Assembly: GCF_019355395.1 (NCBI RefSeq)
Contig: NZ_CP048829.1
Coordinates: 2,769,001-2,833,000, forward strand
Source: Chordicoccus furentiruminis
GTDB taxonomy: Bacteria > Bacillota > Clostridia > Lachnospirales > Lachnospiraceae
DNA: 64,000 nt
Reading direction: 5' to 3'
Position numbers and translations under genes: made by a program. The notes under the pieces are model-generated. The model was not told where the DNA came from. It searched no databases and was given only the letters and a program-made list of their open reading frames with translations. This document shows, in pieces, positions 1-64,000 of this stretch. How positions within the stretch are numbered: position 1 is the stretch's first letter; every line of letters begins with the position of its first letter.

Positions 1-2
1 TC

Positions 3-152
3 CTGCCGCTCGGCGGGACGCGGGTGCGCATTCGCCTTAACGGGACGGTGCGTGATCTTGACGCGGGCGATCCGCACTGCGGTCTTGATGAGCCGCTTCG
101 GAAGCTGATCGTCACGGTTCTCACGGACAAGCCGTATCTTTTGAGAAAATAA
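3..152 (+). CDS. C-terminal end of a truncated CDS, possibly YgfK-like
   Basis: An open frame enters from the left edge and stops with TAA at 150-152, giving 49 residues that end in DKPYLLRK. The piece has no motif of its own. Because the next genes are an Fe-S protein and an xdhD-type hydroxylase, and E. coli ygfK lies in the same cluster with a C-terminal tail of roughly this pattern, YgfK (a putative selenate reductase-type Fe-S/flavin subunit) is my inference. It rests mainly on context. The codon usage is GC-rich like its neighbours. Confidence 0.45.
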   Translation: MPLGGTRVRIRLNGTVRDLDAGDPHCGLDEPLRKLIVTVLTDKPYLLRK

Positions 153-157
153 GGCAG

Positions 158-184
158 CCGGATCCCGGCTTTGCCGGGATCCGG
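158..184. terminator. Perfect hairpin after the first gene
   Basis: A 12-bp perfect inverted repeat (CCGGATCCCGGC, loop TTT, GCCGGGATCCGG) begins six bases after the stop codon of the truncated gene. No T-run follows, so it may stabilise the upstream message or cause a pause rather than being a classic intrinsic terminator. Confidence 0.5.
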
Positions 185-280
185 AACGCCGGTATGTCCG
201 GTGTCTGCATCTTGATGCGGCGGGGGCCCGGCTTCGAAGGCGGAGGCCGGCTGACGCACTGCGCGGAGGGAGAACAGCGG

Positions 281-775
281 ATGGAGAGAAAGGGCAAAAT
301 GAGGGCTGTCGTCGCGTGCGCGGGCGGCTGCGAACGGAAGAGTGACGGGACGCGCGCGTGCCGGTACGGCTGTCTGGCCTGCGGCGCCTGTGCCGCGGCC
401 TGTCCCCGCGGCGCCATCCGCATTCTGCGGACAGGCCGGGGGGAGGCCGCACAGAGCGACCAGACACGCTGTATCGGCTGCGGACAATGCGTCAGTGCCT
501 GTCCGCAGCATCTGATCCGGCTTGTGCCGGCGGAGAACCGGATTCAGGTGATCTGCTCGAACCGGGATCCCGGACGGGAGGCGCGGACGGAGTGCCCGAA
601 CAGCTGCATCGGCTGCGGACGGTGCGAAAGGGTCTGTTCATCCGGTGCGATCCGGCTTGAGGGCGCGCTGGCCGTGATCCGGGAGGAGAAGTGCATTGCA
701 TGCGGGATGTGCGCCGTGAGCTGTCCGCGAAGCGTGATCCATGACGCGGACGGTCTGCTTTCTGATCCCTGGTGA
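281..775 (+). CDS. RnfB-like soluble poly-[4Fe-4S] ferredoxin
   Basis: This is a 164-residue electron carrier. ATG 281 is chosen because GGAGGG (265-270) lies 10 bases before it. An in-frame ATG at 194 would add 29 residues unlike any Fe-S protein. The protein carries four Cys clusters of the CxxCxxCxxxCP type: CLACGACAAACP, CIGCGQCVSACP, CIGCGRCERVC and CIACGMCAVSCP. The order, and the linker beginning VICSNRD between clusters two and three, match the C-terminal ferredoxin half of RnfB. The N-terminal membrane anchor of RnfB is absent. It ends 12 bases before the hydroxylase start, so it probably passes electrons from or to that enzyme in the cytoplasm. The partner is inferred. Confidence 0.8.
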   Translation: MERKGKMRAVVACAGGCERKSDGTRACRYGCLACGACAAACPRGAIRILRTGRGEAAQSDQTRCIGCGQCVSACPQHLIRLVPAENRIQVICSNRDPGREARTECPNSCIGCGRCERVCSSGAIRLEGALAVIREEKCIACGMCAVSCPRSVIHDADGLLSDPW

Positions 776-787
776 GGAGGAGAACGG

Positions 788-3739
788 TTGGAAGAATACA
801 CATTTACCGTGAACGGGGCGGTATGCCGTACGGCGGAGAAGACGTCCCTGCTGCGCTATCTCCGGGATGAGCTCCGGCTCTACTCCGTGAAAGACGGATG
901 CAGCGAGGGTGCCTGCGGGACCTGTACGGTGATCGTCGACGGCGTCGCGGTCCGGGCCTGCGTGATGACGACGGAGAAGGCGGCCGGACACCGGATTCTG
1001 ACGGTGGAAGGGCTCTCCGTCCGTGAGAAGGAGGCCTTTGTCTGCGCTTTCGGCTCAAGCGGCTCTGTGCAGTGCGGCTTCTGCATTCCGGGGATGGTGA
1101 TGGCAGGAAAGGCGCTGCTCGACCGCTGCCCGGATCCGGCGGAGGAGGAAATCCGAACCGCGCTCCGCGGCAATCTGTGCCGCTGCACCGGGTACAAGAA
1201 GATCGTCGAGGGGATCCGGCGGGCCGCCGCGATCCTTCGCGGAGAGGCGCAGCCGGAGGACTTCGAGGCGGATGAGGACATCCGCGTCGGCAGGAGAACC
1301 TTCCGTGTGGATGTGAGGAGAAAGACGCTTGGCTATGGCAAGTACCCGGACGATATCGGACCCGAGTACTTTGTACCGGAGGGAAGCCGGCCGGAGTTTT
1401 TGAATCCGGACGTGAAAGGGGACGCGGGCATCCGCTCGTTTGTGACGGTCGGTTCCTCGATGCCGCCGATGGCCTACGCCTCCTGCGTCCGGTCCCGATA
1501 CCCCCGGGCGAGGATTCTGAAGATCGACGCCTCCCGGGCGCTTGCGCTTCCCGGCGTGCTCCGGGTGCTGACCGCGAAGGACGTACCCTGCAATAAGGTA
1601 GGTCATATTCAGCAGGACTGGGATGTGATGATCGCGGAAGGCGATGTCACAAGGTATGTGGGAGACGCACTTTGTCTGGTGGTCGCGGAGTCGCCCTATA
1701 TCCTCGCGAAGGCAAAGGCACTGGTGAAGGTGGAATATGAAGAACTGGAGCCGGTGCGGAATATCTTCGAGGCGAGGACGGAAGGCGCGCCCCGGATCCA
1801 CGAGGATACGCCCGGCAATCTCTGCCAGTCGCGTCATGTGGTGCGGGGCGACGCGAAGGGCGCGCTCGCCCGCTCGGCCCATGTGGTGACCCGGCACTTC
1901 GTCACGCCGTTTACGGAGCATGCGTTTCTGGAACCCGAGTGCGCGGTGGCCTATCCGTACCGGAACGGCGTCAAGGTGCTTACTACGGATCAGGGGGCTT
2001 ACGACACGAGACGGGAGATCCTGACGATGTTCGGATGGCAGGATACGCCGGACCGGGTGGTGGTCGAAAATCAGCTCGTGGGGGGCGGCTTCGGAGGCAA
2101 GGAGGATGTGACAGTTCAGCATCTTGCGGCGCTGGCCGCGTGGATCTGCCGCCGTCCCGTGAAGGCGAAGCTGACCCGGAGCGAGTCGCTGGCGGTGCAT
2201 CCGAAGCGGCACGCGATGGACGCCACCTTCACACTGGGCTGCGACGAAGAGGGAAACTTCACGGCGCTCGACTGCGAAATCAACTTTGACACGGGGGCCT
2301 ACGCCTCGCTCTGCGGTCCGGTGCTGGAACGGGCCTGCACCCATGCGGTAGGGCCGTACCGCTATCAGAATACGGATATCCGCGGGTACGGCTACTACAC
2401 CGACAATCCGCCGGCCGGCGCTTTCCGCGGCTTCGGCGTCTGTCAGAGCGAGTTTGCGCTGGAATCTCTGATCAATCTGCTGGCAGAGGAGACAGGCCTT
2501 ACGCCCTGGGAAATCCGCTACCGGAACGCCATTGAGCCGGGAGAGACGCTTCCCAACGGACAGACGGCGGATCTGTCCACTGCGCTGAAGGAGACGCTGG
2601 TGGCGGTGAAGCCGTATTTCGACGCCCATCCCGGCCGCGCGGGCATCGCCTGCGCCATGAAGAACGCCGGCGTCGGCGTCGGACTTCCGGACAAAGGACG
2701 GGCGCGCCTTGAGGTGCGCGGCGGTGTCGTTTCCATCTATTCGGCGGCGTCCGACATCGGGCAGGGGTGTCTGACGGTTTTCTGTCAGGATGTCGCCGAG
2801 GCCACCGGACTTCCGCGGGATCGGATTCTGAACGGCATCGCTTCGACGGAGAATGCACCCGACTCCGGCACCACGTCGGGCTCACGGCAGACGCTTCTGA
2901 CCGGCGAGGCGGTCCGGGGCGCGGCCTTCCTTTTAAGAGATGCCATGGCAGCGGTGACGATGACCGGAGATCCGTCGAAAGTGGCGGAGACGCTGCTCAG
3001 CGGCATCGGCCTTGAGGCGGAGCCGCTCAATACCGAAGCGGCTTACGGAACCGGAACCGGCGACGCTCCCGGCGCCGGGAAGGGGCCCTTCGTCAGCCGG
3101 CGGATTCATATTGCGGCGGACGGTGCGATATGCGGGGAAGGGAGCGGCCTCAATCAGGGTACCTACGGAGAGAACGGCACCCAGAGCCGGATCCACGGCG
3201 CGCCGGTGCCGGATCCGGAAAGGGCTCTGTCCATGCTGGAGGGATTCGATTTCTGCTACGAATACTACGAGCCGACGGATCCGCTCTCAGCGTACCGGAA
3301 GGAGCATCCGAAGAGCCATATCGCCTACGCCTACGCCACCAATGTGGTGGTGCTGGACGACGCAGGCCGCGTCACCGACGTGTACGCTGCCTATGACGCG
3401 GGCCGCGTCATCAATCCGCTCTCCATCGAGGGTCAGATCGAGGGGGGCGTGCTGATGGGACTCGGTTACGCGCTGACCGAGGACTGGCCGCTTAAGGAGT
3501 GCGTCCCGACGGCGCGCTTCGGGACGCTGGGCCTCTTCCGCGCGCCGGACGTTCCCCGGATTCATGCGATCTGCGTGGAGAAGAAGGAGCTGCTGGGCGT
3601 GGCCTACGGTGCGAAAGGGATCGGAGAGATCACGACGATTCCGGCCGCGCCGGCCTGTCAGGGCGCGTATTATGCCTTTGACCGTCGGTTCCGCACGACG
3701 CTGCCGCTTCCGGGGACATTTTATGCATCTCGGCCTTGA
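788..3739 (+). CDS. xdhD: Fused [2Fe-2S]/molybdopterin hydroxylase, xanthine dehydrogenase type (XdhD-like)
   Basis: A 983-residue cytoplasmic enzyme expected to hydroxylate a purine or similar N-heterocycle using water and a molybdenum cofactor. It starts at TTG 788 behind GAGGAGG. Residues 1-140 hold two [2Fe-2S] sites: a plant-type ferredoxin motif (C38, C43, C46, C58) and the CGFC...CRC motif (C96, C99, C131, C133). The rest is the molybdopterin domain, with [14 protein letters not shown] and the catalytic-Glu motif KGIGE near the C terminus. There is no FAD domain, as in E. coli XdhD, and no FAD-subunit gene is visible here. Family members of this layout are often called selenium-dependent xanthine dehydrogenases. 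The exact substrate cannot be read from the sequence. Confidence 0.88.
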
Positions 3740-3763
3740 CGGGAGCCCGGCGGATGGTATGAT
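3736..3763 (+). promoter_or_regulatory. Sigma-70-type promoter for ygeY
   Basis: TTGACG (3736-3741), a 16-base spacer, then TATGAT (3758-3763) preceded by TGG (extended -10). The -35 box overlaps the xdhD stop codon, so ygeY has its own start of transcription. Confidence 0.65.
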
Positions 3764-3812
3764 AGAAATAGATCTAACAAAAAGTAAGGCAACCAGAAAA
3801 AGAGGTGGAATG

Positions 3813-5189
3813 ATGGAGCTGGATTATTCTGCAATCAAACAGGCGGCAGAGAACGCAAAATCGGAGATGAGCCGTTTCCTCAGAGAGATGATTTCCCATC
3901 CCAGCGAGAGCTGCGAGGAGGAAGCCGTCGTCCGCTGCATCAAGGCCGAGATGGAGAAGGTCGGTTTCGACAAGGTGGAGATCGACGGACTCGGCAATGT
4001 CATCGGCTGGATGGGCGAGGGAGAGAAGATCATCGCCATCGATTCCCATGTGGATACGGTGGGGATCGGGAACCGGGCCAACTGGAAGGAGGATCCCTAC
4101 AAGGGATACGAGACGGATGAGATCATCTACGGCCGCGGCGGCTCCGATCAGGAGGGCGGCATGGCGGCGGCCGTCTACGGCGCGAAGATCATGAAGGACA
4201 TGCATCTGATTCCGGAAGGCTACCGGCTGATGGTCGTGGGTTCCGTGATGGAGGAGGACTGCGACGGACTCTGCTGGCAGTACATTGTCAATAAGGAGCA
4301 TATCCGTCCTGAGTTCGTGATCTCGACGGAGCCGACGGACGGAGGCATCTACCGCGGGCACCGCGGAAGGATGGAGATCCGTGTGGATGTGAAAGGCGTC
4401 AGCTGCCACGGGTCCGCGCCGGAGCGGGGCGACAACGCGATCTACAAGATGGCCGACATCATCGCCGATGTCCGGGCGCTGAACAACAACGGCTGCGACG
4501 ATTCCACCCAGATCCGCGGTCTCGTGAAGATGCTGGATCCGAAGTATAATCCCGATCACTACGAGGACGCGCGCTTCCTCGGCCGCGGCACCTGCACGGT
4601 CTCCCAGATTTTCTATACATCTCCGAGCCGCTGCGCGGTGGCGGATTCCTGCGCGATTTCCATCGACCGCCGCATGACGGCCGGCGAGACCTGGGATACC
4701 TGCCTCGACGAGATCCGTTCACTGCCTTCCGTGAAGAAGTACGGCGACGACGTGAAGGTTTCGATGTATATGTACAGCCGCCCGTCCTGGAAGGGCACGG
4801 TCTATGAGACGGAAGCCTATTTCCCGACCTGGATCAACAAAGAGAGCGCGGCGCATGTGAAGGCTCTGATCGATGCCCACAAGGCGCTGTTCGGTGACCG
4901 CCGCAGGAGTCCGGAGAGCCAGAAGGAGATCCGGAACCGTCCGCTGACCGACAAGTGGACCTTCTCCACCAACGGCGTCTCGATTCAGGGCCGCTACGGT
5001 ATCCCGTGCGTCGGCTTCGGGCCGGGTGCGGAGAGCCAGGCGCACGCCCCCAACGAGATCACATGGAAACAGGATCTGGTGGACTGCGCGGCGATGTACG
5101 CGGCCGCGATCGCCCTCTATCCGACAGAGGAGAAGACGGACGACATCACGGAGTACCGCGGCGGGAAGACAAACAACCACATCGAGTGA
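3813..5189 (+). CDS. ygeY: YgeY-family M20-type metallohydrolase
   Basis: A 458-residue zinc-dependent amidohydrolase/deacylase of the M20/ArgE-DapE superfamily, in the subfamily called YgeY, linked to selenium and purine metabolism. ATG 3813 is chosen because GAGGTGG ends four bases upstream; ATG 3810 is too close. Metal-site motifs are visible: [16 protein letters not shown] (Asp and Gly-rich), and MEEDCDG, which supplies the catalytic Glu pair. Further motifs are STEPTDG and HAPNE near the C terminus. Length fits the family. It lies between the hydroxylase and the carbamoyltransferase, so it likely cuts an N-acyl or N-carbamoyl intermediate of the same pathway. Its substrate is not established from sequence. 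Confidence 0.88.
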
Positions 5190-5196
5190 AACGGGC

Positions 5197-5214
5197 CCGG
5201 CGCAGCGGCGCCGG
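5197..5214. terminator. GC-rich hairpin after ygeY
   Basis: CCGGCGC and GCGCCGG pair around an AGCG loop a few bases after the ygeY stop. No T-run follows, so attenuation or message stabilisation is as likely as termination. Confidence 0.3.
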
Positions 5215-5298
5215 CCGGAACCAAACGGCTGTCCCGGACCGTCAGGACCCGGCGGATGCATGTTCATGAACGACGAGAGAAGATAAGGAGAGAAAAAG

Positions 5299-6498
5299 AT
5301 GGACGCAGCACTCAAACAGTATCTGGATCACCTCCGCAGCCTGCATTTTGCGGACATGTACGAGAACGACTTTTTCTGGACCTGGGACAAGACAGACGAG
5401 GAGATCGAGGCCGTCTTCACAGTGGCCGACACGCTCCGCTACATGCGGGAGCACAACATTTCCACGAAAATCTTTGATTCGGGGCTCGGCATCAGCATCT
5501 TCCGGGACAACTCAACCCGCACCCGCTTCAGCTTCCGTTCGGCCTGCAACATGCTCGGTCTGACAGTGGCGGATCTGGACGAGAAGAAGAGCCAGATCGC
5601 GCACGGCGAGACGGTCCGGGAGACAGCCAACATGATCTCCTTCATGGCGGACGTCATCGGGATCCGCGACGACATGTACATCGGAAAGGGTCATACCTAT
5701 CAGAAGACGATCGCCGATTCGGTCGCCGAGGGTTACCGGGACGGCGTGCTGGAGCAGAAGCCGACCCTCGTCAATCTGCAGTGCGACGTGGATCATCCGA
5801 CGCAGTGCATGGCGGATATGCTCCACATCATCCATCAGTTCGGCGGCGTGGAGAACCTGAAGGGGAAGAAGCTGGCGATGACCTGGGCTTATTCGCCCAG
5901 CTACGGCAAGCCGCTCAGCGTGCCGCAGGGCGTAATCGGGCTGATGACCCGGTTCGGCATGGATGTGGTGCTCGCCCATCCGGAAGGCTATGACGTGATG
6001 CCTGAGGTGGAGAAGGTCGCATCGGAGAATGCAGCCCGTTCCGGCGGCTCGTTCCGCAAGGTGAACACGATGGAGGAGGCTTTCGAGGGCGCCGACATCG
6101 TCTATCCGAAGAGCTGGGCGCCTTTCGCGGCTATGGAGAAGCGCACGAAACTCTACGGAGACGGCGACTTCGACGGCATCGACCGGCTGGAAAAGGAACT
6201 GCTGGCCCAGAACGCGAACTACAAGAACTGGTGCTGCACCGAGGAGATGATGTCCCGGACGAAGGACGGGAAGGCGCTTTACCTGCACTGCCTGCCGGCG
6301 GACATCAACAACGTCTCCTGCAAGGACGGCGAGGTGGCCGATACGGTCTTCGACCGCTATCGCGTCCCGCTGTACAAAGAGGCGTCCTTCAAGCCGTATA
6401 TCATCGCGGCGATGATCTTCCTCGCGAAGGAGAAGGATCCGGCCGCTGTGCTGGAGGCGCTGGAGAAGCGTGGAGCAAACCGGTTCTTTAAGGGATAA
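5299..6498 (+). CDS. ygeW: Knotted carbamoyltransferase YgeW
   Basis: A 399-residue aspartate/ornithine carbamoyltransferase relative. The carbamoyl-phosphate loop reads DNSTRTRFSF (STRT near residues 72-75), and the second-domain motif HCLPAD is present near residue 330. The length and sequence agree with YgeW, a family of unknown acceptor found with xdhD, ygeY and carbamate kinase. The natural direction is probably phosphorolysis of a carbamoylated catabolite to carbamoyl phosphate, which the next gene product would use to make ATP. This direction is inference from the neighbourhood. AAGGAG lies upstream of ATG 5299. Confidence 0.9.
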   Translation: MDAALKQYLDHLRSLHFADMYENDFFWTWDKTDEEIEAVFTVADTLRYMREHNISTKIFDSGLGISIFRDNSTRTRFSFRSACNMLGLTVADLDEKKSQIAHGETVRETANMISFMADVIGIRDDMYIGKGHTYQKTIADSVAEGYRDGVLEQKPTLVNLQCDVDHPTQCMADMLHIIHQFGGVENLKGKKLAMTWAYSPSYGKPLSVPQGVIGLMTRFGMDVVLAHPEGYDVMPEVEKVASENAARSGGSFRKVNTMEEAFEGADIVYPKSWAPFAAMEKRTKLYGDGDFDGIDRLEKELLAQNANYKNWCCTEEMMSRTKDGKALYLHCLPADINNVSCKDGEVADTVFDRYRVPLYKEASFKPYIIAAMIFLAKEKDPAAVLEALEKRGANRFFKG

Positions 6499-6533
6499 CG
6501 GAATGATACCGCTGCCGTGGCAGGGCAGCCGGC

Positions 6534-6577
6534 GCGGAGGATCCGTCTGGCGTGACGAGCCCGGACGGGTCCTCCGC
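6534..6577. terminator. Hairpin between ygeW and carbamate kinase gene
   Basis: GCGGAGGATCCGTC (6534-6547) and GACGGGTCCTCCGC (6564-6577) form a 14-bp stem with one G-T pair and a 16-base loop. There is no T-run. It may tune the ygeW/carbamate kinase ratio. Confidence 0.45.
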
Positions 6578-6689
6578 CGTTTCATCCGGACGGGATGAAA
6601 ACGGAAGCCGCGGGCAATGCGGGCGGACGGCCCGGCGGGAGCCTCAGAACACGGACGGCGGAAGAGCCGGAACATGATGGAGGAAAAAC

Positions 6690-7631
6690 ATGGGGAAGAG
6701 AATCGTCATCGCACTCGGCGGAAACGCGCTGGGAACCAGTCTGCCGGAACAGATGAAGGCCGTCAAGATCACGGCAAAAGCCATCGTCGACCTGATTGAG
6801 CAGGGACATGAGGTTGCGATCGCGCACGGCAACGGGCCGCAGGTCGGCATGATTCAGAACGCCATGACGCAGCTGGTCCGTTCTGATCCGGACCGCTACG
6901 TGCCGTGTCCGCTGTCTGTCTGCGTCGCCATGAGTCAGGGGTATATCGGGTACGACCTGCAGAACGCGCTCCGGGAGGAGATGCTGGACCGCGGTATCTC
7001 GAAAGGCGTCGCTACCGTGCTCACGCAGGTGGAGGTGGACCCGGGGGATCCCGCTTTCGACCATCCGACGAAACCGATCGGTGCGTTCATGACGAAGGAG
7101 GAGGCGGACCGCCTCGTCCGGGAACGGCAGTACGACGTGGTGGAGGATTCCGGCCGGGGTTACCGGAGGGTTGTGGCTTCGCCGAAGCCGGTTAGCATCA
7201 TTGAAATCGGAACCATCCAGTCCCTTCTTGATACGGATCATGTCGTTGTGGCCTGCGGGGGAGGCGGCATACCGGTCTTTCGTACGCAGGGGCATCATCT
7301 GAAGGGAGCGGCGGCCGTGATCGACAAGGATTTCGCCGCTTCGAGACTGGCGCAGCAGCTTGATGCCGACGTTCTGATTATTCTGACGGCGGTCGAAAAG
7401 GTCGCGATCCGGTTCGGAACGCCGGAGCAGACTGATCTCGACGAGCTGACGCCGGATCTGGCACGGAAGTACATCAGGCAGGGAGAATTCGCGCCCGGAT
7501 CGATGCTTCCGAAGGTGGAGGCGGCGGTTGAGTTCGCCGAATCCGGGCCGGGGAGAAGCGCACTGATCACGCTTCTCAGCAAGGCGTCGGAGGGGATCGC
7601 CGGACGGACGGGCACAAGGATCCGCGCGTGA
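6690..7631 (+). CDS. arcC: Carbamate kinase
   Basis: A 313-residue amino-acid-kinase-fold enzyme that transfers phosphate between carbamoyl phosphate and ADP, releasing ammonia, CO2 and ATP. The N terminus reads MGKRIVIALGGNALG, with HGNGPQVG following, both hallmarks of carbamate kinase. AVIDKDFA and the C-terminal GSMLPKVEAA motif are also present. GGAGG sits about eight bases upstream of the ATG. Downstream of YgeW and next to hydA, it corresponds in position to E. coli yqeA and is the energy-yielding step of the cluster. Confidence 0.95.
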   Translation: MGKRIVIALGGNALGTSLPEQMKAVKITAKAIVDLIEQGHEVAIAHGNGPQVGMIQNAMTQLVRSDPDRYVPCPLSVCVAMSQGYIGYDLQNALREEMLDRGISKGVATVLTQVEVDPGDPAFDHPTKPIGAFMTKEEADRLVRERQYDVVEDSGRGYRRVVASPKPVSIIEIGTIQSLLDTDHVVVACGGGGIPVFRTQGHHLKGAAAVIDKDFAASRLAQQLDADVLIILTAVEKVAIRFGTPEQTDLDELTPDLARKYIRQGEFAPGSMLPKVEAAVEFAESGPGRSALITLLSKASEGIAGRTGTRIRA

Positions 7632-7645
7632 GATTCCGCCGCGGC

Positions 7646-7654
7646 TGTGGTACA
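7646..7654 (+). promoter_or_regulatory. Extended -10 promoter upstream of hydA
   Basis: TGG-TACAAT lies 15 bases after the arcC stop codon with no clear -35 box. About 25 bases around it (TTCCGCCGCG, TGTGGTANNATAGGAAC) are nearly repeated in front of the acyl carrier protein gene at 9638-9665. Confidence 0.5.
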
Positions 7655-7750
7655 ATAGGAACATCACAAGAGGCGTCTGCGCCGCATCCCGGCGCCGTGC
7701 GAAAACCGGCGGCGGAGGTACGGCAAGGGCACGGACAGGAGGTGAGCCGA

Positions 7751-9097
7751 TTGATCATCATCAGAAACGGCGTGCTGATCACACCGGAAGGCAGAAAGGA
7801 GACTTCTCTGGCTGTCGACGGAGGACGGATAGTCAGAATCGGGCCGGTGGAACCGGGACCGGGCGATCAGGTCTATGATGCCGCCGGCTGTTATGTCTAT
7901 CCCGGTTTTATCGACGGCCACACGCATCTCGATCTGGAGGTGGCAGGCACGGTGACCGCGGATGATTTCGAGTCAGGCACGAGGGCGGCGGTCTGCGGAG
8001 GAACCACCTGTGTCGTGGATTTCGCCACCCAGTACAAGGGAGACACGGTACTTCACGCGCTGGAAACGTGGAAGAAGAAGGCGGAGGGCCGGTCTCACGC
8101 CAACGTCGCGTTCCATATGGCGATCTGCGACTGGAATGAGCGGACGAGGACGGATCTTGCGGCGCTCCGGGAAGCCGGCGTGATGTCCTTCAAGGTCTAT
8201 ATGGCGTATGACACCGCGCTTACGGATGATCAGATTCTTGAAGTGCTCGAGGCGATCAAACCGCTGGGTGGGATTCTCGGCTGCCACTGCGAGAACGGAG
8301 CGCTGGTGACGGAGCTGCAGCGTCAGCAGCTCGCAACCGGTCACACGGCGCCCTGGGCTCATCCGCTGAGCCGTCCTGCCGAGGTCGAGGCGGAAGCCAT
8401 CAACCGCTTCTGCTATCTCGGCCGTCTGGCCGGCACTCCCGTCAATGTGGTTCATCTTTCCACCCGGCTCGGGCTGGAGGAAATACGGGCCGCCAGGAGG
8501 CGGGGCCAGACCGTCTACGTTGAGACATGCCCCCAGTATCTGCTGCTGGACGAAAGCCGTTACAGGGAGCCCGGATTCGAGGGAGCGAAATATGTCTGCT
8601 CGCCTCCGCTTCGGACGAAAGAGGACATTGAGGCGCTTCGGCTCGCCGTGCTGCAGGGCGAGATCGACACGATTGCAACGGATCACTGCAGCTTCCGATT
8701 CCGTGACCAGAAACAGGCCGGACGGGACGATTTCACAAAGATTCCGAACGGAGCGCCGGGCATTGAGCACCGTCTGGCCGTGATGATGAAGATCTTCGGA
8801 GACGATCTTGATCCGGCCGGATACTGCCGCCTCATGAGCGAGAATCCGGCGAAGCTTTTCGGGATGTATCCGCGAAAGGGCGCGCTGCTCGAGGGATCGG
8901 ACGCCGATATCTGCGTCTGGGATCCGAACGTATCGTGGACGATCCGGGCGGAATCGATGCAGCAGAACGTGGATTACACGCCGTACGAGGGTATGGCGGT
9001 CAGCGGCCGTCCGCGGTTCGTGTTTGTGAACGGAACGCTTGCGGCGAAGGACGGCATGCCCACAGAGGCGATGGCAGGCCGGTACGTCCGGAGGTGA
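7751..9097 (+). CDS. hydA: Dihydropyrimidinase/hydantoinase-type amidohydrolase (HydA)
   Basis: A 448-residue cyclic-amide hydrolase that opens dihydropyrimidine, hydantoin or related rings. TTG 7751 is chosen because AGGAGG (7737-7742) lies eight bases upstream; an in-frame GTG at 7742 would overlap that site. The binuclear metal site is readable: GHTHLD (H57, H59), the carboxylated Lys in SFKVYM (K148), HCEN, VHLST and ATDHCSF (Asp). The protein matches E. coli HyuA/HydA of the ygeW-xdhD cluster. It probably acts on the ring product made downstream of the hydroxylase; that link is inferred. Confidence 0.92.
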   Translation: MIIIRNGVLITPEGRKETSLAVDGGRIVRIGPVEPGPGDQVYDAAGCYVYPGFIDGHTHLDLEVAGTVTADDFESGTRAAVCGGTTCVVDFATQYKGDTVLHALETWKKKAEGRSHANVAFHMAICDWNERTRTDLAALREAGVMSFKVYMAYDTALTDDQILEVLEAIKPLGGILGCHCENGALVTELQRQQLATGHTAPWAHPLSRPAEVEAEAINRFCYLGRLAGTPVNVVHLSTRLGLEEIRAARRRGQTVYVETCPQYLLLDESRYREPGFEGAKYVCSPPLRTKEDIEALRLAVLQGEIDTIATDHCSFRFRDQKQAGRDDFTKIPNGAPGIEHRLAVMMKIFGDDLDPAGYCRLMSENPAKLFGMYPRKGALLEGSDADICVWDPNVSWTIRAESMQQNVDYTPYEGMAVSGRPRFVFVNGTLAAKDGMPTEAMAGRYVRR

Positions 9098-9223
9098 CAT
9101 GACTTTCGGGCAGAGGAACAGGCGGCTTTCCGGCTGTTTCAGACGGCCGGGCGTGACAGATATAGAGGGACGGAATTCGCTGCGGCGGTTTTATCCCGAA
9201 GTTTGAGACAGGAGGGATACGAA

Positions 9224-9607
9224 ATGACAGACAGAAAAGGAATTCACACGGAAAACGCGCCGGCTGCGATCGGACCTTATTCGCAGGCTGTCCGTGCCGG
9301 ACAGACCATCTATGTATCCGGCCAGCTGCCGATCGACCCGTCGACGGGAGAGTTTGCGGGAGAAGACGTCGCGAGCCAGACGAGACAGGCTCTGACCAAT
9401 ATCCGGAATATCCTGAAGGAGGCGGGAGCGGATATGAACTGTGTGGTGAAGACGACCGTTCTGCTTGCCGATATCGGGGATTTCGGCGCGATGAACAGCG
9501 TTTATGCCGAGTTTTTCGAGGCGCCGTATCCGGCCCGCGCCGCGTTTCAGGCTGCCGCGATTCCGAAGAACGCGCGGGTGGAGATCGAGGCTGTCGCCGT
9601 GATTTGA
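9224..9607 (+). CDS. ridA: RidA-family enamine/imine deaminase
   Basis: A 127-residue protein of the RidA/YjgF/Rid family, which hydrolyses reactive enamine or imine intermediates such as those released by PLP enzymes. Seen here are the opening [28 protein letters not shown], the Arg of PARAAF and the C-terminal motif [13 protein letters not shown] 9224 has GGAGGG just upstream. It follows hydA by 126 bases and may clear reactive products of the same pathway. The family is certain; the substrate is not. Confidence 0.93.
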
Positions 9608-9631
9608 CGGGGACTTCCTTCCTGTTTGGTG

Positions 9632-9660
9632 TTCAATTTCCGCCGCGCCTGTGGTAGGAT
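9632..9660 (+). promoter_or_regulatory. Promoter for the acyl carrier protein gene
   Basis: TTCAAT, a 17-base spacer and TAGGAT (9655-9660) with TGG in front. The segment 9638-9665 closely resembles the hydA promoter at 7632-7660. Confidence 0.5.
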
Positions 9661-9697
9661 AGGAACAAGTCATCGTAAGACAGGAGGAAAACAAAGC

Positions 9698-9925
9698 ATG
9701 GATCAGATCATTTCAATTCTGGAGGGGATTCGTCCGGGTGTCGATTATGAGACGGAAGACGAGCTGATTGACGACGGCATCCTGACCTCATTCGACGTGA
9801 TGACACTGGTCAACGAGCTCAACGAGGCTTTCGGGATTGAGATCGGGATGGAGGACATGGTGCCGGAGAATTTCAATTCGGTGGAAGCGATCGAGGAACT
9901 CGTGAAGAGTCTCGGAGAGGATTAG
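9698..9925 (+). CDS. Orphan acyl carrier protein-like (phosphopantetheine-binding) protein
   Basis: A 75-residue acidic helical protein. ATG 9698 follows AGGAGG. The segment DDGILTSFDVMTLV aligns with the DSL region of carrier proteins, with the Ser of TSFD as the expected phosphopantetheine site. The overall pattern is closest to D-alanyl carrier protein (DltC)-like or biosynthetic carriers rather than fatty-acid ACP. No adenylation, MBOAT or synthase gene is adjacent, so its partner is unknown. A hairpin follows it. Confidence 0.75.
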   Translation: MDQIISILEGIRPGVDYETEDELIDDGILTSFDVMTLVNELNEAFGIEIGMEDMVPENFNSVEAIEELVKSLGED

Positions 9926-9949
9926 CTTCCTGCAGTATCTGACTGATTC

Positions 9950-9974
9950 GGCCGCCGGTCTTGTACCGGCGGCC
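9950..9974 (+). terminator. Hairpin after the carrier protein gene
   Basis: GGCCGCCGGT and ACCGGCGGCC form a perfect 10-bp stem around CTTGT, 25 bases after the stop. There is no T-run. Confidence 0.5.
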
Positions 9975-10003
9975 GTGCGTATCCGGTGAGAAAGACTGAG
10001 GAG

Positions 10004-11140
10004 ATGATGGAGAGAAGAGGAAGGCTTCGCATCTTGGCGGCTGCTGTTCTGGCGCTGCTTGTTCTGCTGCCGGGCGCTCTGCCGGCGGGAGCCGCCGTCC
10101 AGCGGCTGCGCTTCAGCCGTTCCGCCGAGACGGTGGGACTTCACAGCGTGAATCAGCTCACGCTGGCCCAGATCCCCCGCGGATACAGCCGGCGTTCTCT
10201 GGTCTGGAAGAGCAGCCGGCCGGATATCGCCTATGTGACAAGGCAGGGCGTCCTCTACGGGAAGAGAGCAGGCAAGGCCACTGTGACCGTGCGGACGGGC
10301 AACGGCCGGTACCGCGCAAGGCTCAGCGTCAGGGTTAACGACTATTATGCTGCCCGGCTGCTGCCCGTCGATGTGGGGAAAAAGCCGGCGCGGACGAAGA
10401 AGACGACGCCGGCGGTGCAGATCCCGGAGGGGGCCGGCGTCTACAACAGCCTGCTGTACCGTCTCTGGAAGAACAACACGGTGGTTGTCTACCAGTTCAG
10501 TTCGATGAGGCGGATCGGCCAGTTCAGCGCCGTTACCGGCCACGGCAACAACGTGCAGTTCGATACAGCGAAGACCGGGCGGGGATCATCCTTCGTCTAC
10601 GCTTACATCAACGCGTGGACCAATCCGACGAAGCTGTACTATGTGAAGCTCTCAAAGTCCGGTGCCAAACCGGTGCGGACCGTCATCCTTCCGACCAGCG
10701 CATCCGGGTACTACGGCGAGCAGGTGCTGGATTCGGATCATCAGATTCTCTATTCCATCGGCTATACGCAGAAGTCCTGGCGGAAGCAGCTGAGCGGAGA
10801 GAGGATGGTCGTCAGCAAATGGAATCTGAAGACTCTGAAGAAGAACCGGGACGGCACTTATACGCCGAGACGGATCACCTCGTGGACGGTTCCGTTCATT
10901 CCGACGCTGCAGGGTTCCGCTTACCGGAAGGGGAAACTGTATATCCTTTCCTCGACGCCGAACGTCTATCAGACGAAACTCTATGTGCTGGACACAGCGT
11001 CGAAGAAGGTGAGTTTTACATACAGGAAATTCCCTGATGCGATCCGGAACTCGGAAGCGGAGCAGGTCTTCTTTTACAAAGACAAGCTTTATCTGGCGAA
11101 CTGGAACCATATCTGGCAGCTGAATCTGAATCTCGACTGA
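10004..11140 (+). CDS. Secreted protein with an N-terminal bacterial Ig-like (BIG2) domain
   Basis: About 378 residues beginning with a Sec signal peptide: ERRGRLR, then a hydrophobic run of Ala, Leu and Val ending near PAGAA. Residues from about 35 to 110 look like a BIG2 Ig-like domain (LVWKSSRPDIAYVTRQGVL, then GKATVTV). The rest is Tyr/Ser/Lys-rich with repeated blade-like segments such as GKLYILSS and DKLYLAN, suggesting a beta-propeller or surface-binding role. The start is uncertain: ATG 10004 and ATG 10007 follow GAGGAG closely, and a GTG at 9986 has no ribosome site. I cannot assign a ligand. Confidence 0.7.
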   Translation: MMERRGRLRILAAAVLALLVLLPGALPAGAAVQRLRFSRSAETVGLHSVNQLTLAQIPRGYSRRSLVWKSSRPDIAYVTRQGVLYGKRAGKATVTVRTGNGRYRARLSVRVNDYYAARLLPVDVGKKPARTKKTTPAVQIPEGAGVYNSLLYRLWKNNTVVVYQFSSMRRIGQFSAVTGHGNNVQFDTAKTGRGSSFVYAYINAWTNPTKLYYVKLSKSGAKPVRTVILPTSASGYYGEQVLDSDHQILYSIGYTQKSWRKQLSGERMVVSKWNLKTLKKNRDGTYTPRRITSWTVPFIPTLQGSAYRKGKLYILSSTPNVYQTKLYVLDTASKKVSFTYRKFPDAIRNSEAEQVFFYKDKLYLANWNHIWQLNLNLD

Positions 11141-11168
11141 GAGCGGAAAATGGAAGAAAGGAGCGGAC

Positions 11169-11507
11169 ATGAAGCTGAAATCCGAAGTGGTAAGAGAAGA
11201 GAGAAAAGCGGGAGGCGAAGGGACGACCGTGATCGAAAAGCTGCTCGCGAAGGAGCAGCTGCGCGACAGGTGCGGGATGTTCAGCCGGGTGACGCTGAAC
11301 CCGGGGTGCTCGATCGGCGTTCACACCCATCACGGAAACACGGAGACGTATTATATCCTCAGCGGAGAAGGCACCTATACGGACGACGGCGAGACCTATC
11401 CGGTCCGTCCGGGCGACATCACCTTCTGTCCGGAGGGGCATTCACACGGGCTCGCCTGTGCGGGCAGCGAACCGCTGATCTTTATGGCGCTTATCATCAA
11501 CACTTGA
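11169..11507 (+). CDS. Small cupin-domain protein
   Basis: A 112-residue single-domain cupin. ATG 11169 follows AAAGGAG. Cupin motif 1 reads GVHTHHGNTETYYILSGEG (two His, one Glu), and motif 2 is PGDITFCPEGHSHG with the last metal His, so a metal site is intact. Such stand-alone cupins are isomerases, dioxygenases or sensors, and nothing in the sequence selects among these. It ends 16 bases before the serine hydrolase start and is likely cotranscribed with it. Confidence 0.85.
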   Translation: MKLKSEVVREERKAGGEGTTVIEKLLAKEQLRDRCGMFSRVTLNPGCSIGVHTHHGNTETYYILSGEGTYTDDGETYPVRPGDITFCPEGHSHGLACAGSEPLIFMALIINT

Positions 11508-11523
11508 AACTGAGGTGAACGGT

Positions 11524-13293
11524 ATGCCAGGCTTCAGCTACGCATATTTGCAGCTGCTTTTCAAGATTTTAGCGAGGCAGACGGGACAGATCAGCAAGGT
11601 GGAGTTCGTTCCGCAGAAGCCTCACTACCGGAATCTTGCGGAGCGTCAGCCTTTTCCGAGGGCGACGCCGGAATCCCAGGGCGTCTCGTCACTGCATCTG
11701 AAGGAATATCTCGAGGCGCTGGCCGACGACGGGGAGGCGAACCCGCATCACGCCATCGTGATCCGTCACGGAAAAATCATCGCGGAATGCAGCTACGCTC
11801 CCTATGAGAACGGCATGTGGCATATCACGCATTCGATGTGCAAATCCGTGACCGGAATGGCGGTGGGCTTTGCGATTGAAGAAGGACTGCTGACTCTGGA
11901 CGAGAAGATCGGCGATATTTTCCCCCAGTATGTGAAGCTGCTTGCGAGGCTCAGCCGGAAGGACGTCACCATCGAGAATCTGCTCGATATGACCAGCGGC
12001 GTGAGCTTCACCGAATCAGGCGCCATCACGGGCAATGACTGGCGGACCGGCTTTATGTCATCCTCCTTCCGGTCGGAACCCGGGACGAAATTCGAGTACA
12101 ACAGCATGAACTCGTACATGCTTTCCGCAGCGATTCAGGAGAAGACCGGCATGACGATGTTCGACTACCTGAAGCCGCGCCTCTTCGATCCGCTGGGGAT
12201 CGACGAGGTGTTCTGGGAGCGATGCCCGCAGGGTATCACCAAAGGCGGATGGGGGATGTTCATTCGGCCGGAGGACGCCTGCAAGCTCGGACAGCTCTAT
12301 CTTGACGGAGGACGCTGGAAGGGAAAGCAGATTCTGCCGACTTCCTGGGTCAAGGCAAGCACTTCGCCGCACGTGGACAACGGAAAGTTCGGCTACGGGT
12401 ATCAGATCTGGATGGAGGAACGGCCGGGAGGCTTCGCGTTCAACGGCCTGTTCGGTCAGGATGTGGTCTGTTATCCGGATCTGGACATGATCGTGATGAT
12501 CAACGCGGGCAACCGTGAGATGACGCAGAGCGGAAGCCTCACGGAGATCATGCGGCGCTTTTTCGGCATCAACTACCATCCCTCGGATGAACCGCTTCCG
12601 GAGGATCCGGAGGGGCAGAAGGCGCTGGCCGAGTGCATCCGGTCCTTCGGAGCCGGCCATCCGGCCGCCGTGCGCACTTTCCGGGAAAGGCTCGGACTTT
12701 CCGGCGCGGAAGCATGCGCGATCACGCCGGGTGAACTGGCTGGCGCGCTCAAGGGCAGGGTGTATGAGATGGACAAGTGCCAGGTCGGCCTCTTTCCGCT
12801 GATCTGTCAGGTGATGCACAACAATTTCACCGACGGAATCAGCCGGATCGGTTTCGACGAGATGGACGGCCATCTCTTCCTTCAGCTTTATGAAGGACCG
12901 GAGATTCACCACATTCGCGTCGGCTTCGACCGGCCCGAGAAAAGCGAGATCCTGCTTCACGGCGAACCCTATTACGTCGGGACGCTCGGACGGGTCGCTA
13001 CGGATGAGGATGAACGGGCTGTACTGGTGCTGAACATCTCTTTCATCGAAGAAGCCTGCAGCCGTGAGCTGCGGCTGTATTTCCATGATGATGAGATCGA
13101 GCTGCGCGCGGACGAGACGCCGGGCAACGCGGTGATCGAGGATGTACTTACCTATACGGCGGAGCCGGGAGACCTTCTGAAGCTGCCTTTCGGGCGGGCC
13201 CTGATGGAGAGCGGTGGGATGGATCTGATGCAGATTGCGGTGCAGTCGGCGATCCATCCGACTGTGCACGGGCACCGGGTGAAATCACTTTGA
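11524..13293 (+). CDS. Beta-lactamase-family (class C/serine hydrolase) protein
   Basis: A 589-residue penicillin-binding-protein-like hydrolase. ATG 11524 is six bases after GAGGTG; a GTG at 11515 lies inside that site. The active-site SxxK is HSMCKSVTG, the second motif is YNS in FEYNSMNSYML, and GFAFNGLFGQD may supply the third. The family includes esterases, peptidases and lactamases. About 200 extra C-terminal residues form an all-beta region resembling the accessory domain of such hydrolases. No signal peptide or membrane anchor is evident, suggesting a cytoplasmic enzyme. The substrate is unknown. Confidence 0.85.
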   Translation: MPGFSYAYLQLLFKILARQTGQISKVEFVPQKPHYRNLAERQPFPRATPESQGVSSLHLKEYLEALADDGEANPHHAIVIRHGKIIAECSYAPYENGMWHITHSMCKSVTGMAVGFAIEEGLLTLDEKIGDIFPQYVKLLARLSRKDVTIENLLDMTSGVSFTESGAITGNDWRTGFMSSSFRSEPGTKFEYNSMNSYMLSAAIQEKTGMTMFDYLKPRLFDPLGIDEVFWERCPQGITKGGWGMFIRPEDACKLGQLYLDGGRWKGKQILPTSWVKASTSPHVDNGKFGYGYQIWMEERPGGFAFNGLFGQDVVCYPDLDMIVMINAGNREMTQSGSLTEIMRRFFGINYHPSDEPLPEDPEGQKALAECIRSFGAGHPAAVRTFRERLGLSGAEACAITPGELAGALKGRVYEMDKCQVGLFPLICQVMHNNFTDGISRIGFDEMDGHLFLQLYEGPEIHHIRVGFDRPEKSEILLHGEPYYVGTLGRVATDEDERAVLVLNISFIEEACSRELRLYFHDDEIELRADETPGNAVIEDVLTYTAEPGDLLKLPFGRALMESGGMDLMQIAVQSAIHPTVHGHRVKSL

Positions 13294-13346
13294 ATGATCT
13301 CCCCGGCGTGAACCGCGCATGACATTGGCGGAAACGGAGCGGACGG

Positions 13347-13823
13347 ATGGAAGAGAAGCTGACTCACTTTGATGACAGGGGCGACGCGATTATGGTCGAC
13401 GTCTCCGGGAAAAAGGAGACGGAGCGGACGGCTCATGCGACAGGCGTGATCGAGGTCAGTCCCGTGGTCCTGAAGGCGGTTCTGGAAGGCAGCGTGAGGA
13501 AAGGGGACGTGCTGGGCGTCGCCCGGCTGGCGGGTATCATGGCGCTCAAGCGAACCTTTGAGCTGATCCCGCTCTGTCATGTTCTGCCGCTGGATGCCTG
13601 CCGGATCACATTTGAACCGGATCAGGAGGCGTCTCAGATCCGCTGCGACTGCTTTGTCTCCTGTCACGGGCGGACCGGCGTGGAGATGGAAGCGATGGTT
13701 GGAGCGTCGACGGCCTTGCTGACGATCTACGACATGTGCAAGGCGATTGACAAGCGGATGGTGATCCGCGAGGTTCATCTGGTGACGAAGACCGGAGGAA
13801 AATCGGGGGATTTCAATTTCTGA
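13347..13823 (+). CDS. moaC: Cyclic pyranopterin monophosphate synthase MoaC
   Basis: A 158-residue enzyme acting with MoaA to convert GTP into cyclic pyranopterin monophosphate, the first step of molybdenum cofactor synthesis. Family signatures include MVDVSGKKETERTA near the start, GVARLAGIMALKRT, LIPLCHVLPL, and GVEMEAMVGAS with the catalytic Lys of DMCKAIDK. It is four bases upstream of moaA. The xdhD-type hydroxylase in this window is an obvious consumer of the cofactor. Confidence 0.96.
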   Translation: MEEKLTHFDDRGDAIMVDVSGKKETERTAHATGVIEVSPVVLKAVLEGSVRKGDVLGVARLAGIMALKRTFELIPLCHVLPLDACRITFEPDQEASQIRCDCFVSCHGRTGVEMEAMVGASTALLTIYDMCKAIDKRMVIREVHLVTKTGGKSGDFNF

Positions 13824-13827
13824 CAGA

Positions 13828-14820
13828 ATGAAAGACGGATACGGAAGGACAATCTCATATCTGAGAATTTCGGTCACAGACCGGTGCAACGAGCGCTGCC
13901 TCTACTGTATGCCGGCCGAAGGCATCCGGCCTGTGCGTCACGGGGATCTGCTCTCCTTCGAGGAGATTGAAAGAGTGGTGAAGGCGGCAGCGGGACTCGG
14001 GATCCGTGATGTCCGTCTGACCGGAGGGGAGCCGTGTGTCCGGCGGAACCTGCCCGTGCTCGTGCGGAAGATTGCCGGAGTGTCTGGTATCAATTCGGTA
14101 TCGATGACGACAAACGGAACGTTGCTTGCGCCGCTCATGCAGCCTCTGTACGAGGCGGGGCTGAGTTCCGTGAACCTCTCCCTCGATACGCTGGACGAGA
14201 CGTTTTATGCGCGCCTTACCCGGACCGGCCGTCTTCAGGACGCGCTGGACGGACTTGAATCCGCCTGTGCGTATCCCGACGTCACGGTTAAAATCGATAC
14301 CGTGCTCACCGGTCGCGCAGAGCAGAAACTGACGGACGTGGCTCTTCTCGCGAAAGAAAGGCCTGTACATGTCCGGTTCATTGAGCTGATGCCGATCGGA
14401 CTCGGCCGTACGTTTGCCGGTGCCGGGGGCGTGAAAAGCGCGGAAGAGGCGGAACGTGTCCTTACGGAGAAGTTCGGTCCGCCGGAAAGGGAGCCGGACT
14501 TCAGACCCGGTCACGGACCGGCCGTCTACGTCCGTTATCCCGGCTTTCAGGGAAGGATCGGTTTCATCGCGGCGGTAAGTCACCGCTTCTGCAGCCGATG
14601 CAACCGTCTGAGACTGACATCGGAGGGGTTTCTGAAGACCTGCCTTCAGTACGCGGACGGGACGGAGCTGCGTCCGCTGCTCAGAGACCCGAGCATGACG
14701 GACGCGGATCTTGAAAGGGCAGTCCGGGAGGCCATTCTGAACAAACCGAAGGAACACCGGTTTTACGAAAGCATGATTGAGCATGAGGAACAGGCGGACA
14801 TGAATCAGATCGGCGGCTGA
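13828..14820 (+). CDS. moaA: GTP 3',8-cyclase MoaA (radical SAM)
   Basis: A 330-residue radical SAM enzyme. The N-terminal cluster motif is CNERCLYC (C20, C24, C27), followed by the SAM motif TGGEPC. The second cluster, characteristic of MoaA, lies in FCSRCNRLRLTSEGFLKTCL. The C-terminal tail MNQIGG with its double Gly is needed for activity in known MoaA proteins. It starts four bases after moaC with no clear ribosome site, so translation is probably coupled. An intrinsic terminator follows directly. Confidence 0.96.
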   Translation: MKDGYGRTISYLRISVTDRCNERCLYCMPAEGIRPVRHGDLLSFEEIERVVKAAAGLGIRDVRLTGGEPCVRRNLPVLVRKIAGVSGINSVSMTTNGTLLAPLMQPLYEAGLSSVNLSLDTLDETFYARLTRTGRLQDALDGLESACAYPDVTVKIDTVLTGRAEQKLTDVALLAKERPVHVRFIELMPIGLGRTFAGAGGVKSAEEAERVLTEKFGPPEREPDFRPGHGPAVYVRYPGFQGRIGFIAAVSHRFCSRCNRLRLTSEGFLKTCLQYADGTELRPLLRDPSMTDADLERAVREAILNKPKEHRFYESMIEHEEQADMNQIGG

Positions 14821-14836
14821 GGCCGCCGGTTTTTTT
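14811..14836 (+). terminator. Intrinsic terminator of moaCA
   Basis: CGGCGGC and GCCGCCG form a 7-bp stem whose loop is the moaA stop codon TGA plus G, followed by seven T residues. Confidence 0.85.
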
Positions 14837-14899
14837 GCTGTTCACCGGTATGGTTTTGCAGCGGGAACTCACGGACGTGAAGCTTTGAGCCGGGCGGGA

Positions 14900-15577
14900 T
14901 CAGCGCCGGATTTCCTTCGAACGGCGGATCGCGGCTGCGGCTGCCTCCACAGTTGCTTCCTCCGCCGCGCCGTCCCGGATCAGATAGAGGCGGTCGGAGA
15001 ACTGCATTTCCTCAATATCGTGCGTGGAGAGGATGATCATCCCGCCTCTGGCGCGGAACGCATCCAGATAATCATAGATGATGCCTCTGTGATAGAGATC
15101 CAGAGCGGCGGTGGGTTCGTCCATGATGAGAACCGGAGGCTCATTGGCAAGCGCGCAGGCGATGGCCAGGCGCCTTTTCATACCGCCGGAGAGCCTTGAG
15201 ACACGGGTTTTCAGGATGTCCTGAAGCTCCAGAGCACGGACGGTTTCTTCATCGCCGGTCACGGGATGCCCGCTCCAGAGCCTCAGATTGTCCCAGACGG
15301 TCAGCTCCTCGAGAAGCGGGTTTGTCTGCGGTACGTAGCCGATCAGTTCACCGAAAGCGCTCCGGTCTTTCAGAAGATCCCGCCCGAAAAGAGTGAGACG
15401 GCCGGAGTCCGGGCGGTCGACGCCGGCGAGAATCCGGAAAAGCGTGCTCTTGCCGATGCCGTTCCGTCCGGCGATCCCGACGCAGGTGCCTTTGACAGCG
15501 GTAAGCGTAACGTCCGTCAGCACCCGATTCTTTCCGTAACGGCGGGTCAGGTGACGCACTTCAAATGTATTGTCCAT
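14900..15577 (-). CDS. ABC transporter ATP-binding protein (ABC-2 export type)
   Basis: A 225-residue ATPase with Walker A GRNGIGKS, signature LSGGMKRR, Walker B VLIMDEPTAALD and the switch His in STHD. It resembles ATPases of drug, lantibiotic or polymer exporters. It is the last gene of a minus-strand operon, starting 12 bases after the preceding permease gene. An AAAGGA site precedes the ATG. Energises the two permeases upstream; the cargo is unknown. Confidence 0.92.
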   Translation of the reverse strand: MDNTFEVRHLTRRYGKNRVLTDVTLTAVKGTCVGIAGRNGIGKSTLFRILAGVDRPDSGRLTLFGRDLLKDRSAFGELIGYVPQTNPLLEELTVWDNLRLWSGHPVTGDEETVRALELQDILKTRVSRLSGGMKRRLAIACALANEPPVLIMDEPTAALDLYHRGIIYDYLDAFRARGGMIILSTHDIEEMQFSDRLYLIRDGAAEEATVEAAAAAIRRSKEIRR

Positions 15578-15589
15578 CGTGATTTCCTT

Positions 15590-16717
15590 TCAGAGAGCGC
15601 CGGAGAGATAAGCGTACCATGTGTCCGGCAGCAGGAACCGCAGCGAGCGAAAGCTTTTCGTCAGAATGCCGGCGGCGGTGAGGTCGGACGCCATCAGTAC
15701 TGAAGCGAGGAGAAGCAGCGCGACGATCGTGAAGAGACAGATCGTTTCATTCCGGAACAGCGAGGCAAAGACAGCCGCCCACACCGCCGTCAGAGGAACG
15801 CCCGCTGCCAGCGCCAGCAAAAGGCGCGGCAGCGCTGAGAGAGGCAGCGTCCCGGAGATGAGAAGCAGCGCATCCGTCATCATCGTGAAAATGAGGAGAG
15901 GAAGCAGGATATCCGTCACGGCGAAGACCCGGGCCGCGCCACTGGAGAGCGCCGATCGGAAGGCCTGGTACCCGGGAGCGAACCGGCCGGCGGCGAAGAA
16001 GAGCGCAGCGCCGAAGATCAGAACCGCCGCGGCCCGGCCGGATGTGCGGGCGCGGGCCGTCCGCTGATTCTCCGCGCTATCCCGGTTCTCCGTGTAGGCT
16101 TCTCCTTCATGCAGCGAACTGGCAGCGGTCAGTTCGCCGGTGCCGGCGTCCTCGAAGAAGACCTGCAGCACCGCGTCGCCGGAGGCGAGACTCCGGCTGG
16201 ACTCAAGCAGCGCCTGCTTTGCCTCCTCTGTGTTCTCCTTGAAGATCTGCCCCCGGTCACACTGGTCGGAAAGGAGCTGGTCCGAATATTTCGAGAGAAG
16301 GATCGTGAAAATCTCTTCCTTGACCGCCGACGCCTTGGTCGAGGCGGTGGAGACGACTGCGTCCGCGCAGGCGGTGAGATCGCCGGACTCCGCCGCCTGA
16401 TCCAGCCGGCTGTCCAGAATGAAACCGCAGTCCAGGCGGCCGGAGGCTACATCGTCAAAAAGGGCGGAGCGGTCGGTGTAGAGCCGGTAGCGGTAAACGG
16501 ACCGACCTCCGAGCAGTTCCTTCGTGATCGCGGAGGCATAGACGCCGCCGCTGTCCATCAGTCCGACCTCCGTGTTGGAGGCGTCCGGCAGAACGGCGGT
16601 TCCGACAAGGCGGAGCGTGATCAGTCCGAGCAGGAGCACGAACCAGAAGGACGGTTTCTTCAGACGGCGTTTCAGAAGAATGGCAAGAGAGCCCATCCGG
16701 ATGAGGCGGTCAGTCAT
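15590..16717 (-). CDS. ABC-2 type permease (second)
   Basis: A 375-residue membrane protein. ATG 16717 is chosen because GGAGGTG lies six bases upstream; a longer frame would begin inside that site. One N-terminal membrane helix (residues about 20-40) is followed by a long extracytoplasmic region and then about five C-terminal helices, the usual ABC-2/YhgE-like layout. It overlaps the end of the upstream permease gene by eight bases, so the two are translationally coupled and likely form a heterodimer with the 225-residue ATPase. Confidence 0.82.
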   Translation of the reverse strand: MTDRLIRMGSLAILLKRRLKKPSFWFVLLLGLITLRLVGTAVLPDASNTEVGLMDSGGVYASAITKELLGGRSVYRYRLYTDRSALFDDVASGRLDCGFILDSRLDQAAESGDLTACADAVVSTASTKASAVKEEIFTILLSKYSDQLLSDQCDRGQIFKENTEEAKQALLESSRSLASGDAVLQVFFEDAGTGELTAASSLHEGEAYTENRDSAENQRTARARTSGRAAAVLIFGAALFFAAGRFAPGYQAFRSALSSGAARVFAVTDILLPLLIFTMMTDALLLISGTLPLSALPRLLLALAAGVPLTAVWAAVFASLFRNETICLFTIVALLLLASVLMASDLTAAGILTKSFRSLRFLLPDTWYAYLSGAL

Positions 16718-18065
16718 GTCGTACACCTCCGATCCATGCGGGAATCAGAAAAGCGGCGGAGAGGGCGGCGCTCCATCCGAGCGCGTCGTTCATCGACCCG
16801 GAGGCCTCCGGCCAGAGAATCCGGCTCACCAGAAGCTGAACCAGATGAACAGGAGAGACGGAAGAGACGGAACGGAGAGCGTCCGGCAGATACGCGGTCG
16901 GAAGGAGACCACCGGAGACGACAAAGAGAAGCAGAACGAGTAGCAGCATGCCGAACGCGGCGGCCTGATCGGGCAGAAAGGTGTTGACGAGATGGATCCA
17001 TGAGGCCATCAGGCCTGCTGCAGCGAGGAGGAATGGGATTGAGCGCGGGAACGCGCGCAGTACTTCCGGAAGCGGAGAGCCCGCAGCCGCGGCCGAGGCA
17101 AGGTCTGTGCCCAGCAGGAGGAAAGTGCCGAAGACCAGGCAGGAGAAGAAGACAGCCAGAAGGCGCGCCGTCTCAAGCGCGGTGACGGAGGGACCGGAGC
17201 GGGCAAGCAGGCGGAGTACAGAGCGCTCTTCAGAGGTATAAAACGAGGAAAAGCCGACGCCGAAGAGGAAGAGCGCCGCGGTGACCGCGCTGACAAGGTA
17301 GAAGGCGGAGCCGGTCAGCGAACCGAAGGCGGATACGGAAACCTTGTTCCAGAGTGCTTCACGGTTCATGGCTGTCTTAAGGAAGAGGTCAAAGATCCGG
17401 TCGCCGATGGTGCCGGGATCCGTGACCAGCGTGTAAGTCTGTCCGGCCGCCATCGGGGCGTAAACCGCGCCTTCCACCGTGCGGATGATGCGGACGCCGG
17501 CGCTGACCAGAGAGGCGAAGAGATCCTTCTCCAGACCGGCCGCGCCGGCGCCGAGACGGATCAGCACCGGTGTGTTGGTCCCGTTGTTGATGTTGTCGTA
17601 GGTATCGGCGCTGATATAGATGACCGCGTCGAGGGAGCCGTCCGCAAGACCGGCCTCTGCTTCCTTCTGCTTTACAAAGGAGAAGGAGGCAAGCGTCTTC
17701 ACGGAGTCCATCTGGGAAACCAGCCGGACCGCGAGAGAGGTCATGGCGCCAGGCCGGGTGTCCTTCGGCGCGCTGCCGGATTCAGGGGCGGTTTCGGGAC
17801 TGTTTTCAGCGGCGGATTCCGCTGTACTTTCTGCGGCGTTCCCGCCCGGAGTCACCGTGATCGCCCGATCCGTTGTGACGATGCCGATCTGGGCTCTGGT
17901 GAGAGAGCCTCGTGATGACATCACAGCGAGAAAGACCGAGGTGGCCAGCACGACCGCTCCGGCGATGATCGCGATACTGACGGCAAAGAAGGGGATGAAT
18001 CTCATCCCCTTCTTTGTCTCGAGGAGCAGATAGTTCCTCCAAACCTTCATTTTTCCGGATTTCAT
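16710..18065 (-). CDS. ABC-2 type permease (first)
   Basis: A 451-residue membrane protein with the same layout as the next gene product: one N-terminal helix (FIPFFAVSIAIIAGAVVLATSV), about 200 extracytoplasmic residues including an acidic Ser/Glu/Ala-rich stretch, and six C-terminal helices. It is the first gene of the three-gene exporter operon. It lies downstream of the 486-residue secreted protein gene but is separated from it by a strong palindrome. Confidence 0.8.
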   Translation of the reverse strand: MKSGKMKVWRNYLLLETKKGMRFIPFFAVSIAIIAGAVVLATSVFLAVMSSRGSLTRAQIGIVTTDRAITVTPGGNAAESTAESAAENSPETAPESGSAPKDTRPGAMTSLAVRLVSQMDSVKTLASFSFVKQKEAEAGLADGSLDAVIYISADTYDNINNGTNTPVLIRLGAGAAGLEKDLFASLVSAGVRIIRTVEGAVYAPMAAGQTYTLVTDPGTIGDRIFDLFLKTAMNREALWNKVSVSAFGSLTGSAFYLVSAVTAALFLFGVGFSSFYTSEERSVLRLLARSGPSVTALETARLLAVFFSCLVFGTFLLLGTDLASAAAAGSPLPEVLRAFPRSIPFLLAAAGLMASWIHLVNTFLPDQAAAFGMLLLVLLLFVVSGGLLPTAYLPDALRSVSSVSPVHLVQLLVSRILWPEASGSMNDALGWSAALSAAFLIPAWIGGVRHD

Positions 18066-18079
18066 ACCAGTCCTCAGAC

Positions 18080-18115
18080 GGGAAAACGGCGCGGACGCGT
18101 CCGCGCCGTTTTCCC
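18080..18115 (-). terminator. 36-bp perfect palindromic terminator
   Basis: GGGAAAACGGCGCGGACG (18080-18097) is followed immediately by its exact reverse complement. The GC core flanked by AAAA/TTTT makes it a terminator readable on both strands. It separates the secreted-protein gene from the ABC operon. Confidence 0.75.
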
Positions 18116-18207
18116 GCTTTCATTCCGGGCAGCAGTCTGTCCGGCTGAGCCGGTCCGCTGCCATGCTCTGCATAGAGCGGCCGGACTGTGCGCAGCGGTC
18201 GGAACGG

Positions 18208-19668
18208 TCAGGCCGCCGGGGCCTCAGACTCCATTCCCTCCGGAGAAGAGTCGGTCTCCCCGGAGCCGGACCCGAACAGAGAACTCAGCGTTTCCATAAG
18301 GGAGCTCAGCTCTTCTTCGCTGGCGGTGGTCAGTTCCATCGTCTCGCCGTCGAACGGTGTGACCTTGGCGCCTTTCTTGAACGTCAGATCGATGGTGTAG
18401 CCTTCGACAGCGGTGTTCAGCTTGTAGCCGTCGTCTGACTTCGCAAAGGTTCCCTCCAGTACGGTGGAGGATCCGTCGCCCAGTGCGAAAGCGCCGCTGG
18501 CGGTGTCATAGGACAGCGTGACGGCCGAACCGTCCTCAGTGGCGAAGGAATAAGTCGTCTTGCTGCCGTCCACTGCGGTGGAAAGAGCCAGAAGCGTGCT
18601 TTCGCCGTTAGACATTGTCATCTCGTGCCAGGGCACATCCTTGCCGGTCAGCAGAATGGACATCGTCGTGCTGTCTGCACCGGATTCAACCGACTCAGTC
18701 GAGCTGTCTGAATCCGCCTGGCTCATGGTGACGTCAATTTCACGCACATACCTGTCGTCAATGTAGTAGGTGTAGACGGCGCTGACGGAACCGAGCTGGG
18801 ACTCGGCCTCCTCCAGCTGAGAGGTAATATCGGATGCGTCACTGTTGACTGCCGCACCCGCGAAGGAGCCGAACATGGAGAGTAACTCGCGCATCGACAT
18901 CCCGCCGTCAGAGAGAGGCGTATCCATGGCTGCTTTGTAGACTGCGGAAAGCTGTTCGCCGGTCAGCGTCATCGTGTAGCCGGTGCAGCTGACGGCCGAG
19001 CCGTCCACCGTCACGTCCTTCGTGCCGCCGTCGGTCCAGAGATTCGACCCGTTGAGCGCGTCTGTTACAGCCTTCCTATACTCGTCGGAAATCGTGAAGC
19101 TGCCGCTGGTCACCGCATCGCGGACAGCGCGGATTGCGCCGTTGACCTGGGCGAGCGTGTCCTTATAGGAAGCGAGCCCGCCGGTCGGGTTATCGTTGGT
19201 GTAATCATAGGAGAGCGCTTTTTCGAGGAAGGTCGGGCAGGAAAGCACGATGTGCTTCTCATCGAGATATTCCTGAAAATCGATATTGACGCCGCTCATC
19301 GAAACCGTACCGGTCAGCGACTGGTTCTTCGCGTCCGCGTCCTGCGCGTAGCTGACGGAGGCGGATACGGCCGGCTCGGACGCTTCGCTGCTTTCGGCGG
19401 ACGATGATCCGCCGGAGAGATTGAAATCGAAGCCGAACTGACGGTCCGTGAAGACGGAGCCGAGATCTTTCAGGCTGTTGATCACATCGTCCGCGACGAA
19501 TGTGTTCTCGCAGGCCTTGTTCAGCTCGTCGGGGAGCTGTGCCGCTTCAGCTACTGCGGAAGCGGCGGATGAAGCTGACGAGGCCATCACCCCGATCGGA
19601 GCGGAAGCCATGAGCATAGCTGCGGAAGCGGCTGCGATGGTTCTGCGTGCGATTCTGTTTCTGTTCAT
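18208..19668 (-). CDS. Secreted Ser/Ala/Asp-rich protein of unknown function
   Basis: 486 residues with a Sec signal peptide (RRTIAAASAAMLMASAPIGVMAS) and no lipobox Cys. The mature part is low in Cys and rich in Ser, Thr, Asp and Glu. It has repeated beta-strand pairs, such as TMTLTGEQLSAVYKAAMDT and STTMSILLTGKDVPWHEMTM, which recall lipoprotein-like or DUF6612/LolA-type lipid-binding folds. The C terminus is acidic and disordered. It has its own sigma-70 promoter and is followed by a palindromic terminator. It may work with the exporter encoded downstream; that is a guess from position. Confidence 0.6.
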   Translation of the reverse strand: MNRNRIARRTIAAASAAMLMASAPIGVMASSASSAASAVAEAAQLPDELNKACENTFVADDVINSLKDLGSVFTDRQFGFDFNLSGGSSSAESSEASEPAVSASVSYAQDADAKNQSLTGTVSMSGVNIDFQEYLDEKHIVLSCPTFLEKALSYDYTNDNPTGGLASYKDTLAQVNGAIRAVRDAVTSGSFTISDEYRKAVTDALNGSNLWTDGGTKDVTVDGSAVSCTGYTMTLTGEQLSAVYKAAMDTPLSDGGMSMRELLSMFGSFAGAAVNSDASDITSQLEEAESQLGSVSAVYTYYIDDRYVREIDVTMSQADSDSSTESVESGADSTTMSILLTGKDVPWHEMTMSNGESTLLALSTAVDGSKTTYSFATEDGSAVTLSYDTASGAFALGDGSSTVLEGTFAKSDDGYKLNTAVEGYTIDLTFKKGAKVTPFDGETMELTTASEEELSSLMETLSSLFGSGSGETDSSPEGMESEAPAA

Positions 19669-19819
19669 AGGAACCCCTTTCCTGTGCGCCCGGTGCCGGG
19701 CGGTGTCCGGTTGTCAAGGTCGTATGCTGACAGCCTTGATGCAGTCCCGCATGCGGGCTGATGAGAAACGCATGCCGAAAGGGACGAAAATCCCGCTATT
19801 GTCAGAATACTCCTCTTAC

Positions 19820-19848
19820 AGTATAAGGCACCCCATAGAGAAATGCAA
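19820..19848 (-). promoter_or_regulatory. Sigma-70 promoter for the 486-residue secreted protein gene
   Basis: On the minus strand TTGCAT (19848-19843), a 17-base spacer, then TATACT (19825-19820). It lies about 150 bases upstream of the ATG. Confidence 0.75.
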
Positions 19849-19860
19849 ATGAAATCGACA

Positions 19861-19990
19861 GGGCGACGGCGTGATCCGCCGCTGTTCAGATACGAAAAAG
19901 CCGTGAGATTTCTCTCCCCGCTCCAGACAAGTCACCGGACTCGCACCGGTCTCTGCCCTGCTGCATGTCCCATTAAAAAATCGCTCTCCG
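19861..19990. other. Structured non-coding segment between divergent promoters
   Basis: The segment holds several nested inverted repeats, including CCGG-TGCGAGT-CCGG (minus strand), CGGCG-TGATC-CGCCG flanked by ACAG/CTGT, and GAGA-GAAA-TCTC. It is upstream of the promoters on both sides, so it would not be in the leader of either. I see no reading frame and cannot match it to a known riboswitch or RNA family; one arm faintly recalls the cobalamin-box sequence. Confidence 0.35.
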
Positions 19991-20013
19991 GCTATAGAAA
20001 AAGTATTCATACG

Positions 20014-20022
20014 TGCTATAAT
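20014..20022 (+). promoter_or_regulatory. Extended -10 promoter for the MATE gene
   Basis: TGC-TATAAT at 20014-20022 with no good -35 box. Transcription would start near 20029. Confidence 0.65.
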
Positions 20023-20031
20023 CAGAGAACA

Positions 20032-20056
20032 TGCAGGCGAAAGTCGTCCTGCTTTT
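20032..20056 (+). terminator. Attenuator-like hairpin in the MATE leader
   Basis: GCAGGCGA and TCGTCCTGC (one bulged T) pair around AAG and are followed by six T residues, all between the promoter and the ribosome site. It has the form of an intrinsic terminator but begins only a few bases after the predicted transcription start. Confidence 0.55.
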
Positions 20057-20080
20057 TTCTATGGTTCGGAGGAAAAATCT

Positions 20081-21439
20081 TTGACGAAAAGCATGACCGG
20101 GGGACGGCCGATCCGTCTGATACTTCAGTTCGCGTTTCCGCTGCTTCTGGGCAACCTGTTTCAGCAGACCTACAATATGGTGGACGCCGCGATTGTCGGC
20201 CGGACGCTGGGTGCGGCCGCTCTGGGAAGCGTCGGCGCGTCGAGCAGCGTCAACTTTCTGATCCTCGGATTCTGCATCGGCCTCGCCTGCGGTTTCGCGA
20301 TCCCGGTCGCGCAGGCTTTCGGAGCGGACGACAGACGGATGCTCCGCTCATGCGTCTTCCACTCATGGATTCTGACGGCAGCCTTTGCCGCTGTTCTGAC
20401 GGTGGCCTGCTCGCTTCTGACGCCGCAGATTCTGCACCTGCTCCAGACGCCGGATGATCTTTACGCCGACGCATACGCCTATCTTCTTGTGATTTTTCTA
20501 GGAATCCCGTTCACGATGCTCTACAACCTCTGCTCCGGTATTCTCCGGGCGGTGGGAGACAGCCGGACGCCGTTTCTCTTCCTCGCGTTTTCCGCGGTGC
20601 TCAACATCGGGCTGGATCTGTTCTGCATCCTCGTCCTCGGCTGGGGAACGGCCGGGGCGGCGATCGCGACGATCGCTTCGCAGGGCATCAGCGGGATCCT
20701 CTGTTTCTTCTATATGCGCCGGAAGTATGCGCTGCTTCGCGTGGGCAGAGAGGAGCGGAGATGGAATCCCCGGACAGTCCGGAAGCTGCTGCTGATGGGA
20801 ATCCCGATGGGACTGCAGTACTCGATCACCGCGATCGGCAGCATGGTGATGCAGAGCGCGAACAATTCGCTGGGCTCTCTGTACACGTCCGCCTTCGCGG
20901 CCGGCGTGAAGATCAAACAGCTGACGATGTGCCCCTTCGACGCCATCGCCACCGGCGTTTCCACCTTCGCCGGCCAGAACTACGGCGCGGGAAAGGTCGA
21001 CCGGATCCGCAACGGGATACGGAGCGGCACCATGGTCGCGGTGTTCTACGGCCTGCTGGCCGGGTTCCTGCTGATCTTAGGCGGGCGGACCATGTCGCTG
21101 CTGTTCGTTTCCTCTTCCTATCAGAAAGTGCTGGATGCTTCGGGACGCTATCTCCGCTGCATGGGTTATTTTTACTGGACACTCGGGATACTGAACACGA
21201 TCCGCATGTCGATTCAGGGACTTGGCTTTTCCGGCCGGGCGATTTTTTCAGGCGTGATCGAGATGATTGCCCGCACGTTTGTGTCTCTGGTCTTTGTCCC
21301 GATCGCAGGCTACACGGCGATCTGCTACGCGGATCAGACTGCGTGGGTGACTTCTTCGATCTACTGCGTGATCATGCTGGGCATCTGCATGAAAACGATC
21401 CGGACCCGGACCTACAGGAGGTCAGCCGCGGAGGAGTGA
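20081..21439 (+). CDS. MATE-family efflux transporter
   Basis: A 452-residue, 12-helix membrane transporter of the MATE superfamily, driving export of drugs or metabolites with Na+ or H+. TTG 20081 follows CGGAGGA by eight bases. Family features include FPLLLGNLFQQTYNMVDAAIVGR at the N terminus and ILRAVGDSRTPF at the end of helix 4. The two six-helix halves are visible. It is alone in its transcription unit and has an unusual leader hairpin. The substrate is unknown. Confidence 0.93.
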   Translation: MTKSMTGGRPIRLILQFAFPLLLGNLFQQTYNMVDAAIVGRTLGAAALGSVGASSSVNFLILGFCIGLACGFAIPVAQAFGADDRRMLRSCVFHSWILTAAFAAVLTVACSLLTPQILHLLQTPDDLYADAYAYLLVIFLGIPFTMLYNLCSGILRAVGDSRTPFLFLAFSAVLNIGLDLFCILVLGWGTAGAAIATIASQGISGILCFFYMRRKYALLRVGREERRWNPRTVRKLLLMGIPMGLQYSITAIGSMVMQSANNSLGSLYTSAFAAGVKIKQLTMCPFDAIATGVSTFAGQNYGAGKVDRIRNGIRSGTMVAVFYGLLAGFLLILGGRTMSLLFVSSSYQKVLDASGRYLRCMGYFYWTLGILNTIRMSIQGLGFSGRAIFSGVIEMIARTFVSLVFVPIAGYTAICYADQTAWVTSSIYCVIMLGICMKTIRTRTYRRSAAEE

Positions 21440-21478
21440 GGTCGGCCGTCGGTCAGGCATGAACTTTTTGACGGAGTG

Positions 21479-21487
21479 TGCTATAGT
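21479..21487 (+). promoter_or_regulatory. Extended -10 promoter upstream of the CobW-like gene
   Basis: TGC-TATAGT with an unremarkable -35 region. The resulting leader would be about 180 bases. It contains GC-rich short inverted repeats but nothing I can name. Confidence 0.5.
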
Positions 21488-21675
21488 GGAACAGACTCTG
21501 CCGGCCGGGCTGATGAACACTCTGCGGCAGATACGAAAAAGACGCGGCGCCGGGAAGACGGCCGCGCAGCAAAAAAGGGCCGGCGAGGTACGCTGCGGCA
21601 ATCGCGCCGGATAACAGAAAACAGACAGCATCAGGCGGGCTGTGTCAATCAGGGTCCGCCGGAACGGAGGCGAAC

Positions 21676-22764
21676 ATGACGAAGGTAGATATCATATCCG
21701 GCTTTCTCGGGGCCGGCAAGACGACCCTGATCCGGGAACTGCTGACAGAGGCGCTGAAGGACGAGCAGGTCGTGCTGATTGAGAATGAATTCGGTGAGAT
21801 CGGGATCGACGGAGGCTTCCTGAGGGAGGCGGGCGTGCAGATCCGTGAGATGAATTCCGGCTGCATCTGCTGCTCTCTGGTCGGAGACTTCGGAAAGGCG
21901 CTCGGCGAAGTGACCCGTACCTATCACCCGGACCGTATCATCATCGAGCCTTCGGGCGTGGGAAAGCTGACGGATGTCATCCGGGCGGTGGAGAGAGTCA
22001 GCGGAGAGGCCGGCGTGGAGGTGCATTCCGCAACGACAGTGGTGGATGTGCTGAAATGCCGGATGTATCTGAAAAACTTCGGCGAATTCTTTAAAAATCA
22101 GGTGGAGGCCTGCGGCACGGTGATTCTGAGCCGGACGGATACGGAGAAGGCGGATCCGGAGAAGATCGGGGAAGCGGTCCGGCTCCTCAGGGATCTGAAC
22201 GCGTCTGCGACGATTGTCACGACTCCGGCGGAGGAACTGGGAGGCAGGAAACTCCTGTCCATTATGGAAGGCGCGAAGCCGGATCTGCTCTCCATGAGCG
22301 ATGACGAGGCGGATCATGACGGCTGTGAAGAGCATCACGACGAAGATGAGCATGCATGCGGCTGCGGGGATCATCATGATGAAGATGAGCATGCATGCGG
22401 CTGCGGGCACCACCATGATGATCACGACCACATCGGCGGCGGACATCATGATGAGCACGGCCACCATCATCACCACCACGACGCGGATGAGGTATTCACC
22501 AGCTGGGGACGGGAGACGGCGCGGCCGTACGCGGAGGAGGAACTTCGCCGGATTCTGAAAGCCCTGACCGAAACGGAAGAATACGGCATCGTTCTGCGTG
22601 CCAAGGGAATTGTGCCGAAGGGGGACGGAAGCTGGCTGTATTTTGACATGGTGCCGGGAGAGGCGGATGTCCGTCCGGGCGCGCCGGAGTATACAGGACG
22701 GATCTGTGTCATCGGCTCGAAGCTGAAGGAAGAAAAGCTGGCGAAGCTGTTCGGAACGGATTGA
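21676..22764 (+). CDS. CobW/COG0523 G3E GTPase with His-rich metal-binding insert
   Basis: A 362-residue metallochaperone GTPase. Walker A is GFLGAGKTT, the conserved metal motif is CICCSLVGD (CxCC), and IENEFGE and SRTD complete the G3E signature. Between residues about 210 and 275 lies a His/Asp/Glu/Cys-rich insert with two nearly identical copies of HHDEDEHACGCG followed by runs of His. The C-terminal CobW domain is short. Such proteins supply zinc or another divalent metal to client enzymes. The following gene encodes a second G3E protein, so this is probably a metal-homeostasis pair. Confidence 0.9.
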   Translation: MTKVDIISGFLGAGKTTLIRELLTEALKDEQVVLIENEFGEIGIDGGFLREAGVQIREMNSGCICCSLVGDFGKALGEVTRTYHPDRIIIEPSGVGKLTDVIRAVERVSGEAGVEVHSATTVVDVLKCRMYLKNFGEFFKNQVEACGTVILSRTDTEKADPEKIGEAVRLLRDLNASATIVTTPAEELGGRKLLSIMEGAKPDLLSMSDDEADHDGCEEHHDEDEHACGCGDHHDEDEHACGCGHHHDDHDHIGGGHHDEHGHHHHHHDADEVFTSWGRETARPYAEEELRRILKALTETEEYGIVLRAKGIVPKGDGSWLYFDMVPGEADVRPGAPEYTGRICVIGSKLKEEKLAKLFGTD

Positions 22765-22872
22765 GCGGGAGGCCGGCGCGGCCGCGAGGCAGCATCAGGC
22801 CGGGCGGCGGAAAACGGCCCGGAAGGAAAAGACAGACGGCCTGCATGGCCAAGACAATCGGAGGAAAGAAGG

Positions 22873-23829
22873 ATGGCGGAAGAGGAAAACCGTGTGCCGG
22901 TCTATCTGATCACGGGTTTTCTGGAAAGCGGGAAAACACGTTTTCTGAGCGGTGTCGTGCAGCAGGAGTATTTTCAGATTGACGAGACGACGCTCATTCT
23001 GGTCTGTGAGGACGGCGAAGAGACGTACGACGGGGAGGAGCTGGCGCGGTACGGTGCTGTCGTGCGCCGGATCGATGAGCAGGAGGAGCTGAACGGCGAC
23101 ACGCTGAGGGTGCTGGAGAGCGAGCTTCATCCGGGGCGTGTGATGGTGGAATACAATCCGCTGTGGAGCGTCCGCGCCTTCGAGAAGCTGCCGTTCCCGG
23201 AAGGGTGGGGAATCGAGCAGGAGATCGTCGTCGTCGATGCCTCCACATACGCTGTGTATCGAACGAACATGAAATCGCTTTTTGTCGAGATGTTCGCACA
23301 AGCCGAGCTGGTCGTCTTCAACCGGTGCCGGGAGGATCAGCCGCTGGCGGAATTCCGGCGCGGCATCAAGGTGACGAACCCTGCCTGCGAGATTGCCTTT
23401 GAGGACCGGAACGGCGAGCCGATCGATCTGTTCGCGGACAGCGTGCCTTACGATCTCGATGCGGAGGTGATCACGATCGGGGACGCGGACTACGGAATCT
23501 TCTATGTTGATCTCGAGGACAATCCGGACCGGTATGAGGGCCGGACCGTGCGCTTCCGGGGAAAAATACACCGGACCCGTGAGATGGGCGGCAAATATTT
23601 CGAGCTCGGATGGAACGCCATGACCTGCTGTGCGGAGGATATTCAGTACATAGGATATATCTGCGAATCACCTCAGGCACGGACGCTCGCCAACGGCTCC
23701 TGGGCGGAGATCACGGCAAAGGTGGAGATCCGACACATGATGGCCTATCGAGGGAAAGGCCCGGTCTTCCGGGTCATGGAGATGCGCCCTGTGGATCCTC
23801 CGGAATCGGATCTTGTCTATTTCAGCTGA
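22873..23829 (+). CDS. Divergent G3E GTPase fused to a DUF1980-like OB domain
   Basis: 318 residues. The N-terminal P-loop ITGFLESGKTRF identifies a CobW-like GTPase, but the CxCC motif is missing and Thr/Lys motifs are reduced. From about residue 205 on, the sequence (VRFRGKI, NAMTCCAEDIQYIGYICE) looks like the C-terminal domain of YcgQ/DUF1980 proteins, which usually accompany a YcgR-type permease. No such permease is next to it. GGAGG sits nine bases upstream of ATG. Probably cotranscribed with the His-rich CobW gene and concerned with metal (likely zinc) handling. Confidence 0.75.
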   Translation: MAEEENRVPVYLITGFLESGKTRFLSGVVQQEYFQIDETTLILVCEDGEETYDGEELARYGAVVRRIDEQEELNGDTLRVLESELHPGRVMVEYNPLWSVRAFEKLPFPEGWGIEQEIVVVDASTYAVYRTNMKSLFVEMFAQAELVVFNRCREDQPLAEFRRGIKVTNPACEIAFEDRNGEPIDLFADSVPYDLDAEVITIGDADYGIFYVDLEDNPDRYEGRTVRFRGKIHRTREMGGKYFELGWNAMTCCAEDIQYIGYICESPQARTLANGSWAEITAKVEIRHMMAYRGKGPVFRVMEMRPVDPPESDLVYFS

Positions 23830-23830
23830 A

Positions 23831-23869
23831 GGAACGCCGCTCCTGCGCTGTGCGCGGAGGCGGCGTTCC
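23831..23869 (+). terminator. Hairpin after the second G3E gene
   Basis: GGAACGCCGC (23831-23840) pairs perfectly with GCGGCGTTCC (23860-23869), with a further CTCC/GGAG extension inside. No real T-run follows. Confidence 0.55.
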
Positions 23870-23916
23870 CTTGCAATCCGGATCTGGGCGGAAACAGGAA
23901 GAGACGGGAGGACATG

Positions 23917-26568
23917 ATGAATCAGACACGGACCATCGGCATCCTTGCGCATGTGGACGCCGGAAAGACAACACTGACGGAAGCCATGCTCTTCCGAACC
24001 GGACAGATCCGCACAGCCGGACGCGTCGACCACGGCGACACGCATCTGGATACGGACGATCAGGAGAGGGAGAGGGGCATCACGATCTTTTCGAAGCAGG
24101 CAAGGCTCGGATTGCCGGGGCTCACCGTCACGATTCTTGACACGCCCGGCCACACGGATTTTTCGGCGGAAACGGAGAGGACGCTGCAGGTTCTGGACGC
24201 GGCAGTGCTTGTGATCAGCGGAACGGACGGCGTGCAGGGCCATACGCGGACGCTTTGGCGCCTTTTGGAGCGGTACCGGCTTCCGGTCCTCATCTTTGTC
24301 AACAAGATGGATCTTCCCGGAGCGGACCGGGACAGGGTGACGGCCTCTCTCGGGGAGGAACTGTCATCCCGGTGTGTCGATTTTACAGCCGGGCTGCCTG
24401 AGAGGGACGAGGAGATCGCGCTCACGGATGAGAAGCTGCTGGATACGCTGCTGGAAGACGGCTCTCTTCCGGATCCGATGATCGCGGAGGCAGTAGGCCG
24501 GCGGAAGCTGTTTCCGGTATGGTTCGGATCGGCGTTCCGTATGGAGGGAGTCGACGCCCTGCTGGAGGGCTTCCGGCGGTATCTGCCCGAAAAGACGTAT
24601 CCCTCCGCGTTCGGCATGAAGGTGTACAAGATCGGCCGCGACGCGCAGGGAAAGCGGCTGAGCGGCGTGAAGGTGACAGGAGGCGTGCTCCGGGTGCGTG
24701 ACGCGGTCACTTATCATCCCGGAGGAAAAGATGCGGACGCGGCGCCGGTCACGGAGAAAATTGATCAGATCCGACTGTTCGCCGGAGACCGGTATACGAC
24801 CGTGACTGAAGCGCCGGCCGGAACGGTCTGCGCCGTGACCGGGCTCTCCGCCGTGATGCCCGGCCAGGGCCTCGGCGCGGAGCCGGATTCGGAGCCGCCG
24901 GTGCTGGAACCCGTGATGACCCGCCGGCTGATCCTGCCCGAAGGGACGGATCCGGCAGCGGTCTTCCGGGAACTGCATGTGCTGGAGGATGAGGATCCGG
25001 CGCTCCATCTGACGTGGAACGCGGAGCGGAAGGATATTCATATTCAGATCATGGGCCAGGTTCAGACCGAGGTGCTGACCCGCCTGATCCGAGGCCGTTT
25101 CGGCATCGCTGTGTCCTTCGGACCGGAACGGATCATGTACCGGGAGACGGCGGCGGCTCCGGCGGAGGGCGTGGGCCATTACGAGCCGCTCCGCCATTAC
25201 GCGGAGGTGCATCTTCTGATCGAACCGGGCGAGCGCGGCAGCGGCATCACCGCCGCGTCGAGTCTGAGCACGGATGAACTGGATGCGAACTGGCAGAAGC
25301 AGGTGCTGAACGCCGTGCTCGACGATGAGCATCCCGGCGTGCTCACCGGATCGCCGCTGACGGATGTGAAGATTACGCTCGTCGGCGGCCGGGCCAGCGT
25401 GAAGCATACGGAAGGCGGAGATTTTCGTCAGGCGGCGGACCGCGCGGTGCGCCAGGGACTCCGCCGGACGAAATCCATTCTTCTGGAGCCCTGGTATGCC
25501 TTTGAGATCAACCTTCCCGAAGACGCGCTCGGACATGTGATGAGCGAGCTGCTGGCCCGTCACGCATCGTGCGGAGATCCGGAATATCATCAGGGTGCAG
25601 ATGATACGCGGATGACGCTCAGGGGTTCGCTCCCGGTCTCCGAATCTTCGGATCTCGAGCTGCGGCTGCATGCCGCATCCCGTGGCAGGGCAAGGCTTAC
25701 GCTTACGCTTGACGGCTACCGGACCTGCCACAACGCAGAGGAAATGATCCGGCGGATCGCCTATGACCCGGAAGCGGATACCGCCCATCCGACAGGATCC
25801 GTGTTCTGCTCCCACGGCTCCGGCTTCTTCGTTCCATGGGACCAGGTGGAAACCTACATGCATCTGCCTTATTCCGGTCTGACGGAGGCCGGGCGTCAGG
25901 CGTCCGATCCCGGGACGGAAGAAGGATTCCGGCCGGAAACCCCTGAGGAACATGCACCCGGCGGCGATGACGAACTGGATGCGATCTACAAAAGAGAATT
26001 CGGGCGGACAAGAGACGACGTTCCGATCGGCGGGAAAGAACGGCTCAGCCGGAAGCGGTACACCGCGCCCCGCCGGACGGATCCCGTGAAACAGAAAACC
26101 GACAAGCACGGACGGCCGATCTATCCGAAAAAGGACACAAGAGAAGAACTGCTGCTGATTGACGGCTATAACGTGATCTTTGACTGGCCGGAGCTCCGGG
26201 ATCTCGCCCGCGCGGATATGGCAGCCGCGAGAGGAAAGCTGCTGGATGAGATCAGCAATTATCAGGGTTTTACGGGCGTCCGCACCTGTGTCGTCTTTGA
26301 CGCGTACAGGAGGGAACGGACGCCGGCATCCGTCACGCTGTATCAGAACCTGACGGTTGTCTTCACGGAGAAGGACGAAACCGCGGACGCGTGGATCGAG
26401 CGGACCGTACATGAAGGCATCGGAAAATACCGGATCACGGTCGTCACGTCGGACGGCCTGGAGCAGCTGACGGTGATGCGAATCGGCGCGATGCGGATGT
26501 CTTCGAGGATGCTTCTGGAGGAGATCCGGCGGGTGAGAGAGGAAGGAAAAGGGACGCAGTACACCTGA
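23917..26568 (+). CDS. TetM-like ribosomal GTPase fused to a Rae1/YacP-type NYN nuclease domain
   Basis: 883 residues. ATG 23917 is five bases after GGGAGG; ATG 23914 is too close. The first ~640 residues are a translational GTPase of the ribosomal-protection (TetM/TetO) type: AHVDAGKTTL (G1), RERGITI (G2), DTPGHTDF (G3), NKMD (G4), then domains II-V as in EF-G. After a charged linker, residues from about 745 to 870 match YacP/Rae1: LLLIDGYNVI, VVFDAYRRE, FTEKDETADAWIE and VVTSDGLEQ. Rae1 cuts mRNA in the ribosomal A site. The fusion suggests a factor that binds stalled or drugged ribosomes and also cleaves their message. Drug resistance is possible but not shown. Confidence 0.88.
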   Translation: MNQTRTIGILAHVDAGKTTLTEAMLFRTGQIRTAGRVDHGDTHLDTDDQERERGITIFSKQARLGLPGLTVTILDTPGHTDFSAETERTLQVLDAAVLVISGTDGVQGHTRTLWRLLERYRLPVLIFVNKMDLPGADRDRVTASLGEELSSRCVDFTAGLPERDEEIALTDEKLLDTLLEDGSLPDPMIAEAVGRRKLFPVWFGSAFRMEGVDALLEGFRRYLPEKTYPSAFGMKVYKIGRDAQGKRLSGVKVTGGVLRVRDAVTYHPGGKDADAAPVTEKIDQIRLFAGDRYTTVTEAPAGTVCAVTGLSAVMPGQGLGAEPDSEPPVLEPVMTRRLILPEGTDPAAVFRELHVLEDEDPALHLTWNAERKDIHIQIMGQVQTEVLTRLIRGRFGIAVSFGPERIMYRETAAAPAEGVGHYEPLRHYAEVHLLIEPGERGSGITAASSLSTDELDANWQKQVLNAVLDDEHPGVLTGSPLTDVKITLVGGRASVKHTEGGDFRQAADRAVRQGLRRTKSILLEPWYAFEINLPEDALGHVMSELLARHASCGDPEYHQGADDTRMTLRGSLPVSESSDLELRLHAASRGRARLTLTLDGYRTCHNAEEMIRRIAYDPEADTAHPTGSVFCSHGSGFFVPWDQVETYMHLPYSGLTEAGRQASDPGTEEGFRPETPEEHAPGGDDELDAIYKREFGRTRDDVPIGGKERLSRKRYTAPRRTDPVKQKTDKHGRPIYPKKDTREELLLIDGYNVIFDWPELRDLARADMAAARGKLLDEISNYQGFTGVRTCVVFDAYRRERTPASVTLYQNLTVVFTEKDETADAWIERTVHEGIGKYRITVVTSDGLEQLTVMRIGAMRMSSRMLLEEIRRVREEGKGTQYT

Positions 26569-26586
26569 CGGCGGTGCCGTCCGGTC

Positions 26587-27105
26587 TCAGGCCTTTGCGG
26601 TCCTGAGCTCTTTCAGACGCTTCCGGATATAGGCAGGCACGTCATCAGGCTGGACGCCGAGTACGTAAGCGAATTCCCGGTTGATAGAGGTCTCGGCTTC
26701 TTCGAGAAAGCGGGCGTCTGAGGAATGAAACTTCCGGCCCCGCGCCGTCTGCTCTTTCCGTTTATCGTACAGTGCGCTGACGGCGGCCAGAAGATTCTCA
26801 TGATTTCCGCTCCGGACAATGCCGGTCAGGTACCGCTGGCGGGCCTTCTCGTCACTGATCCAGTCAGTGTGATGCTGGGGCATGCCGTCGATCAGGCTGT
26901 CGATGTCCTCACGGTTCAGCGGGTCGCGCAGCTGATGCTCCGCCTGATCGCAGGGCGTGTACAGCGTTGTTCCCTGATCATAGAGCGGCGTGAGCACATA
27001 ATACCGTCTCGGACCGTCGTGAGACATGTTCAGTTCGCTGACGGAGCGGATCCGGCAGATGCCCACATGCTTATGCACCACAATATCTCCTGTTTTCCAA
27101 GCCAA
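26587..27105 (-). CDS. CarD-like transcriptional regulator
   Basis: 172 residues. TTG 27105 is chosen because AAAGGAGG lies six bases upstream. Starting with AWKTGDIVVHKHVGICRI, the N-terminal Tudor-like domain matches the CarD/CdnL RNA-polymerase-interacting fold, and the helical C-terminal part (DSLIDGMPQHHTDWISDEK, then a long Arg/Lys-rich helix) fits as well. Such proteins stabilise open complexes, often at rRNA or stress genes. It converges with the ribosomal GTPase gene, 18 bases apart. Confidence 0.85.
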   Translation of the reverse strand: MAWKTGDIVVHKHVGICRIRSVSELNMSHDGPRRYYVLTPLYDQGTTLYTPCDQAEHQLRDPLNREDIDSLIDGMPQHHTDWISDEKARQRYLTGIVRSGNHENLLAAVSALYDKRKEQTARGRKFHSSDARFLEEAETSINREFAYVLGVQPDDVPAYIRKRLKELRTAKA

Positions 27106-27167
27106 GATAAACCTCCTTTCGCGCAAATCCTGCGGAGCGTGCCACTTGCTGACGGGCCGCTCTGTGA

Positions 27168-27190
27168 TGCTATATAGTCAGATTATAGCA
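27168..27190 (-). promoter_or_regulatory. Extended -10 promoter of the CarD-like gene within an inverted repeat
   Basis: The minus strand reads TGC-TATAAT here. The plus strand carries TGCTATA, nine bases, then TATAGCA, so the -10 box lies in a 7-bp dyad that could bind a regulator or act in both directions. Confidence 0.5.
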
Positions 27191-27607
27191 TAAATTTCAG
27201 AAATTTTCCAGCCGTGCAGGAGGTGCAACGTAAAGTGAAGGGCATCAGAGAAAGACACCGCGATTGTTCTGACAGCTTTTCCCGGGGTTGGCGCTTCCTC
27301 TGCAGATGCAGGTCCCGGCCGGCAAACGGGTGCCGGGGAGCCGGATCCGACGGCACCGCAGATGAAACGGCGGAATATGGGACGGATCCGGATGCAGGGG
27401 ATGGTCTTCAGAAACAGAATGGACTCGCGGACGGAGGCGCACAGAAGCAATCGGCGTGCAAAGACGCACAGAAGGGCCGCGCGCTTCGTCCGTCTGACGA
27501 TGCGCGCGGCCCTTCTGCAGTGATGCCGGCAGTCTGAGCGGCGAACCGCGCATTCTGCCCTTTTTCCAACGGTTCGCGGATTGTTCTTCCGCCTGAACCA
27601 CTTCTGA
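27191..27607. other. Non-coding gap between the carD-like gene and glgD
   Basis: No reading frame on either strand has a ribosome site or recognisable protein. The only clear structure is the large hairpin at 27469-27517. Confidence 0.6.
27469..27517 (-). terminator. Large hairpin downstream of glgD
   Basis: CAGAAGGGCCGCGCGC (27469-27484) pairs perfectly with GCGCGCGGCCCTTCTG (27502-27517). The loop contains a further CGTC/GACG pair. It is the probable end of the glgCD transcript, although the T-tract after it is weak. Confidence 0.65.
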
Positions 27608-28723
27608 TTACAGTGTATCGTTCCGTTTCACGTAGCCGGGGTGATCCGGATCGGCAGCAACCTCTTTCGCGTGGATGATCTTCGCCCATTTGTCCACGAC
27701 TTCGTTCTCGATCCTGACGTTCTCACCGATTTCCGCATAGGAGAGAATGACGCTGTTCCGGATGACCGCGCCCTTGCCTACATGGATGCCACGGCCGAGA
27801 ACGGAGTTTTCGATCGTACCTTCGATCGTGCAGCCGTTGGAAACGAGGCTTCCCTTCGCGGACGCGCCCTCGAAGAACTGGGCCGGGCAGGAATCCGTCG
27901 TTCTGGTGTAGACCGGCCAGGACGGATCAAACAGACTGGCCGCGTTTTTCTGATCGATCAGCGCGAGATTCGCGTCGTAGTAGCTGCGGAAGTCCGTGAT
28001 GGCAGCCATAAATCCCTTGTGCGGAATCGCGCGGACATCGAGTTCATCGCAGGAGAGAGAGAGCATCTGGGAAAGCGTGTACATGGAGGAGAGCCGCTTC
28101 GCCCGTGCGATCAGTGCCAGCAGCACCTCCTTCTTCATCACATAGGTGTCGAGGAAGATGTTCCGGCCCTTCTCATTGCCCATGTTGATCTCGATCGCGG
28201 AGACACCCTTCTGGCGGTTGATATTCAGCGTTCTGCATCCGAGATAATGCTCGTTGGCGTCGTCCACTCTCTGGAAGAGAAGGGAGACATCCGCGCCGCT
28301 TTCGATATGCTGGCTGAGCAGTTCGTCGTAATGTTCCGTATAGATGAAGTTGCTGGGCGCAACGATGACATACTCCTCCGTCGTCCGCTCAATGTGCTCA
28401 AGGTTCTCGTAGAACGCGGCGATATCCGTGTTGTAGATGCGGTTGACAGAGCCCGCATCATGGAACAGCAGCTGCAGCTTGCCGCGCTTGGAGTTGATAT
28501 TGTAGAGACGGCCGGACCCCAGATGCTCGGTCAGGGAACGGGGATTGCCGCTGGTGTAGACGAAGATATGCTCAATACCGCTGTTGCTCATGCTGGAGAT
28601 CGGGAAGTCGATGATGCGGTACCGGCCGACAAAGGAGAAGGCGGCGATAGGACGGTAATCCTGCAGCCCCTCCACATAGTACCGGTTCGACGGCGATGTG
28701 ATGATTCCGAATGCTTTTGCCAT
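27608..28723 (-). CDS. glgD: GlgD, regulatory-type ADP-glucose pyrophosphorylase subunit
   Basis: A 371-residue nucleotidyltransferase homologue found beside GlgC in Firmicutes, where it modulates the catalytic subunit. It keeps the Rossmann-like N-terminal domain (GRYRIIDFPISS) and the C-terminal left-handed beta-helix repeats (NSVLGRGIHVGKGAVIRNSVI). It lacks the GGRGxRL pyrophosphorylase loop, which reads ITSPSNRYY here. It begins two bases after glgC, so expression is coupled. Role: glycogen synthesis in the cytoplasm. Confidence 0.94.
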   Translation of the reverse strand: MAKAFGIITSPSNRYYVEGLQDYRPIAAFSFVGRYRIIDFPISSMSNSGIEHIFVYTSGNPRSLTEHLGSGRLYNINSKRGKLQLLFHDAGSVNRIYNTDIAAFYENLEHIERTTEEYVIVAPSNFIYTEHYDELLSQHIESGADVSLLFQRVDDANEHYLGCRTLNINRQKGVSAIEINMGNEKGRNIFLDTYVMKKEVLLALIARAKRLSSMYTLSQMLSLSCDELDVRAIPHKGFMAAITDFRSYYDANLALIDQKNAASLFDPSWPVYTRTTDSCPAQFFEGASAKGSLVSNGCTIEGTIENSVLGRGIHVGKGAVIRNSVILSYAEIGENVRIENEVVDKWAKIIHAKEVAADPDHPGYVKRNDTL

Positions 28724-28725
28724 GC

Positions 28726-29865
28726 TTACTCAACCCCCTTTACGCGCTTTGCGACCAGTTCGATATCCTTGCTGTCCTCGCTGCCGACGACAGCCCCCTT
28801 GCCGATCGTGACGCCGCCCGCGACGAGCGCGCGTGTGACGACAGCGCCTTCTTCCACCACGGCGCCCGGCATCAGTACCGTGTCGCGGACAACCGCGCCG
28901 GCCTTGACCGTTGTTCCGGTAAAGAGCACCGAGTGGTGAATCTCGCCTTCCACCGAGCACCCCTGCGTGATATAGGCGCAGTTCACCGAGGCTTCTGGCC
29001 CGAAATAGGCGGGCAGAGTGGAGGCGTCGTCCGTGTAGATCTTCCAGCTGTTGTCGTTCATGTTGAGACCGCTGTTCTTGCTCAGAAGATCCATGTTGGC
29101 CTCCCAGAGGGAGTTGACGGTTCCCACGTCCTTCCAGTAGCCTTCGAAGCGGTAGGCGACCAGCTTGCGGCCGGCTTTCAGGTACGCCGGAATGACATCG
29201 TTGCCGAAGTCGTGGGAGGAATCCGGATCCTTCATGTCCGCCAGCAGCGCTTTGCGCAGCGTTTTCCAGGTGAAGATATAGATCCCCATCGAGGCGAGAT
29301 TGCTCTTCGGATTCTTCGGCTTCTCCTGAAACTCGGTGATCCGTCCGGTCTCATCGGTGAACATCAGACCGAACCGGGATGCCTCCTCCCAGGGAACCGG
29401 ACGGACGGCCACTGTCAGGTCGGCGTTCTGTTCCTTATGGCAGCTGAGCATCTCATCGTAGTTCATCTTGTAAATGTGATCGCCCGAGAGCACCAGAAGA
29501 TACTCCGGATTGTAATTATCGATGAAGTCGATGTTCTGGGAGATCGCGTCGGCCGTGCCGCGGTACACGTTGAAGCCTTCCTCCGCCTTTTCGCGGGGCG
29601 GCAGCACAAAGACGCCGCTGTCCTTTGTATCGAGACCCCAGCGGCGGCTGACCGCAACGTAGCTGTTCAGCAGCACCGACTCGTACTGCGTCAGCACGCC
29701 GACAATGTTGATGCCGCTGTTGGCGCAGTTGCTCAGCGGAAAATCGATGATCCGGTATTTCCCTCCGAAGGAGACAGCCGGCTTCGCCACCTTGTTCGTC
29801 AGCTCCTTCAGCCGGCTTCCCCTTCCGCCGGCCAGAATCATTGCTAACATCTGGTTCTGACTCAT
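28726..29865 (-). CDS. glgC: Glucose-1-phosphate adenylyltransferase GlgC
   Basis: A 379-residue enzyme making ADP-glucose from glucose-1-phosphate and ATP, the committed step of glycogen synthesis. ATG 29865 follows AAGGAGGGT. The nucleotide loop [13 protein letters not shown], the substrate motif [10 protein letters not shown], and FQEKPKNP with its glucose-1-phosphate Lys are intact. Beta-helix repeats fill the C terminus. First gene of the glgCD operon, with a good promoter and a nearby palindrome. No glycogen synthase or branching enzyme gene is in the window. Confidence 0.96.
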
Positions 29866-29954
29866 ATCAACCCTCCTTAAATGTCCTTCCCGGCCGCGCG
29901 CCCTGCCATACGATGCCGCCGGAAACTGGTGAAACGGCCGAAAACTCTTCATTA

Positions 29955-29983
29955 ATTATACCTTTGCTGGTTGTATTGCACAA
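29955..29983 (-). promoter_or_regulatory. Promoter of glgCD
   Basis: On the minus strand TTGTGC (29983-29978), a 17-base spacer and TATAAT (29960-29955), about 90 bases before the glgC start. Confidence 0.75.
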
Positions 29984-29991
29984 GGCGGAAT

Positions 29992-30009
29992 GAACGTTTT
30001 CAAACGTTC
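29992..30009. promoter_or_regulatory. Palindromic operator-like site upstream of the glgC promoter
   Basis: GAACGTTT-TC-AAACGTTC is a perfect 8-bp dyad nine bases upstream of the -35 box. The half-sites recall LacI-family operators. The regulator is not identifiable here. Confidence 0.5.
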
Positions 30010-30150
30010 TTACTGAAGTTTTACCATTGTAGTATAAAAAGTAAAAACGTATCGAAACCATCCGCCGGACGGCTCTCTGTATTCCGGGAGATGCATGCCG
30101 CACCGCGGCGCGTCCGGATCGGAACAAACGAATTCGGACGGAGACTCTGT

Positions 30151-30179
30151 TTGACATAAGAAGCGATGCATGCTAGGAT
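30151..30179 (+). promoter_or_regulatory. Strong promoter of the lysine-riboswitch transporter operon
   Basis: TTGACA (30151-30156), a 17-base spacer ending TGC, and TAGGAT (30174-30179). The transcript would start near 30187 and have a leader of about 340 bases. Confidence 0.85.
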
Positions 30180-30235
30180 ATCGTCATGATCCGGGCAATG
30201 CCGCCGCACCGCCCGGGTGACAATCGTTTCCGAAG

Positions 30236-30397
30236 GATAGAGGCGCGGGTCTCATCAGTACGGTTTTCCGCAGACGAACCGGAAGAAAACCGGAAAGGGT
30301 GATCCGCCGAAGCGGAGGGAAGAGCGGTTCGGCTCCGACCCCGGCTGGGACGTATGCGGAAGACGCTGCGGACTGTCACATTTTGTGGAGAGCTATC
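30236..30397 (+). promoter_or_regulatory. Lysine riboswitch (L-box)
   Basis: Core L-box motifs occur in order: AGAGGCGCGGGT, CAGTA, AAGGGTGATCCGCCGAAG, GGCTGGG and CTGTCAC. GATAG (30236-30240) and CTATC (30393-30397) close helix P1. An intrinsic terminator follows 37 bases later. Known L-boxes bind lysine and stop transcription of lysine uptake or synthesis genes. This one sits upstream of an amino-acid ABC transporter, so the transporter probably carries lysine. Confidence 0.9.
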
Positions 30398-30433
30398 ATG
30401 AGAACTCATACCATGGATTGCATGCGCTGTGAT

Positions 30434-30466
30434 CGTCCCATGAGACTGCCTCACGGGACGGTTTTT
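30434..30466 (+). terminator. Riboswitch expression-platform terminator
   Basis: CGTCCCATGAG and CTCACGGGACG (one A-C mismatch) pair around ACTGC and are followed by GTTTTT. It is the off-state terminator of the lysine riboswitch. Confidence 0.85.
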
Positions 30467-30525
30467 CTGTATTCCGGATTCTTTACGGGCCGGGCATGGG
30501 CGCGGCGGAGAAAGAGAGAGCTGGT

Positions 30526-31428
30526 ATGAAAAGAAGAATGATGGCTCTGGCAATGGCCGCGGTGATGGCGGCCGGCATGACGGCTGCTTCGGTTCCGGCC
30601 GCAAGTACGGTTTCAAGCGCGGCGGAGAGCGCGTCCGGCGCGGAGGAAGTGCAGTCCGGTGCGACCGGCGTCGAGGATGGCACGCTCTCCATCGCGATGG
30701 AGTGCGCATACGCGCCGTACAACTGGGCCCAGCCGACGGATGACAACGGCGCGGTGCCGATCGTGGATTCCAATGAGTACGCCAACGGCTACGACATCAT
30801 GATGGCGAAGAAGATCTGCGATGCCTACGGCTGGAAGCTGGAAGTGCATCAGCTTGACTGGGATTCGCTGGTTCCTGCGGTGCAGTCCGGTCAGGTGGAC
30901 GCGGTCATCGCCGGACAGTCCATGACAAAGGAACGCGCGGAGCAGGTGGATTTCGCCGGCCCGTATCTCTATGCCTCCATCGTCTGTCTCGTGAAATCGG
31001 ACAGTAAGTTTGCGGACGCCAAGGGAAAGTCGGACCTCTCCGGCGGCACCTGCACGTCGCAGCAGGGTACGATCTGGTATGACAAGTGTCTGCCGCAGAT
31101 CAAGGGCGCAAAGGTTCAGGAAGCGGCGGAGTCCGCGCCGGCGATGCTGATGGCACTGGAGACCGGCACGGTTGATTTCGTCTGCACGGATATGCCGACG
31201 GCCGAGGGCGCTCTTGTGGCGTACCCGGATCTGAAGATTCTGGATTTTTCCTCCGGCAGTGATGACTTCAAGGTTTCCGATGAAGACGTGAACATCGGAA
31301 TCTCCGTCCGTAAGGGCAACGTGGAACTGAAGAACAAGATCAACGATGTGGTCGGAAAGATGACGAAGGACGACTTCAACAAGATGATGTCCGATGCAAC
31401 GAAGATTCAGCCGCTGAGCGAAAGCTGA
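30526..31428 (+). CDS. Lysine-type amino-acid ABC transporter substrate-binding protein
   Basis: A 300-residue extracytoplasmic solute-binding protein of family 3. ATG 30526 starts a basic-hydrophobic signal peptide (MKRRMMALAMAAVMAAGMTA) with no lipobox Cys. The mature part has the family motifs GYDIMMAKKICDAYGW, QVDAVIAGQSMTKERAEQVDFAGPY and TVDFVCTDMP. The lysine riboswitch upstream makes lysine (or a related basic amino acid) the likely ligand. First gene of the transporter set. Confidence 0.9.
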   Translation: MKRRMMALAMAAVMAAGMTAASVPAASTVSSAAESASGAEEVQSGATGVEDGTLSIAMECAYAPYNWAQPTDDNGAVPIVDSNEYANGYDIMMAKKICDAYGWKLEVHQLDWDSLVPAVQSGQVDAVIAGQSMTKERAEQVDFAGPYLYASIVCLVKSDSKFADAKGKSDLSGGTCTSQQGTIWYDKCLPQIKGAKVQEAAESAPAMLMALETGTVDFVCTDMPTAEGALVAYPDLKILDFSSGSDDFKVSDEDVNIGISVRKGNVELKNKINDVVGKMTKDDFNKMMSDATKIQPLSES

Positions 31429-31452
31429 AAACGGCCGGGGCCGCCTTCCCGC

Positions 31453-31483
31453 ATCGGCGGGAAGGCGGTATGACAGGGCGGCG
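31453..31483 (+). terminator. Hairpin after the binding-protein gene
   Basis: CCGCCTTCCCGC and GCGGGAAGGCGG form a 12-bp stem around ATCG. No T-run. It probably protects the binding-protein message and gives that protein in excess over the permease. Confidence 0.6.
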
Positions 31484-31549
31484 GAAAAAACCGCTCTGCG
31501 GATATGCCGCGGGCAGACGGCTTAGCAGTACGCCTGCCCGGCGGCGGAA

Positions 31550-31580
31550 GACTCCCGGATCCGTTCGGGAGTCCGTTTTA
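31550..31580 (+). terminator. Second intergenic hairpin with T-rich tail
   Basis: GACTCCCG and CGGGAGTC pair around GATCCGTT and are followed by CGTTTTA, a weak intrinsic terminator between the binding-protein and permease genes. Confidence 0.6.
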
Positions 31581-31615
31581 TCTCTTGGACAAATGCAGCA
31601 GATGGGAGCGTTATC

Positions 31616-32449
31616 ATGGAGAGATTCACCCAGCTGGCTTCCGATATGGGAAAGCTCTGGAGCAAATACGCAGGCATGTATATGCAGGGCGTGGTCAACA
31701 CGCTGGTGCTGGCGCTGGTGGCGACCGCCATTGGATGCGCCATCGGATTTCTGTGCGGTATCCTGACCACGATTCCGGTGGCGCGGACGGACTCGCCGGT
31801 TAAAAAATTCTTTCTCGGACTGATCCGTGTGGTCATCCGTATCTATGTCGAAGTCTTCCGCGGCACCCCGATGATCCTTCAGGCCGTCTTTATTTACTAC
31901 GGACTTCCGTACTTTTCCGGGAACGCGGTGCAGTTCACGAACAAGTGGGCGGTTGCGATTCTCGTCGTCTCCATCAACACGGGCGCGTATATGGCCGAGT
32001 CGGTCCGGGGCGGCATTATTTCGGTGGATCCGGGACAGAGCGAGGGCGCGATGGCAATCGGCATGACCCACTGGCAGACGATGACCTCCGTGGTGCTTCC
32101 TCAGGCGATCCGCAACATCATGCCTCAGATCGGAAACAATTACATCATCAATGTCAAGGATACATCGGTGATGTTCATCATCGGATTTGCGGATTTCTTC
32201 TCGATGCACAAGTCCATCTCCGGCGCGGTGTACGCGTACTTCCCGTCCGCCACCATCGAGATGATCGGATACCTGTGCATGACGCTGGCCGCCTCCCTCA
32301 TTCTGCGGAAGATCGAGAAGCGGATGGACGGAAAGAGCGACTACGAGCTCGTTCAGAAAGACGCTCTGACCGCCACGGCGGGCACCTACAGCTACGACGG
32401 AAGCGCGCGCCGCAATCCCAACCGGGAAGAGGAGGAACTGACAAAATGA
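31616..32449 (+). CDS. Amino-acid ABC transporter permease
   Basis: A 277-residue inner-membrane permease of the HisMQ family with about five helices. The EAA loop that contacts the ATPase reads [28 protein letters not shown] (key residues E, A, G). The N-terminal export-type motif [13 protein letters not shown] is typical of polar amino-acid permeases. It ends with an ATGA overlap into the ATPase gene. It should form a homodimer that imports lysine with the neighbouring proteins. Confidence 0.93.
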
Positions 32450-33186
32450 GCGAGGAGATTCTGAAGATCCAGCATCTGTCGAAGAACTTCGGCAATCATG
32501 AGGTGCTGAGGGATATCGATTTCACGGTCCGGAAAGGTGACGTCACGACGATCATCGGCGCTTCCGGATCCGGAAAGTCCACGCTGCTCCGCTGCATCAA
32601 CCTTCTTGAGACGCCCACATCCGGCAACATCTTCTTCCATGACGTCAACGTGACCGCGGGCGGTATCCGTCCGCCGGAATATCGGGCGAAGGTAGGGATG
32701 GTCTTCCAGTCCTTCAACCTTTTCGAGAGTATGGATGTGCTGAAGAACTGCATGGTCGGTCAGGAAAAAGTTCTCCGTAGAAATGCAGCCGAGGCCCATC
32801 AGGTCGCGCTGGAATTCCTCCGCCATGTCGGCATGGAGGCTTACGTGAACGCCCGCCCCCGTCAGCTCTCCGGCGGACAGAAGCAGAGAGTCGCGATCGC
32901 CCGCGCCCTTGCGATGAATCCGGAGGTCCTGCTCTTCGATGAGCCGACCTCCGCGCTGGATCCGGAGATGGTGGGAGAGGTGCTGGACGTCATGAGCCGG
33001 CTTGCGAAGGAAGGGATGACCATGCTGGTGGTAACCCACGAGATGGCCTTCGCCCGGGAGGTCTCAAGTCAGGTCGTCTACATGAACAACGGTGTCATCT
33101 GCGAGCAGGGGACGCCGGACGAACTCTTTGATCATCCTCAGAAGACGGAAACGAAGGAGTTTCTGTCCCGCTTCCGGAGAGGATGA
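32446..33186 (+). CDS. Amino-acid ABC transporter ATP-binding protein
   Basis: A 246-residue cytoplasmic ATPase of the GlnQ/HisP type. Walker [11 protein letters not shown]-loop FQSFNLF, signature [15 protein letters not shown], Walker [12 protein letters not shown] and the switch His in VTHEM are all intact. Its ATG overlaps the permease stop by four bases. It completes the binding protein-permease-ATPase set under lysine riboswitch control. Confidence 0.95.
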
Positions 33187-33254
33187 ATCGTGGAGCATCT
33201 TAAATGTTTGCCAGAAAATCGGTTGGCTTTCAGGAAGTTGTTTGGAAAGAGAAG

Positions 33255-33294
33255 CCGCGCCTGGGGGATCATTCCTTCGGGCGCGGATTTTTTT
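33255..33294 (+). terminator. Intrinsic terminator of the lysine transporter operon
   Basis: CCGCGCC (33255-33261) and GGCGCGG (33280-33286) pair and are followed by A and seven T residues. Confidence 0.8.
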
Positions 33295-33314
33295 CGGAAA
33301 AAGGAGAATCGGAA

Positions 33315-33788
33315 ATGACACAGTGTATCGGAACTGATCAGGCGGAGATCAGCAATTCGGAAATAATTCCCCAAATAGCAGAAAACTCAGATCCGTTGGA
33401 ACTGGAGCCGCTTTCTGTGAGGTTCTCAGTATGCAAGGTGACTGACTATTCTCGGATCGATATCTCACAGCCTTTTGTCTTTACCGGCAGTACAGACAAA
33501 GAGAAATCTCTTGTTTGCCCGACGGACATAGTGCCGGATCATACGACGGAACGGGACGACGGATGGAGGGGTTTTCGTATTTCAGGCCAGCTTGCATTTT
33601 CTCTGATCGGCATACTGGCGCGGATCACACAGGTACTGGCGGAAAACAAGATCGGCGTCTTCGCCGTCTCCACGTTCGATACAGACTATGTGCTGACAAA
33701 GGAAGCGAATTTTGAAAGAGCCGTCAGCGCATTGAGGGACGCAGGCTGCATCATCAGGGAAGCGCCTTCTCCATTTCCATCGCCGTGA
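33315..33788 (+). CDS. ACT-domain regulatory protein
   Basis: 157 residues. ATG 33315 follows AAGGAG and lies after the terminator, so an earlier start is excluded. The C-terminal ~65 residues (SGQLAFSLIGILARITQVLA, VFAVSTFDTDYVLTKE) are an ACT domain of the CASTOR/ACT-7 kind, which bind amino acids. The N-terminal part also has strand pairs and may be a degenerate ACT. It overlaps the SRAP gene tail-to-tail by 35 bases. Ligand unknown; its position next to an amino-acid transporter is suggestive only. Confidence 0.8.
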   Translation: MTQCIGTDQAEISNSEIIPQIAENSDPLELEPLSVRFSVCKVTDYSRIDISQPFVFTGSTDKEKSLVCPTDIVPDHTTERDDGWRGFRISGQLAFSLIGILARITQVLAENKIGVFAVSTFDTDYVLTKEANFERAVSALRDAGCIIREAPSPFPSP

Positions 33789-34395
33789 GTGACGCCTTCG
33801 CGATTTTCTCCGGATCCGCGTCAGGGCGGATCCAGTCATTGACAGCTTCGCGTGGAAGGATCACAGGCATCCGGTCGTGAATTTTCCGCAGCGTCTCAGA
33901 CGGCTCTCTGGTGAGGACAGTAAAAACAGGATAGCGGAGTCCATGCGCTTCTTCGATCCGGTACAGTCCGGCGAGAAAGGTTACGCTTTCGCCCCCGGGA
34001 CGGATCGCGTATTTCTGACCTGTCCGGATTTTTCCGTCTGCGTGTCTTATATGTTCCCATTCGAAGTAGCAGGATGCGGGGATCATGCACCGGTGCCTTC
34101 TCCAGTCCCCGGAAAAAGATTTTTTCGTCATCGCGCTCTCAATCCGTGCGTTTATGACCGGGCGAGTCAGTTCTCCGATGTGATATCCCCAGATCATCGG
34201 GAAAACAGCCTGCTTTCCGTCCCGGCCGGGCGCAATCACCGCCGCCATGTCCGTCGGACGGATTTCACCGCGGCATGCAGGATTCTTCCCCAGAATGTCA
34301 TGCATCCGGTTCGCGAGAGCGGAATCTCTTGCAGCTTTGATATACGAGTCCAGTTCATCGTCATCGGACCGGTCAACAAAAAATCTCGTGCACAT
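33754..34395 (-). CDS. SRAP-domain protein (YedK/HMCES family)
   Basis: A 213-residue protein that forms a thiazolidine crosslink with abasic sites in single-stranded DNA, shielding them during replication. The catalytic Cys is residue 2 (MCTRFF, once the initiator Met is removed). NARIES, PASCYFEW with the active Glu, and HDRMPVIL with the active His are intact. It is a stand-alone DNA-repair gene converging on the ACT gene. Confidence 0.92.
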   Translation of the reverse strand: MCTRFFVDRSDDDELDSYIKAARDSALANRMHDILGKNPACRGEIRPTDMAAVIAPGRDGKQAVFPMIWGYHIGELTRPVINARIESAMTKKSFSGDWRRHRCMIPASCYFEWEHIRHADGKIRTGQKYAIRPGGESVTFLAGLYRIEEAHGLRYPVFTVLTREPSETLRKIHDRMPVILPREAVNDWIRPDADPEKIAKASLTAMEMEKALP

Positions 34396-34422
34396 ATTCC
34401 TCCTGTCCTTATGCCGTGATCG

Positions 34423-35523
34423 TCATCGGGGCCATCTGTCTTCAGCGGACGGGAACGCCGGGAAAGGCTCATGAGGAAGCGTCTGGTACCAGTACGCGAC
34501 CGATGCGACGTCATCCTGCCGTTCAAAAAGTCCTCTGTATCCGACGCCGATCTGCTGGATCGTTACGCGGATGTCCCGGCTGAACGCAATCGGATCCTCG
34601 ATATGCCATCTGTAGAAGCCGCGCTGCGGCATGGTATCGTCGTTGTGGTAAGGATGGTGCTCGGTGTCATGGTTCGAATAATACGGGTAGCCGAGGTAAG
34701 GCGTGCAGTATTGCTGCTCGACCGTTTTTCCGTTTTCCTGCACCGCGAAACTCCATGAACCGCCGAAGTAGTCCTCTGTTCCGGTTCCGCAGATCGTCGG
34801 ATAGTCCCTGTCGCCGTCCAGATAGAACTTTACCTCGCCTTCCCCGTACCAGTACCGCTCGAGTGTCGTCAGCGCGAGATAGGTTCCGACGTACTGGCCT
34901 TTCCCTTTCACTCCGTCGAGAATGGTGTAATCGACACCCTTCTGCGTCAGCTTCTCTCTGCGCCACCGGGCGTGGAAGTACAGAACATCCTCAGGCAGAG
35001 ATTCAACCAGACTGTAATCAATCTGGTAGAAGAAGACCGGAATCGCGTTCCGGTGCTGGTTCTCCAGCTCGATCCGGGCGCTTTTCCGGAACGGCATCTG
35101 GAAATAACAGTTGAATCCCCGGCTTGGAACGACCGCGATCGGAAGCGAATTGACCATGCAGGTTCTTCCGAAGCCGCAGCAGAAGAAGTCGCCGAGCGGA
35201 ACCTCGACCGAAGGCGTTATGTCGCCGTCCCAGTAGAAGCGGAGCACCAGATCCCTCAGAACAAAGCAGTCGGCGTCGGTCGTCTTGTACGGAACGGTGA
35301 TCCAGATGTGGCGGATGATTCCGGGACCTTCGATCTTCGCGAGATCCACTCTTGCATGAGGCGGAATGTCGCGAAGACAGGGCGAACCCTTCCGCGAAGG
35401 TCCCAGCTCACTCGGTTTCATGCCGCCCATGCCTTTTTCGCCGGTTGGATTTTCGGCGTTGACGGACCGGCTCCGGAAATTCTGATTCAGAAAAAGCGAA
35501 CCAAGGGAAGTATACCCGTTCAT
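34423..35523 (-). CDS. GH172-family (DUF2961) glycoside hydrolase
   Basis: 366 residues. ATG 35523 is chosen for its AGGAG site and because MNGYTSLGSL opens typical members. Family motifs are GPGIIRHIWITV, DGDITPSVEVPLGDFF, and GTGTEDYFGGSW, which carries acidic active-site residues. Characterised relatives act on difructose anhydrides or arabinofuran-type linkages and form hexamers. There is no signal peptide, so the substrate is probably an imported oligosaccharide. No sugar transporter gene is adjacent. Confidence 0.88.
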   Translation of the reverse strand: MNGYTSLGSLFLNQNFRSRSVNAENPTGEKGMGGMKPSELGPSRKGSPCLRDIPPHARVDLAKIEGPGIIRHIWITVPYKTTDADCFVLRDLVLRFYWDGDITPSVEVPLGDFFCCGFGRTCMVNSLPIAVVPSRGFNCYFQMPFRKSARIELENQHRNAIPVFFYQIDYSLVESLPEDVLYFHARWRREKLTQKGVDYTILDGVKGKGQYVGTYLALTTLERYWYGEGEVKFYLDGDRDYPTICGTGTEDYFGGSWSFAVQENGKTVEQQYCTPYLGYPYYSNHDTEHHPYHNDDTMPQRGFYRWHIEDPIAFSRDIRVTIQQIGVGYRGLFERQDDVASVAYWYQTLPHEPFPAFPSAEDRWPR

Positions 35524-35700
35524 GTCTTCTCCTTTCAATGCTCCGGCTTAGGCCGGAAAATACATACTCTCATTGTGCCATGCAGCGGACCGGATGAAAA
35601 GGATAATCGGAATTTTCGAACGGCGACGTCTCCGATCGGAGCGGGCTGGAAAAAACGGCTCGGCGAGGATTGCAGGAGACGACAGTAACACCGTTCACGA

Positions 35701-36606
35701 TCATCGGGAAATGCATTCCGAGACCGACAGCTCCCTGAGAACCTGCTTTGCGTTCGCGCGGATGTGCGCGATGAATTTCCTCGCGGCGTACGGCAGCGTC
35801 TCGAAGTCACGCCAGCCCATCGCGATGGTGCGATGGAAGGGTTCGCGGATCGGGATGACGGCCACATCTCTGGCCGCCCCGGCCAGCGTCAGCCGGTACA
35901 TCAGCGAGTAGCCCATCCGCCGCCGGATCATGGCGAGAATGGTGTAGTCATCGGTCACCTTGAAACGGATGTCCGGTTTCAGACGGTGCGCCTCGAACGC
36001 CTTCAGTGCGACACTGTAGCGGCCCTCGTCGAGCAGAATACAGGGGAGAGGGGCGAGCTGCGACAGCGAGACGGAGGAAAGGCCGGCCAGCGGCGAGGAA
36101 AGCGGCAGAACGGCCATCATCGTGTCTGTGTAGACCGTCTCTGTCTGCAGGCCGGAGACAAATTCCGGGCTGACGAAACCGAAATCCAGCTCTCCGCTTT
36201 TGACGCCTGCGGCGATCGAAGTGTATTCCCCCTGCAGAAGATCAAAGCGCGTCTCAGGATAAGAGCCGAGAAAAGAGGAGATCAGAGGAGGCAGAAGATT
36301 CTGGCTGATACTCGAAAAGGTGCCGATCCGGATGCGGCTGTCGGTCAGCCCGTGCATTTCCTTCATCCGGGCATGCAGCGCCCGTTCTCCCGCAAGAATC
36401 GATTCGAAATAGGGAAAGAAGATTTCGCCGTCCCGGGTCAGCGTGATGCCGTCGTGAGATCTTGTGATGAGCACCGTTCCGAGCTCCGCTTCGAGGGAGC
36501 GGACGGCCTGACTCACGGCGGACTGAGTGTAGCCAAGCTCTTTCGCGGCGCGAGTGAAGGATTTCAACCGGACAGCCGCGGCAAAAATTTCATATCGATG
36601 ATCCAT
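35701..36606 (-). CDS. LysR-family transcriptional regulator
   Basis: 301 residues with the N-terminal winged helix-turn-helix (RAAKELGYTQSAVSQAVRSLEAELG) and a two-lobed periplasmic-binding-like effector domain. It is divergent from azlCD, 106 bases apart, and most likely controls that pair. Its ribosome site AAGGAG lies within a CATAAG/CTTATG dyad at the start of its own gene, which could be an autoregulatory site. The effector is not identified; a branched-chain amino acid would fit the neighbours. Confidence 0.92.
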   Translation of the reverse strand: MDHRYEIFAAAVRLKSFTRAAKELGYTQSAVSQAVRSLEAELGTVLITRSHDGITLTRDGEIFFPYFESILAGERALHARMKEMHGLTDSRIRIGTFSSISQNLLPPLISSFLGSYPETRFDLLQGEYTSIAAGVKSGELDFGFVSPEFVSGLQTETVYTDTMMAVLPLSSPLAGLSSVSLSQLAPLPCILLDEGRYSVALKAFEAHRLKPDIRFKVTDDYTILAMIRRRMGYSLMYRLTLAGAARDVAVIPIREPFHRTIAMGWRDFETLPYAARKFIAHIRANAKQVLRELSVSECISR

Positions 36607-36620
36607 AAGAACTCCTTATG
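36604..36620. promoter_or_regulatory. Dyad between the LysR gene and azlC
   Basis: CATAAG-AACTC-CTTATG is a 6-bp dyad spanning the LysR start codon region, with the T-N11-A spacing common to LysR sites. Confidence 0.45.
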
Positions 36621-36640
36621 AATCTATCATAAACAATCGC

Positions 36641-36669
36641 TTTACTGATTTCAACTCTCCGGAAATAAT
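36641..36669 (+). promoter_or_regulatory. Promoter of azlCD
   Basis: TTTACT, a 17-base spacer and AATAAT upstream of azlC. Confidence 0.5.
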
Positions 36670-36712
36670 AGAGTCAGATCAATCAGGAACGGTTCATCCG
36701 GGGAGGCGGAAG

Positions 36713-37468
36713 ATGGAGGCAGAAGCTGTAAAAATGGAATTCCGGAAACCGGCACGCGTGTCCGGCCAAAGCGAAATGCTGGCCGGCATCCGGGACGGGA
36801 TTCCGGTCATGGCAGGATACGCGGCGGTGTCGTTTGCGCTCGGAATCTCCATGAAAGCGGCGGGACTGTCGCCGCTTCAGGGCATGTTCATGAGTCTTTT
36901 GAACAATGCATCCGCGGGCGAGTACGCGGGACTGACGATGATCGCGTCAGCGGCGTCGCTCTGGGAGACCGCTCTGATCATCCTGATCACGAACGCCCGG
37001 TATCTTCTGATGAGCTGCGCGCTCAGCCAGAAGCTTTCCCCGTCCGTGCCGGTGCGGGACCGGCTGTGCATCGGATTTGCGGTTACGGACGAACTGTTCG
37101 GGCTTGCCGTCGCCCGTCCCGGACGGCTGCAGCCGGCTTATTACGACGGAATGATTCTGGCGGCGGTTCCGGGCTGGGCCGTCGGAACGTTTCTCGGTGT
37201 CTCCGCCGGTCAGGCGCTGCCGCCGATCCTCGTCAGCTCTCTGAGCGTTGCCCTGTACGGGATGTTCCTTGCGGTTATCATCCCGCCGTGCAGAGAGAAC
37301 CGGGTGCTTGCGGGGCTGGTCTGCCTTTCCTTCGGAGCCAGCATCCTTTTTACCGTCATGCCGTGGTTTCACTCCCTTTCGGAAGGGACCAGAACGATCG
37401 TGCTCACCGTAGCCATTTCCGCGGCCGCAGCGTGGAAGTTTCCAGTGGGGGAGGAACAGCCGGAATGA
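36713..37468 (+). CDS. azlC: AzlC-family branched-chain amino acid exporter, large subunit
   Basis: A 251-residue membrane protein of about six helices. PVMAGYAAVSFALGI, the ASAGEYAG segment, and LITNARYLLMSCAL are typical AzlC motifs. With AzlD it forms an exporter for branched-chain amino acids or their analogues. GGGAGG lies seven bases upstream of the ATG. The gene overlaps azlD by an ATGA junction and is divergent from a LysR regulator. Confidence 0.93.
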   Translation: MEAEAVKMEFRKPARVSGQSEMLAGIRDGIPVMAGYAAVSFALGISMKAAGLSPLQGMFMSLLNNASAGEYAGLTMIASAASLWETALIILITNARYLLMSCALSQKLSPSVPVRDRLCIGFAVTDELFGLAVARPGRLQPAYYDGMILAAVPGWAVGTFLGVSAGQALPPILVSSLSVALYGMFLAVIIPPCRENRVLAGLVCLSFGASILFTVMPWFHSLSEGTRTIVLTVAISAAAAWKFPVGEEQPE

Positions 37469-37767
37469 ATGTGATTCCGTATATTCTTGTGATGACAGCA
37501 GTTACCTACGCAGTGCGCGTTCTTCCTCTGACGCTGCTGAGAAAGCCGATTTCCAGCTCGTATCTCAGATCGTTTCTGTATTACGTTCCGTATGTGACAC
37601 TCGCGGTGATGACATTCCCCGCAATTCTGAAGGCAGCCGGCTCCCCTCTGGCCGGTCTTCTGGCATTCGCGGCCGGCATCCTTCTCTGCTGGAAAAAGGC
37701 CGGCCTCTTTCCGACCGCGATAGGCTGCTGCGCCGCGGTCTTTGCCGCGCAGATGCTGGTGAGATAA
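37465..37767 (+). CDS. azlD: AzlD-family exporter, small subunit
   Basis: A 100-residue protein with four membrane helices (MNVIPYILVMTAVTYAVRVLP, then YVPYVTLAVMTFPAIL), normal for AzlD. ATG 37465 overlaps the azlC stop. The last 46 bases of the gene reappear, imperfectly, at 45599, which may mark an insertion boundary. Confidence 0.92.
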   Translation: MNVIPYILVMTAVTYAVRVLPLTLLRKPISSSYLRSFLYYVPYVTLAVMTFPAILKAAGSPLAGLLAFAAGILLCWKKAGLFPTAIGCCAAVFAAQMLVR

Positions 37768-37769
37768 AC
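37722..37769 (+). repeat. Left copy of a 48-bp direct repeat (azlD 3' end)
   Basis: The final codons and stop of azlD plus two bases. 43 of 48 positions match 45599-45646 in the same orientation, and homology stops abruptly after GAGATAAAC in both. Confidence 0.75.
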
Positions 37770-37806
37770 TTTTTTCGTCCCTGCCGGATTACTATGCATG
37801 ATGAGA

Positions 37807-37844
37807 CCGTTCCCTTCCATCTGTCAGGGAGCGGCCTTTTTCTT
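37807..37844 (+). terminator. Intrinsic terminator after azlD
   Basis: CCGTTCCCT and AGGGAGCGG (one G-T pair) with an 11-base loop are followed by CCTTTTTCTT. Confidence 0.75.
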
Positions 37845-37916
37845 CTATGAAAATACTGTCCGAAACCGACCGCGTGAGTAAGAATCCATCCGATTGGTAC
37901 GCATACCCGGATATTG
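37841..37916 (-). pseudogene. Remnant of a MATE transporter C terminus
   Basis: The minus strand translates as NIRVCVPIGWILTHAVGFG then QYFH, matching the end of the intact MATE protein encoded at 58712 (IWLSVPIGWFLADAAGYG then LYFH). The match covers only about 25 codons with no gene around it, so it is a relict. Confidence 0.6.
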
Positions 37917-38345
37917 GTCTCTGGGACGAAAAGGGTGAGAAGACATGCGGGATTTATCTTTTTTCGTCTGATATACTGAACAGAACCATAAAAAGAATGC
38001 GGTCTGTAAAGACGGCGTGATCTACGACCTGTTTCTGTACGGGAAATTGCGATAAAGGTCTTCGGGATTGGATCTGCGTCGTATTATACCACATATATAA
38101 GAGGCTTCTTATGGTAAGATAAGAGAAGCGAAACAGCGCATCAGGGAAAAGATTCGAAGGGCAGGAGCTTAGCTGCTCTCAGGCCCTTTCTTCTAAATAG
38201 AGAGTGGTGAATCAGATGACAGATACTCGGCAGCGGAAAGCTGCGAGACCGCTTGTCAACAAGTGAAGACGCTTCTTCGGAAACGACGGGGCAAAACCGG
38301 ATGATATACTTGTCAGGAGAAAACAGATGGAGGTATCCTGAACGT
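37917..38345. other. Non-coding gap upstream of the signalling cassette
   Basis: There is no convincing gene. AT-rich -10-like boxes occur around 38085-38120, and a hairpin (GAAGGGC...GCCCTTTC with an inner GAGC/GCTC stem) lies at 38156-38195. One of the -10-like boxes probably starts the cassette transcript, but I cannot choose among them. Confidence 0.5.
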
Positions 38346-39047
38346 ATGCTGTATATTCGAGGAGACACACACCGGCAGTTTGCCGGCATCCGGGTATTCT
38401 GTGCGTGGAAAAAGACAAGCAAGGCGGATATTCTGATTATCACCGGAGATGTCGGGATTAACGGAAGAAATTCCAGGCAGGATCGGATTCTTAAAAAGGA
38501 GCTGCAGGAGCTCCCTATCACATTATTCTGTCTGCGCGGCAATCATGACCGGAGACCCTCTTCACTGGGCAGCTATCGGGAAAGCATTCTCTATGGAGGT
38601 GTGGTCTATCGGGAAGAGGAGTTTCCGGATCTCCTGTTTGCCAGGAGCGGAGAGACGTATTCCATGAACGGGCGGCAGATTTTTGTCATTGGCGGCGCCT
38701 CAAGTTCTGATCGCGCGTACCGTCTGGAACACGGGCTGCCCTGGTGGCCAGACGAACAGCTCTCGGAAGCAGAGCGAAGATATGTGGAGCAACAGCTGGC
38801 GCTGCGGGGGTGGAAGGCGGATCTGATCCTTTCTCATACGATGCCGGAAAAATACATTCCGGGAGAATGCCTGCAGAGAAAGAGAGCGACAGGAAATCCG
38901 GATCTGTCCATGGAGAGATGGATGGACCGGCTGGAAGAAAAAACGGCGTACCGGAAATGGTATGCCGGGCATTGGCATGTAGAGAAGCAGGTGACTGACC
39001 GAATGGAAATACTGTATCAGAATTATAAAGAGGTGGAGCATGGATGA
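38346..39047 (+). CDS. Calcineurin-like metallophosphoesterase
   Basis: A 233-residue predicted phosphatase. ATG 38346 is favoured because the family begins with a strand running into GD-H (MLYIRGDTH); an upstream ATG at 38301 has no ribosome site. The dimetal motifs GDTH, GDVG, GNHD (in LRGNHDRR), SHTMPE and GHWH are complete. Its stop overlaps the next gene by eight bases. As the first gene of a set with two Ser/Thr kinases, it may be the opposing protein phosphatase, but nucleotide or other phosphoester substrates remain possible. Confidence 0.88.
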   Translation: MLYIRGDTHRQFAGIRVFCAWKKTSKADILIITGDVGINGRNSRQDRILKKELQELPITLFCLRGNHDRRPSSLGSYRESILYGGVVYREEEFPDLLFARSGETYSMNGRQIFVIGGASSSDRAYRLEHGLPWWPDEQLSEAERRYVEQQLALRGWKADLILSHTMPEKYIPGECLQRKRATGNPDLSMERWMDRLEEKTAYRKWYAGHWHVEKQVTDRMEILYQNYKEVEHG

Positions 39048-40494
39048 CAGAACAGACTGGTCCGTAGAATTTGTTGAAAATGAGAGCAGGCGCATGGAGA
39101 TCATGCGGAAAGGGTTCGCAGAGCATCTTACAAGCAAAAGGGTAAATGAGCTGCTGTTGGAAAATTACTGTGAGGCCCTGTATGCCCGCAATATCTATGA
39201 GGCTGCGCTGATCTACTGCTTTGACCATAAAAAAACGTATGAGGAGTGGAGACAGATGGCCGCTATGTGTGATCAGGCTTACTGCCCGGAGCAGGGGAAG
39301 TCCGGAACTGTCCTTACGCTCTCGGCGTTGCGGGAATATGTGGCAAAGGAGTCGCAGAAGGCAGGAAGCAGCCTTAATACCGCTTTCATCACCCGGGGAA
39401 TGCAGACCGAGCTTGAGAAAACCGAGAGCGATGAAAACTTTATGAGCTTTTTGCTCAAAAATATCGAGAATTTCAGCGCCGTGCGGGAGAAAGCACGCTA
39501 TTATTTTTCAAAATACACCATGCTCTATATCGATGAGAGAATACAAAAGTATTTGTCTGCATGTGAAAAGGTGGATCTTCTCAGGTGCCGGAAGGCAGGC
39601 ATGCTCTCCGAGGAGGAAAAAAGTCCGGAAAAAACGGCGGTAGAGGAGCTCTCTTTTCTGAAACCGCTGAAACCACTGCAACGTTCTGCGGATACGGCGA
39701 AATTTGACACGAAAGGCTATCTGTCCATGGATGAAAAAAAGAAACTGCTGGCAGAAACGTCTCTGACCTCTGGCGGAATCTTTGATGCCATGAACCAGTA
39801 TTATTTCGGTTATATCTCCATAGACTGGCTTGAGCTCTGCCTGGAAATGTATCCGGATATTGAGGAATGGCCGACGGAGACCAGGCGGAAGATCGCGCAG
39901 GCACTAGGCTATATCCGTCCGGAGACTACGCCGGAGGAAGAGGCGCAGATTCTGGACTCTCTGGAAGAAAGGATCATGGAAAAAGAGGTCGAGCTGGAAC
40001 AGCAGTGGGACAGAGCGTATGTGAGAAGGGAGGATGCGGCTGCAGCCTTTGCAGGAGCAGACAAGACTTTCCAGCACGAAGCGGCGGGAGAAACAGCGGA
40101 AAGCATAGCTGACCCCAGGGTACAGGAAAAAAAGGCGACACTGGCATTTCGCGATTTCCTTCTGGGCAGAAAAGACGTCAACCGGAGAACGCTGATTATG
40201 TATCTGATTTTTATCCAGGCAAGGACAGCGCTGACAGAGGAGAACAAAGTTACGGTTCCGCGGCTCAATAAAATCCTTCTGAACTGCGGCTTTTCCCAGC
40301 TGCAGCCGAACCGGGAGTTCGACCGGTTTGTGATGGGATTTTTAAAGGCAGAAGACCCGATCGTCTATTTTCAGCTCTTTGTACAGGACAGATTAAAAAA
40401 CCAGAAGGAATCTGTCCTGTATGCGATCTATGAAAATTCCTACAACCATCAGAAAGAACTTGTACGGGATATGCTCAGGAAAAGGTTGATGTGA
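39040..40494 (+). CDS. Unknown 484-residue helical protein of the kinase cassette
   Basis: I do not recognise this family. The protein is soluble, almost wholly alpha-helical by pattern, rich in Glu, Lys, Arg and Leu, and has no signal peptide or membrane helix. A charged linker (around residues 190-240) divides it into two halves. Residues 300-375 contain acidic repeats (ETTPEEEAQILDSLEERIME). It overlaps the phosphoesterase gene by eight bases and the first kinase gene by one, so all three are made together. It could be the substrate or scaffold for the kinases; this is inference from position only. Confidence 0.75.
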   Translation: MDDRTDWSVEFVENESRRMEIMRKGFAEHLTSKRVNELLLENYCEALYARNIYEAALIYCFDHKKTYEEWRQMAAMCDQAYCPEQGKSGTVLTLSALREYVAKESQKAGSSLNTAFITRGMQTELEKTESDENFMSFLLKNIENFSAVREKARYYFSKYTMLYIDERIQKYLSACEKVDLLRCRKAGMLSEEEKSPEKTAVEELSFLKPLKPLQRSADTAKFDTKGYLSMDEKKKLLAETSLTSGGIFDAMNQYYFGYISIDWLELCLEMYPDIEEWPTETRRKIAQALGYIRPETTPEEEAQILDSLEERIMEKEVELEQQWDRAYVRREDAAAAFAGADKTFQHEAAGETAESIADPRVQEKKATLAFRDFLLGRKDVNRRTLIMYLIFIQARTALTEENKVTVPRLNKILLNCGFSQLQPNREFDRFVMGFLKAEDPIVYFQLFVQDRLKNQKESVLYAIYENSYNHQKELVRDMLRKRLM

Positions 40495-42317
40495 TGGCGA
40501 AAAATACAGGGTACGGCAGATACCTTCCAAACGGCAGTATTCTGTTGGAACGGTATAAGATTATCCGGGCTCTCGGACAGGGCGGGTTTTCCCTCACTTA
40601 TCTTGTTTATGACAGCGATCTGGCGGTTAACGACGCCCTGAAGGAGTGTTTTCCCTCGAAGATGGCAGTGCGGGAGGCGGATGGTAAAACGGTCTCTGTC
40701 CTGCAGGAACAGGAGAAGAAATTTTCACATATCAGGGAGTCTTTCCTAAAAGAAGCGGAGTTCACCTTTGGCGATTATGACCAGACAGGGATCTGCGCCG
40801 TAAAAGACTATTTTGAGGCGAACGGAACCGTCTATATTGTGGAAGAGTATCTTCCGGGAGGCACCTTCAAGGAATATCTGCGGCAGAGACCGGATCACCG
40901 GCTGCCGGTAGAGGAACTGCGGAATCTGTTTCTTCCTGTGATGAAGGGATTGGCCTTCCTGCATGAAAAGGGAAGCATTCATGGTGACATTTCCCCGGAT
41001 AATCTGATGCTTGACGGGCAGGGAAGGATGAAAATTGTGGATTTTGGCTCTTCCTGGCTGTATGCGGAAGAAAAGAAAAATTACAGAACCTGCACGCTCA
41101 GCTATGCGGCGCCGGAACAATATCTGTCCGGCGGAATCATCGGGCCGTGGACCGATCTTTACGGCCTGTCCGCGGTTCTCTACGAGGCGTTTACCGGAAA
41201 ATCTCCGTACAGCGCGGAAAAACGCCGGAAAGGAAAAGAACTTCGGCCTATCCGGGACTTCGCAGATGTGGAGCCCGGGGTGGAGAGTGCTGTCCTGCAG
41301 GGGCTGCAGCCGGATATTCCGAAAAGGTTTTTCTGGATGGGAACGCTGATGGAGCGCCTTGGAATGGCGAGTGAGGATGTCCAGAAACGACTGCCGAAAA
41401 CAAGAACACAGTGGAGTGAGGCCTGGATACAGGCCGCCATTGCCCCCTCCTTTCTTACCGCAGGGCGGAGACGGATGAGTAAGAGACAGAAAACCCTTTT
41501 GAAGCGGACGGCACTTGCTCTGGCGGTGGGGTATGGCACGCTCCTGGCGGGAACGGCTTTCTATCTGCGGACGCACCCGGTGGAGACGTTCCGCCTGCGG
41601 TTGCGGCTGGCCAGGGTATCTGCACAGCGGCAGAACAACAGTGCCTTTTATCCGGTGGATGCCACTCTGCTGAGAACGCTGAAAGATTATCCATCAACGA
41701 CCACGGATTTTCGTGTCACCTATCATTCTGTGCCGGAAAGCTGGTTCAGGGAGCACCATATTTACGGCAATCAGGACAGTCTGTTTGCTGCGGATGTGGA
41801 TTTGATTGAGGATGTCATGGCGTATACGTACGGTCAGAAGGTCCATTTGAAATCCTCTGAGTTTTCCGGGGAGACGATCTATTATCCGGAATATCAGGAT
41901 CTTGGTGCACATTGTGAGGCAGAGAATACGTACGCTATTCAAACGGATGATGCAAATACTGGCTCAGCCATTAAGATCGACTATGACATCAGGGACAAGC
42001 GGATCATTCATCTGTCGGTCGATGGCTCAAAAGAGGTTGTTTCTGTTTTTCTGCGGGAAGTCTTTCCTTATCTTGACGCGGGAAAATACCTGAACGATGC
42101 GGAAATAGAAGAATTATTTGCGGCGGCGCATCGGCAGAAGAACCATTATAAAGCGAAGTCATCACAAGTAGAAGGAGTCAAGTGGGAGACGAATCGGAGT
42201 GGCTGTCTGTTTCTGGAAGAAAATCCTTTGAATTCGGATCTTTTCTATGACTATTCTCTTGACGTTTCAAGGACAGATGATGTCTTGTTCGGATGGTTTG
42301 GATACCATAACTATTGA
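40494..42317 (+). CDS. Membrane-anchored Ser/Thr protein kinase with variant HGD loop
   Basis: 607 residues. ATG 40494 overlaps the upstream stop (TGATG). The kinase domain spans about 20-290: Gly-rich loop LGQGGFSLTY, ATP-Lys K50 (DALKECFPS), catalytic loop HGDISPDN (163-170) with Gly in place of the usual Arg, and DFG at 183-185. The APE motif appears as APEQY. One membrane helix lies at about 338-358, leaving about 250 extracytoplasmic residues that are not PASTA repeats. That outer domain faintly resembles the next kinase's. A membrane-spanning sensor kinase is the natural reading. Confidence 0.87.
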   Translation: MAKNTGYGRYLPNGSILLERYKIIRALGQGGFSLTYLVYDSDLAVNDALKECFPSKMAVREADGKTVSVLQEQEKKFSHIRESFLKEAEFTFGDYDQTGICAVKDYFEANGTVYIVEEYLPGGTFKEYLRQRPDHRLPVEELRNLFLPVMKGLAFLHEKGSIHGDISPDNLMLDGQGRMKIVDFGSSWLYAEEKKNYRTCTLSYAAPEQYLSGGIIGPWTDLYGLSAVLYEAFTGKSPYSAEKRRKGKELRPIRDFADVEPGVESAVLQGLQPDIPKRFFWMGTLMERLGMASEDVQKRLPKTRTQWSEAWIQAAIAPSFLTAGRRRMSKRQKTLLKRTALALAVGYGTLLAGTAFYLRTHPVETFRLRLRLARVSAQRQNNSAFYPVDATLLRTLKDYPSTTTDFRVTYHSVPESWFREHHIYGNQDSLFAADVDLIEDVMAYTYGQKVHLKSSEFSGETIYYPEYQDLGAHCEAENTYAIQTDDANTGSAIKIDYDIRDKRIIHLSVDGSKEVVSVFLREVFPYLDAGKYLNDAEIEELFAAAHRQKNHYKAKSSQVEGVKWETNRSGCLFLEENPLNSDLFYDYSLDVSRTDDVLFGWFGYHNY

Positions 42318-42439
42318 GATATAGATGCAGCCTGTCTGCGGAACGGAGCAGATGCTGCATGATGGAGAATAGAATCCCTGCGAAGATAAGAGACGGAATT
42401 CACCAAATGGTTTCAGCATAGATTGAGGAAATACGGATC

Positions 42440-44095
42440 ATGGAATTAGGATCGGGGAGCATCCTGAACAACAGATATCGGATCATAAAAAGGCTGGGGC
42501 AGGGTGGTTTTGCCATAACCTATCTGGCCGGAGATCTGCAGATGGAAAAAGAGGTCGTGATCAAGGAGTTTTTCCCCTATACCCTGGCGTCTCGTGACAG
42601 GGAGAGTGTGGCTGTGCTGCCTCCGGCAGGAGAGCTGCAGATAATCTATCAGAAGTACAGACATGATTTCCTGAAAGAGGCCAAAATACAGGCGTCTCTG
42701 TTCGAGATCACCGGAGTTGTCAAGGTGCTCGGATACTTTGAGGAAAATGAGACGGTCTACGAGGTCATGGAATATGTAGATGGCATCACCCTGAGGATGT
42801 TTCTGGAAGAACACGGAGAGCTCCGGGATTTCTCCAGTGTATGGAAACAGATGGAACCCGTTCTGGAGGCTGTTGCGGCGATCCATGAAAGAGGGTATGT
42901 GCACAGGGACATCAGTCCGGATAATATCATGGTCCAGAGGGACGGGCGCCTGAAGTTGATGGATTTCGGAGCCTCCCGTATGTATCAGCCGGATGCGGAT
43001 CGACAGAAGACCATGACCGTTCTCATAAAGGATGGTTTTACGCCTCCGGAACAGTATAATGCGCACGGGAAACAGGGTCCCTGGACGGATATCTATGCGC
43101 TGTCGGCGGTTTTATACTATCTGCTTACCGGCTATACGCCCGAAAGTGCCATGGAGCGACGTGTGCGGGATACCCTGTTTCTGCCATCGGAATTTGGATG
43201 TGAGATCTCTCCGGAGACAGAGATAAAACTGGTGTCCAGGGGACTTGCCCTTGATCCGAAGGAACGGTACCAATCCGTCCGTGAGATGGAGAATGATCTG
43301 GTCGGAGAAGCAGAACAGGTACCGGTAGAAAAGAAAAAAAGAAGCGATTTCCTTCCCTCGGTGGTACTGCTTACTGCCGTCGCCGCCTGTTCTGCTGCTG
43401 CCGCTGTCGCATTTGCAGGTTCACTGCACCTGAAACCACCTGCACAGGCACAGGAGTATGACAGGGATTCTGCGGAAAGCACGGCGCTGCGGAAATTTCT
43501 GCAGAAGCACGCTGTTTCCAAAGAGAAGACTGAAAAGGGTACGGTGTATCGGCTGAAAGAGGCGGATGCAGCGGCTCTGAATCTGACCAGTGATATCAAT
43601 TTTCTGAACATGACACGGGAAGATCTGCTCTCAGCGTATGCACAGGATGGAATCCGGGTGGAAACTGTCTCCGACCAGGCTGATCTCACGGTAACAGAAC
43701 AGTATGGAACAGATTCGGTATATTTTATCAAGACACAGCGATTGTCTGTGCCTCAAAATGACTGCCTTGTGGTGGTGAAATATGACCTCTGTTCGGAAAA
43801 AATCCACCAGATTTCTATTGGTTTTCAGGAGGACACAGAAGATTTCACTGCATTATGCGGCATCAGCAGCGAGACACTGCAAATTGTACAGAACTGTCTT
43901 CAGCTTCCGGACAGTTACAGGGTAGACGAAAAAGAACTTCTGGACGATTTCTCCCGAATGGAAGCTAAGGAACCGGCCTGGATGTCCGGCTTTTATCTTG
44001 GAAGAGAAGCAAAGCTGCTTATCATTCATACTGATGCTTCTTTCGCGCCGACCATTCATTTTGTCTCTTTTGAGGATGGAATATCAGGGCTGTAA
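42440..44095 (+). CDS. Membrane-anchored Ser/Thr protein kinase (canonical HRD)
   Basis: 551 residues with a kinase domain from about 12 to 285: LGQGGFAITYLAG, ATP-Lys K42 (VVIKEFFPY), HRDISPDN (155-162), DFG (175-177) and TPPEQY. A single membrane helix lies at about 307-326, followed by an extracytoplasmic domain of about 225 residues. Two segments of that domain (VVKYDLCSEKIHQISIGF and YRVDEKELLDDF) resemble parts of the first kinase's outer domain. It begins 122 bases after the first kinase gene and ends before a good terminator. Confidence 0.88.
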   Translation: MELGSGSILNNRYRIIKRLGQGGFAITYLAGDLQMEKEVVIKEFFPYTLASRDRESVAVLPPAGELQIIYQKYRHDFLKEAKIQASLFEITGVVKVLGYFEENETVYEVMEYVDGITLRMFLEEHGELRDFSSVWKQMEPVLEAVAAIHERGYVHRDISPDNIMVQRDGRLKLMDFGASRMYQPDADRQKTMTVLIKDGFTPPEQYNAHGKQGPWTDIYALSAVLYYLLTGYTPESAMERRVRDTLFLPSEFGCEISPETEIKLVSRGLALDPKERYQSVREMENDLVGEAEQVPVEKKKRSDFLPSVVLLTAVAACSAAAAVAFAGSLHLKPPAQAQEYDRDSAESTALRKFLQKHAVSKEKTEKGTVYRLKEADAAALNLTSDINFLNMTREDLLSAYAQDGIRVETVSDQADLTVTEQYGTDSVYFIKTQRLSVPQNDCLVVVKYDLCSEKIHQISIGFQEDTEDFTALCGISSETLQIVQNCLQLPDSYRVDEKELLDDFSRMEAKEPAWMSGFYLGREAKLLIIHTDASFAPTIHFVSFEDGISGL

Positions 44096-44161
44096 AGAGC
44101 CCATAGATGCCAGAGCCAGCCAACAGGTGCGGCAGATTGGAAGGAAAGAACTGCAAAACAG

Positions 44162-44192
44162 CGGAGCCGTTCCAACTACGGCTCCGTGTTTT
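44162..44192 (+). terminator. Intrinsic terminator of the kinase operon
   Basis: CGGAGCCG and CGGCTCCG pair around a nine-base loop, followed by TGTTTT. Confidence 0.75.
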
Positions 44193-44285
44193 CTGAAACG
44201 CCTGGAAAAAACAGGGCGTTCGATCAACGTGAAACCAACTGCGCTCTCCGGGACAGGAGGAAGAATCCTGCACTTTCCAGAAAAA

Positions 44286-45257
44286 TCAGAGGTAGTGGGA
44301 AGCGAAGATCCCGTCCACATGGTTTCTGAGTTCTACCTCAGAGCGGATCTGGTCACTGTTAAACTGAATTAATTCCGTGTTAATCGCGATCCGTTCCAGA
44401 TGTGCATTGGTCACCTGCGACGAGTTTGCAATTCTCTGGAGATCGCTGCTCACGGAGCCAATGGCATCCTGCATCTGCTGGATCTGCTGGTTGGACTTGT
44501 TTACAGCCAGGACTAAACTACGCTGGTTCGCCTCGATTCTGCTTAAGTGTGAAAGGATGATGTTCTGGTTGTCTGCGAGATGATCCATTCTCGATTCCAT
44601 GCTGTAAAGATTGTAAGCACCTTCATGCCCCTCAAGGCTGACACATCTTCCTGATGCCAGATACTCGAAAAAGGCAGTGACGGCGGCACGGTTCCGAAAA
44701 GCCGGGTAGATTATATTGTAGTTGTAGATATGGTCCAGATCGTTTTTTATGACGGACAGTTCCGACTGCAGATCATGCAGGCGATTTTGCAATACACCAG
44801 CCAGCCTTTTCGCAGTCTGTGCCTTTTGCACGCTTTTGTCATACTCTTTTTTGCTGGCCACATAAAGATCTCTGTTTTTCTGGTTTTCTTTGGCAATGTT
44901 CTTATTATCCATGTAGATCTTCACGTTTCCTACTGCATCACAGAATCCTTTTATCACAGCGATCAAACTGCCGATTATAACCAGGCCTAAACATGCCTGA
45001 AGAAAAAAGTCGTTCACTAATTCCAGCATATCGCATGCGAGCAGGTAGATAACAACGCCCAATGCAATTTCTTTTAAGGCCTTGTTTCTTTTCCGGGAAG
45101 GTTCGACAGCCTGCACCGGCTCCGGGAGAGGCATGATGTTGTTCAGATTCTGGATTGTGGTTTTTAAATCCAGAATCGCTTTTTCCTGGTTGAACTTCAG
45201 GGTTTCCATCAGATAGACGTCTCCGATATAGTTCTTCAATGTACTGCTGCTTAACAT
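44286..45257 (-). CDS. Coiled-coil membrane protein facing the kinase operon
   Basis: 323 residues. ATG 45257 is chosen for its GGGAGGAG site. Two adjacent membrane helices at about 62-80 and 85-104 are followed by long heptad-rich helices, about 115-180 and 220-295. The region QSLVLAVNKSNQQIQQMQDAIGSVSSDLQRI is representative in style. I cannot place it in a family. It points toward the kinase operon from the opposite strand and lies inside the same repeat-bracketed segment, so it may be a structural or signalling partner. Confidence 0.75.
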   Translation of the reverse strand: MLSSSTLKNYIGDVYLMETLKFNQEKAILDLKTTIQNLNNIMPLPEPVQAVEPSRKRNKALKEIALGVVIYLLACDMLELVNDFFLQACLGLVIIGSLIAVIKGFCDAVGNVKIYMDNKNIAKENQKNRDLYVASKKEYDKSVQKAQTAKRLAGVLQNRLHDLQSELSVIKNDLDHIYNYNIIYPAFRNRAAVTAFFEYLASGRCVSLEGHEGAYNLYSMESRMDHLADNQNIILSHLSRIEANQRSLVLAVNKSNQQIQQMQDAIGSVSSDLQRIANSSQVTNAHLERIAINTELIQFNSDQIRSEVELRNHVDGIFASHYL

Positions 45258-45678
45258 AAAATCTCCTCCCGTCTGAATGACAGAAGTCATATTTATCATC
45301 TGTCATCCGTCTGCATGTTATGTGTTCTTCTATGCTTCCATCATAGCCCCCGCAATTGTCCATTTTTTATGAGCCCGATTTGTTGTGCCTTTCTACTGGT
45401 AGATTACGGAAGCAGGGCGGGAAAACGATTATGCAGATCGGAAACATTCTTTTTACAGATGTTAAAGCCATCACGGTTTTCCTTATGCCAGAATAGAAGA
45501 TGGGAATGGAGCAGAAGATTCAGGACGAGAAGGACATGCCACTGGTGAGAGCAGTACAGACAGGCAATGGAATTGATACTCAGGTTCTTCGGAAAGACAG
45601 GCTGCTGCGCCGCGGTTTTTGCCGCATGGATACTGGTGAGATAAACACGACCGCGGCTGACTTCCGCTTATCTGCATT
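45258..45678. other. Intergenic gap containing the azlD relict
   Basis: Apart from the 48-bp repeat at 45599-45646, I see no gene or clear regulatory site in these 420 bases. Confidence 0.5.
45599..45646 (+). repeat. Right copy of the 48-bp direct repeat (azlD relict)
   Basis: 43 of 48 bases match the 3' end of azlD, including the in-place TAA stop. No azlD frame precedes it, so it is a fragment or a duplicated target. Confidence 0.75.
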
Positions 45679-46626
45679 TCATTTTCTCTTCCATTGATCA
45701 TGAAGAACCGATACCTGGTCTTCAATGATTTTCATCAGTCTGCTGCGGGCCTCAACAGTCGCCCATGCGATGTGAGGCGTGATCAGGATCTTCTCCGGAT
45801 CCAGGACTTCCCGGAGCGGATTGTCTGCAGCCATCGGCTCTGTTTCAAGCACATCAAGACCGGCAGCGGCGATCTTTCCGGCGTTCAGCGCATCCCTGAG
45901 ATCAGATTCCACTATAATCGGTCCCCGGCCGACATTGATGAGAATGGCGGATGACTTCATTCTGCGAAATGCATCTTTGTTCAGGAGCCCTTTGGTTTGC
46001 TCATTGAGCGGCGCATGGACGGAAAGGATATCGGAGGCAGCAAGCAGGGTGTCAAAATCCACTTCGCGGAAGATGCTGCTGTGATTTCTGCCGGAAGTGG
46101 AGAAGTAACGAACCTGGCATCCAAAGCACTGGGCTATCTCGCCGACCCGGCTCCCGATCGCGCCAAGTCCGATGATTCCCCAGTTCATGCCATGGAGTTC
46201 GTGGAAATGCCGTTCGAAATGGGTAAATGTGCTGTCGTTCACATAGGAGCCGCTTTTGACGTATCGGTCGTAGTATGGCAGATGCTCCATCAGATAGAAA
46301 AGCATGGCAAATGTATGCTGGACAACGGATTCCGTAGAATATCCGGCCACATTTCGCCAGGCGATCCCTCTGCGGTCCAGAAATTCCTTATCCAGGTTGT
46401 TTGTCCCTGTCGCGGTGACGCAGACCAGCTTCAGATGCTTCGCACATCCGCAGGTCTGTTCATTGACCAGTGCTTTGTTGAGAATCAGGATATCTGCGTC
46501 CCTGACCCGTTCGGGCATATCCTCTGGTTTCGTGAAGTCGTACATGACGACATCTCCAAAACGATTGAAACCTGATAAATCGAGATCTTCTCCCAGTGTC
46601 TTTCTATCTGGAAATACAATCTTCAT
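45679..46626 (-). CDS. D-2-hydroxyacid dehydrogenase (NAD-dependent)
   Basis: A 315-residue two-domain oxidoreductase. ATG 46626 follows AAGG and starts MKIVFPDRK, the usual opening strand. The NAD loop GLGAIGSRVGE, the substrate Arg (NVGRGPII), the Glu of LETEPMA and the catalytic His of TPHIAWAT are intact. Glycerate/hydroxypyruvate or similar 2-hydroxyacids are likely substrates. It stands alone, facing away from an orphan promoter. Confidence 0.9.
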   Translation of the reverse strand: MKIVFPDRKTLGEDLDLSGFNRFGDVVMYDFTKPEDMPERVRDADILILNKALVNEQTCGCAKHLKLVCVTATGTNNLDKEFLDRRGIAWRNVAGYSTESVVQHTFAMLFYLMEHLPYYDRYVKSGSYVNDSTFTHFERHFHELHGMNWGIIGLGAIGSRVGEIAQCFGCQVRYFSTSGRNHSSIFREVDFDTLLAASDILSVHAPLNEQTKGLLNKDAFRRMKSSAILINVGRGPIIVESDLRDALNAGKIAAAGLDVLETEPMAADNPLREVLDPEKILITPHIAWATVEARSRLMKIIEDQVSVLHDQWKRK

Positions 46627-46820
46627 ACGGCCCTTTCTGGGAAATGAATTAGCGGACACTCCCTGCGTCATGCAAAAGAAACAAGTCTATTATCGCATCT
46701 CCCGAAAAATTCTCAATCCTTTCCATACAGATGATTCGGCGAAATTCGCAGAAATCGGTTCCGTATATCCGGTATCCCGACTTGCAGCATTTACACGACG
46801 CCCGGAAATCCTTAGAAAAA

Positions 46821-46849
46821 TTGACACTGTTTTTCATGCATGCTATATT
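46821..46849 (+). promoter_or_regulatory. Near-consensus promoter with no intact downstream gene
   Basis: TTGACA, a 17-base spacer ending TGC, then TATATT. Reading rightward, the next feature is the antisense end of a transposase fragment about 70 bases on, so its original gene appears to be lost. A CTGCC/GGCAG hairpin follows the start point. Confidence 0.65.
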
Positions 46850-46917
46850 TTCTGCCAGTTGACAGGCAGGATTGTCTTGTGGAACGACATGAACCTTAGA
46901 TAAACACAAAAGTAGAA

Positions 46918-47532
46918 CTACATGGCAAGGCCTAAAACGTCTTTCCTGAAATCATCTACTTTTACATGCGCCGGAACCTCTGTGCCAATTATTTTGTAAT
47001 AGTCCTTAACCTGGCGCGATGGCGTCTCTACTGTAACCATCCCGGAATGATTTCGGAAGCACATCAAAGACTGTGTTTTTCCATACAGTTCGGATGCAGA
47101 TATACCACTGCTATCCATCTTTTTCCTCAGTAGAAGGAGAACTATGGTGTCCATAATATCATGCAAAATCTTTCCTCTAACGGTTTCATCGGTCCACTTG
47201 GATATAGGAAGAAGATCAAGATATTCCTTGCTGGTCTTGAACACTGTTTCAATATCACACTGTCCAAAATAGTCGGTAAGCAGCTGTTCTGGAGTCGTAT
47301 CGATGTTTGAAATCAACACGAAATATCCGTACCTGACTGTGGTCCAGTCCTTATCCTTGTTTTTCATAGCCTCGAATGTTTCGGCATGATTTGCGAGATA
47401 ATCGCTGTATCTCTTCAGGGCATTGTACTGATCTACATAAACATAAGCGTACTCTTTATGTCCGAACAGGGTGATCTTCTTGCGGTGACCGAAGTATACA
47501 TGAAAGTCCATTGGACAGGGAGCAAGGATCAT
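46918..47532 (-). pseudogene. C-terminal fragment of an IS1634/IS4-type transposase
   Basis: About 204 residues equal to the last 40% of such transposases. YFVLISN and YFGQCDIETVFKTSKEYLDLLPI correspond to the YREK-like region with the catalytic Glu. The N-terminal part with the first two Asp residues is missing, and the frame starts abruptly. It differs from the full-length IS1634 transposase at 52580, so it is the relict of another element. Confidence 0.8.
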
Positions 47533-47713
47533 AGCTGTCTAAAAAACGGGGCAACTAAAATCTCTTGTGTCCTTGACAAGGGGTACAATTCAACTACTGC
47601 ACTAGAATGTTATAAAAGAATTTTATATATTGCTATATTAGAGACGGGGGGAATTATTTTTGTTTATGTGTTATGTTCTTTGCCTGTCGGGAACAGGAAT
47701 GGAGGAATGGTAT

Positions 47714-48710
47714 ATGGGAGAGCTTTATATCGCAAGCGACAAACGATATGACCATATGAAGTATAATCACGTCGGAAAATCTGGGCTGAAGTTTCCGGCG
47801 GTTTCACTGGGGTTCTAGCACAATTTCGGAAATAACGGATTTTACGACAATATGAAGGCAATCTGCAGAATCGCTTTTAATAACGGTATTACACAGTTTG
47901 ATCTTGCAAACAATTACGGGCCGGAATATGGCAGAGCCGAAATCAATGCAGGACATATTCTGGAGGAGGATTTCAAGCCGTACCGGGACGAACTTGTCAT
48001 TACAACAAAGGCCTGATATGATATGTGGCCGGGACCTTGTGGAAACTGGGGCAGCAGAAAGTATTTGATGGCCAGCATTGATCAGTCACTGAAGAGGCTC
48101 GGCCTGGAGTATGTCGATATCTTTTATCATCACCGGATGGATCCGGAAACTCCGCTGGAAGAGACTATGGAAGCGCTGGCACAAATTGTTCAGAGCGGAA
48201 AAGCGCTCTATGTCGGCATTTCCAATTATGATAAGGAGCACACGAACAGGCGGTTCGCATCATGAAAGAGCTGCACTGTCCGCTGATTGTGAATCAACGC
48301 AGATATTCTATTTTCGACCGGACAATCGAAAAGGACGGTGAAAAAAATACTGCAGGGAGGCCGGTATGGGTATTATTGCCTTCAGCCCGCTTGCGCAGGG
48401 ACTCCTGACAGATAAGTATCTTCATGGCATTCCGGATGACAGCAGGATTGCAAGAGATCCAAGATATATAAACAAAAGTGTGCTGACCGAGAAGAAGCTT
48501 TCGCAGATTACTGTGCTTAACAAGATAGCGCAGAAACGTGGACAGACACTGGCGGAGATGGCGCTTTCCTGGATACTTCGGGATGGGGATGTGTGTTCCG
48601 TTCTGATTGGGGCATCAAGGCCGTCACAGATTCTGGATAATATCAAGGCTGTTAACCGTACGGATTTTACAGAAGAAGAGCTTCAGGAGATCGACCGAAT
48701 TTCAAGATGA
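47714..48710 (+). pseudogene. Broken aldo/keto reductase (YghZ-like)
   Basis: Joined pieces read MGELYIASDKRYDHMKYNHVG, FDLANNYGPEYGRAE, YVDIFYHHRMDPETP, KELHCPLIVNQRRYSIFDRTIE and GIIAFSPLAQGLLTDKYL, which together are an aldo/keto reductase of the L-glyceraldehyde-3-phosphate reductase type. In-frame stops fall near 47817 (TAG) and 48014 (TGA), and frameshifts occur near 48248 and in an A-run near 48343. It cannot make a working enzyme. Only the last 115 codons are uninterrupted. Confidence 0.88.
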
Positions 48711-48748
48711 CGCAAGAGATCGGTATTTATCGTAGGGAGGACTTACTC

Positions 48749-50356
48749 ATGGAAAAAGGCAGTCGTTCAGAACATAAAAAAACCGTACCACAATCTTTGT
48801 CGGGCTTAAGCAGTATTCTTAAGAAAAATTATAAAGAACTACTTTTTTTGACGATAGCCGCATTTCTTTTATATTCCGTCATGATTGTTAATGAGCTTAC
48901 AAATACATATGATGGAATGTGGAGGGGAGATTACGGGTATGTCGGGGCATGGGAGCTTTCCATAGGAAGATGGTTCTGGCTTTATCTGGATAAATTCCGG
49001 CTGGGTTTGGGCGCAGAACCGGCATTAAGTCTCTTATCTTTAGCAAGCCTGACGTTTGCAGATGTAATTGCGGCAGACTTACTTCAGATTAAAAAAGGGT
49101 TTTTCAGATACATATTTGAAGGTCTGATGCTGGCGAACACAGCGGTCAGTATATATCTATCCTATCGGTTTATGGTGCCGACGTTCACCTTTTCGTTTCT
49201 GTTCAGTATCTTGTCTGCATGGTTTTTACAATCTGTATTTAAAGAACGGGAGCATAAAGCGCTTAATATATTCCTGAGCATTCTATTTCTTATGCTTTCT
49301 CTGGGATTATATCAGGCAAATCTGGGCTGCCTTTTTGTGATCCTTTCATTGCTGGTAATACAAAGTGTCTGGCATCAGAAGGAAATACTTTTCAAACAGA
49401 GGGTCAAACATCTTTTTGGGGGACTGCTTCTGATTGGAATTTCCTGTATATTCTATGCGGCAGTATGGGATGTCCATCTGAAACTTATGCACGTAGAAAA
49501 GAGTTCTTACCATGGTGCTTCCGGAGTAAGCATTTTTACGATTCTAAGCGGATTGCCAAAAACAATAAAAGAGGCCTATTTGTCTTTTTTTCAGTATTTC
49601 TTTCCGGGGCAGTTAAATAATATATACCAGAAATACTATCTGCCTGCATTGCTGCTGGGAATCCTGGCCTTTCTGGCAGTTATCAGCACAGTATGCCAGA
49701 AAAAGGCCGTGTTGGATAAAGCACTTGCGGTTATCTGCATTGCCCTGCTTCCGTTGTTTGCTAATGTGTGCCTGCTTCTTGCGCCGGAGTCCGGCGGTGT
49801 TCAGCTGCAGATGACGATGCCCATGGCAATGGTGATACCAGGTTTAATGGGTATTCTTTTTTCCTGCAATTCAGCAGAAAGAAGATGTTTTAGAGGCGCA
49901 AAAACTTTCGTGACCTGCGCCATTATTGTTTTACTGTTTGGCAATGTTATGATGGTTTCGGTGGATCAGCATGAGATGCTGCAGACAAAAAACACAAGTA
50001 TAGCGCTGATGAATCGGATTATGACAAATATGGAAGGAACAGTTTCTTCTTTAAATCCGGAGACACAGTATGTCTTTGCCGGGGTACCGACAGAAAATTC
50101 CCTTTATAAGAAAGACGTTTTATGGGACAGATCTAATTCTTATGCGCATTACGGAGAATTTTGGACAGGCGGAAATTGTGTTACGCAGAGTTATGCGGGT
50201 TATTTAAGGGACTGCGGCTTCAATGTTCCTTTGCTTGGGGATGATGTGAAATATCATGAAATTCTGGATTCTGAAGAGGTTCAGAATATGCCTGCCTATC
50301 CATCCGAGGGATATGCAAAGATGGTAGATGGATATCTGGTGATAAAGATTTCATGA
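48749..50356 (+). CDS. GtrII-like multi-span membrane glucosyltransferase-type protein
   Basis: 535 residues. ATG 48749 follows AGGGAGG. About ten to eleven membrane helices are followed by a C-terminal soluble part of about 110 residues. The opening region, with DGMWRGDYGYVGAWELSIGRW, and the pattern SLGLYQANLGC fit the GtrII family, whose members add glucosyl groups to surface polysaccharide from a lipid carrier. G+C is far lower than in the flanking chromosome, which points to transfer. No gtrA/gtrB-like partner is adjacent. Confidence 0.72.
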   Translation: MEKGSRSEHKKTVPQSLSGLSSILKKNYKELLFLTIAAFLLYSVMIVNELTNTYDGMWRGDYGYVGAWELSIGRWFWLYLDKFRLGLGAEPALSLLSLASLTFADVIAADLLQIKKGFFRYIFEGLMLANTAVSIYLSYRFMVPTFTFSFLFSILSAWFLQSVFKEREHKALNIFLSILFLMLSLGLYQANLGCLFVILSLLVIQSVWHQKEILFKQRVKHLFGGLLLIGISCIFYAAVWDVHLKLMHVEKSSYHGASGVSIFTILSGLPKTIKEAYLSFFQYFFPGQLNNIYQKYYLPALLLGILAFLAVISTVCQKKAVLDKALAVICIALLPLFANVCLLLAPESGGVQLQMTMPMAMVIPGLMGILFSCNSAERRCFRGAKTFVTCAIIVLLFGNVMMVSVDQHEMLQTKNTSIALMNRIMTNMEGTVSSLNPETQYVFAGVPTENSLYKKDVLWDRSNSYAHYGEFWTGGNCVTQSYAGYLRDCGFNVPLLGDDVKYHEILDSEEVQNMPAYPSEGYAKMVDGYLVIKIS

Positions 50357-50483
50357 GAAGGTCAGTGCTTGGGAAAGCGGACAGGAGGTCTTGATGACGA
50401 GACTTCAGATCATGGGATAAACAGAATGAAGATTATGGTGAGCACCTGTCTGACAGGAGAAAATGTAAATAGTGGATGCTCAA

Positions 50484-50496
50484 TAAATAAAATTTC
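50484..50496 (+). repeat. Left 13-bp direct repeat flanking the IS30 element
   Basis: TAAATAAAATTTC, identical to 51692-51704, directly outside the terminal inverted repeat. Confidence 0.7.
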
Positions 50497-51691
50497 CGCC
50501 GATTGTAAAATGAAGTTGGACATCTGAATAAAATAAAGATCCATGGCAGGATCTTTGGTAGAATGTAAGTCACCACAACCAACTTTCTACAGGAGAATCG
50601 CCACCATGGACCACTCTCATTCTACCATAGCTTCCCATATAAAAGGCAAACATCTTTCGTATGAGGAACGAGTTCTTATTCAGATTCGTCTTAAAGACCA
50701 CTACTCCATCCGGGCAATTGCCCGTGAGATCGGCTGCTCACCGAGCACTGTCGCGAATGAAATAGCACGTGGCTCAGTTGCCTTGTATAACGGCCACGTG
50801 ACCCGTTATAAAGCGTCTGCTGGTCAGAAAGCCTATGAGGACAACCGGAAGAACAGTTGCCGGCATTATGACTTCCTGAGCAGATCAGCTTTTCTGGAAT
50901 ATGTGTTCAAACACTTTACAGAAGATAGCTGGTCATTGGACGCCTGTGCTGGACGCGCTGTTCTCGATGGTGAATTTACCAGAGAGCAGATCGTCTGCAC
51001 AAAAACGCTTTACCGTTATGTTGATCTTGGCCTCTTTGGAATCCGGAACCATAGCCTTCCTGAAAAGCTGAAGCGTAAGTCCAGGAAACATAGATCTCGG
51101 ATCAACAAGAAAAAGCTGGGCCGCAGCATTGAGGAACGTCCCAGAGAAATCGAATCCCGTGAGGAATTCGGGCACTGGGAATGTGACCTCGTATTGGGCG
51201 CCAAGACCCGGGATGACCGGGTCCTGCTCACTCTTGCTGAACGCAAAAGCCGTGAGTTCCTGATGCTTCCTATTGCAGACAAGACATCAGCGTGTGTCAT
51301 GAAGGCAATCAAACAGCTTCAGGAGGCTTACAGCGAACACTTCGGCGAAGTGTTCAAAACGATCACGACCGATAACGGTTCGGAATTCGCCGACCTTTCA
51401 GAACTTGAGAAGATGGCTGATACACTTGTCTACTATGCCCATCCCTACACATCCTGCGATAAGGGAACCGTAGAGCGGCATAACGGCCTGATCAGAAGGT
51501 TCATACCAAAGGGTAAGCGGATTGATGACTTTACCGGTCAGCAGATCTCCGATGTGGAGACCTGGTGTAACTGTCTCCCGAGGAAGATCCTGGGTTACAG
51601 AACCCCGGATGAAATCTTCGAGGAGGAAATCGACCGAATCTACCAGGCTACTGCCTAGCAGAGGGTGTCCAACTTGTTATTGCAATTTACG
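50497..51691 (+). mobile_element. Complete IS30-family insertion sequence
   Basis: A 1195-bp element bounded by imperfect 26-bp inverted repeats (50497-50522 and 51666-51691) that share the inner AAGTTGGACA perfectly. It holds one transposase gene. Thirteen-base direct repeats lie immediately outside. Confidence 0.85.
50606..51658 (+). CDS. IS30-family transposase
   Basis: 350 residues. ATG 50606 follows AGGAG. The N-terminal helix-turn-helix (HLSYEERVLIQIRLKDHYS, then IAREIGCSPSTVANEIARG) and the DDE core (WECDLVLG, TTDNGSEF, and Glu in KGTVERHNG) are intact and unbroken, so the element may be active. Its promoter would be in the left end. Confidence 0.95.
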   Translation: MDHSHSTIASHIKGKHLSYEERVLIQIRLKDHYSIRAIAREIGCSPSTVANEIARGSVALYNGHVTRYKASAGQKAYEDNRKNSCRHYDFLSRSAFLEYVFKHFTEDSWSLDACAGRAVLDGEFTREQIVCTKTLYRYVDLGLFGIRNHSLPEKLKRKSRKHRSRINKKKLGRSIEERPREIESREEFGHWECDLVLGAKTRDDRVLLTLAERKSREFLMLPIADKTSACVMKAIKQLQEAYSEHFGEVFKTITTDNGSEFADLSELEKMADTLVYYAHPYTSCDKGTVERHNGLIRRFIPKGKRIDDFTGQQISDVETWCNCLPRKILGYRTPDEIFEEEIDRIYQATA

Positions 51692-51704
51692 TAAATAAAA
51701 TTTC
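51692..51704 (+). repeat. Right 13-bp direct repeat flanking the IS30 element
   Basis: TAAATAAAATTTC, identical to 50484-50496. Confidence 0.7.
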
Positions 51705-51808
51705 TTTGCACAAAGCGATAATCTGAAAGGTATGAAATAATAATTGCAAAGATATTCGTAGATTGGTCCGATTTCCTTGCACTTTTGATATATCTGAGGC
51801 TGTGTGGC

Positions 51809-52552
51809 ATGTATAAATCTCTTTCAGAGCACCAGATTTCGATTTTTGATTTTAATCAGAGTTGTGGAACACCGCTGGATCAAAACAATGAATGGGTCAG
51901 ACTTGCAGATGCCATTGACTGGGCCAGCCTTGAAAAAATGTATTCTTCCCTTTTCCCTTCTTCAAGAGGACGCAGGGCTTTTTCACTGCGCATTGCTCTG
52001 GGAGCTCTGATCATTCAGAAGCGCAAAGGATTTTCCGACCGGGAGCTGGTGAAAGAAGTCGCGGAGAACCCCTATTACCAGTACTTTCTTGGTATGGAGC
52101 AGTTTTCAGACACTTGCCCGTTCAAAGCGACTGTTCTTGTGTATTTCCGCCGCAGAATGGACACTCGTTTTCTAATGATGGCGAATGAAAAGTATCTCCT
52201 TACGGAAGCCCCCACACCGGAGCATGCTGGTGATAAGCCGGCGGAATCCGCTGACGGAGAGAATGCAGGGACGTTTATTCTGGACGCCACATGCTCCCCC
52301 TCCAACATCAAATATCCCCAGGATTTCGTGCTTCTCAATGATGCAAGAGAGAAACTGGAGGAGATGATCAATTATTTCCATCATCAGTATCATCCGTGGA
52401 AGAAGCCAAGGACTTATCGGATAAGCGCCCGAAAAGAATACCTTGCTATGGCAAAAGCTAAAAAGCGTCCGACGAAAAAACTTCGGAGCCTGATCCGCAG
52501 ACAGCTTGGCTGTCTGAATCGTGACCTCCGGTATCTAGACACAATCATTTAG
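51809..52552 (+). pseudogene. IS5/IS1182-type transposase truncated by an IS1634 element
   Basis: About 247 residues, the N-terminal half of an IS5-superfamily transposase. The DUF772-like domain (FPSSRGRRAFSLRIALGAL, YQYFLGMEQFSD) and the first catalytic Asp (FILDATCSPSN) are present. The frame ends where the terminal inverted repeat of the IS1634 element begins (52535), so the other catalytic residues are lost. Its remaining 3' half is not found on the far side of that element. Confidence 0.8.
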
Positions 52553-54247
52553 GTTTTTACCGATATGTTGCCGGATTCCTTATGAATCCGTTACCGTGAT
52601 CTTCGGTTCAAAGTCAAGCTGCTTCAGCATCTGGAGATCCCGTTTTCTGGCGTTTTTGAGATTCCAGTTGCTGCCCCGCCGTTCCATTTTCATGCATCTT
52701 GCCATCAGCAGAATATCATGGACGGAAATGGCGTTGTTGTCGAGTTTCTTTACCGCAGCGATCATTTTTTGATGGATCTGCCCAGTGATAAGCATCAGGA
52801 ACGCGAAGCCCTGTTCTTTATAGTAGTCCGAAATCATAAGGTCATTGAAGTCTGCCTTGTTCTTCATGTATTGGTAAAGCGTTTCGATGCCCCAGCGCTT
52901 TTTATACCTGCTGAACACTTCTTCTGGGGATTTGGCGCAGTTGCTCTGCAGGACGTACACACCGAATGTTTCCTTGCTTTGCTCAAACTTCTCCCGCGTA
53001 TATCCGGAACGCCCGAGTCCCATGCAGTGGTGGTAGTTATAACGGCACTTTTCGTTTTCATCGATGTCACGGAAGACATAAACATAGGTGTTATCCGATA
53101 TCCTCCGGGACATATATTCGATCCTGGCATGCTTCTTGCCGGATCGGAAGTAGAAACTGTCTGTATATTGGATGTCTTTCATGGCATTCCGGAAGATATC
53201 TGTATTGGAAGGAACCGGAATGATGTAAGTGTTGTCGTTCGCCGAAAGAATCTTCAGGTTTTTAGCGCTATAGAACCCCCGGTCCACGACAAACAGGATC
53301 CCGGAGAACGCAAGCAGGTCGGTGATGTCTTCCATCGTGGATTTATCGTTGCATGCCCCGCGATCCATACGTGCAAAAAGCGGCGCACCTGTGTTGATAT
53401 CGTATCCCATGAGAAGGTTTACCTGGTCTTCTTTAAGGCTGTTGAATTTATACCCTGCTTCTCCCAGATCATGATCGTCAGAGCAGCATCGGATGGCATG
53501 GCCATCAATGGCAACCGCGGAAGAAGAATTCAGGATTGCTGCGTTTTCATAGTTAACGACCCTCGTTGTACGGCGGCCGAGATCATCAAGCAGGTTTCCC
53601 AGAGCAGTTTTCCCCATTTTGAAAGGGAGAGACGCATATTCCTGCGACAGCCAGCTCTGTTCGTAATAAGCCTGTACCTGGTCAAGATGGACAAACCCGT
53701 TTGCATACAGGATGCAGGCATACGCAAAGATCTGGGAAGCACGGTCTTGCGAGAAGCAGCTTTCCAATGCAGCGCGGATACCCCTGGCGACTTCACCGAT
53801 CAGGGCATACTGTCCGTACTCAAGAACGGTGATCTCATCCCGGGCCTCATCGCCGGTGTAAAGCTGGTAGTTCCTGTTCGGAATAAAACCGGTGCCCGGA
53901 ATAATGGTGCCAATGCTTTTTCCGGTCTTCTTGCCCCATCTTCCACTGGGAAGGCGCAGGGACTGGTACATATATACGTAATAATGTCCGCTAATGAGCT
54001 TGATCTCAGTACAAGGGCCGGGTCGGTACTGCCTGATCTCCTCAGGAATTCTTGTTTCAGCCATGGTATCACTCCTTGCTCATATCGGTAATATCTCTAA
54101 GGCTATGATGCCATAAACAGGTTGAAATAGTAACTGAAAAATGCCGATTTTACCTGACTTTATGCAGGTCTAAAGGCGCTCAGTTCACCCGCAAAAGATC
54201 TCGTATCGGTAGATCATATCGGTAAATACATCAATGATTGTGCTTAG
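52535..54247 (-). mobile_element. IS1634-family insertion sequence
   Basis: Imperfect inverted repeats of about 33 bp (52535-52567 and 54215-54247), 28 of 33 matching, include the perfect TTTACCGATATG and ACAATCATT blocks. It encodes one intact transposase. No target duplication is visible at the edges, and different broken genes lie on the two sides. Confidence 0.78.
52580..54064 (-). CDS. IS1634-family transposase
   Basis: 494 residues with an intact DDE core. The first Asp is in AVAIDGHAIR, the second in FVVDRGFYS, and the catalytic Glu is in WGIETLYQYMKNK. An AAGGAG site lies eight bases before the ATG. Unbroken and probably functional. It is a different subtype from the fragment at 46918. 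Confidence 0.93.
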   Translation of the reverse strand: MAETRIPEEIRQYRPGPCTEIKLISGHYYVYMYQSLRLPSGRWGKKTGKSIGTIIPGTGFIPNRNYQLYTGDEARDEITVLEYGQYALIGEVARGIRAALESCFSQDRASQIFAYACILYANGFVHLDQVQAYYEQSWLSQEYASLPFKMGKTALGNLLDDLGRRTTRVVNYENAAILNSSSAVAIDGHAIRCCSDDHDLGEAGYKFNSLKEDQVNLLMGYDINTGAPLFARMDRGACNDKSTMEDITDLLAFSGILFVVDRGFYSAKNLKILSANDNTYIIPVPSNTDIFRNAMKDIQYTDSFYFRSGKKHARIEYMSRRISDNTYVYVFRDIDENEKCRYNYHHCMGLGRSGYTREKFEQSKETFGVYVLQSNCAKSPEEVFSRYKKRWGIETLYQYMKNKADFNDLMISDYYKEQGFAFLMLITGQIHQKMIAAVKKLDNNAISVHDILLMARCMKMERRGSNWNLKNARKRDLQMLKQLDFEPKITVTDS

Positions 54248-55268
54248 AAATAAGCTAGGACGCATCCCGAAGCTGATGGATTTTGATCGATATGGCGAAA
54301 TGGATATTCTCCATATCTTTGAAAAGTGCGGATCATACTATCATTTTCTTGTGCGATATGAGAAAGAGTATAATGAAAGACTGCCAGAACGTGAAGCTGA
54401 AGTGATCGAATTCATATCGGGCAAGCTGGCGGACGGAAAAAGGCCGGAGGAACTGATCCTTCTTAAAAACGCGCTGGAAGAACCGGATCATCTCTTTCAA
54501 AAGGATTTGTGTCTTAGAGGCAGCAGTTCCTCGGAGAATAATGCATTGCTGAGGGAAAGTGTCATCAGTGTTCTGACCAACACGTTTCCGACTGAAGTCG
54601 GACGGAAGAAATATGCTGACTGCATACTGATAGAGCCAAATGGTGAGGGGGACTATCGCCTCACACCAGATTTTGTGAAAATGCTTCAGAACACTCGATT
54701 CCGCGCGATCCTTGAGGAACTGCTCGATTTCGGAATTAACAGAAATAAGCGTGACTATGCCGCCCGGTATAAGAATACCGATCTGGTACTGTACCAGAAA
54801 TATACGTATGAGGATGTCTGCCATCTTCTTAACTGGAAGCGTAATGAAGTGCCGCTTAATATCGGCGGATACAAGTATGATGCCAGGACCAGGACGTTTC
54901 CTGTGTTCGTCAACTATGTGAAGGATGAAAATGTAGCGGCTACGCAGCGGTATGAGGATCAGTTCACAGCTCCGGAACACCTGACGGCAATCTCAAAGTC
55001 AGGCCGCACCGTTGAATCTGAGGATCTTCAGAACTTTCTTCATTGTGAAGAGCGGAATATTGCGGTGCATCTGTTCGTGCGGAAAAACAAGGATGATAAG
55101 ATTTCCAAGGAATTTTATTATCTCGGACAGATGTTTCCGGATCAGAAGATGGAGCCGGAGGAATTTGTTCTTCCGGGTACGAGCAAGACGGCCGTCCGGA
55201 TGTACTGGCGTCTTGACCGGCCGGTTCGGGAGGACCTCTACGAGTACATCACGGAGGAAACGATTTGA
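54234..55268 (+). pseudogene. DUF3427 C-terminal part of a beheaded SNF2/DEAH-type helicase
   Basis: About 344 codons remain. LRNKLGRIPKLMDFDRYGE followed by LLNWKRNEVPLNIGGYKYD and VRKNKDDKISKEFYYLG is the DUF3427 region found at the C terminus of large helicases with an N-terminal nuclease or helicase core. That whole core is missing: the frame emerges from the IS1634 terminal repeat. Its former partner is probably the Nudix gene just downstream, as such helicases often neighbour a MutT. Confidence 0.85.
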
Positions 55269-55342
55269 ATCGTTTTACGGCTTCGCTTTGAGCGGCCTGT
55301 TTGGGTTCAGAGCATTTTCGACTATATGAAAGAGGAATGAGG

Positions 55343-55753
55343 ATGGAAGTCAAACATGTGGTTTGCGCCGTCATTCTGGATGGCGGCAGGATTTTCGCAA
55401 CACAGCGCGGATACGGTGAATTCAAAGATGGCTGGGAATTCCCGGGAGGCAAGATCGAAGTGGGCGAATCCGCGGAGCAGGCAATTGTTCGTGAAATCCG
55501 GGAGGAACTGGATACGGTGGTTGAGCCGATCCGCCTGCTGGATACAGTTGAAAAGGATTACCCGTCCTTTCATCTGTCCATGCAGTGCTTTTTGTGCCGG
55601 GTGAAAAGCGGCCATCTGAAACTGCTGGAGCATGAAGCGGCACGGTGGCTTGACAAGCAGCATCTCTATAATGTTGCGTGGCTGCCGGCGGATCTGGATC
55701 TGGTGCGAAGCAAGGTGGCGGGGCTGCTGACGGATTCGGGCGAAGTCAGGTAA
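55343..55753 (+). CDS. MutT-like Nudix hydrolase
   Basis: 136 residues. ATG 55343 is seven bases after AGAGG. The Nudix box reads GGKIEVGESAEQAIVREIREEL, with the catalytic Glu residues in place; the family's final Gly is replaced by Asp. VVCAVILDGGRIFATQR opens it in the manner of 8-oxo-dGTP pyrophosphatases. It lies 74 bases after the helicase remnant and was probably its operon partner. The gene itself is intact. Confidence 0.9.
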   Translation: MEVKHVVCAVILDGGRIFATQRGYGEFKDGWEFPGGKIEVGESAEQAIVREIREELDTVVEPIRLLDTVEKDYPSFHLSMQCFLCRVKSGHLKLLEHEAARWLDKQHLYNVAWLPADLDLVRSKVAGLLTDSGEVR

Positions 55754-55945
55754 AGCCGGCATGAAGGACACTTTATTTGCAAATGCAACCTGATCACAAT
55801 CAGATCTCGCTGAACGTCACAAAGGACTGGTGCTTCCAGAAGAAAAGACTGAAACGCGGAGATCCGAGAGTCAGAGGAAACGACCCGGGGCGACGCCTTC
55901 AGGATAAGTCCGGGCTGCCTTTGCTGAAGAGGAGGATAACGAAAG

Positions 55946-56541
55946 ATGAGCGACACTATGATGCCGGATAAGATGAACTGGGATGACATACGCGCGCTGT
56001 ATCGGAAGGCAAGGCAGTGTTTTTACAGTTCCAAGAAAAGCTTTTCACAATAGAAGCGCGATCAGGACGAAGGCTGGTTCTATCTTTGGAGGGCCTATCA
56101 TTATGCTGCGGCGGCAGGCGAACAGGACGCCGATCATCTTGTGTACGCCAGAATTCTTGCGATGATGGATCATGAGATGATGTGCAGTCTTTCCTGCAGG
56201 ATCTGCTGAGCGGGAATCCGTACGGCGCGTATCGAAAGATACGAGATGAATACAGTCAGTCTGATCTGATTTGGATGAAATTCACCTCATCCGGTCATCT
56301 GGGAGCAGTCGGAGCGGGTGACAGCCTTCATTTTGACGAAGAGGATCCGTCTTCTGAGATGATAAGAGTCTGCGGTCAGGATTGGGATCGCTCCTTTGTT
56401 CTGGTTTTTCCCGTACGAAGAACAGGCGGAATGCCTCTATTGAGAAGGAAGGATCGCGATGCCGTCGAAATGGCGGTTCGCTGCTATCTGATATCAGAAG
56501 ACGTGCCTGTTCTTGACTGCTGCGCGTATAGAGGGAGCTGA
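55946..56541 (+). pseudogene. Broken gene of unknown family
   Basis: An in-frame TAG near 56051 and a frameshift near 56180 divide what looks like one protein: MSDTMMPDKMNWDDIRALYRK, KRDQDEGWFYLWRAYHYAAA, and then SFLQDLLSGNPYGAYRK to the end at 56541. The parts join without overlap. I do not recognise the family. It is small, helical and soluble. The region after the helicase-Nudix pair seems to be decaying. Confidence 0.6.
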
Positions 56542-56600
56542 TGTTAAGGGCGGGATTCCCGGATGCCAGCGAAGGCACTGACATCCGGGGAAGCATCCCG

Positions 56601-57389
56601 TCACTTCCAAAGGTAAGAGGTCATGGACATCGAGCCCAGTTCCCTGTATTCGTTCCAGACGGTGACCGTATCGGTATTGGAAACGGCTCCGAGCGCCACA
56701 AGCAGCGGATCGTAGTGCTCCGCGGTCGGGACGGACTGACGGAAGCCGTGAATGGATTGATACTCAAGCGGAACAGAGATGCGGCCGTCCGTGACGGCGT
56801 CCCGGATGGTGCGGTCAAATGCATCCGCCCACTCATAGCCGCCGGACATGCTCCAGTCCACAAGCCGGAGGTTATGAACGACATTGCCGCTTGCGAGGAT
56901 CATGGCGCCTTCACGGCGCAACGGCTGCAGTCGTTTCCCGATCTCGAAAAGCGTCTTTGGAGAGGCGTTGATATTGGTGCTGATCATGACGACCGGAACA
57001 TCCGCTTCCGGATACATATTGGAGAGAATGCTCCAGATGCCGTGATCGATTCCCCAGGCATGATCCTCTCTCGCCGCATCGCCGAGGAGCTCCAATGCTT
57101 TGCGGGCGAGTTCCGGCGATCCTGCAGGCGCGTACTTCACTTCGTACAGTTCTTTCGGAAACCCGTACATATCAAAGATCTGGCGATTGCTTTCGGCTGC
57201 GCTGACCAGCGTCTCCCGTGCTGCCCAGTGTGCGGATACGGCGAGGATGACAGAGGGCTTTCCGAGCTGTTTTCCCATATCCGACCATCCGGCTCGGGCG
57301 CGGCTGTCTTCAATCGCATTCATTGGCGAGCCGTGTCCGACGAAAAGGACCGGTGCCTGCGTTTCTTTGCTTCTGCTGTATGCTTCCAT
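56601..57389 (-). CDS. ygiD: LigB/DODA-type extradiol dioxygenase (YgiD)
   Basis: A 262-residue ring-opening dioxygenase of the 4,5-DOPA dioxygenase (YgiD) class. LFVGHGSPMNAIED carries the first metal His, AVSAHWAARET the second, and DHGIWSILSNMYPEADVPVV and ASGNVVHNLR follow. GGAGG lies upstream of ATG. It is divergent from an HxlR regulator, which probably controls it. An oxygen-using enzyme in a presumed anaerobe suggests exposure to, or detoxification of, catechols; this is inferred. Confidence 0.92.
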   Translation of the reverse strand: MEAYSRSKETQAPVLFVGHGSPMNAIEDSRARAGWSDMGKQLGKPSVILAVSAHWAARETLVSAAESNRQIFDMYGFPKELYEVKYAPAGSPELARKALELLGDAAREDHAWGIDHGIWSILSNMYPEADVPVVMISTNINASPKTLFEIGKRLQPLRREGAMILASGNVVHNLRLVDWSMSGGYEWADAFDRTIRDAVTDGRISVPLEYQSIHGFRQSVPTAEHYDPLLVALGAVSNTDTVTVWNEYRELGSMSMTSYLWK

Positions 57390-57441
57390 TTTTCTTTCCT
57401 CCGTATGAGACTTTACTGTCAGGTTCAGATGTGATGAAATG

Positions 57442-57470
57442 ATTGTAGCGGAGCCGGTATCACTTGTGAA
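57442..57470 (-). promoter_or_regulatory. Promoter of ygiD
   Basis: Minus strand TTCACA (57470-57465), a 17-base spacer and TACAAT (57447-57442). Confidence 0.7.
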
Positions 57471-57566
57471 TCAGGCACATTTTTTATATATTGTTCCATA
57501 TAATGAAGCAGCTTTACTTTCTGAAGTATATCGGAGGGCACCCGATTCGAAGGGAGGAGAAAACGA

Positions 57567-57926
57567 ATGGAGGGACAGACGATACCGGTTTACGATGCGG
57601 TATGTCTTCGGAGCATACGCCGCGTGACGGAGATTTTCAGCGGTAAGTGGTCTTTTCTGGTGCTGGAACAGCTTCATATCGGCACGATGCGGTTCAGCGA
57701 ACTGTCCCGCGCGCTCGGAGCCAGCACCAAATCGCTTACGGATACGCTGCGTCATCTTGAGGTGAACGGCATCATTCAGCGAACGGTCCGCCCGACCGTT
57801 CCGGTGACGGTGGAGTATTCTTTGACCGATAAAGGCCGAAGCTTTGACAAGGTCCTTCTTGCGATGAAGGAATGGGAGAACGCGAACGAATCTGGTATGA
57901 TCGAAAAAAGGAGCGGGAGCAGATGA
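57567..57926 (+). CDS. HxlR-family transcriptional regulator
   Basis: A 119-residue winged helix-turn-helix dimeric repressor. CLRSIRRVTEIFSGKWSFLVLEQL and FSELSRALGASTKSLTDTLRHLE are typical. The conserved Cys near the N terminus (AVCLRS) is sometimes redox- or aldehyde-sensing in the family. GGGAGG precedes the ATG. It is divergent from ygiD and overlaps tag by an ATGA junction, so it may govern both sides. Confidence 0.92.
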   Translation: MEGQTIPVYDAVCLRSIRRVTEIFSGKWSFLVLEQLHIGTMRFSELSRALGASTKSLTDTLRHLEVNGIIQRTVRPTVPVTVEYSLTDKGRSFDKVLLAMKEWENANESGMIEKRSGSR

Positions 57927-58570
57927 CCATACAGTGGCCGGACGGGAAAACGCGCTGCAGCTGGTGCAGCCCGAAAAATGAGAGGTATATCCGGTATCAC
58001 GATGAGGAGTGGGGAATCCCGGTTCATGATGACCGTCGGCTGTTTGAAATGCTTCTCCTGGAGTCGTTTCAGGCCGGCCTCTCATGGGAATGCGTGCTGA
58101 ACAAGCGTGAGGCATTCCGGAGGGCCTTCGATGACTTCGATCCGGAAAAGGTCAGCCGGTACAGTGAAGAAAAAATGGAATCGCTCCGGAATGACCCGGC
58201 CATCATCCGGAACAGGCTGAAAATCCGTGCGGCCGTGAAAAATGCGGCGCTTTTTCGGGATATTCAACGGGAATACGGGAGCTTTGACCGCTATCTCTGG
58301 GGATGGACGAACGGGACGGTGATCCGTGAGTGCAGCCGGACAAGCTCGCCGCTGTCGGACGCGGTCTCCGATGATCTCAAAAAACGCGGCATGCAGTTTG
58401 TCGGAAGCACGATCATCTACTCATATCTTCAGGCAGTCGGGGTGATTTTCTCACATGAGGAAGAATGCTTCCTCTGTCAGGAGGAAAAAGCCAAACGGAG
58501 AAAGGTACCTGAGGCCGCAGGCGCAGAAGCTGACCGGCGCTGCCGGGCGGGAGCGCTTCACAGGAGCTGA
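57923..58570 (+). CDS. tag: DNA-3-methyladenine glycosylase I
   Basis: A 215-residue base-excision repair enzyme removing 3-methyladenine. ATG 57923 overlaps the hxlR stop. RCSWC at the N terminus and CFLCQE at the C terminus supply the zinc-site Cys/His set, and YHDEEWGIPVHDDRRLFEML with LLESFQAGLSWECVLNKRE is the family core. About 25 basic residues at the C terminus are extra. Coupling to the HxlR gene suggests that exposure to a reactive compound induces repair. Confidence 0.94.
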   Translation: MTIQWPDGKTRCSWCSPKNERYIRYHDEEWGIPVHDDRRLFEMLLLESFQAGLSWECVLNKREAFRRAFDDFDPEKVSRYSEEKMESLRNDPAIIRNRLKIRAAVKNAALFRDIQREYGSFDRYLWGWTNGTVIRECSRTSSPLSDAVSDDLKKRGMQFVGSTIIYSYLQAVGVIFSHEEECFLCQEEKAKRRKVPEAAGAEADRRCRAGALHRS

Positions 58571-58711
58571 TGCATGAACGGATGGAGGCATGAGAGCATC
58601 CGGAGCATGCTTGGAAAAGGGGAAAGAGATTCGGTCCATGTTGTCATCCGGAAGAGGGAATAACCGCTGACGATCCGGGAACATATTCCATCACGGAAGC
58701 TGGAAGCGAGG

Positions 58712-60046
58712 TCAGGAACAGACAGTCCTTTTTTGATGAAAATACAGTCCGTACCCCGCTGCGTCCGCGAGAAACCATCCGATTGGAACGGACAACCAGA
58801 TCCCGACCTCGCCGACAGAAGGCGCAAGGAGGTAGGCAAGGGCGACCCGCGTCCCGAGTGAGATGACCGTCAGCAGAAGCGACAGACCCGGACGGTTCAT
58901 CGCCCTGTAGTAGCCGTAGAGAAGGAACAGGCATCCGATCCCGATATAAAAGGCGCCTTCGATATGAAGGTAGCGGACGCCGCATGCGATCACGTCCGTC
59001 TCATCCGCGCGAATGAAGATCCGCATGAGCGGTTCGGCAAACATTTGAATCAGCAGGGAGAGAACGATCGAGAAGGCGGCGGCGATTCCGGTCGCTGCAC
59101 GGAATCCGGACCGGACACGGTCTTTTCTGCCGGCTCCGTGGTTCTGGGCGATGAAGATGGAGAAGGCGTTGCCGAAGTCCTGAACAGGCAGGTAGGCGAA
59201 AGCGTCGATTTTGACCGCCGCCGCGAAGGCAGCCATGGTGACGGCTCCGAATCCGTCGACCAGCCGCTGTACGAGAAGAATACCGAAATTCATGCATGAC
59301 TGCTGCGCGCAGGTCAGCACGGACAGATCCAGAATCTCCTTCAGGATATCCGGGGCAAACTTCAGGTCTTGACGGCCGGGGAGGATGTCCCGGTATTTTC
59401 TGATGCAGCAGATCAGGATCCCGATGCCTGCTTCGTACTGCGCGATGACGGTGGCGGCAGCCGCGCCGGTGATGCCCCATCGGAAACCCATCACAAAGAG
59501 CAGATCAAGGATGATGTTCAGAACAGCCGAGCTCCCCAGAAACCACAGAGGCGTGACCGAGTTTCCGACAGCCCGCATCAGGCATGCGACGAAATTATAC
59601 AGAGACGTGGCGGTCAGTCCGGTAAAGATGATGACGAGATAGACCCGCATGGAACCGAGAATTTCGCGGGGAACATCCAGAAAGACAAGAATCGGATCAA
59701 GAAAAAGGCAGACGGCGGCGTTCAGCGCGAGCGTGATCACCAGAATCAGGAGAAAGGCGTGCCAGACGGCGGTCTTCAGCGCGCGGCGGTCGTTTTTACC
59801 GAAGCAGATGGAGAACAGAACGCCGGATCCCATGGACAGACCGATAAAAACGGAAGTCAGAAACGTCATGAGCGCATAGGCGGATCCGACCGCAGCCAGT
59901 GCCCGGCTCCCGATTGCCTTTCCCACAATCAGCGTGTCCGTGATATTGTACAGCTTCTGCAGGAGATCGCCGGCGATCATCGGAACCGCGAACAGGATCA
60001 GTTTTCTGCCGATACTTCCTTCTGTCAAATCAAGATCGTTTCGCAT
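58712..60046 (-). CDS. MATE-family efflux transporter (second)
   Basis: 444 residues, 12 membrane helices. ATG 60046 is chosen because DLTEGSIGRKLILFAVPMI then begins as is usual for the family; a longer frame has no ribosome site. LYNITDTLIVGKAIG and CLMRAVGNSVTPLWFL are MATE hallmarks. It is of a different subgroup from the MATE protein encoded at 20081. Its last 25 codons have a relict copy at 37841-37916. It is the last chromosomal gene before the integrative element. Confidence 0.93.
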   Translation of the reverse strand: MRNDLDLTEGSIGRKLILFAVPMIAGDLLQKLYNITDTLIVGKAIGSRALAAVGSAYALMTFLTSVFIGLSMGSGVLFSICFGKNDRRALKTAVWHAFLLILVITLALNAAVCLFLDPILVFLDVPREILGSMRVYLVIIFTGLTATSLYNFVACLMRAVGNSVTPLWFLGSSAVLNIILDLLFVMGFRWGITGAAAATVIAQYEAGIGILICCIRKYRDILPGRQDLKFAPDILKEILDLSVLTCAQQSCMNFGILLVQRLVDGFGAVTMAAFAAAVKIDAFAYLPVQDFGNAFSIFIAQNHGAGRKDRVRSGFRAATGIAAAFSIVLSLLIQMFAEPLMRIFIRADETDVIACGVRYLHIEGAFYIGIGCLFLLYGYYRAMNRPGLSLLLTVISLGTRVALAYLLAPSVGEVGIWLSVPIGWFLADAAGYGLYFHQKRTVCS

Positions 60047-60254
60047 GCCGGGGTTCCTCTGAGCACGGCTCGGATGCTGCAGTGCGGAGCTATCCGGGGA
60101 AAATGCCACGCTTCTAATGACTAGGATACCGATAAGCCTCTATACTGAAAATAATCATTATCAAATAGTTGAGGTATATTCAGTTGTTATGCACTTAACC
60201 AAAAACAGCCAATTACTCGTATATATTGCGATATTTAACACTTGTCGTAGCACA
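60047..60254. other. Probable junction between chromosome and integrative element
   Basis: AT-rich, without genes. The base composition drops sharply from about 60110 on. The attachment site should be here, next to the integrase 3' end, but the other end is outside the window and the core sequence cannot be fixed. Confidence 0.45.
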
Positions 60255-61370
60255 TCAGCTCGTTTTTATCGCAACGGCCTTCGCCGCCTCTACCTTTTTT
60301 TCAACCATGGCGTGCGTATAAAGATCGAGCGTGATACGCGTGTCACTGTGTCCTAGCAGTTCAGAAAGAATCTTAAAATCTCCGGGCCGTTGTTCAATGA
60401 AGCGCGTTGCGTAGGTGTCTCTGAAGGCGTGAGAAGTAAACGGATCGATTCCCGCCGCCTTGCAGATATTCCGTATGTGCTGGTTTATGTTGTTTTCGTG
60501 AATTGCGCCGCCTGTCACGGAACGGAAAAGAAGTCCCGACAAGTCTCCTTCGAATAGAAGGGCATTCGTTCCCTGCTGATTGTGAATGATTTCCGCGGCC
60601 TCATCGGTCAACGGAATATCCCGCGTGCCGGATTTGGTCTTCGTGCTTTGCCCCACGACCCGCGCACCAAAATGATTTTGCGTGAGGGTCCGCCGGATAT
60701 GAATAAATCCATGAAGGCGGTCAATGTCGGCCGGATATAGCGCCGCTGCCTCGCCCAACCGCATTCCTGTATGAATCATCAGCTTAAACAGGTTCAAGAA
60801 TGGATCATTCTTTTTTGATGCGGCTTCAAAGAATCGGCGCGTCTCTTCTTCTGTCAATGCCCGGTGCTTTGTCTTTGTCGCCGGCGGATCTGTGCGCCTC
60901 AGCGCTTTCAGCCCAATGCACGGACTTTTAATAATAGTGTCATCCAATACAGCGGCTCGAAAGACATGCCCCAGATGGCTTAGATACTGGTTAATTGTCT
61001 GAGGAGCTACCCCACGCGCAAGAAGAGATTCACGTACATGCTCAATGTCGCGGCGCGTAATGTCCGACATGCGAAGATCTCCAATCTTTTTTCCTCCGGC
61101 GACTTTCTCATTCGCCGTCGCCTTGAAACAATATGCTTCCGCGCGAAGCGTGTTTTCTTTTACTTCATGCCTTCTGGCAGCGGTAAAATCTTCGTAGTAT
61201 TCAAACAGTGTCGGGTTATGACGCCTTCTCTGCCCTTCCTCAAGTACCTTCCTCCGATTTGCTTCCTTCTCGACGGCCTCGCGGGCGGTTTTCCCATAAA
61301 CGGAATACCGTTTTCCGTCGAACGTGAACGTCCTTCTAATATAGCCATTGCTTTTCTTTCTCCTTGCCAT
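60255..61370 (-). CDS. int: Tyrosine-family site-specific integrase
   Basis: 371 residues. ATG 61370 is preferred; a GTG lies one codon earlier. An AP2-like N-terminal arm-binding region (GYIRRTFTFDGKRYSVYGKT) precedes a SAM-like core-binding domain and the catalytic domain, with Arg in TGMRLGE, HAFRDTYATRF (H-x-x-R), LLGHSD and the nucleophile Tyr in LDLYTH. All active-site residues are present. Typical of Tn916-like or phage integrases of Firmicutes. It probably inserts the island at the junction to its left. Confidence 0.95.
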   Translation of the reverse strand: MARRKKSNGYIRRTFTFDGKRYSVYGKTAREAVEKEANRRKVLEEGQRRRHNPTLFEYYEDFTAARRHEVKENTLRAEAYCFKATANEKVAGGKKIGDLRMSDITRRDIEHVRESLLARGVAPQTINQYLSHLGHVFRAAVLDDTIIKSPCIGLKALRRTDPPATKTKHRALTEEETRRFFEAASKKNDPFLNLFKLMIHTGMRLGEAAALYPADIDRLHGFIHIRRTLTQNHFGARVVGQSTKTKSGTRDIPLTDEAAEIIHNQQGTNALLFEGDLSGLLFRSVTGGAIHENNINQHIRNICKAAGIDPFTSHAFRDTYATRFIEQRPGDFKILSELLGHSDTRITLDLYTHAMVEKKVEAAKAVAIKTS

Positions 61371-61486
61371 CACAAGTCCCCCATTGTCATTATCTGACCT
61401 GCATTATTATGTTCGGCGCGGAAAAATATCCGCGCCGATACAACAATGCCGATACAACAATCATATCGATAGAACAACGGCCGCTT

Positions 61487-61960
61487 TCACGTTGTCGCAC
61501 TGCCTGTCAAAAGTCGGCCGGCAGCGGGGCAGGGAAACAGCTCATCAACAGGTACATTGTAGTACCTTGCAAAAGCAATCTTCACTTCATCTCGTGGAAC
61601 GCGCTGACCGCTTTCGTAGGCCCTCAGGGCGCACAGGCTTATATTCAACTCGCGTGCCGCTTCACACTCCGTCGCGGACCCTCTGAGGCGTCTCAGGCGC
61701 GGCCCTAAGGCCGTATCTTGCGCACAGGCAGCAGAGCCCGCCGCGGCAGCGGCGAACGCCCTTCCGCGCTCAAATCCAAGCGCATACACGGCAATCAGCG
61801 CATCCCATCCAGCATCCCCGCTGCCGCCTCTGACGGCCTCCATCGCGGCGCAAAGTTCGTAGGGCGTCAGGTCAAAAGTTTCGTGATCCTTGACAGCCTT
61901 CATATAGGCCAGTACAGCCCGATGTGCTCCGTTCTCTCTCTTGTAATCGTCCTTCATCAT
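61487..61960 (-). CDS. XRE-family transcriptional regulator (element repressor)
   Basis: 157 residues. ATG 61960 follows AAGGAAGG. The C-terminal ~60 residues form a helix-turn-helix (CEAARELNISLCALRAYESGQ, then RVPRDEVKIAFARYYNVPVDELF), a clear XRE domain. The N-terminal part (YELCAAMEAVRGG) is an Ala-rich helical region of unknown role, an unusual order because HTH domains are usually first. Divergent from the 87-residue gene, the layout is that of a lysogeny switch. Confidence 0.85.
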   Translation of the reverse strand: MMKDDYKRENGAHRAVLAYMKAVKDHETFDLTPYELCAAMEAVRGGSGDAGWDALIAVYALGFERGRAFAAAAAGSAACAQDTALGPRLRRLRGSATECEAARELNISLCALRAYESGQRVPRDEVKIAFARYYNVPVDELFPCPAAGRLLTGSATT

Positions 61961-62148
61961 TGCAATGTACCTTCCTTTCCTGATCATATTATAACGTGTC
62001 TACACGTATCACGCTATTGGAAATGTGCCGAATGTGCGCACACATATTTGTCTACTATTATACGTGTACACACTTGCTTTAACGTGATATACTATTCATG
62101 ATGAAAAAAGTATAGTCACGCACAGTAGAAGCATCAGGGGACCGCCTC

Positions 62149-62412
62149 ATGAACGAAAAAAAGACAAACTATCGCGGAAACACGGAAGCTCGCAAGCGCG
62201 CCACAAACAAATACCACAAAGAGACAATTGAAACCATCGCGGTTCACGTTCCAAAGAGCGGACGTAACAAGGAATATTACAAATCTCAGGCAGTTGCATG
62301 GGGGATGTCTCTTAATCAGTTCGCCGTTTCCGCTCTCGACGAAAAGATTGCCCGAGGACCTTTAAGCGGCGATGCGGATCAGGACGAAACCCGCGGCGAA
62401 AAATCATCATAG
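62149..62412 (+). CDS. Small ribbon-helix-helix-like protein
   Basis: 87 residues, basic. ETIAVHVPKSGRNKEYYKSQAVAWGMSLNQFAVSALDEKI has the strand-helix-helix pattern of Arc/MetJ-like DNA-binding proteins and of small plasmid/phage orphan regulators. AGGGG precedes the ATG. Divergent from the XRE repressor, it may be the counter-regulator. Function inferred from pattern and position. Confidence 0.65.
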   Translation: MNEKKTNYRGNTEARKRATNKYHKETIETIAVHVPKSGRNKEYYKSQAVAWGMSLNQFAVSALDEKIARGPLSGDADQDETRGEKSS

Positions 62413-62676
62413 CCGGAGGCGGCAGCGGCCGCCCTGGCATATATCACGCGGCGATCAGTCAAAGCATCAATCCGTTTTTCTCGTAGTTCATGGCTACGTC
62501 TTCAGCGTGGCTTGTCCTTGTCCTGCTGAACTTCCTAATGCCGCCGCTGACCGCGTGACCGTAGATATTTCCTCGCGCGCGCGAGCAGAGTTCCGAAGTT
62601 TCCCACCCCGCATCCCGTTCGCCCCAAAAGAAAAACGACGGAAATTTTGACGGGGGGATTTTTTGATCAATTCAGA
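62413..62676. other. Gene-free stretch in the element
   Basis: No convincing frame, promoter or terminator seen. It contains short GC-rich alternating runs (CGCGCGCG near 62574) and lies between two converging genes. Confidence 0.4.
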
Positions 62677-62970
62677 TCATTCCGTATCAACAAGGCAAGC
62701 GAAAGCAACATCTCGCGGAATTGGCATGATGCGGTACGCAATGGATTTGGATTGCACTCTATATTCCAGAAGGGCATAACCTTCTTTACCGCGGTCGTAG
62801 AGCAGGTAAGAACAGCCATCAACTTCATCACCTGTCGCAAAAGGGGACCTGCGAACAAAACACACGTACGTCTTAAAAGGCGCAGGACTCCACTTACAGC
62901 CGGACTGTTCAAGCCGTCTTAGCGTTGTTCCCGTGATGTGCGTGATTTCATCGATCTTTCTTTCCTGCAT
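62677..62970 (-). CDS. Small hypothetical protein of the element
   Basis: 97 residues. ATG 62970 follows AAAGGA by about nine bases. MQERKIDEITHITGTTLRRLEQSGCKW may be a short helix-turn-helix-like start; the remainder is a beta-rich, Tyr-containing domain. I do not recognise the family. Same strand as the RepA-like gene upstream and likely in its transcript. Confidence 0.5.
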   Translation of the reverse strand: MQERKIDEITHITGTTLRRLEQSGCKWSPAPFKTYVCFVRRSPFATGDEVDGCSYLLYDRGKEGYALLEYRVQSKSIAYRIMPIPRDVAFACLVDTE

Positions 62971-63028
62971 TATCGTTTGTCCTTTCTCTATCAAAGATCT
63001 TTCGGCCTTACTAGATCAGACCATAGTT

Positions 63029-63140
63029 GCTTGCTGTACCACCATGGCACAGTAAAGTTTTTCCTACAGTTGCAGGCTTTTTCGCTTGCTGTACCACTTA
63101 TCGCGAATGCCCCAGAAGGTGCGGCGATAAGCGGTACAGC
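63029..63140. repeat. Direct and inverted repeats next to the RepA-like gene
   Basis: GCTTGCTGTACCAC occurs at 63029-63042 and again at 63084-63097. The second copy extends to a 17-bp arm (63088-63104) whose reverse complement, with one mismatch, lies at 63124-63140. Iteron-like spacing near a replication-type gene suggests an origin, operator or terminator. Confidence 0.55.
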
Positions 63141-63161
63141 AAAGATCGGCAGGCAGAAGAT

Positions 63162-64000
63162 TCAGCCGCCGCGGGCGGGTTCTTCCTTCAATGTCCAGAA
63201 ATATTTCTTATCTTTTCCATACCCACTGCTTTTCACCTCGATTCTGCCTTCGCGCTCCAAATCGCATTTTACCCGCTTGAATGCGCTCTTAGATATTCCC
63301 GCTGCCAATGCCGCCTCTTCAACGTCTTTGTACGGCTTCGATTCTACGCTTTCCAGATAGTTAAGAATAAATTTCTTCGCAGTATCCCTTGCGGGTGCTT
63401 CTCGCCTTCTCTCTGAAGGCTTCGCACTCTCTAGCACATATTCACGATCTTTCTTGTCAGTGCGACCACACGTCTTAATGTGGCCGTTCTCCACACGAAA
63501 TAAAAGTGTATCGGCCTTCGGAGCGTAGTTATTTTTTTCATTGGAGCAATAGCGGATGCCGTTCTCCCCAGTGTCGCCCACAATAAGCACGCTCCGCGCA
63601 AAATCCCACAAATCAGAGCTGTCAGAAATCCGGTTTCGGCCCCATGCATTTTGACGCTTGTTCGTGTGGAGTATAATAATAAATGCGGTTCCATACTTTT
63701 CGCCAAGGATAGGAAGCGGAGTCACGGCGTCCCGCATGGCGTTGCGCTGCGACATATTTACATCGGCCGGAATAAAACTCTGAAGCGGGTCGAAAATCAC
63801 AAGACCTGGACGGTATTCATCAATCAGGCGCTCAAGCTCAGAAGAACCGAACGTGATTTTCTTAATGTCGCCGTCTCCGACGTCAAGACCGCGAATCTTG
63901 TCCAGATTCGCGCCGGCCTTTTCCAGACGATCCCGCAGAACATAGGACATGCTATCTTCGCTACTGAAAAATAGAACATCTTCCGGGTCGTGGTCATCGA
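63162..64000 (-). CDS. RepA-like AAA ATPase, cut by the window edge
   Basis: The frame is open to base 64000, so the N terminus is missing; at least 279 codons are present. VLFFSSEDS near the edge, LVIFDPLQSFIP (Walker B) and IIILHTNKRQNAWGRNRISDSSDLWDFARSVLI are typical of RepA/RecA-like hexameric replication ATPases (AAA_25). The C terminus is a winged helix (EEAALAAGISKSAFKRVKCDLEREG) of the kind seen in phage and plasmid DNA-replication regulators. Likely replicates or primes the excised element. Confidence 0.85.
   Translation of the reverse strand, partial: DDHDPEDVLFFSSEDSMSYVLRDRLEKAGANLDKIRGLDVGDGDIKKITFGSSELERLIDEYRPGLVIFDPLQSFIPADVNMSQRNAMRDAVTPLPILGEKYGTAFIIILHTNKRQNAWGRNRISDSSDLWDFARSVLIVGDTGENGIRYCSNEKNNYAPKADTLLFRVENGHIKTCGRTDKKDREYVLESAKPSERRREAPARDTAKKFILNYLESVESKPYKDVEEAALAAGISKSAFKRVKCDLEREGRIEVKSSGYGKDKKYFWTLKEEPARGG

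Follow-up and report, generated by a model that had tools for sequence, protein, structure and literature searches.

The question raised by this locus is whether five neighboring genes, encoding a phosphoesterase, a helical protein outside recognized families (UNK484), two membrane kinases (KIN1 and KIN2), and a coiled-coil membrane protein, form one signaling system, and which of them belong together. The locus lies in the window, the 64,000-nucleotide stretch of Chordicoccus furentiruminis DNA that was analyzed as a whole. A first-pass annotation of the sequence had taken the set for an undescribed and complete phosphorylation switch that recalls stress or defense islands.

All five ORFs are present at the positions which that annotation gave them (ORF check of the window; Table 1). 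Its kinase and phosphoesterase assignments are borne out by Pfam matches, and the genes are packed as it had described: the phosphoesterase stop (39047) and the UNK484 ATG (39040) give an 8-base overlap, the UNK484 stop TGA and the KIN1 ATG at 40494 have one base in common, and 122 bases separate KIN1 from KIN2. The terminator placed after KIN2, with a coiled-coil membrane gene facing the set, was likewise found as a stem between the two; across the region, terminator-like sites (7) are not more frequent than in shuffles (mean 7.7). The G+C content of the cassette (0.497) is below that of the left 7 kb (0.560), as had been noted, but above that of the right 7 kb (0.454). Since the cassette lies along a gradient toward a low-GC stretch, it is not a G+C island. 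Compared with Bilifractor porci, each of the five genes shows purifying selection (dN/dS 0.08-0.22, at a high dS of 0.6-1.3). Alternative starts are seen for KIN1 (GTG at 40491) and for the coiled-coil gene (ATG at 45299, giving 337 residues).

Table 1. Features of the cassette, in window coordinates.
Feature	Position	Strand	Basis
Calcineurin-like metallophosphoesterase, lineage-specific neighbor of UNK484	38346..39047	+	PF00149, 2.7e-11
UNK484, 484 residues, all-helical, predicted cytosolic, core partner	39040..40494	+	55 relatives; AF2; hhalign
KIN1, Hanks-type Ser/Thr kinase, predicted extracellular C-terminal part	40494..42317	+	PF00069, 7.9e-32; motifs; tree
KIN2, Hanks-type Ser/Thr kinase, one TM (about 308-326)	42440..44095	+	PF00069, 1.3e-32; motifs; hydropathy
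Terminator-like stem-loop, 10-pair	44161..44187	+ (readable on both strands)	between KIN2 and the facing gene
Coiled-coil membrane protein, 323 residues, accessory	44286..45257	-	hydrophobic segments

Membrane kinases and their linkage to UNK484

Both kinases carry the ATP lysine, catalytic aspartate, and DFG of Hanks-type enzymes. The catalytic loop is canonical in KIN2 (HRD) and non-RD in KIN1 (HGD). One TM is found at about 331-369 in the KIN1 orthologues of L010-L012, and the window KIN1 falls below that hydropathy threshold. KIN2 has a predicted extracellular alpha/beta domain at about 343-486 (AF2 model pLDDT 83.4, pTM 0.58). Ten extracellular parts that were scanned gave no convincing Pfam match. 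A SecD-like fold of the kinase extracellular part, an idea taken from a look at the sequence, was rejected when a Pfam search allowing E values up to 10 brought up no SecD for ten fragments; Sec_GG is without a match in the own genome that could serve for comparison. PASTA repeats are absent from the 18 Pfam families matched by 54 locus kinases at E<=0.01 (alignment A3 holds 54 of the 74 locus kinase ORFs), and KIN1 and KIN2 score 114.5 and 172.4 bits against the PASTA-kinase model NF033483, below its cut-off of 450. At several UNK484 loci degenerate kinase copies stand in tandem; KIN3 has lost HRD and DFG, and in L013 and L014 its ATP Lys is replaced by Arg.

The core unit consists of UNK484 and one to three membrane Hanks-type Ser/Thr kinases. 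The first-pass annotation had named homologues of the 484- and 323-residue proteins that in most genomes occur independently of the kinases as evidence against its reading, and for the 484-residue protein such independence is rare: a kinase ORF is present in 49 of 56 UNK484 loci and a kinase fragment in two more (51/56 linked), while the other five comprise two at a contig edge and three (L025, L043, and L057) without an adjacent kinase. The nearest kinase is on the same strand as UNK484 in 40 of the 49 loci and on the opposite strand in 9. Since the kinase can lie upstream, downstream, or on the opposite strand of UNK484, the linkage does not reflect one inherited gene order. Repeat contigs were counted once (L007, L008, L009, L122, L123, and L124 equal L030, L057, L031, L036, L044, and L010, respectively), and the 55 loci are not all from different genomes since L020 shares one with L046 and L021 with L049. 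A further UNK484 locus outside the 56, L121, has kinases one gene away.

In a kinase tree of 69 of 78 rows (nine fragments or degenerate rows were dropped), the 65 linked kinases form one clade (100/98) apart from four others, which are the only non-linked kinases included and come from the own genome, where only 6 kinase matches exist. KIN1 (support 98/95), KIN2, and KIN3 are separate groups within the linked kinases. A tree extended by kinases linked to the companion proteins described below places every one of the 64 usable UNK484-linked kinases within a 71-member clade (local support 0.868). Kinase and UNK484 distances are correlated (r=0.80, 39 pairs, 0/2000 permutations), as would be equally expected from joint vertical descent. 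The conserved linkage in gut Lachnospiraceae and relatives points to a dedicated kinase-and-partner signaling pair, and it supports the proposal of an undescribed unit of membrane kinases and a novel soluble protein. Among the matches listed, the open-access PMC literature holds no description of the kinase-UNK484 pair.

UNK484 and its companion proteins

UNK484 has an XRE-derived N-terminal segment (about residues 2-76), a middle part with the motif VREKxRYY, and a conserved C-terminal helical part. It has no convincing family match in Pfam, NCBIfam, or PADLOC scans, and its AF2 model (pLDDT 81.5, pTM 0.77) has no Foldseek match in the PDB at E<=0.001. A search found 55 relatives, and we found no description of this family in the literature or the family scans. 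Alignment A2 holds 50 of 56 UNK484 sequences; L016, L019, L026, L037, L063, and L064 were left out as similar to a kept sequence, truncated, short, or split. T114 is invariant in the aligned sequences (50/50), and T118 and S105 are each conserved in 49 of 50. Among the weak family matches of the 50 members (25 of 53 listed), the sole HTH is TetR_N in one member (0.03).

Profile comparison by hhalign links UNK484 to two sets of companions, one of short XRE-like proteins (97.8%) and one of proteins of about 400 residues (98.1%). Of the 42 companion loci that these similarities brought to light, 35 have a kinase no more than two genes away and 7 do not. As a profile, the XRE-like set (A4, 13 proteins from 12 loci) matches C.AhdI (3.8e-4) and C.BclI (1.5e-3) in the PDB, so that an XRE-type HTH is recognized in these short kinase-linked relatives collectively; single members match HTH_3 (4/13) and HTH_31 (3/13) in Pfam at E<=1, the best at 3.8e-7. 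A kinase lies within two genes at 11 of the 12 XRE-like loci, the exception being L209. The profile also matches an ordinary-looking XRE gene with no kinase nearby (L197, 3.7e-6), and thus an HTH match by itself lacks specificity. A fusion to sigma-70 regions 1.2-3 occurs in one relative; it is a single case, as 14 other genomes of that genus gave sigma-region matches only.

The window UNK484 aligns only to columns 75-133 of the XRE-like profile; H1-H3 are missing, and neither a complete five-helix XRE HTH nor any recognizable HTH was found. The corresponding N-terminal stretch is 32-61 residues in 41 of 50 relatives, and these longer relatives may carry a degenerate HTH. Profile comparison shows UNK484 to descend from the same stock as the kinase-adjacent XRE-type HTH proteins, with the first HTH helices lost in the window lineage.

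Proposed role and alternative readings

The favored reading, with a probability of roughly 0.6, is that a membrane kinase detects a signal at the envelope and acts via UNK484 as its dedicated cytosolic partner. KIN1 and KIN2 are predicted from sequence to cross the membrane once, with the kinase domain in the cytosol and an extracellular sensor part; they would read a signal outside the cell, perhaps cell-wall material. The HRD kinase KIN2 would be the main phosphotransfer enzyme, modulated by the non-RD KIN1. UNK484, whose dedication to these kinases is suggested by linkage and co-divergence, would bind them or be their phosphorylation substrate, with the invariant T114 or the near-invariant T118 or S105 as possible sites, and would relay the signal to gene expression or wall remodeling. 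A set of secreted CHAP/M23-domain proteins occurs in 12 of 56 UNK484 loci versus 0 of 38 companion loci (Fisher 0.0013); it has no member at the window or B. porci loci, so an envelope output is borrowed from relatives.

UNK484 may instead be a structural adaptor or scaffold outside any gene-expression pathway, assembling the tandem kinases at the membrane or connecting them with further substrates, for instance exported wall hydrolases. The absence of H1-H3 in the window lineage, the tandem kinases with degenerate copies at several loci, and the CHAP/M23-type neighbors would suit such a role, as would the precedent of Clostridioides difficile PrkC, which phosphorylates CwlA, a hydrolase whose export it controls (available part of PMC8262956). 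The XRE-type HTH relatives and the sigma-factor fusion, however, point to transcription for the wider superfamily, and a scaffold is considered rather unlikely. HTH and sigma modules are outputs, which also argues against UNK484 being an inhibitor, activator, or substrate gate of the kinases and not the recipient of their signal. A binding partner acting in either direction would agree with the strict pairing and the co-divergence, and the prevalence of a shared strand with the nearest kinase (40/49) fits a kinase regulator, but this role is judged less likely still.

The five-gene switch, in which the phosphoesterase would dephosphorylate the kinase targets, is improbable. The phosphoesterase gene shares 8 bases with UNK484 in the window and in L010 and lies just upstream of it in L011, yet it is present in only 3 of 56 UNK484 loci, and its relatives occur in 49 of 200 family genomes, with two more copies in the own genome. 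PPP-type protein phosphatases carry the signature GDxVDRG and GNHE. The motifs read from the phosphoesterase sequence, GDVGING and GNHDRR, lack this signature, and its sole Pfam match is to the general PF00149. The coiled-coil protein, which had been tied to the kinases in the first-pass annotation, is also found in only 3 of 56 UNK484 loci, and no kinase was seen in the 19-kb stretches with its two strongest relatives from outside the cassette. Since relatives of both proteins occur away from the kinase-UNK484 pair, both are accessory, and their genes look like local extras; because they are sporadic, the five-gene switch is rejected. Less probable still is a kinase-based antiphage defense system. 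The KIN1 and KIN2 kinase domains score against the PADLOC PD-T4-6 and mad6 models, and an ORF resembling a Type IV restriction enzyme is located 9 kb away. However, mad6 was matched only in its kinase domain (46-262 of 659 for KIN1 and 44-305 for KIN2), and the NCBIfam mad6 scores are 87.2 and 126.8 against a cut-off of 460, so that membership among the MADS and PD-T4-6 defense kinases is not supported; some PD-T4-6 models extend little beyond a kinase domain, and a match to them says little either way. The Type IV enzyme is the one defense-like gene among ten cassette neighbors scanned, and the supposed likeness to a stress or defense island found no support. PADLOC was applied to the window locus, and related loci were judged by their neighbor classes, which are kinases, CHAP/M23 proteins, vWA, PP2C, and FHA proteins. 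UNK484 relatives are absent from the viral contigs, plasmids, and phages searched, and a mobile or phage origin of UNK484 was likewise set aside.

Relation to known systems

The kinases resemble the PrkC/StkP PASTA kinases of Gram-positive bacteria in having an N-terminal Hanks kinase, one TM, and a C-terminal extracellular sensor part, but they differ in lacking PASTA repeats (54 kinases), in their tandem copies with non-RD and pseudokinase members, and in having a fixed companion gene. UNK484 is like the XRE-family HTH regulators in that it aligns to the last HTH helices and C-terminal extension of its short relatives; unlike them, the window protein lacks H1-H3 and has about 400 residues of additional helical sequence. 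PknH-EmbR is a dedicated pair in which a Ser/Thr kinase works via one specific regulator, as in the proposal made here. EmbR, an early eSTK substrate, has OmpR-type, BTA, and FHA domains according to the available part of PMC4601284, whereas UNK484 matches none of these in Pfam.

More tentatively, and at somewhat less than even odds, Lachnospiraceae may possess a family-wide circuit of one membrane Ser/Thr kinase and one dedicated companion, a Ser/Thr equivalent of the two-component systems. All companions would then belong to one superfamily with XRE DNA-binding regulators at its origin; at least one companion was fused to a sigma factor, replacing its last region, and the UNK484 branch would have become a large helical transducer with envelope-sensing tandem kinases and pseudokinases. 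Gram-positive Ser/Thr kinases are mostly treated as pleiotropic and without exclusive targets (available part of PMC4601284). If the circuit exists, a large set of kinase-companion pairs, defined by sequence and present in common gut bacteria, would supply these kinases with specific partners that can be tested, and protein families left unrecognized by the Pfam, NCBIfam, and PADLOC scans here would gain a role.

The DYD and ActPs families are bacterial membrane pseudokinases, some with Arg in place of the ATP Lys (available part of PMC12599244, in which the terms "Lachnospiraceae" and "helix-turn-helix" are absent). As degenerate membrane kinases of Gram-positive bacteria they are similar to KIN3 of L013 and L014, which has the same substitution, but the degenerate copies here are extra tandem genes beside an intact HRD kinase, and KIN3 is also without HRD and DFG. 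The tandem active, non-RD, and pseudokinase copies offer a natural system for how degenerate kinases regulate an active one.

Linkage of UNK484 to membrane kinases

A single genome scan returned 55 relatives of UNK484, the 484-residue helical protein of the cassette, mostly labelled Lachnospiraceae and other Clostridia, with two labelled Anaerolineaceae or Chloroflexi. Together with the window these give 56 UNK484 loci, 49 of which contain a kinase ORF (same strand as UNK484 in 40, opposite strand in nine). An adjacent partial ORF corresponding to a kinase extracellular region is found in L039 and L050, UNK484 lies at the contig edge in L026 and L040, and no adjacent kinase is present at L025, L043 and L057. 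UNK484 is linked to kinase genes, and we infer a partnership between the two proteins as well as a direction of signalling. The distribution of UNK484 is patchy: three of the 41 other genomes in its genus carry it, and the full-length protein occurs in 5 of 299 family genomes, about one per genus with the own genome counted.

The two loci labelled Anaerolineaceae or Chloroflexi (L048 and L058) carry the pair, and their kinases are nested among Lachnospiraceae kinases; either transfer or mis-binned contigs would explain this placement. Proteins resembling vWA domains flank the kinase-UNK484 cluster in L014, L017, L018 and L032 (Pfam-checked in L018 only), three of which are triple-kinase loci.

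The linked kinases

KIN1 and KIN2 are Hanks-type kinases by family match. The K/HRD/DFG motifs of KIN2 are complete, and HRD is replaced by HGD in KIN1. Hydropathy predicts that most full-length kinases of related loci consist of a kinase domain, one transmembrane segment and an extracellular part, with a few kinases below the threshold (including KIN1 of the window and L036) and several hydrophobic segments in the L034 kinase. The KIN2 model has a kinase domain, a single long helix (residues 305-329) and, at about residues 343-486, an alpha/beta domain (mean pLDDT 83.4, pTM 0.58). The own genome contains six kinase matches, two of which are KIN1 and KIN2; Sec_GG (SecD/SecF) has no match in this genome and is present in 12 of 14 control genomes.

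The linked kinases share a common clade. In a 69-row tree, 65 linked kinases separate from four other own-genome kinases (100/98), which are the only outgroup and include two on long branches. Groups among the linked kinases comprise the KIN2 orthologues (98/96), the window-lineage KIN1 set (98/95) and a third kinase (100/99), which is present in five loci and has lost HRD and DFG. When kinases of loci carrying UNK484-like companions are added, all 64 usable UNK484-linked kinases fall in a clade of 71 (FastTree local support 0.868), the other seven coming from companion loci. Distances of UNK484 and kinase are correlated (r=0.80, 39 pairs; 0 of 2000 permutations as high), as vertical descent alone would also produce.

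Elsewhere in the own genome, a PP2C gene precedes a tandem pair of near-identical kinases (branch lengths 0 and 0.039) adjoined by a WXG100-like protein, which suggests a recent duplication at a type VII-like locus.

UNK484 and its companions

The UNK484 family search gave no convincing match, and comparison with the PDB gave none by sequence and none by fold at E<=0.001. The predicted model is all-helical (pLDDT 81.5, pTM 0.77). Candidate phosphosites are T114, invariant in 50 of 50 aligned relatives, and T118 and S105, each conserved in 49 of 50.

The UNK484 profile also finds weaker, partial matches in other family genomes, mainly of about 150 or about 340-480 residues. Profile-profile comparison matches UNK484 residues 2-76 to 13 short companions (97.8%, E 6.9e-13) and 276 columns across residues 18-456 to four long companions (98.1%, E 9.8e-14); the reverse search from the four recovers the window UNK484 (E 1.8e-6). 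These profile similarities show UNK484 to be homologous to companions that are kinase-linked, both the XRE-like and the longer ones. In the short set, profile columns 33-94 align with XRE HTH structures (C.AhdI, 3.8e-4). Pfam HTH models match only a minority of its members (best 3.8e-7), and four members scanned singly reached 0.05 at best. The window UNK484 covers only columns 75-133 of the short-set profile, keeping the HTH end and the following extension without H1-H3. Since 32-61 residues occupy the place of H1-H3 in 41 of 50 aligned relatives, these may retain a degenerate HTH. The short-set profile also finds an ordinary-looking XRE gene (L197) with no kinase near.

Companion loci were picked by companion similarity and not by kinase, and number 42. 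In 35 of them a kinase is found no more than two genes away, namely 15 of 18 found with the UNK484 profile, 17 of 20 found with the four-long-companion profile and 3 of 4 extra short-set loci added as a check; among the first 38, 32 are kinase-linked, far above a generous guess of 5%. The loci lacking such a kinase are L105 (kinase about 3 kb off), L107 (gene calling did not resolve the companion), L112 (FHA-ABC protein in place of the kinase), L165, L166 (starting near a contig end), L169 and L209. A PP2C phosphatase adjoins the companion in L168 and L172, and an FHA gene is present in L113. L105 encodes a 791-residue protein in which an UNK484-like part comes after sigma-70 regions 1.2, 2 and 3, region 4 being absent among the matches listed; 14 other genomes of its genus gave sigma-region matches at most, leaving a single case. 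In L114 a companion and its kinase adjoin pilus-part-like proteins, presumably TadE/TadG.

Membrane Ser/Thr kinases acting on regulators are already known. The companion superfamily and its fixed kinase pairing appear undescribed so far, and no description of the kinase-UNK484 pair was found in open-access PMC literature among the matches listed.

Cassette layout, neighbours and possible output

The first-pass annotation placed the five genes correctly, and the overlaps of 8 bases and 1 base between the first three genes and the spacing of 122 bases between KIN1 and KIN2 are all seen in the sequence. The terminator proposed after KIN2 corresponds to a terminator-like stem readable on both strands. 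Cassette G+C, described as lower than in the flanks, is indeed lower (0.497) than on the left (0.560), but the right flank is lower still (0.454); the cassette lies between its flanks and is therefore not an island.

Coordinates of features in the window and in related loci
Feature	Location	Strand
Phosphoesterase	38346..39047	+
UNK484	39040..40494	+
KIN1	40494..42317	+
KIN2	42440..44095	+
Terminator-like stem	44161-44187	both
Coiled-coil membrane protein	44286..45257	-
Transposase-like remnant (presumed from ORF appearance; no Pfam match above cut-off)	46918-47532	
Aldo/keto-reductase-like gene in two pieces (presumed from ORF appearance)	48023-48265, 48366-48710	
ORF matching C-terminal part of Type IV methyl-directed restriction enzyme model (PADLOC PDLC03658, 5.6e-42, model 631-952 of 953)	54234-55268	
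PP2C gene and tandem kinases	L119:6840-11377 (G000:C1, ~1.751-1.755 Mb)	
Sigma-UNK484-like fusion	L105:7897-10272 (G222:C17)	
Companion, kinase and pilus-part-like proteins	L114:8427-15978	

Comparison with the Bilifractor porci locus shows purifying selection on the cassette genes, with dN/dS values of 0.08 (phosphoesterase), 0.10 (UNK484), 0.22 (KIN1), 0.17 (KIN2) and 0.135 (coiled-coil gene); dS is high (0.6-1.3). The phosphoesterase and the coiled-coil protein are best taken as lineage-specific neighbours. The phosphoesterase occurs in 3 of 56 UNK484 loci; of 200 family genomes, 49 carry relatives of it, and the own genome has two further copies. The coiled-coil protein is likewise present in three of the 56 loci, one being distant (L062, 19% identity). 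Its relatives occur in 9 of 299 genomes, including the own genome and B. porci, and neither of the two strongest that lie outside the cassette has a kinase in the 19 kb read.

An envelope signal or output for the kinase-UNK484 pair is a reasonable guess because of neighbouring CHAP/M23 proteins and a precedent in Clostridioides difficile, where PrkC phosphorylates the hydrolase CwlA and governs its export (PMC8262956). The neighbours are a secreted set with a common C-terminal domain, of which 7 of 10 scanned match CHAP or M23 peptidase at E<0.001, with some of these matches falling short of the Pfam cut-off. In fetched flanks the set occurs at 12 of 56 UNK484 loci versus 0 of 38 companion loci (Fisher 0.0013), with L106 having a 46-column piece, and with hits from L042, L056 and several companion loci that fall in one member's long repeat tail left out of the count. 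None occurs in the window or B. porci loci. The pair would be expected to combine envelope sensing with a gene-expression output.

The right flank of the cassette seems decayed at 46918-48710, where the transposase-like remnant and the split aldo/keto-reductase-like gene lie.
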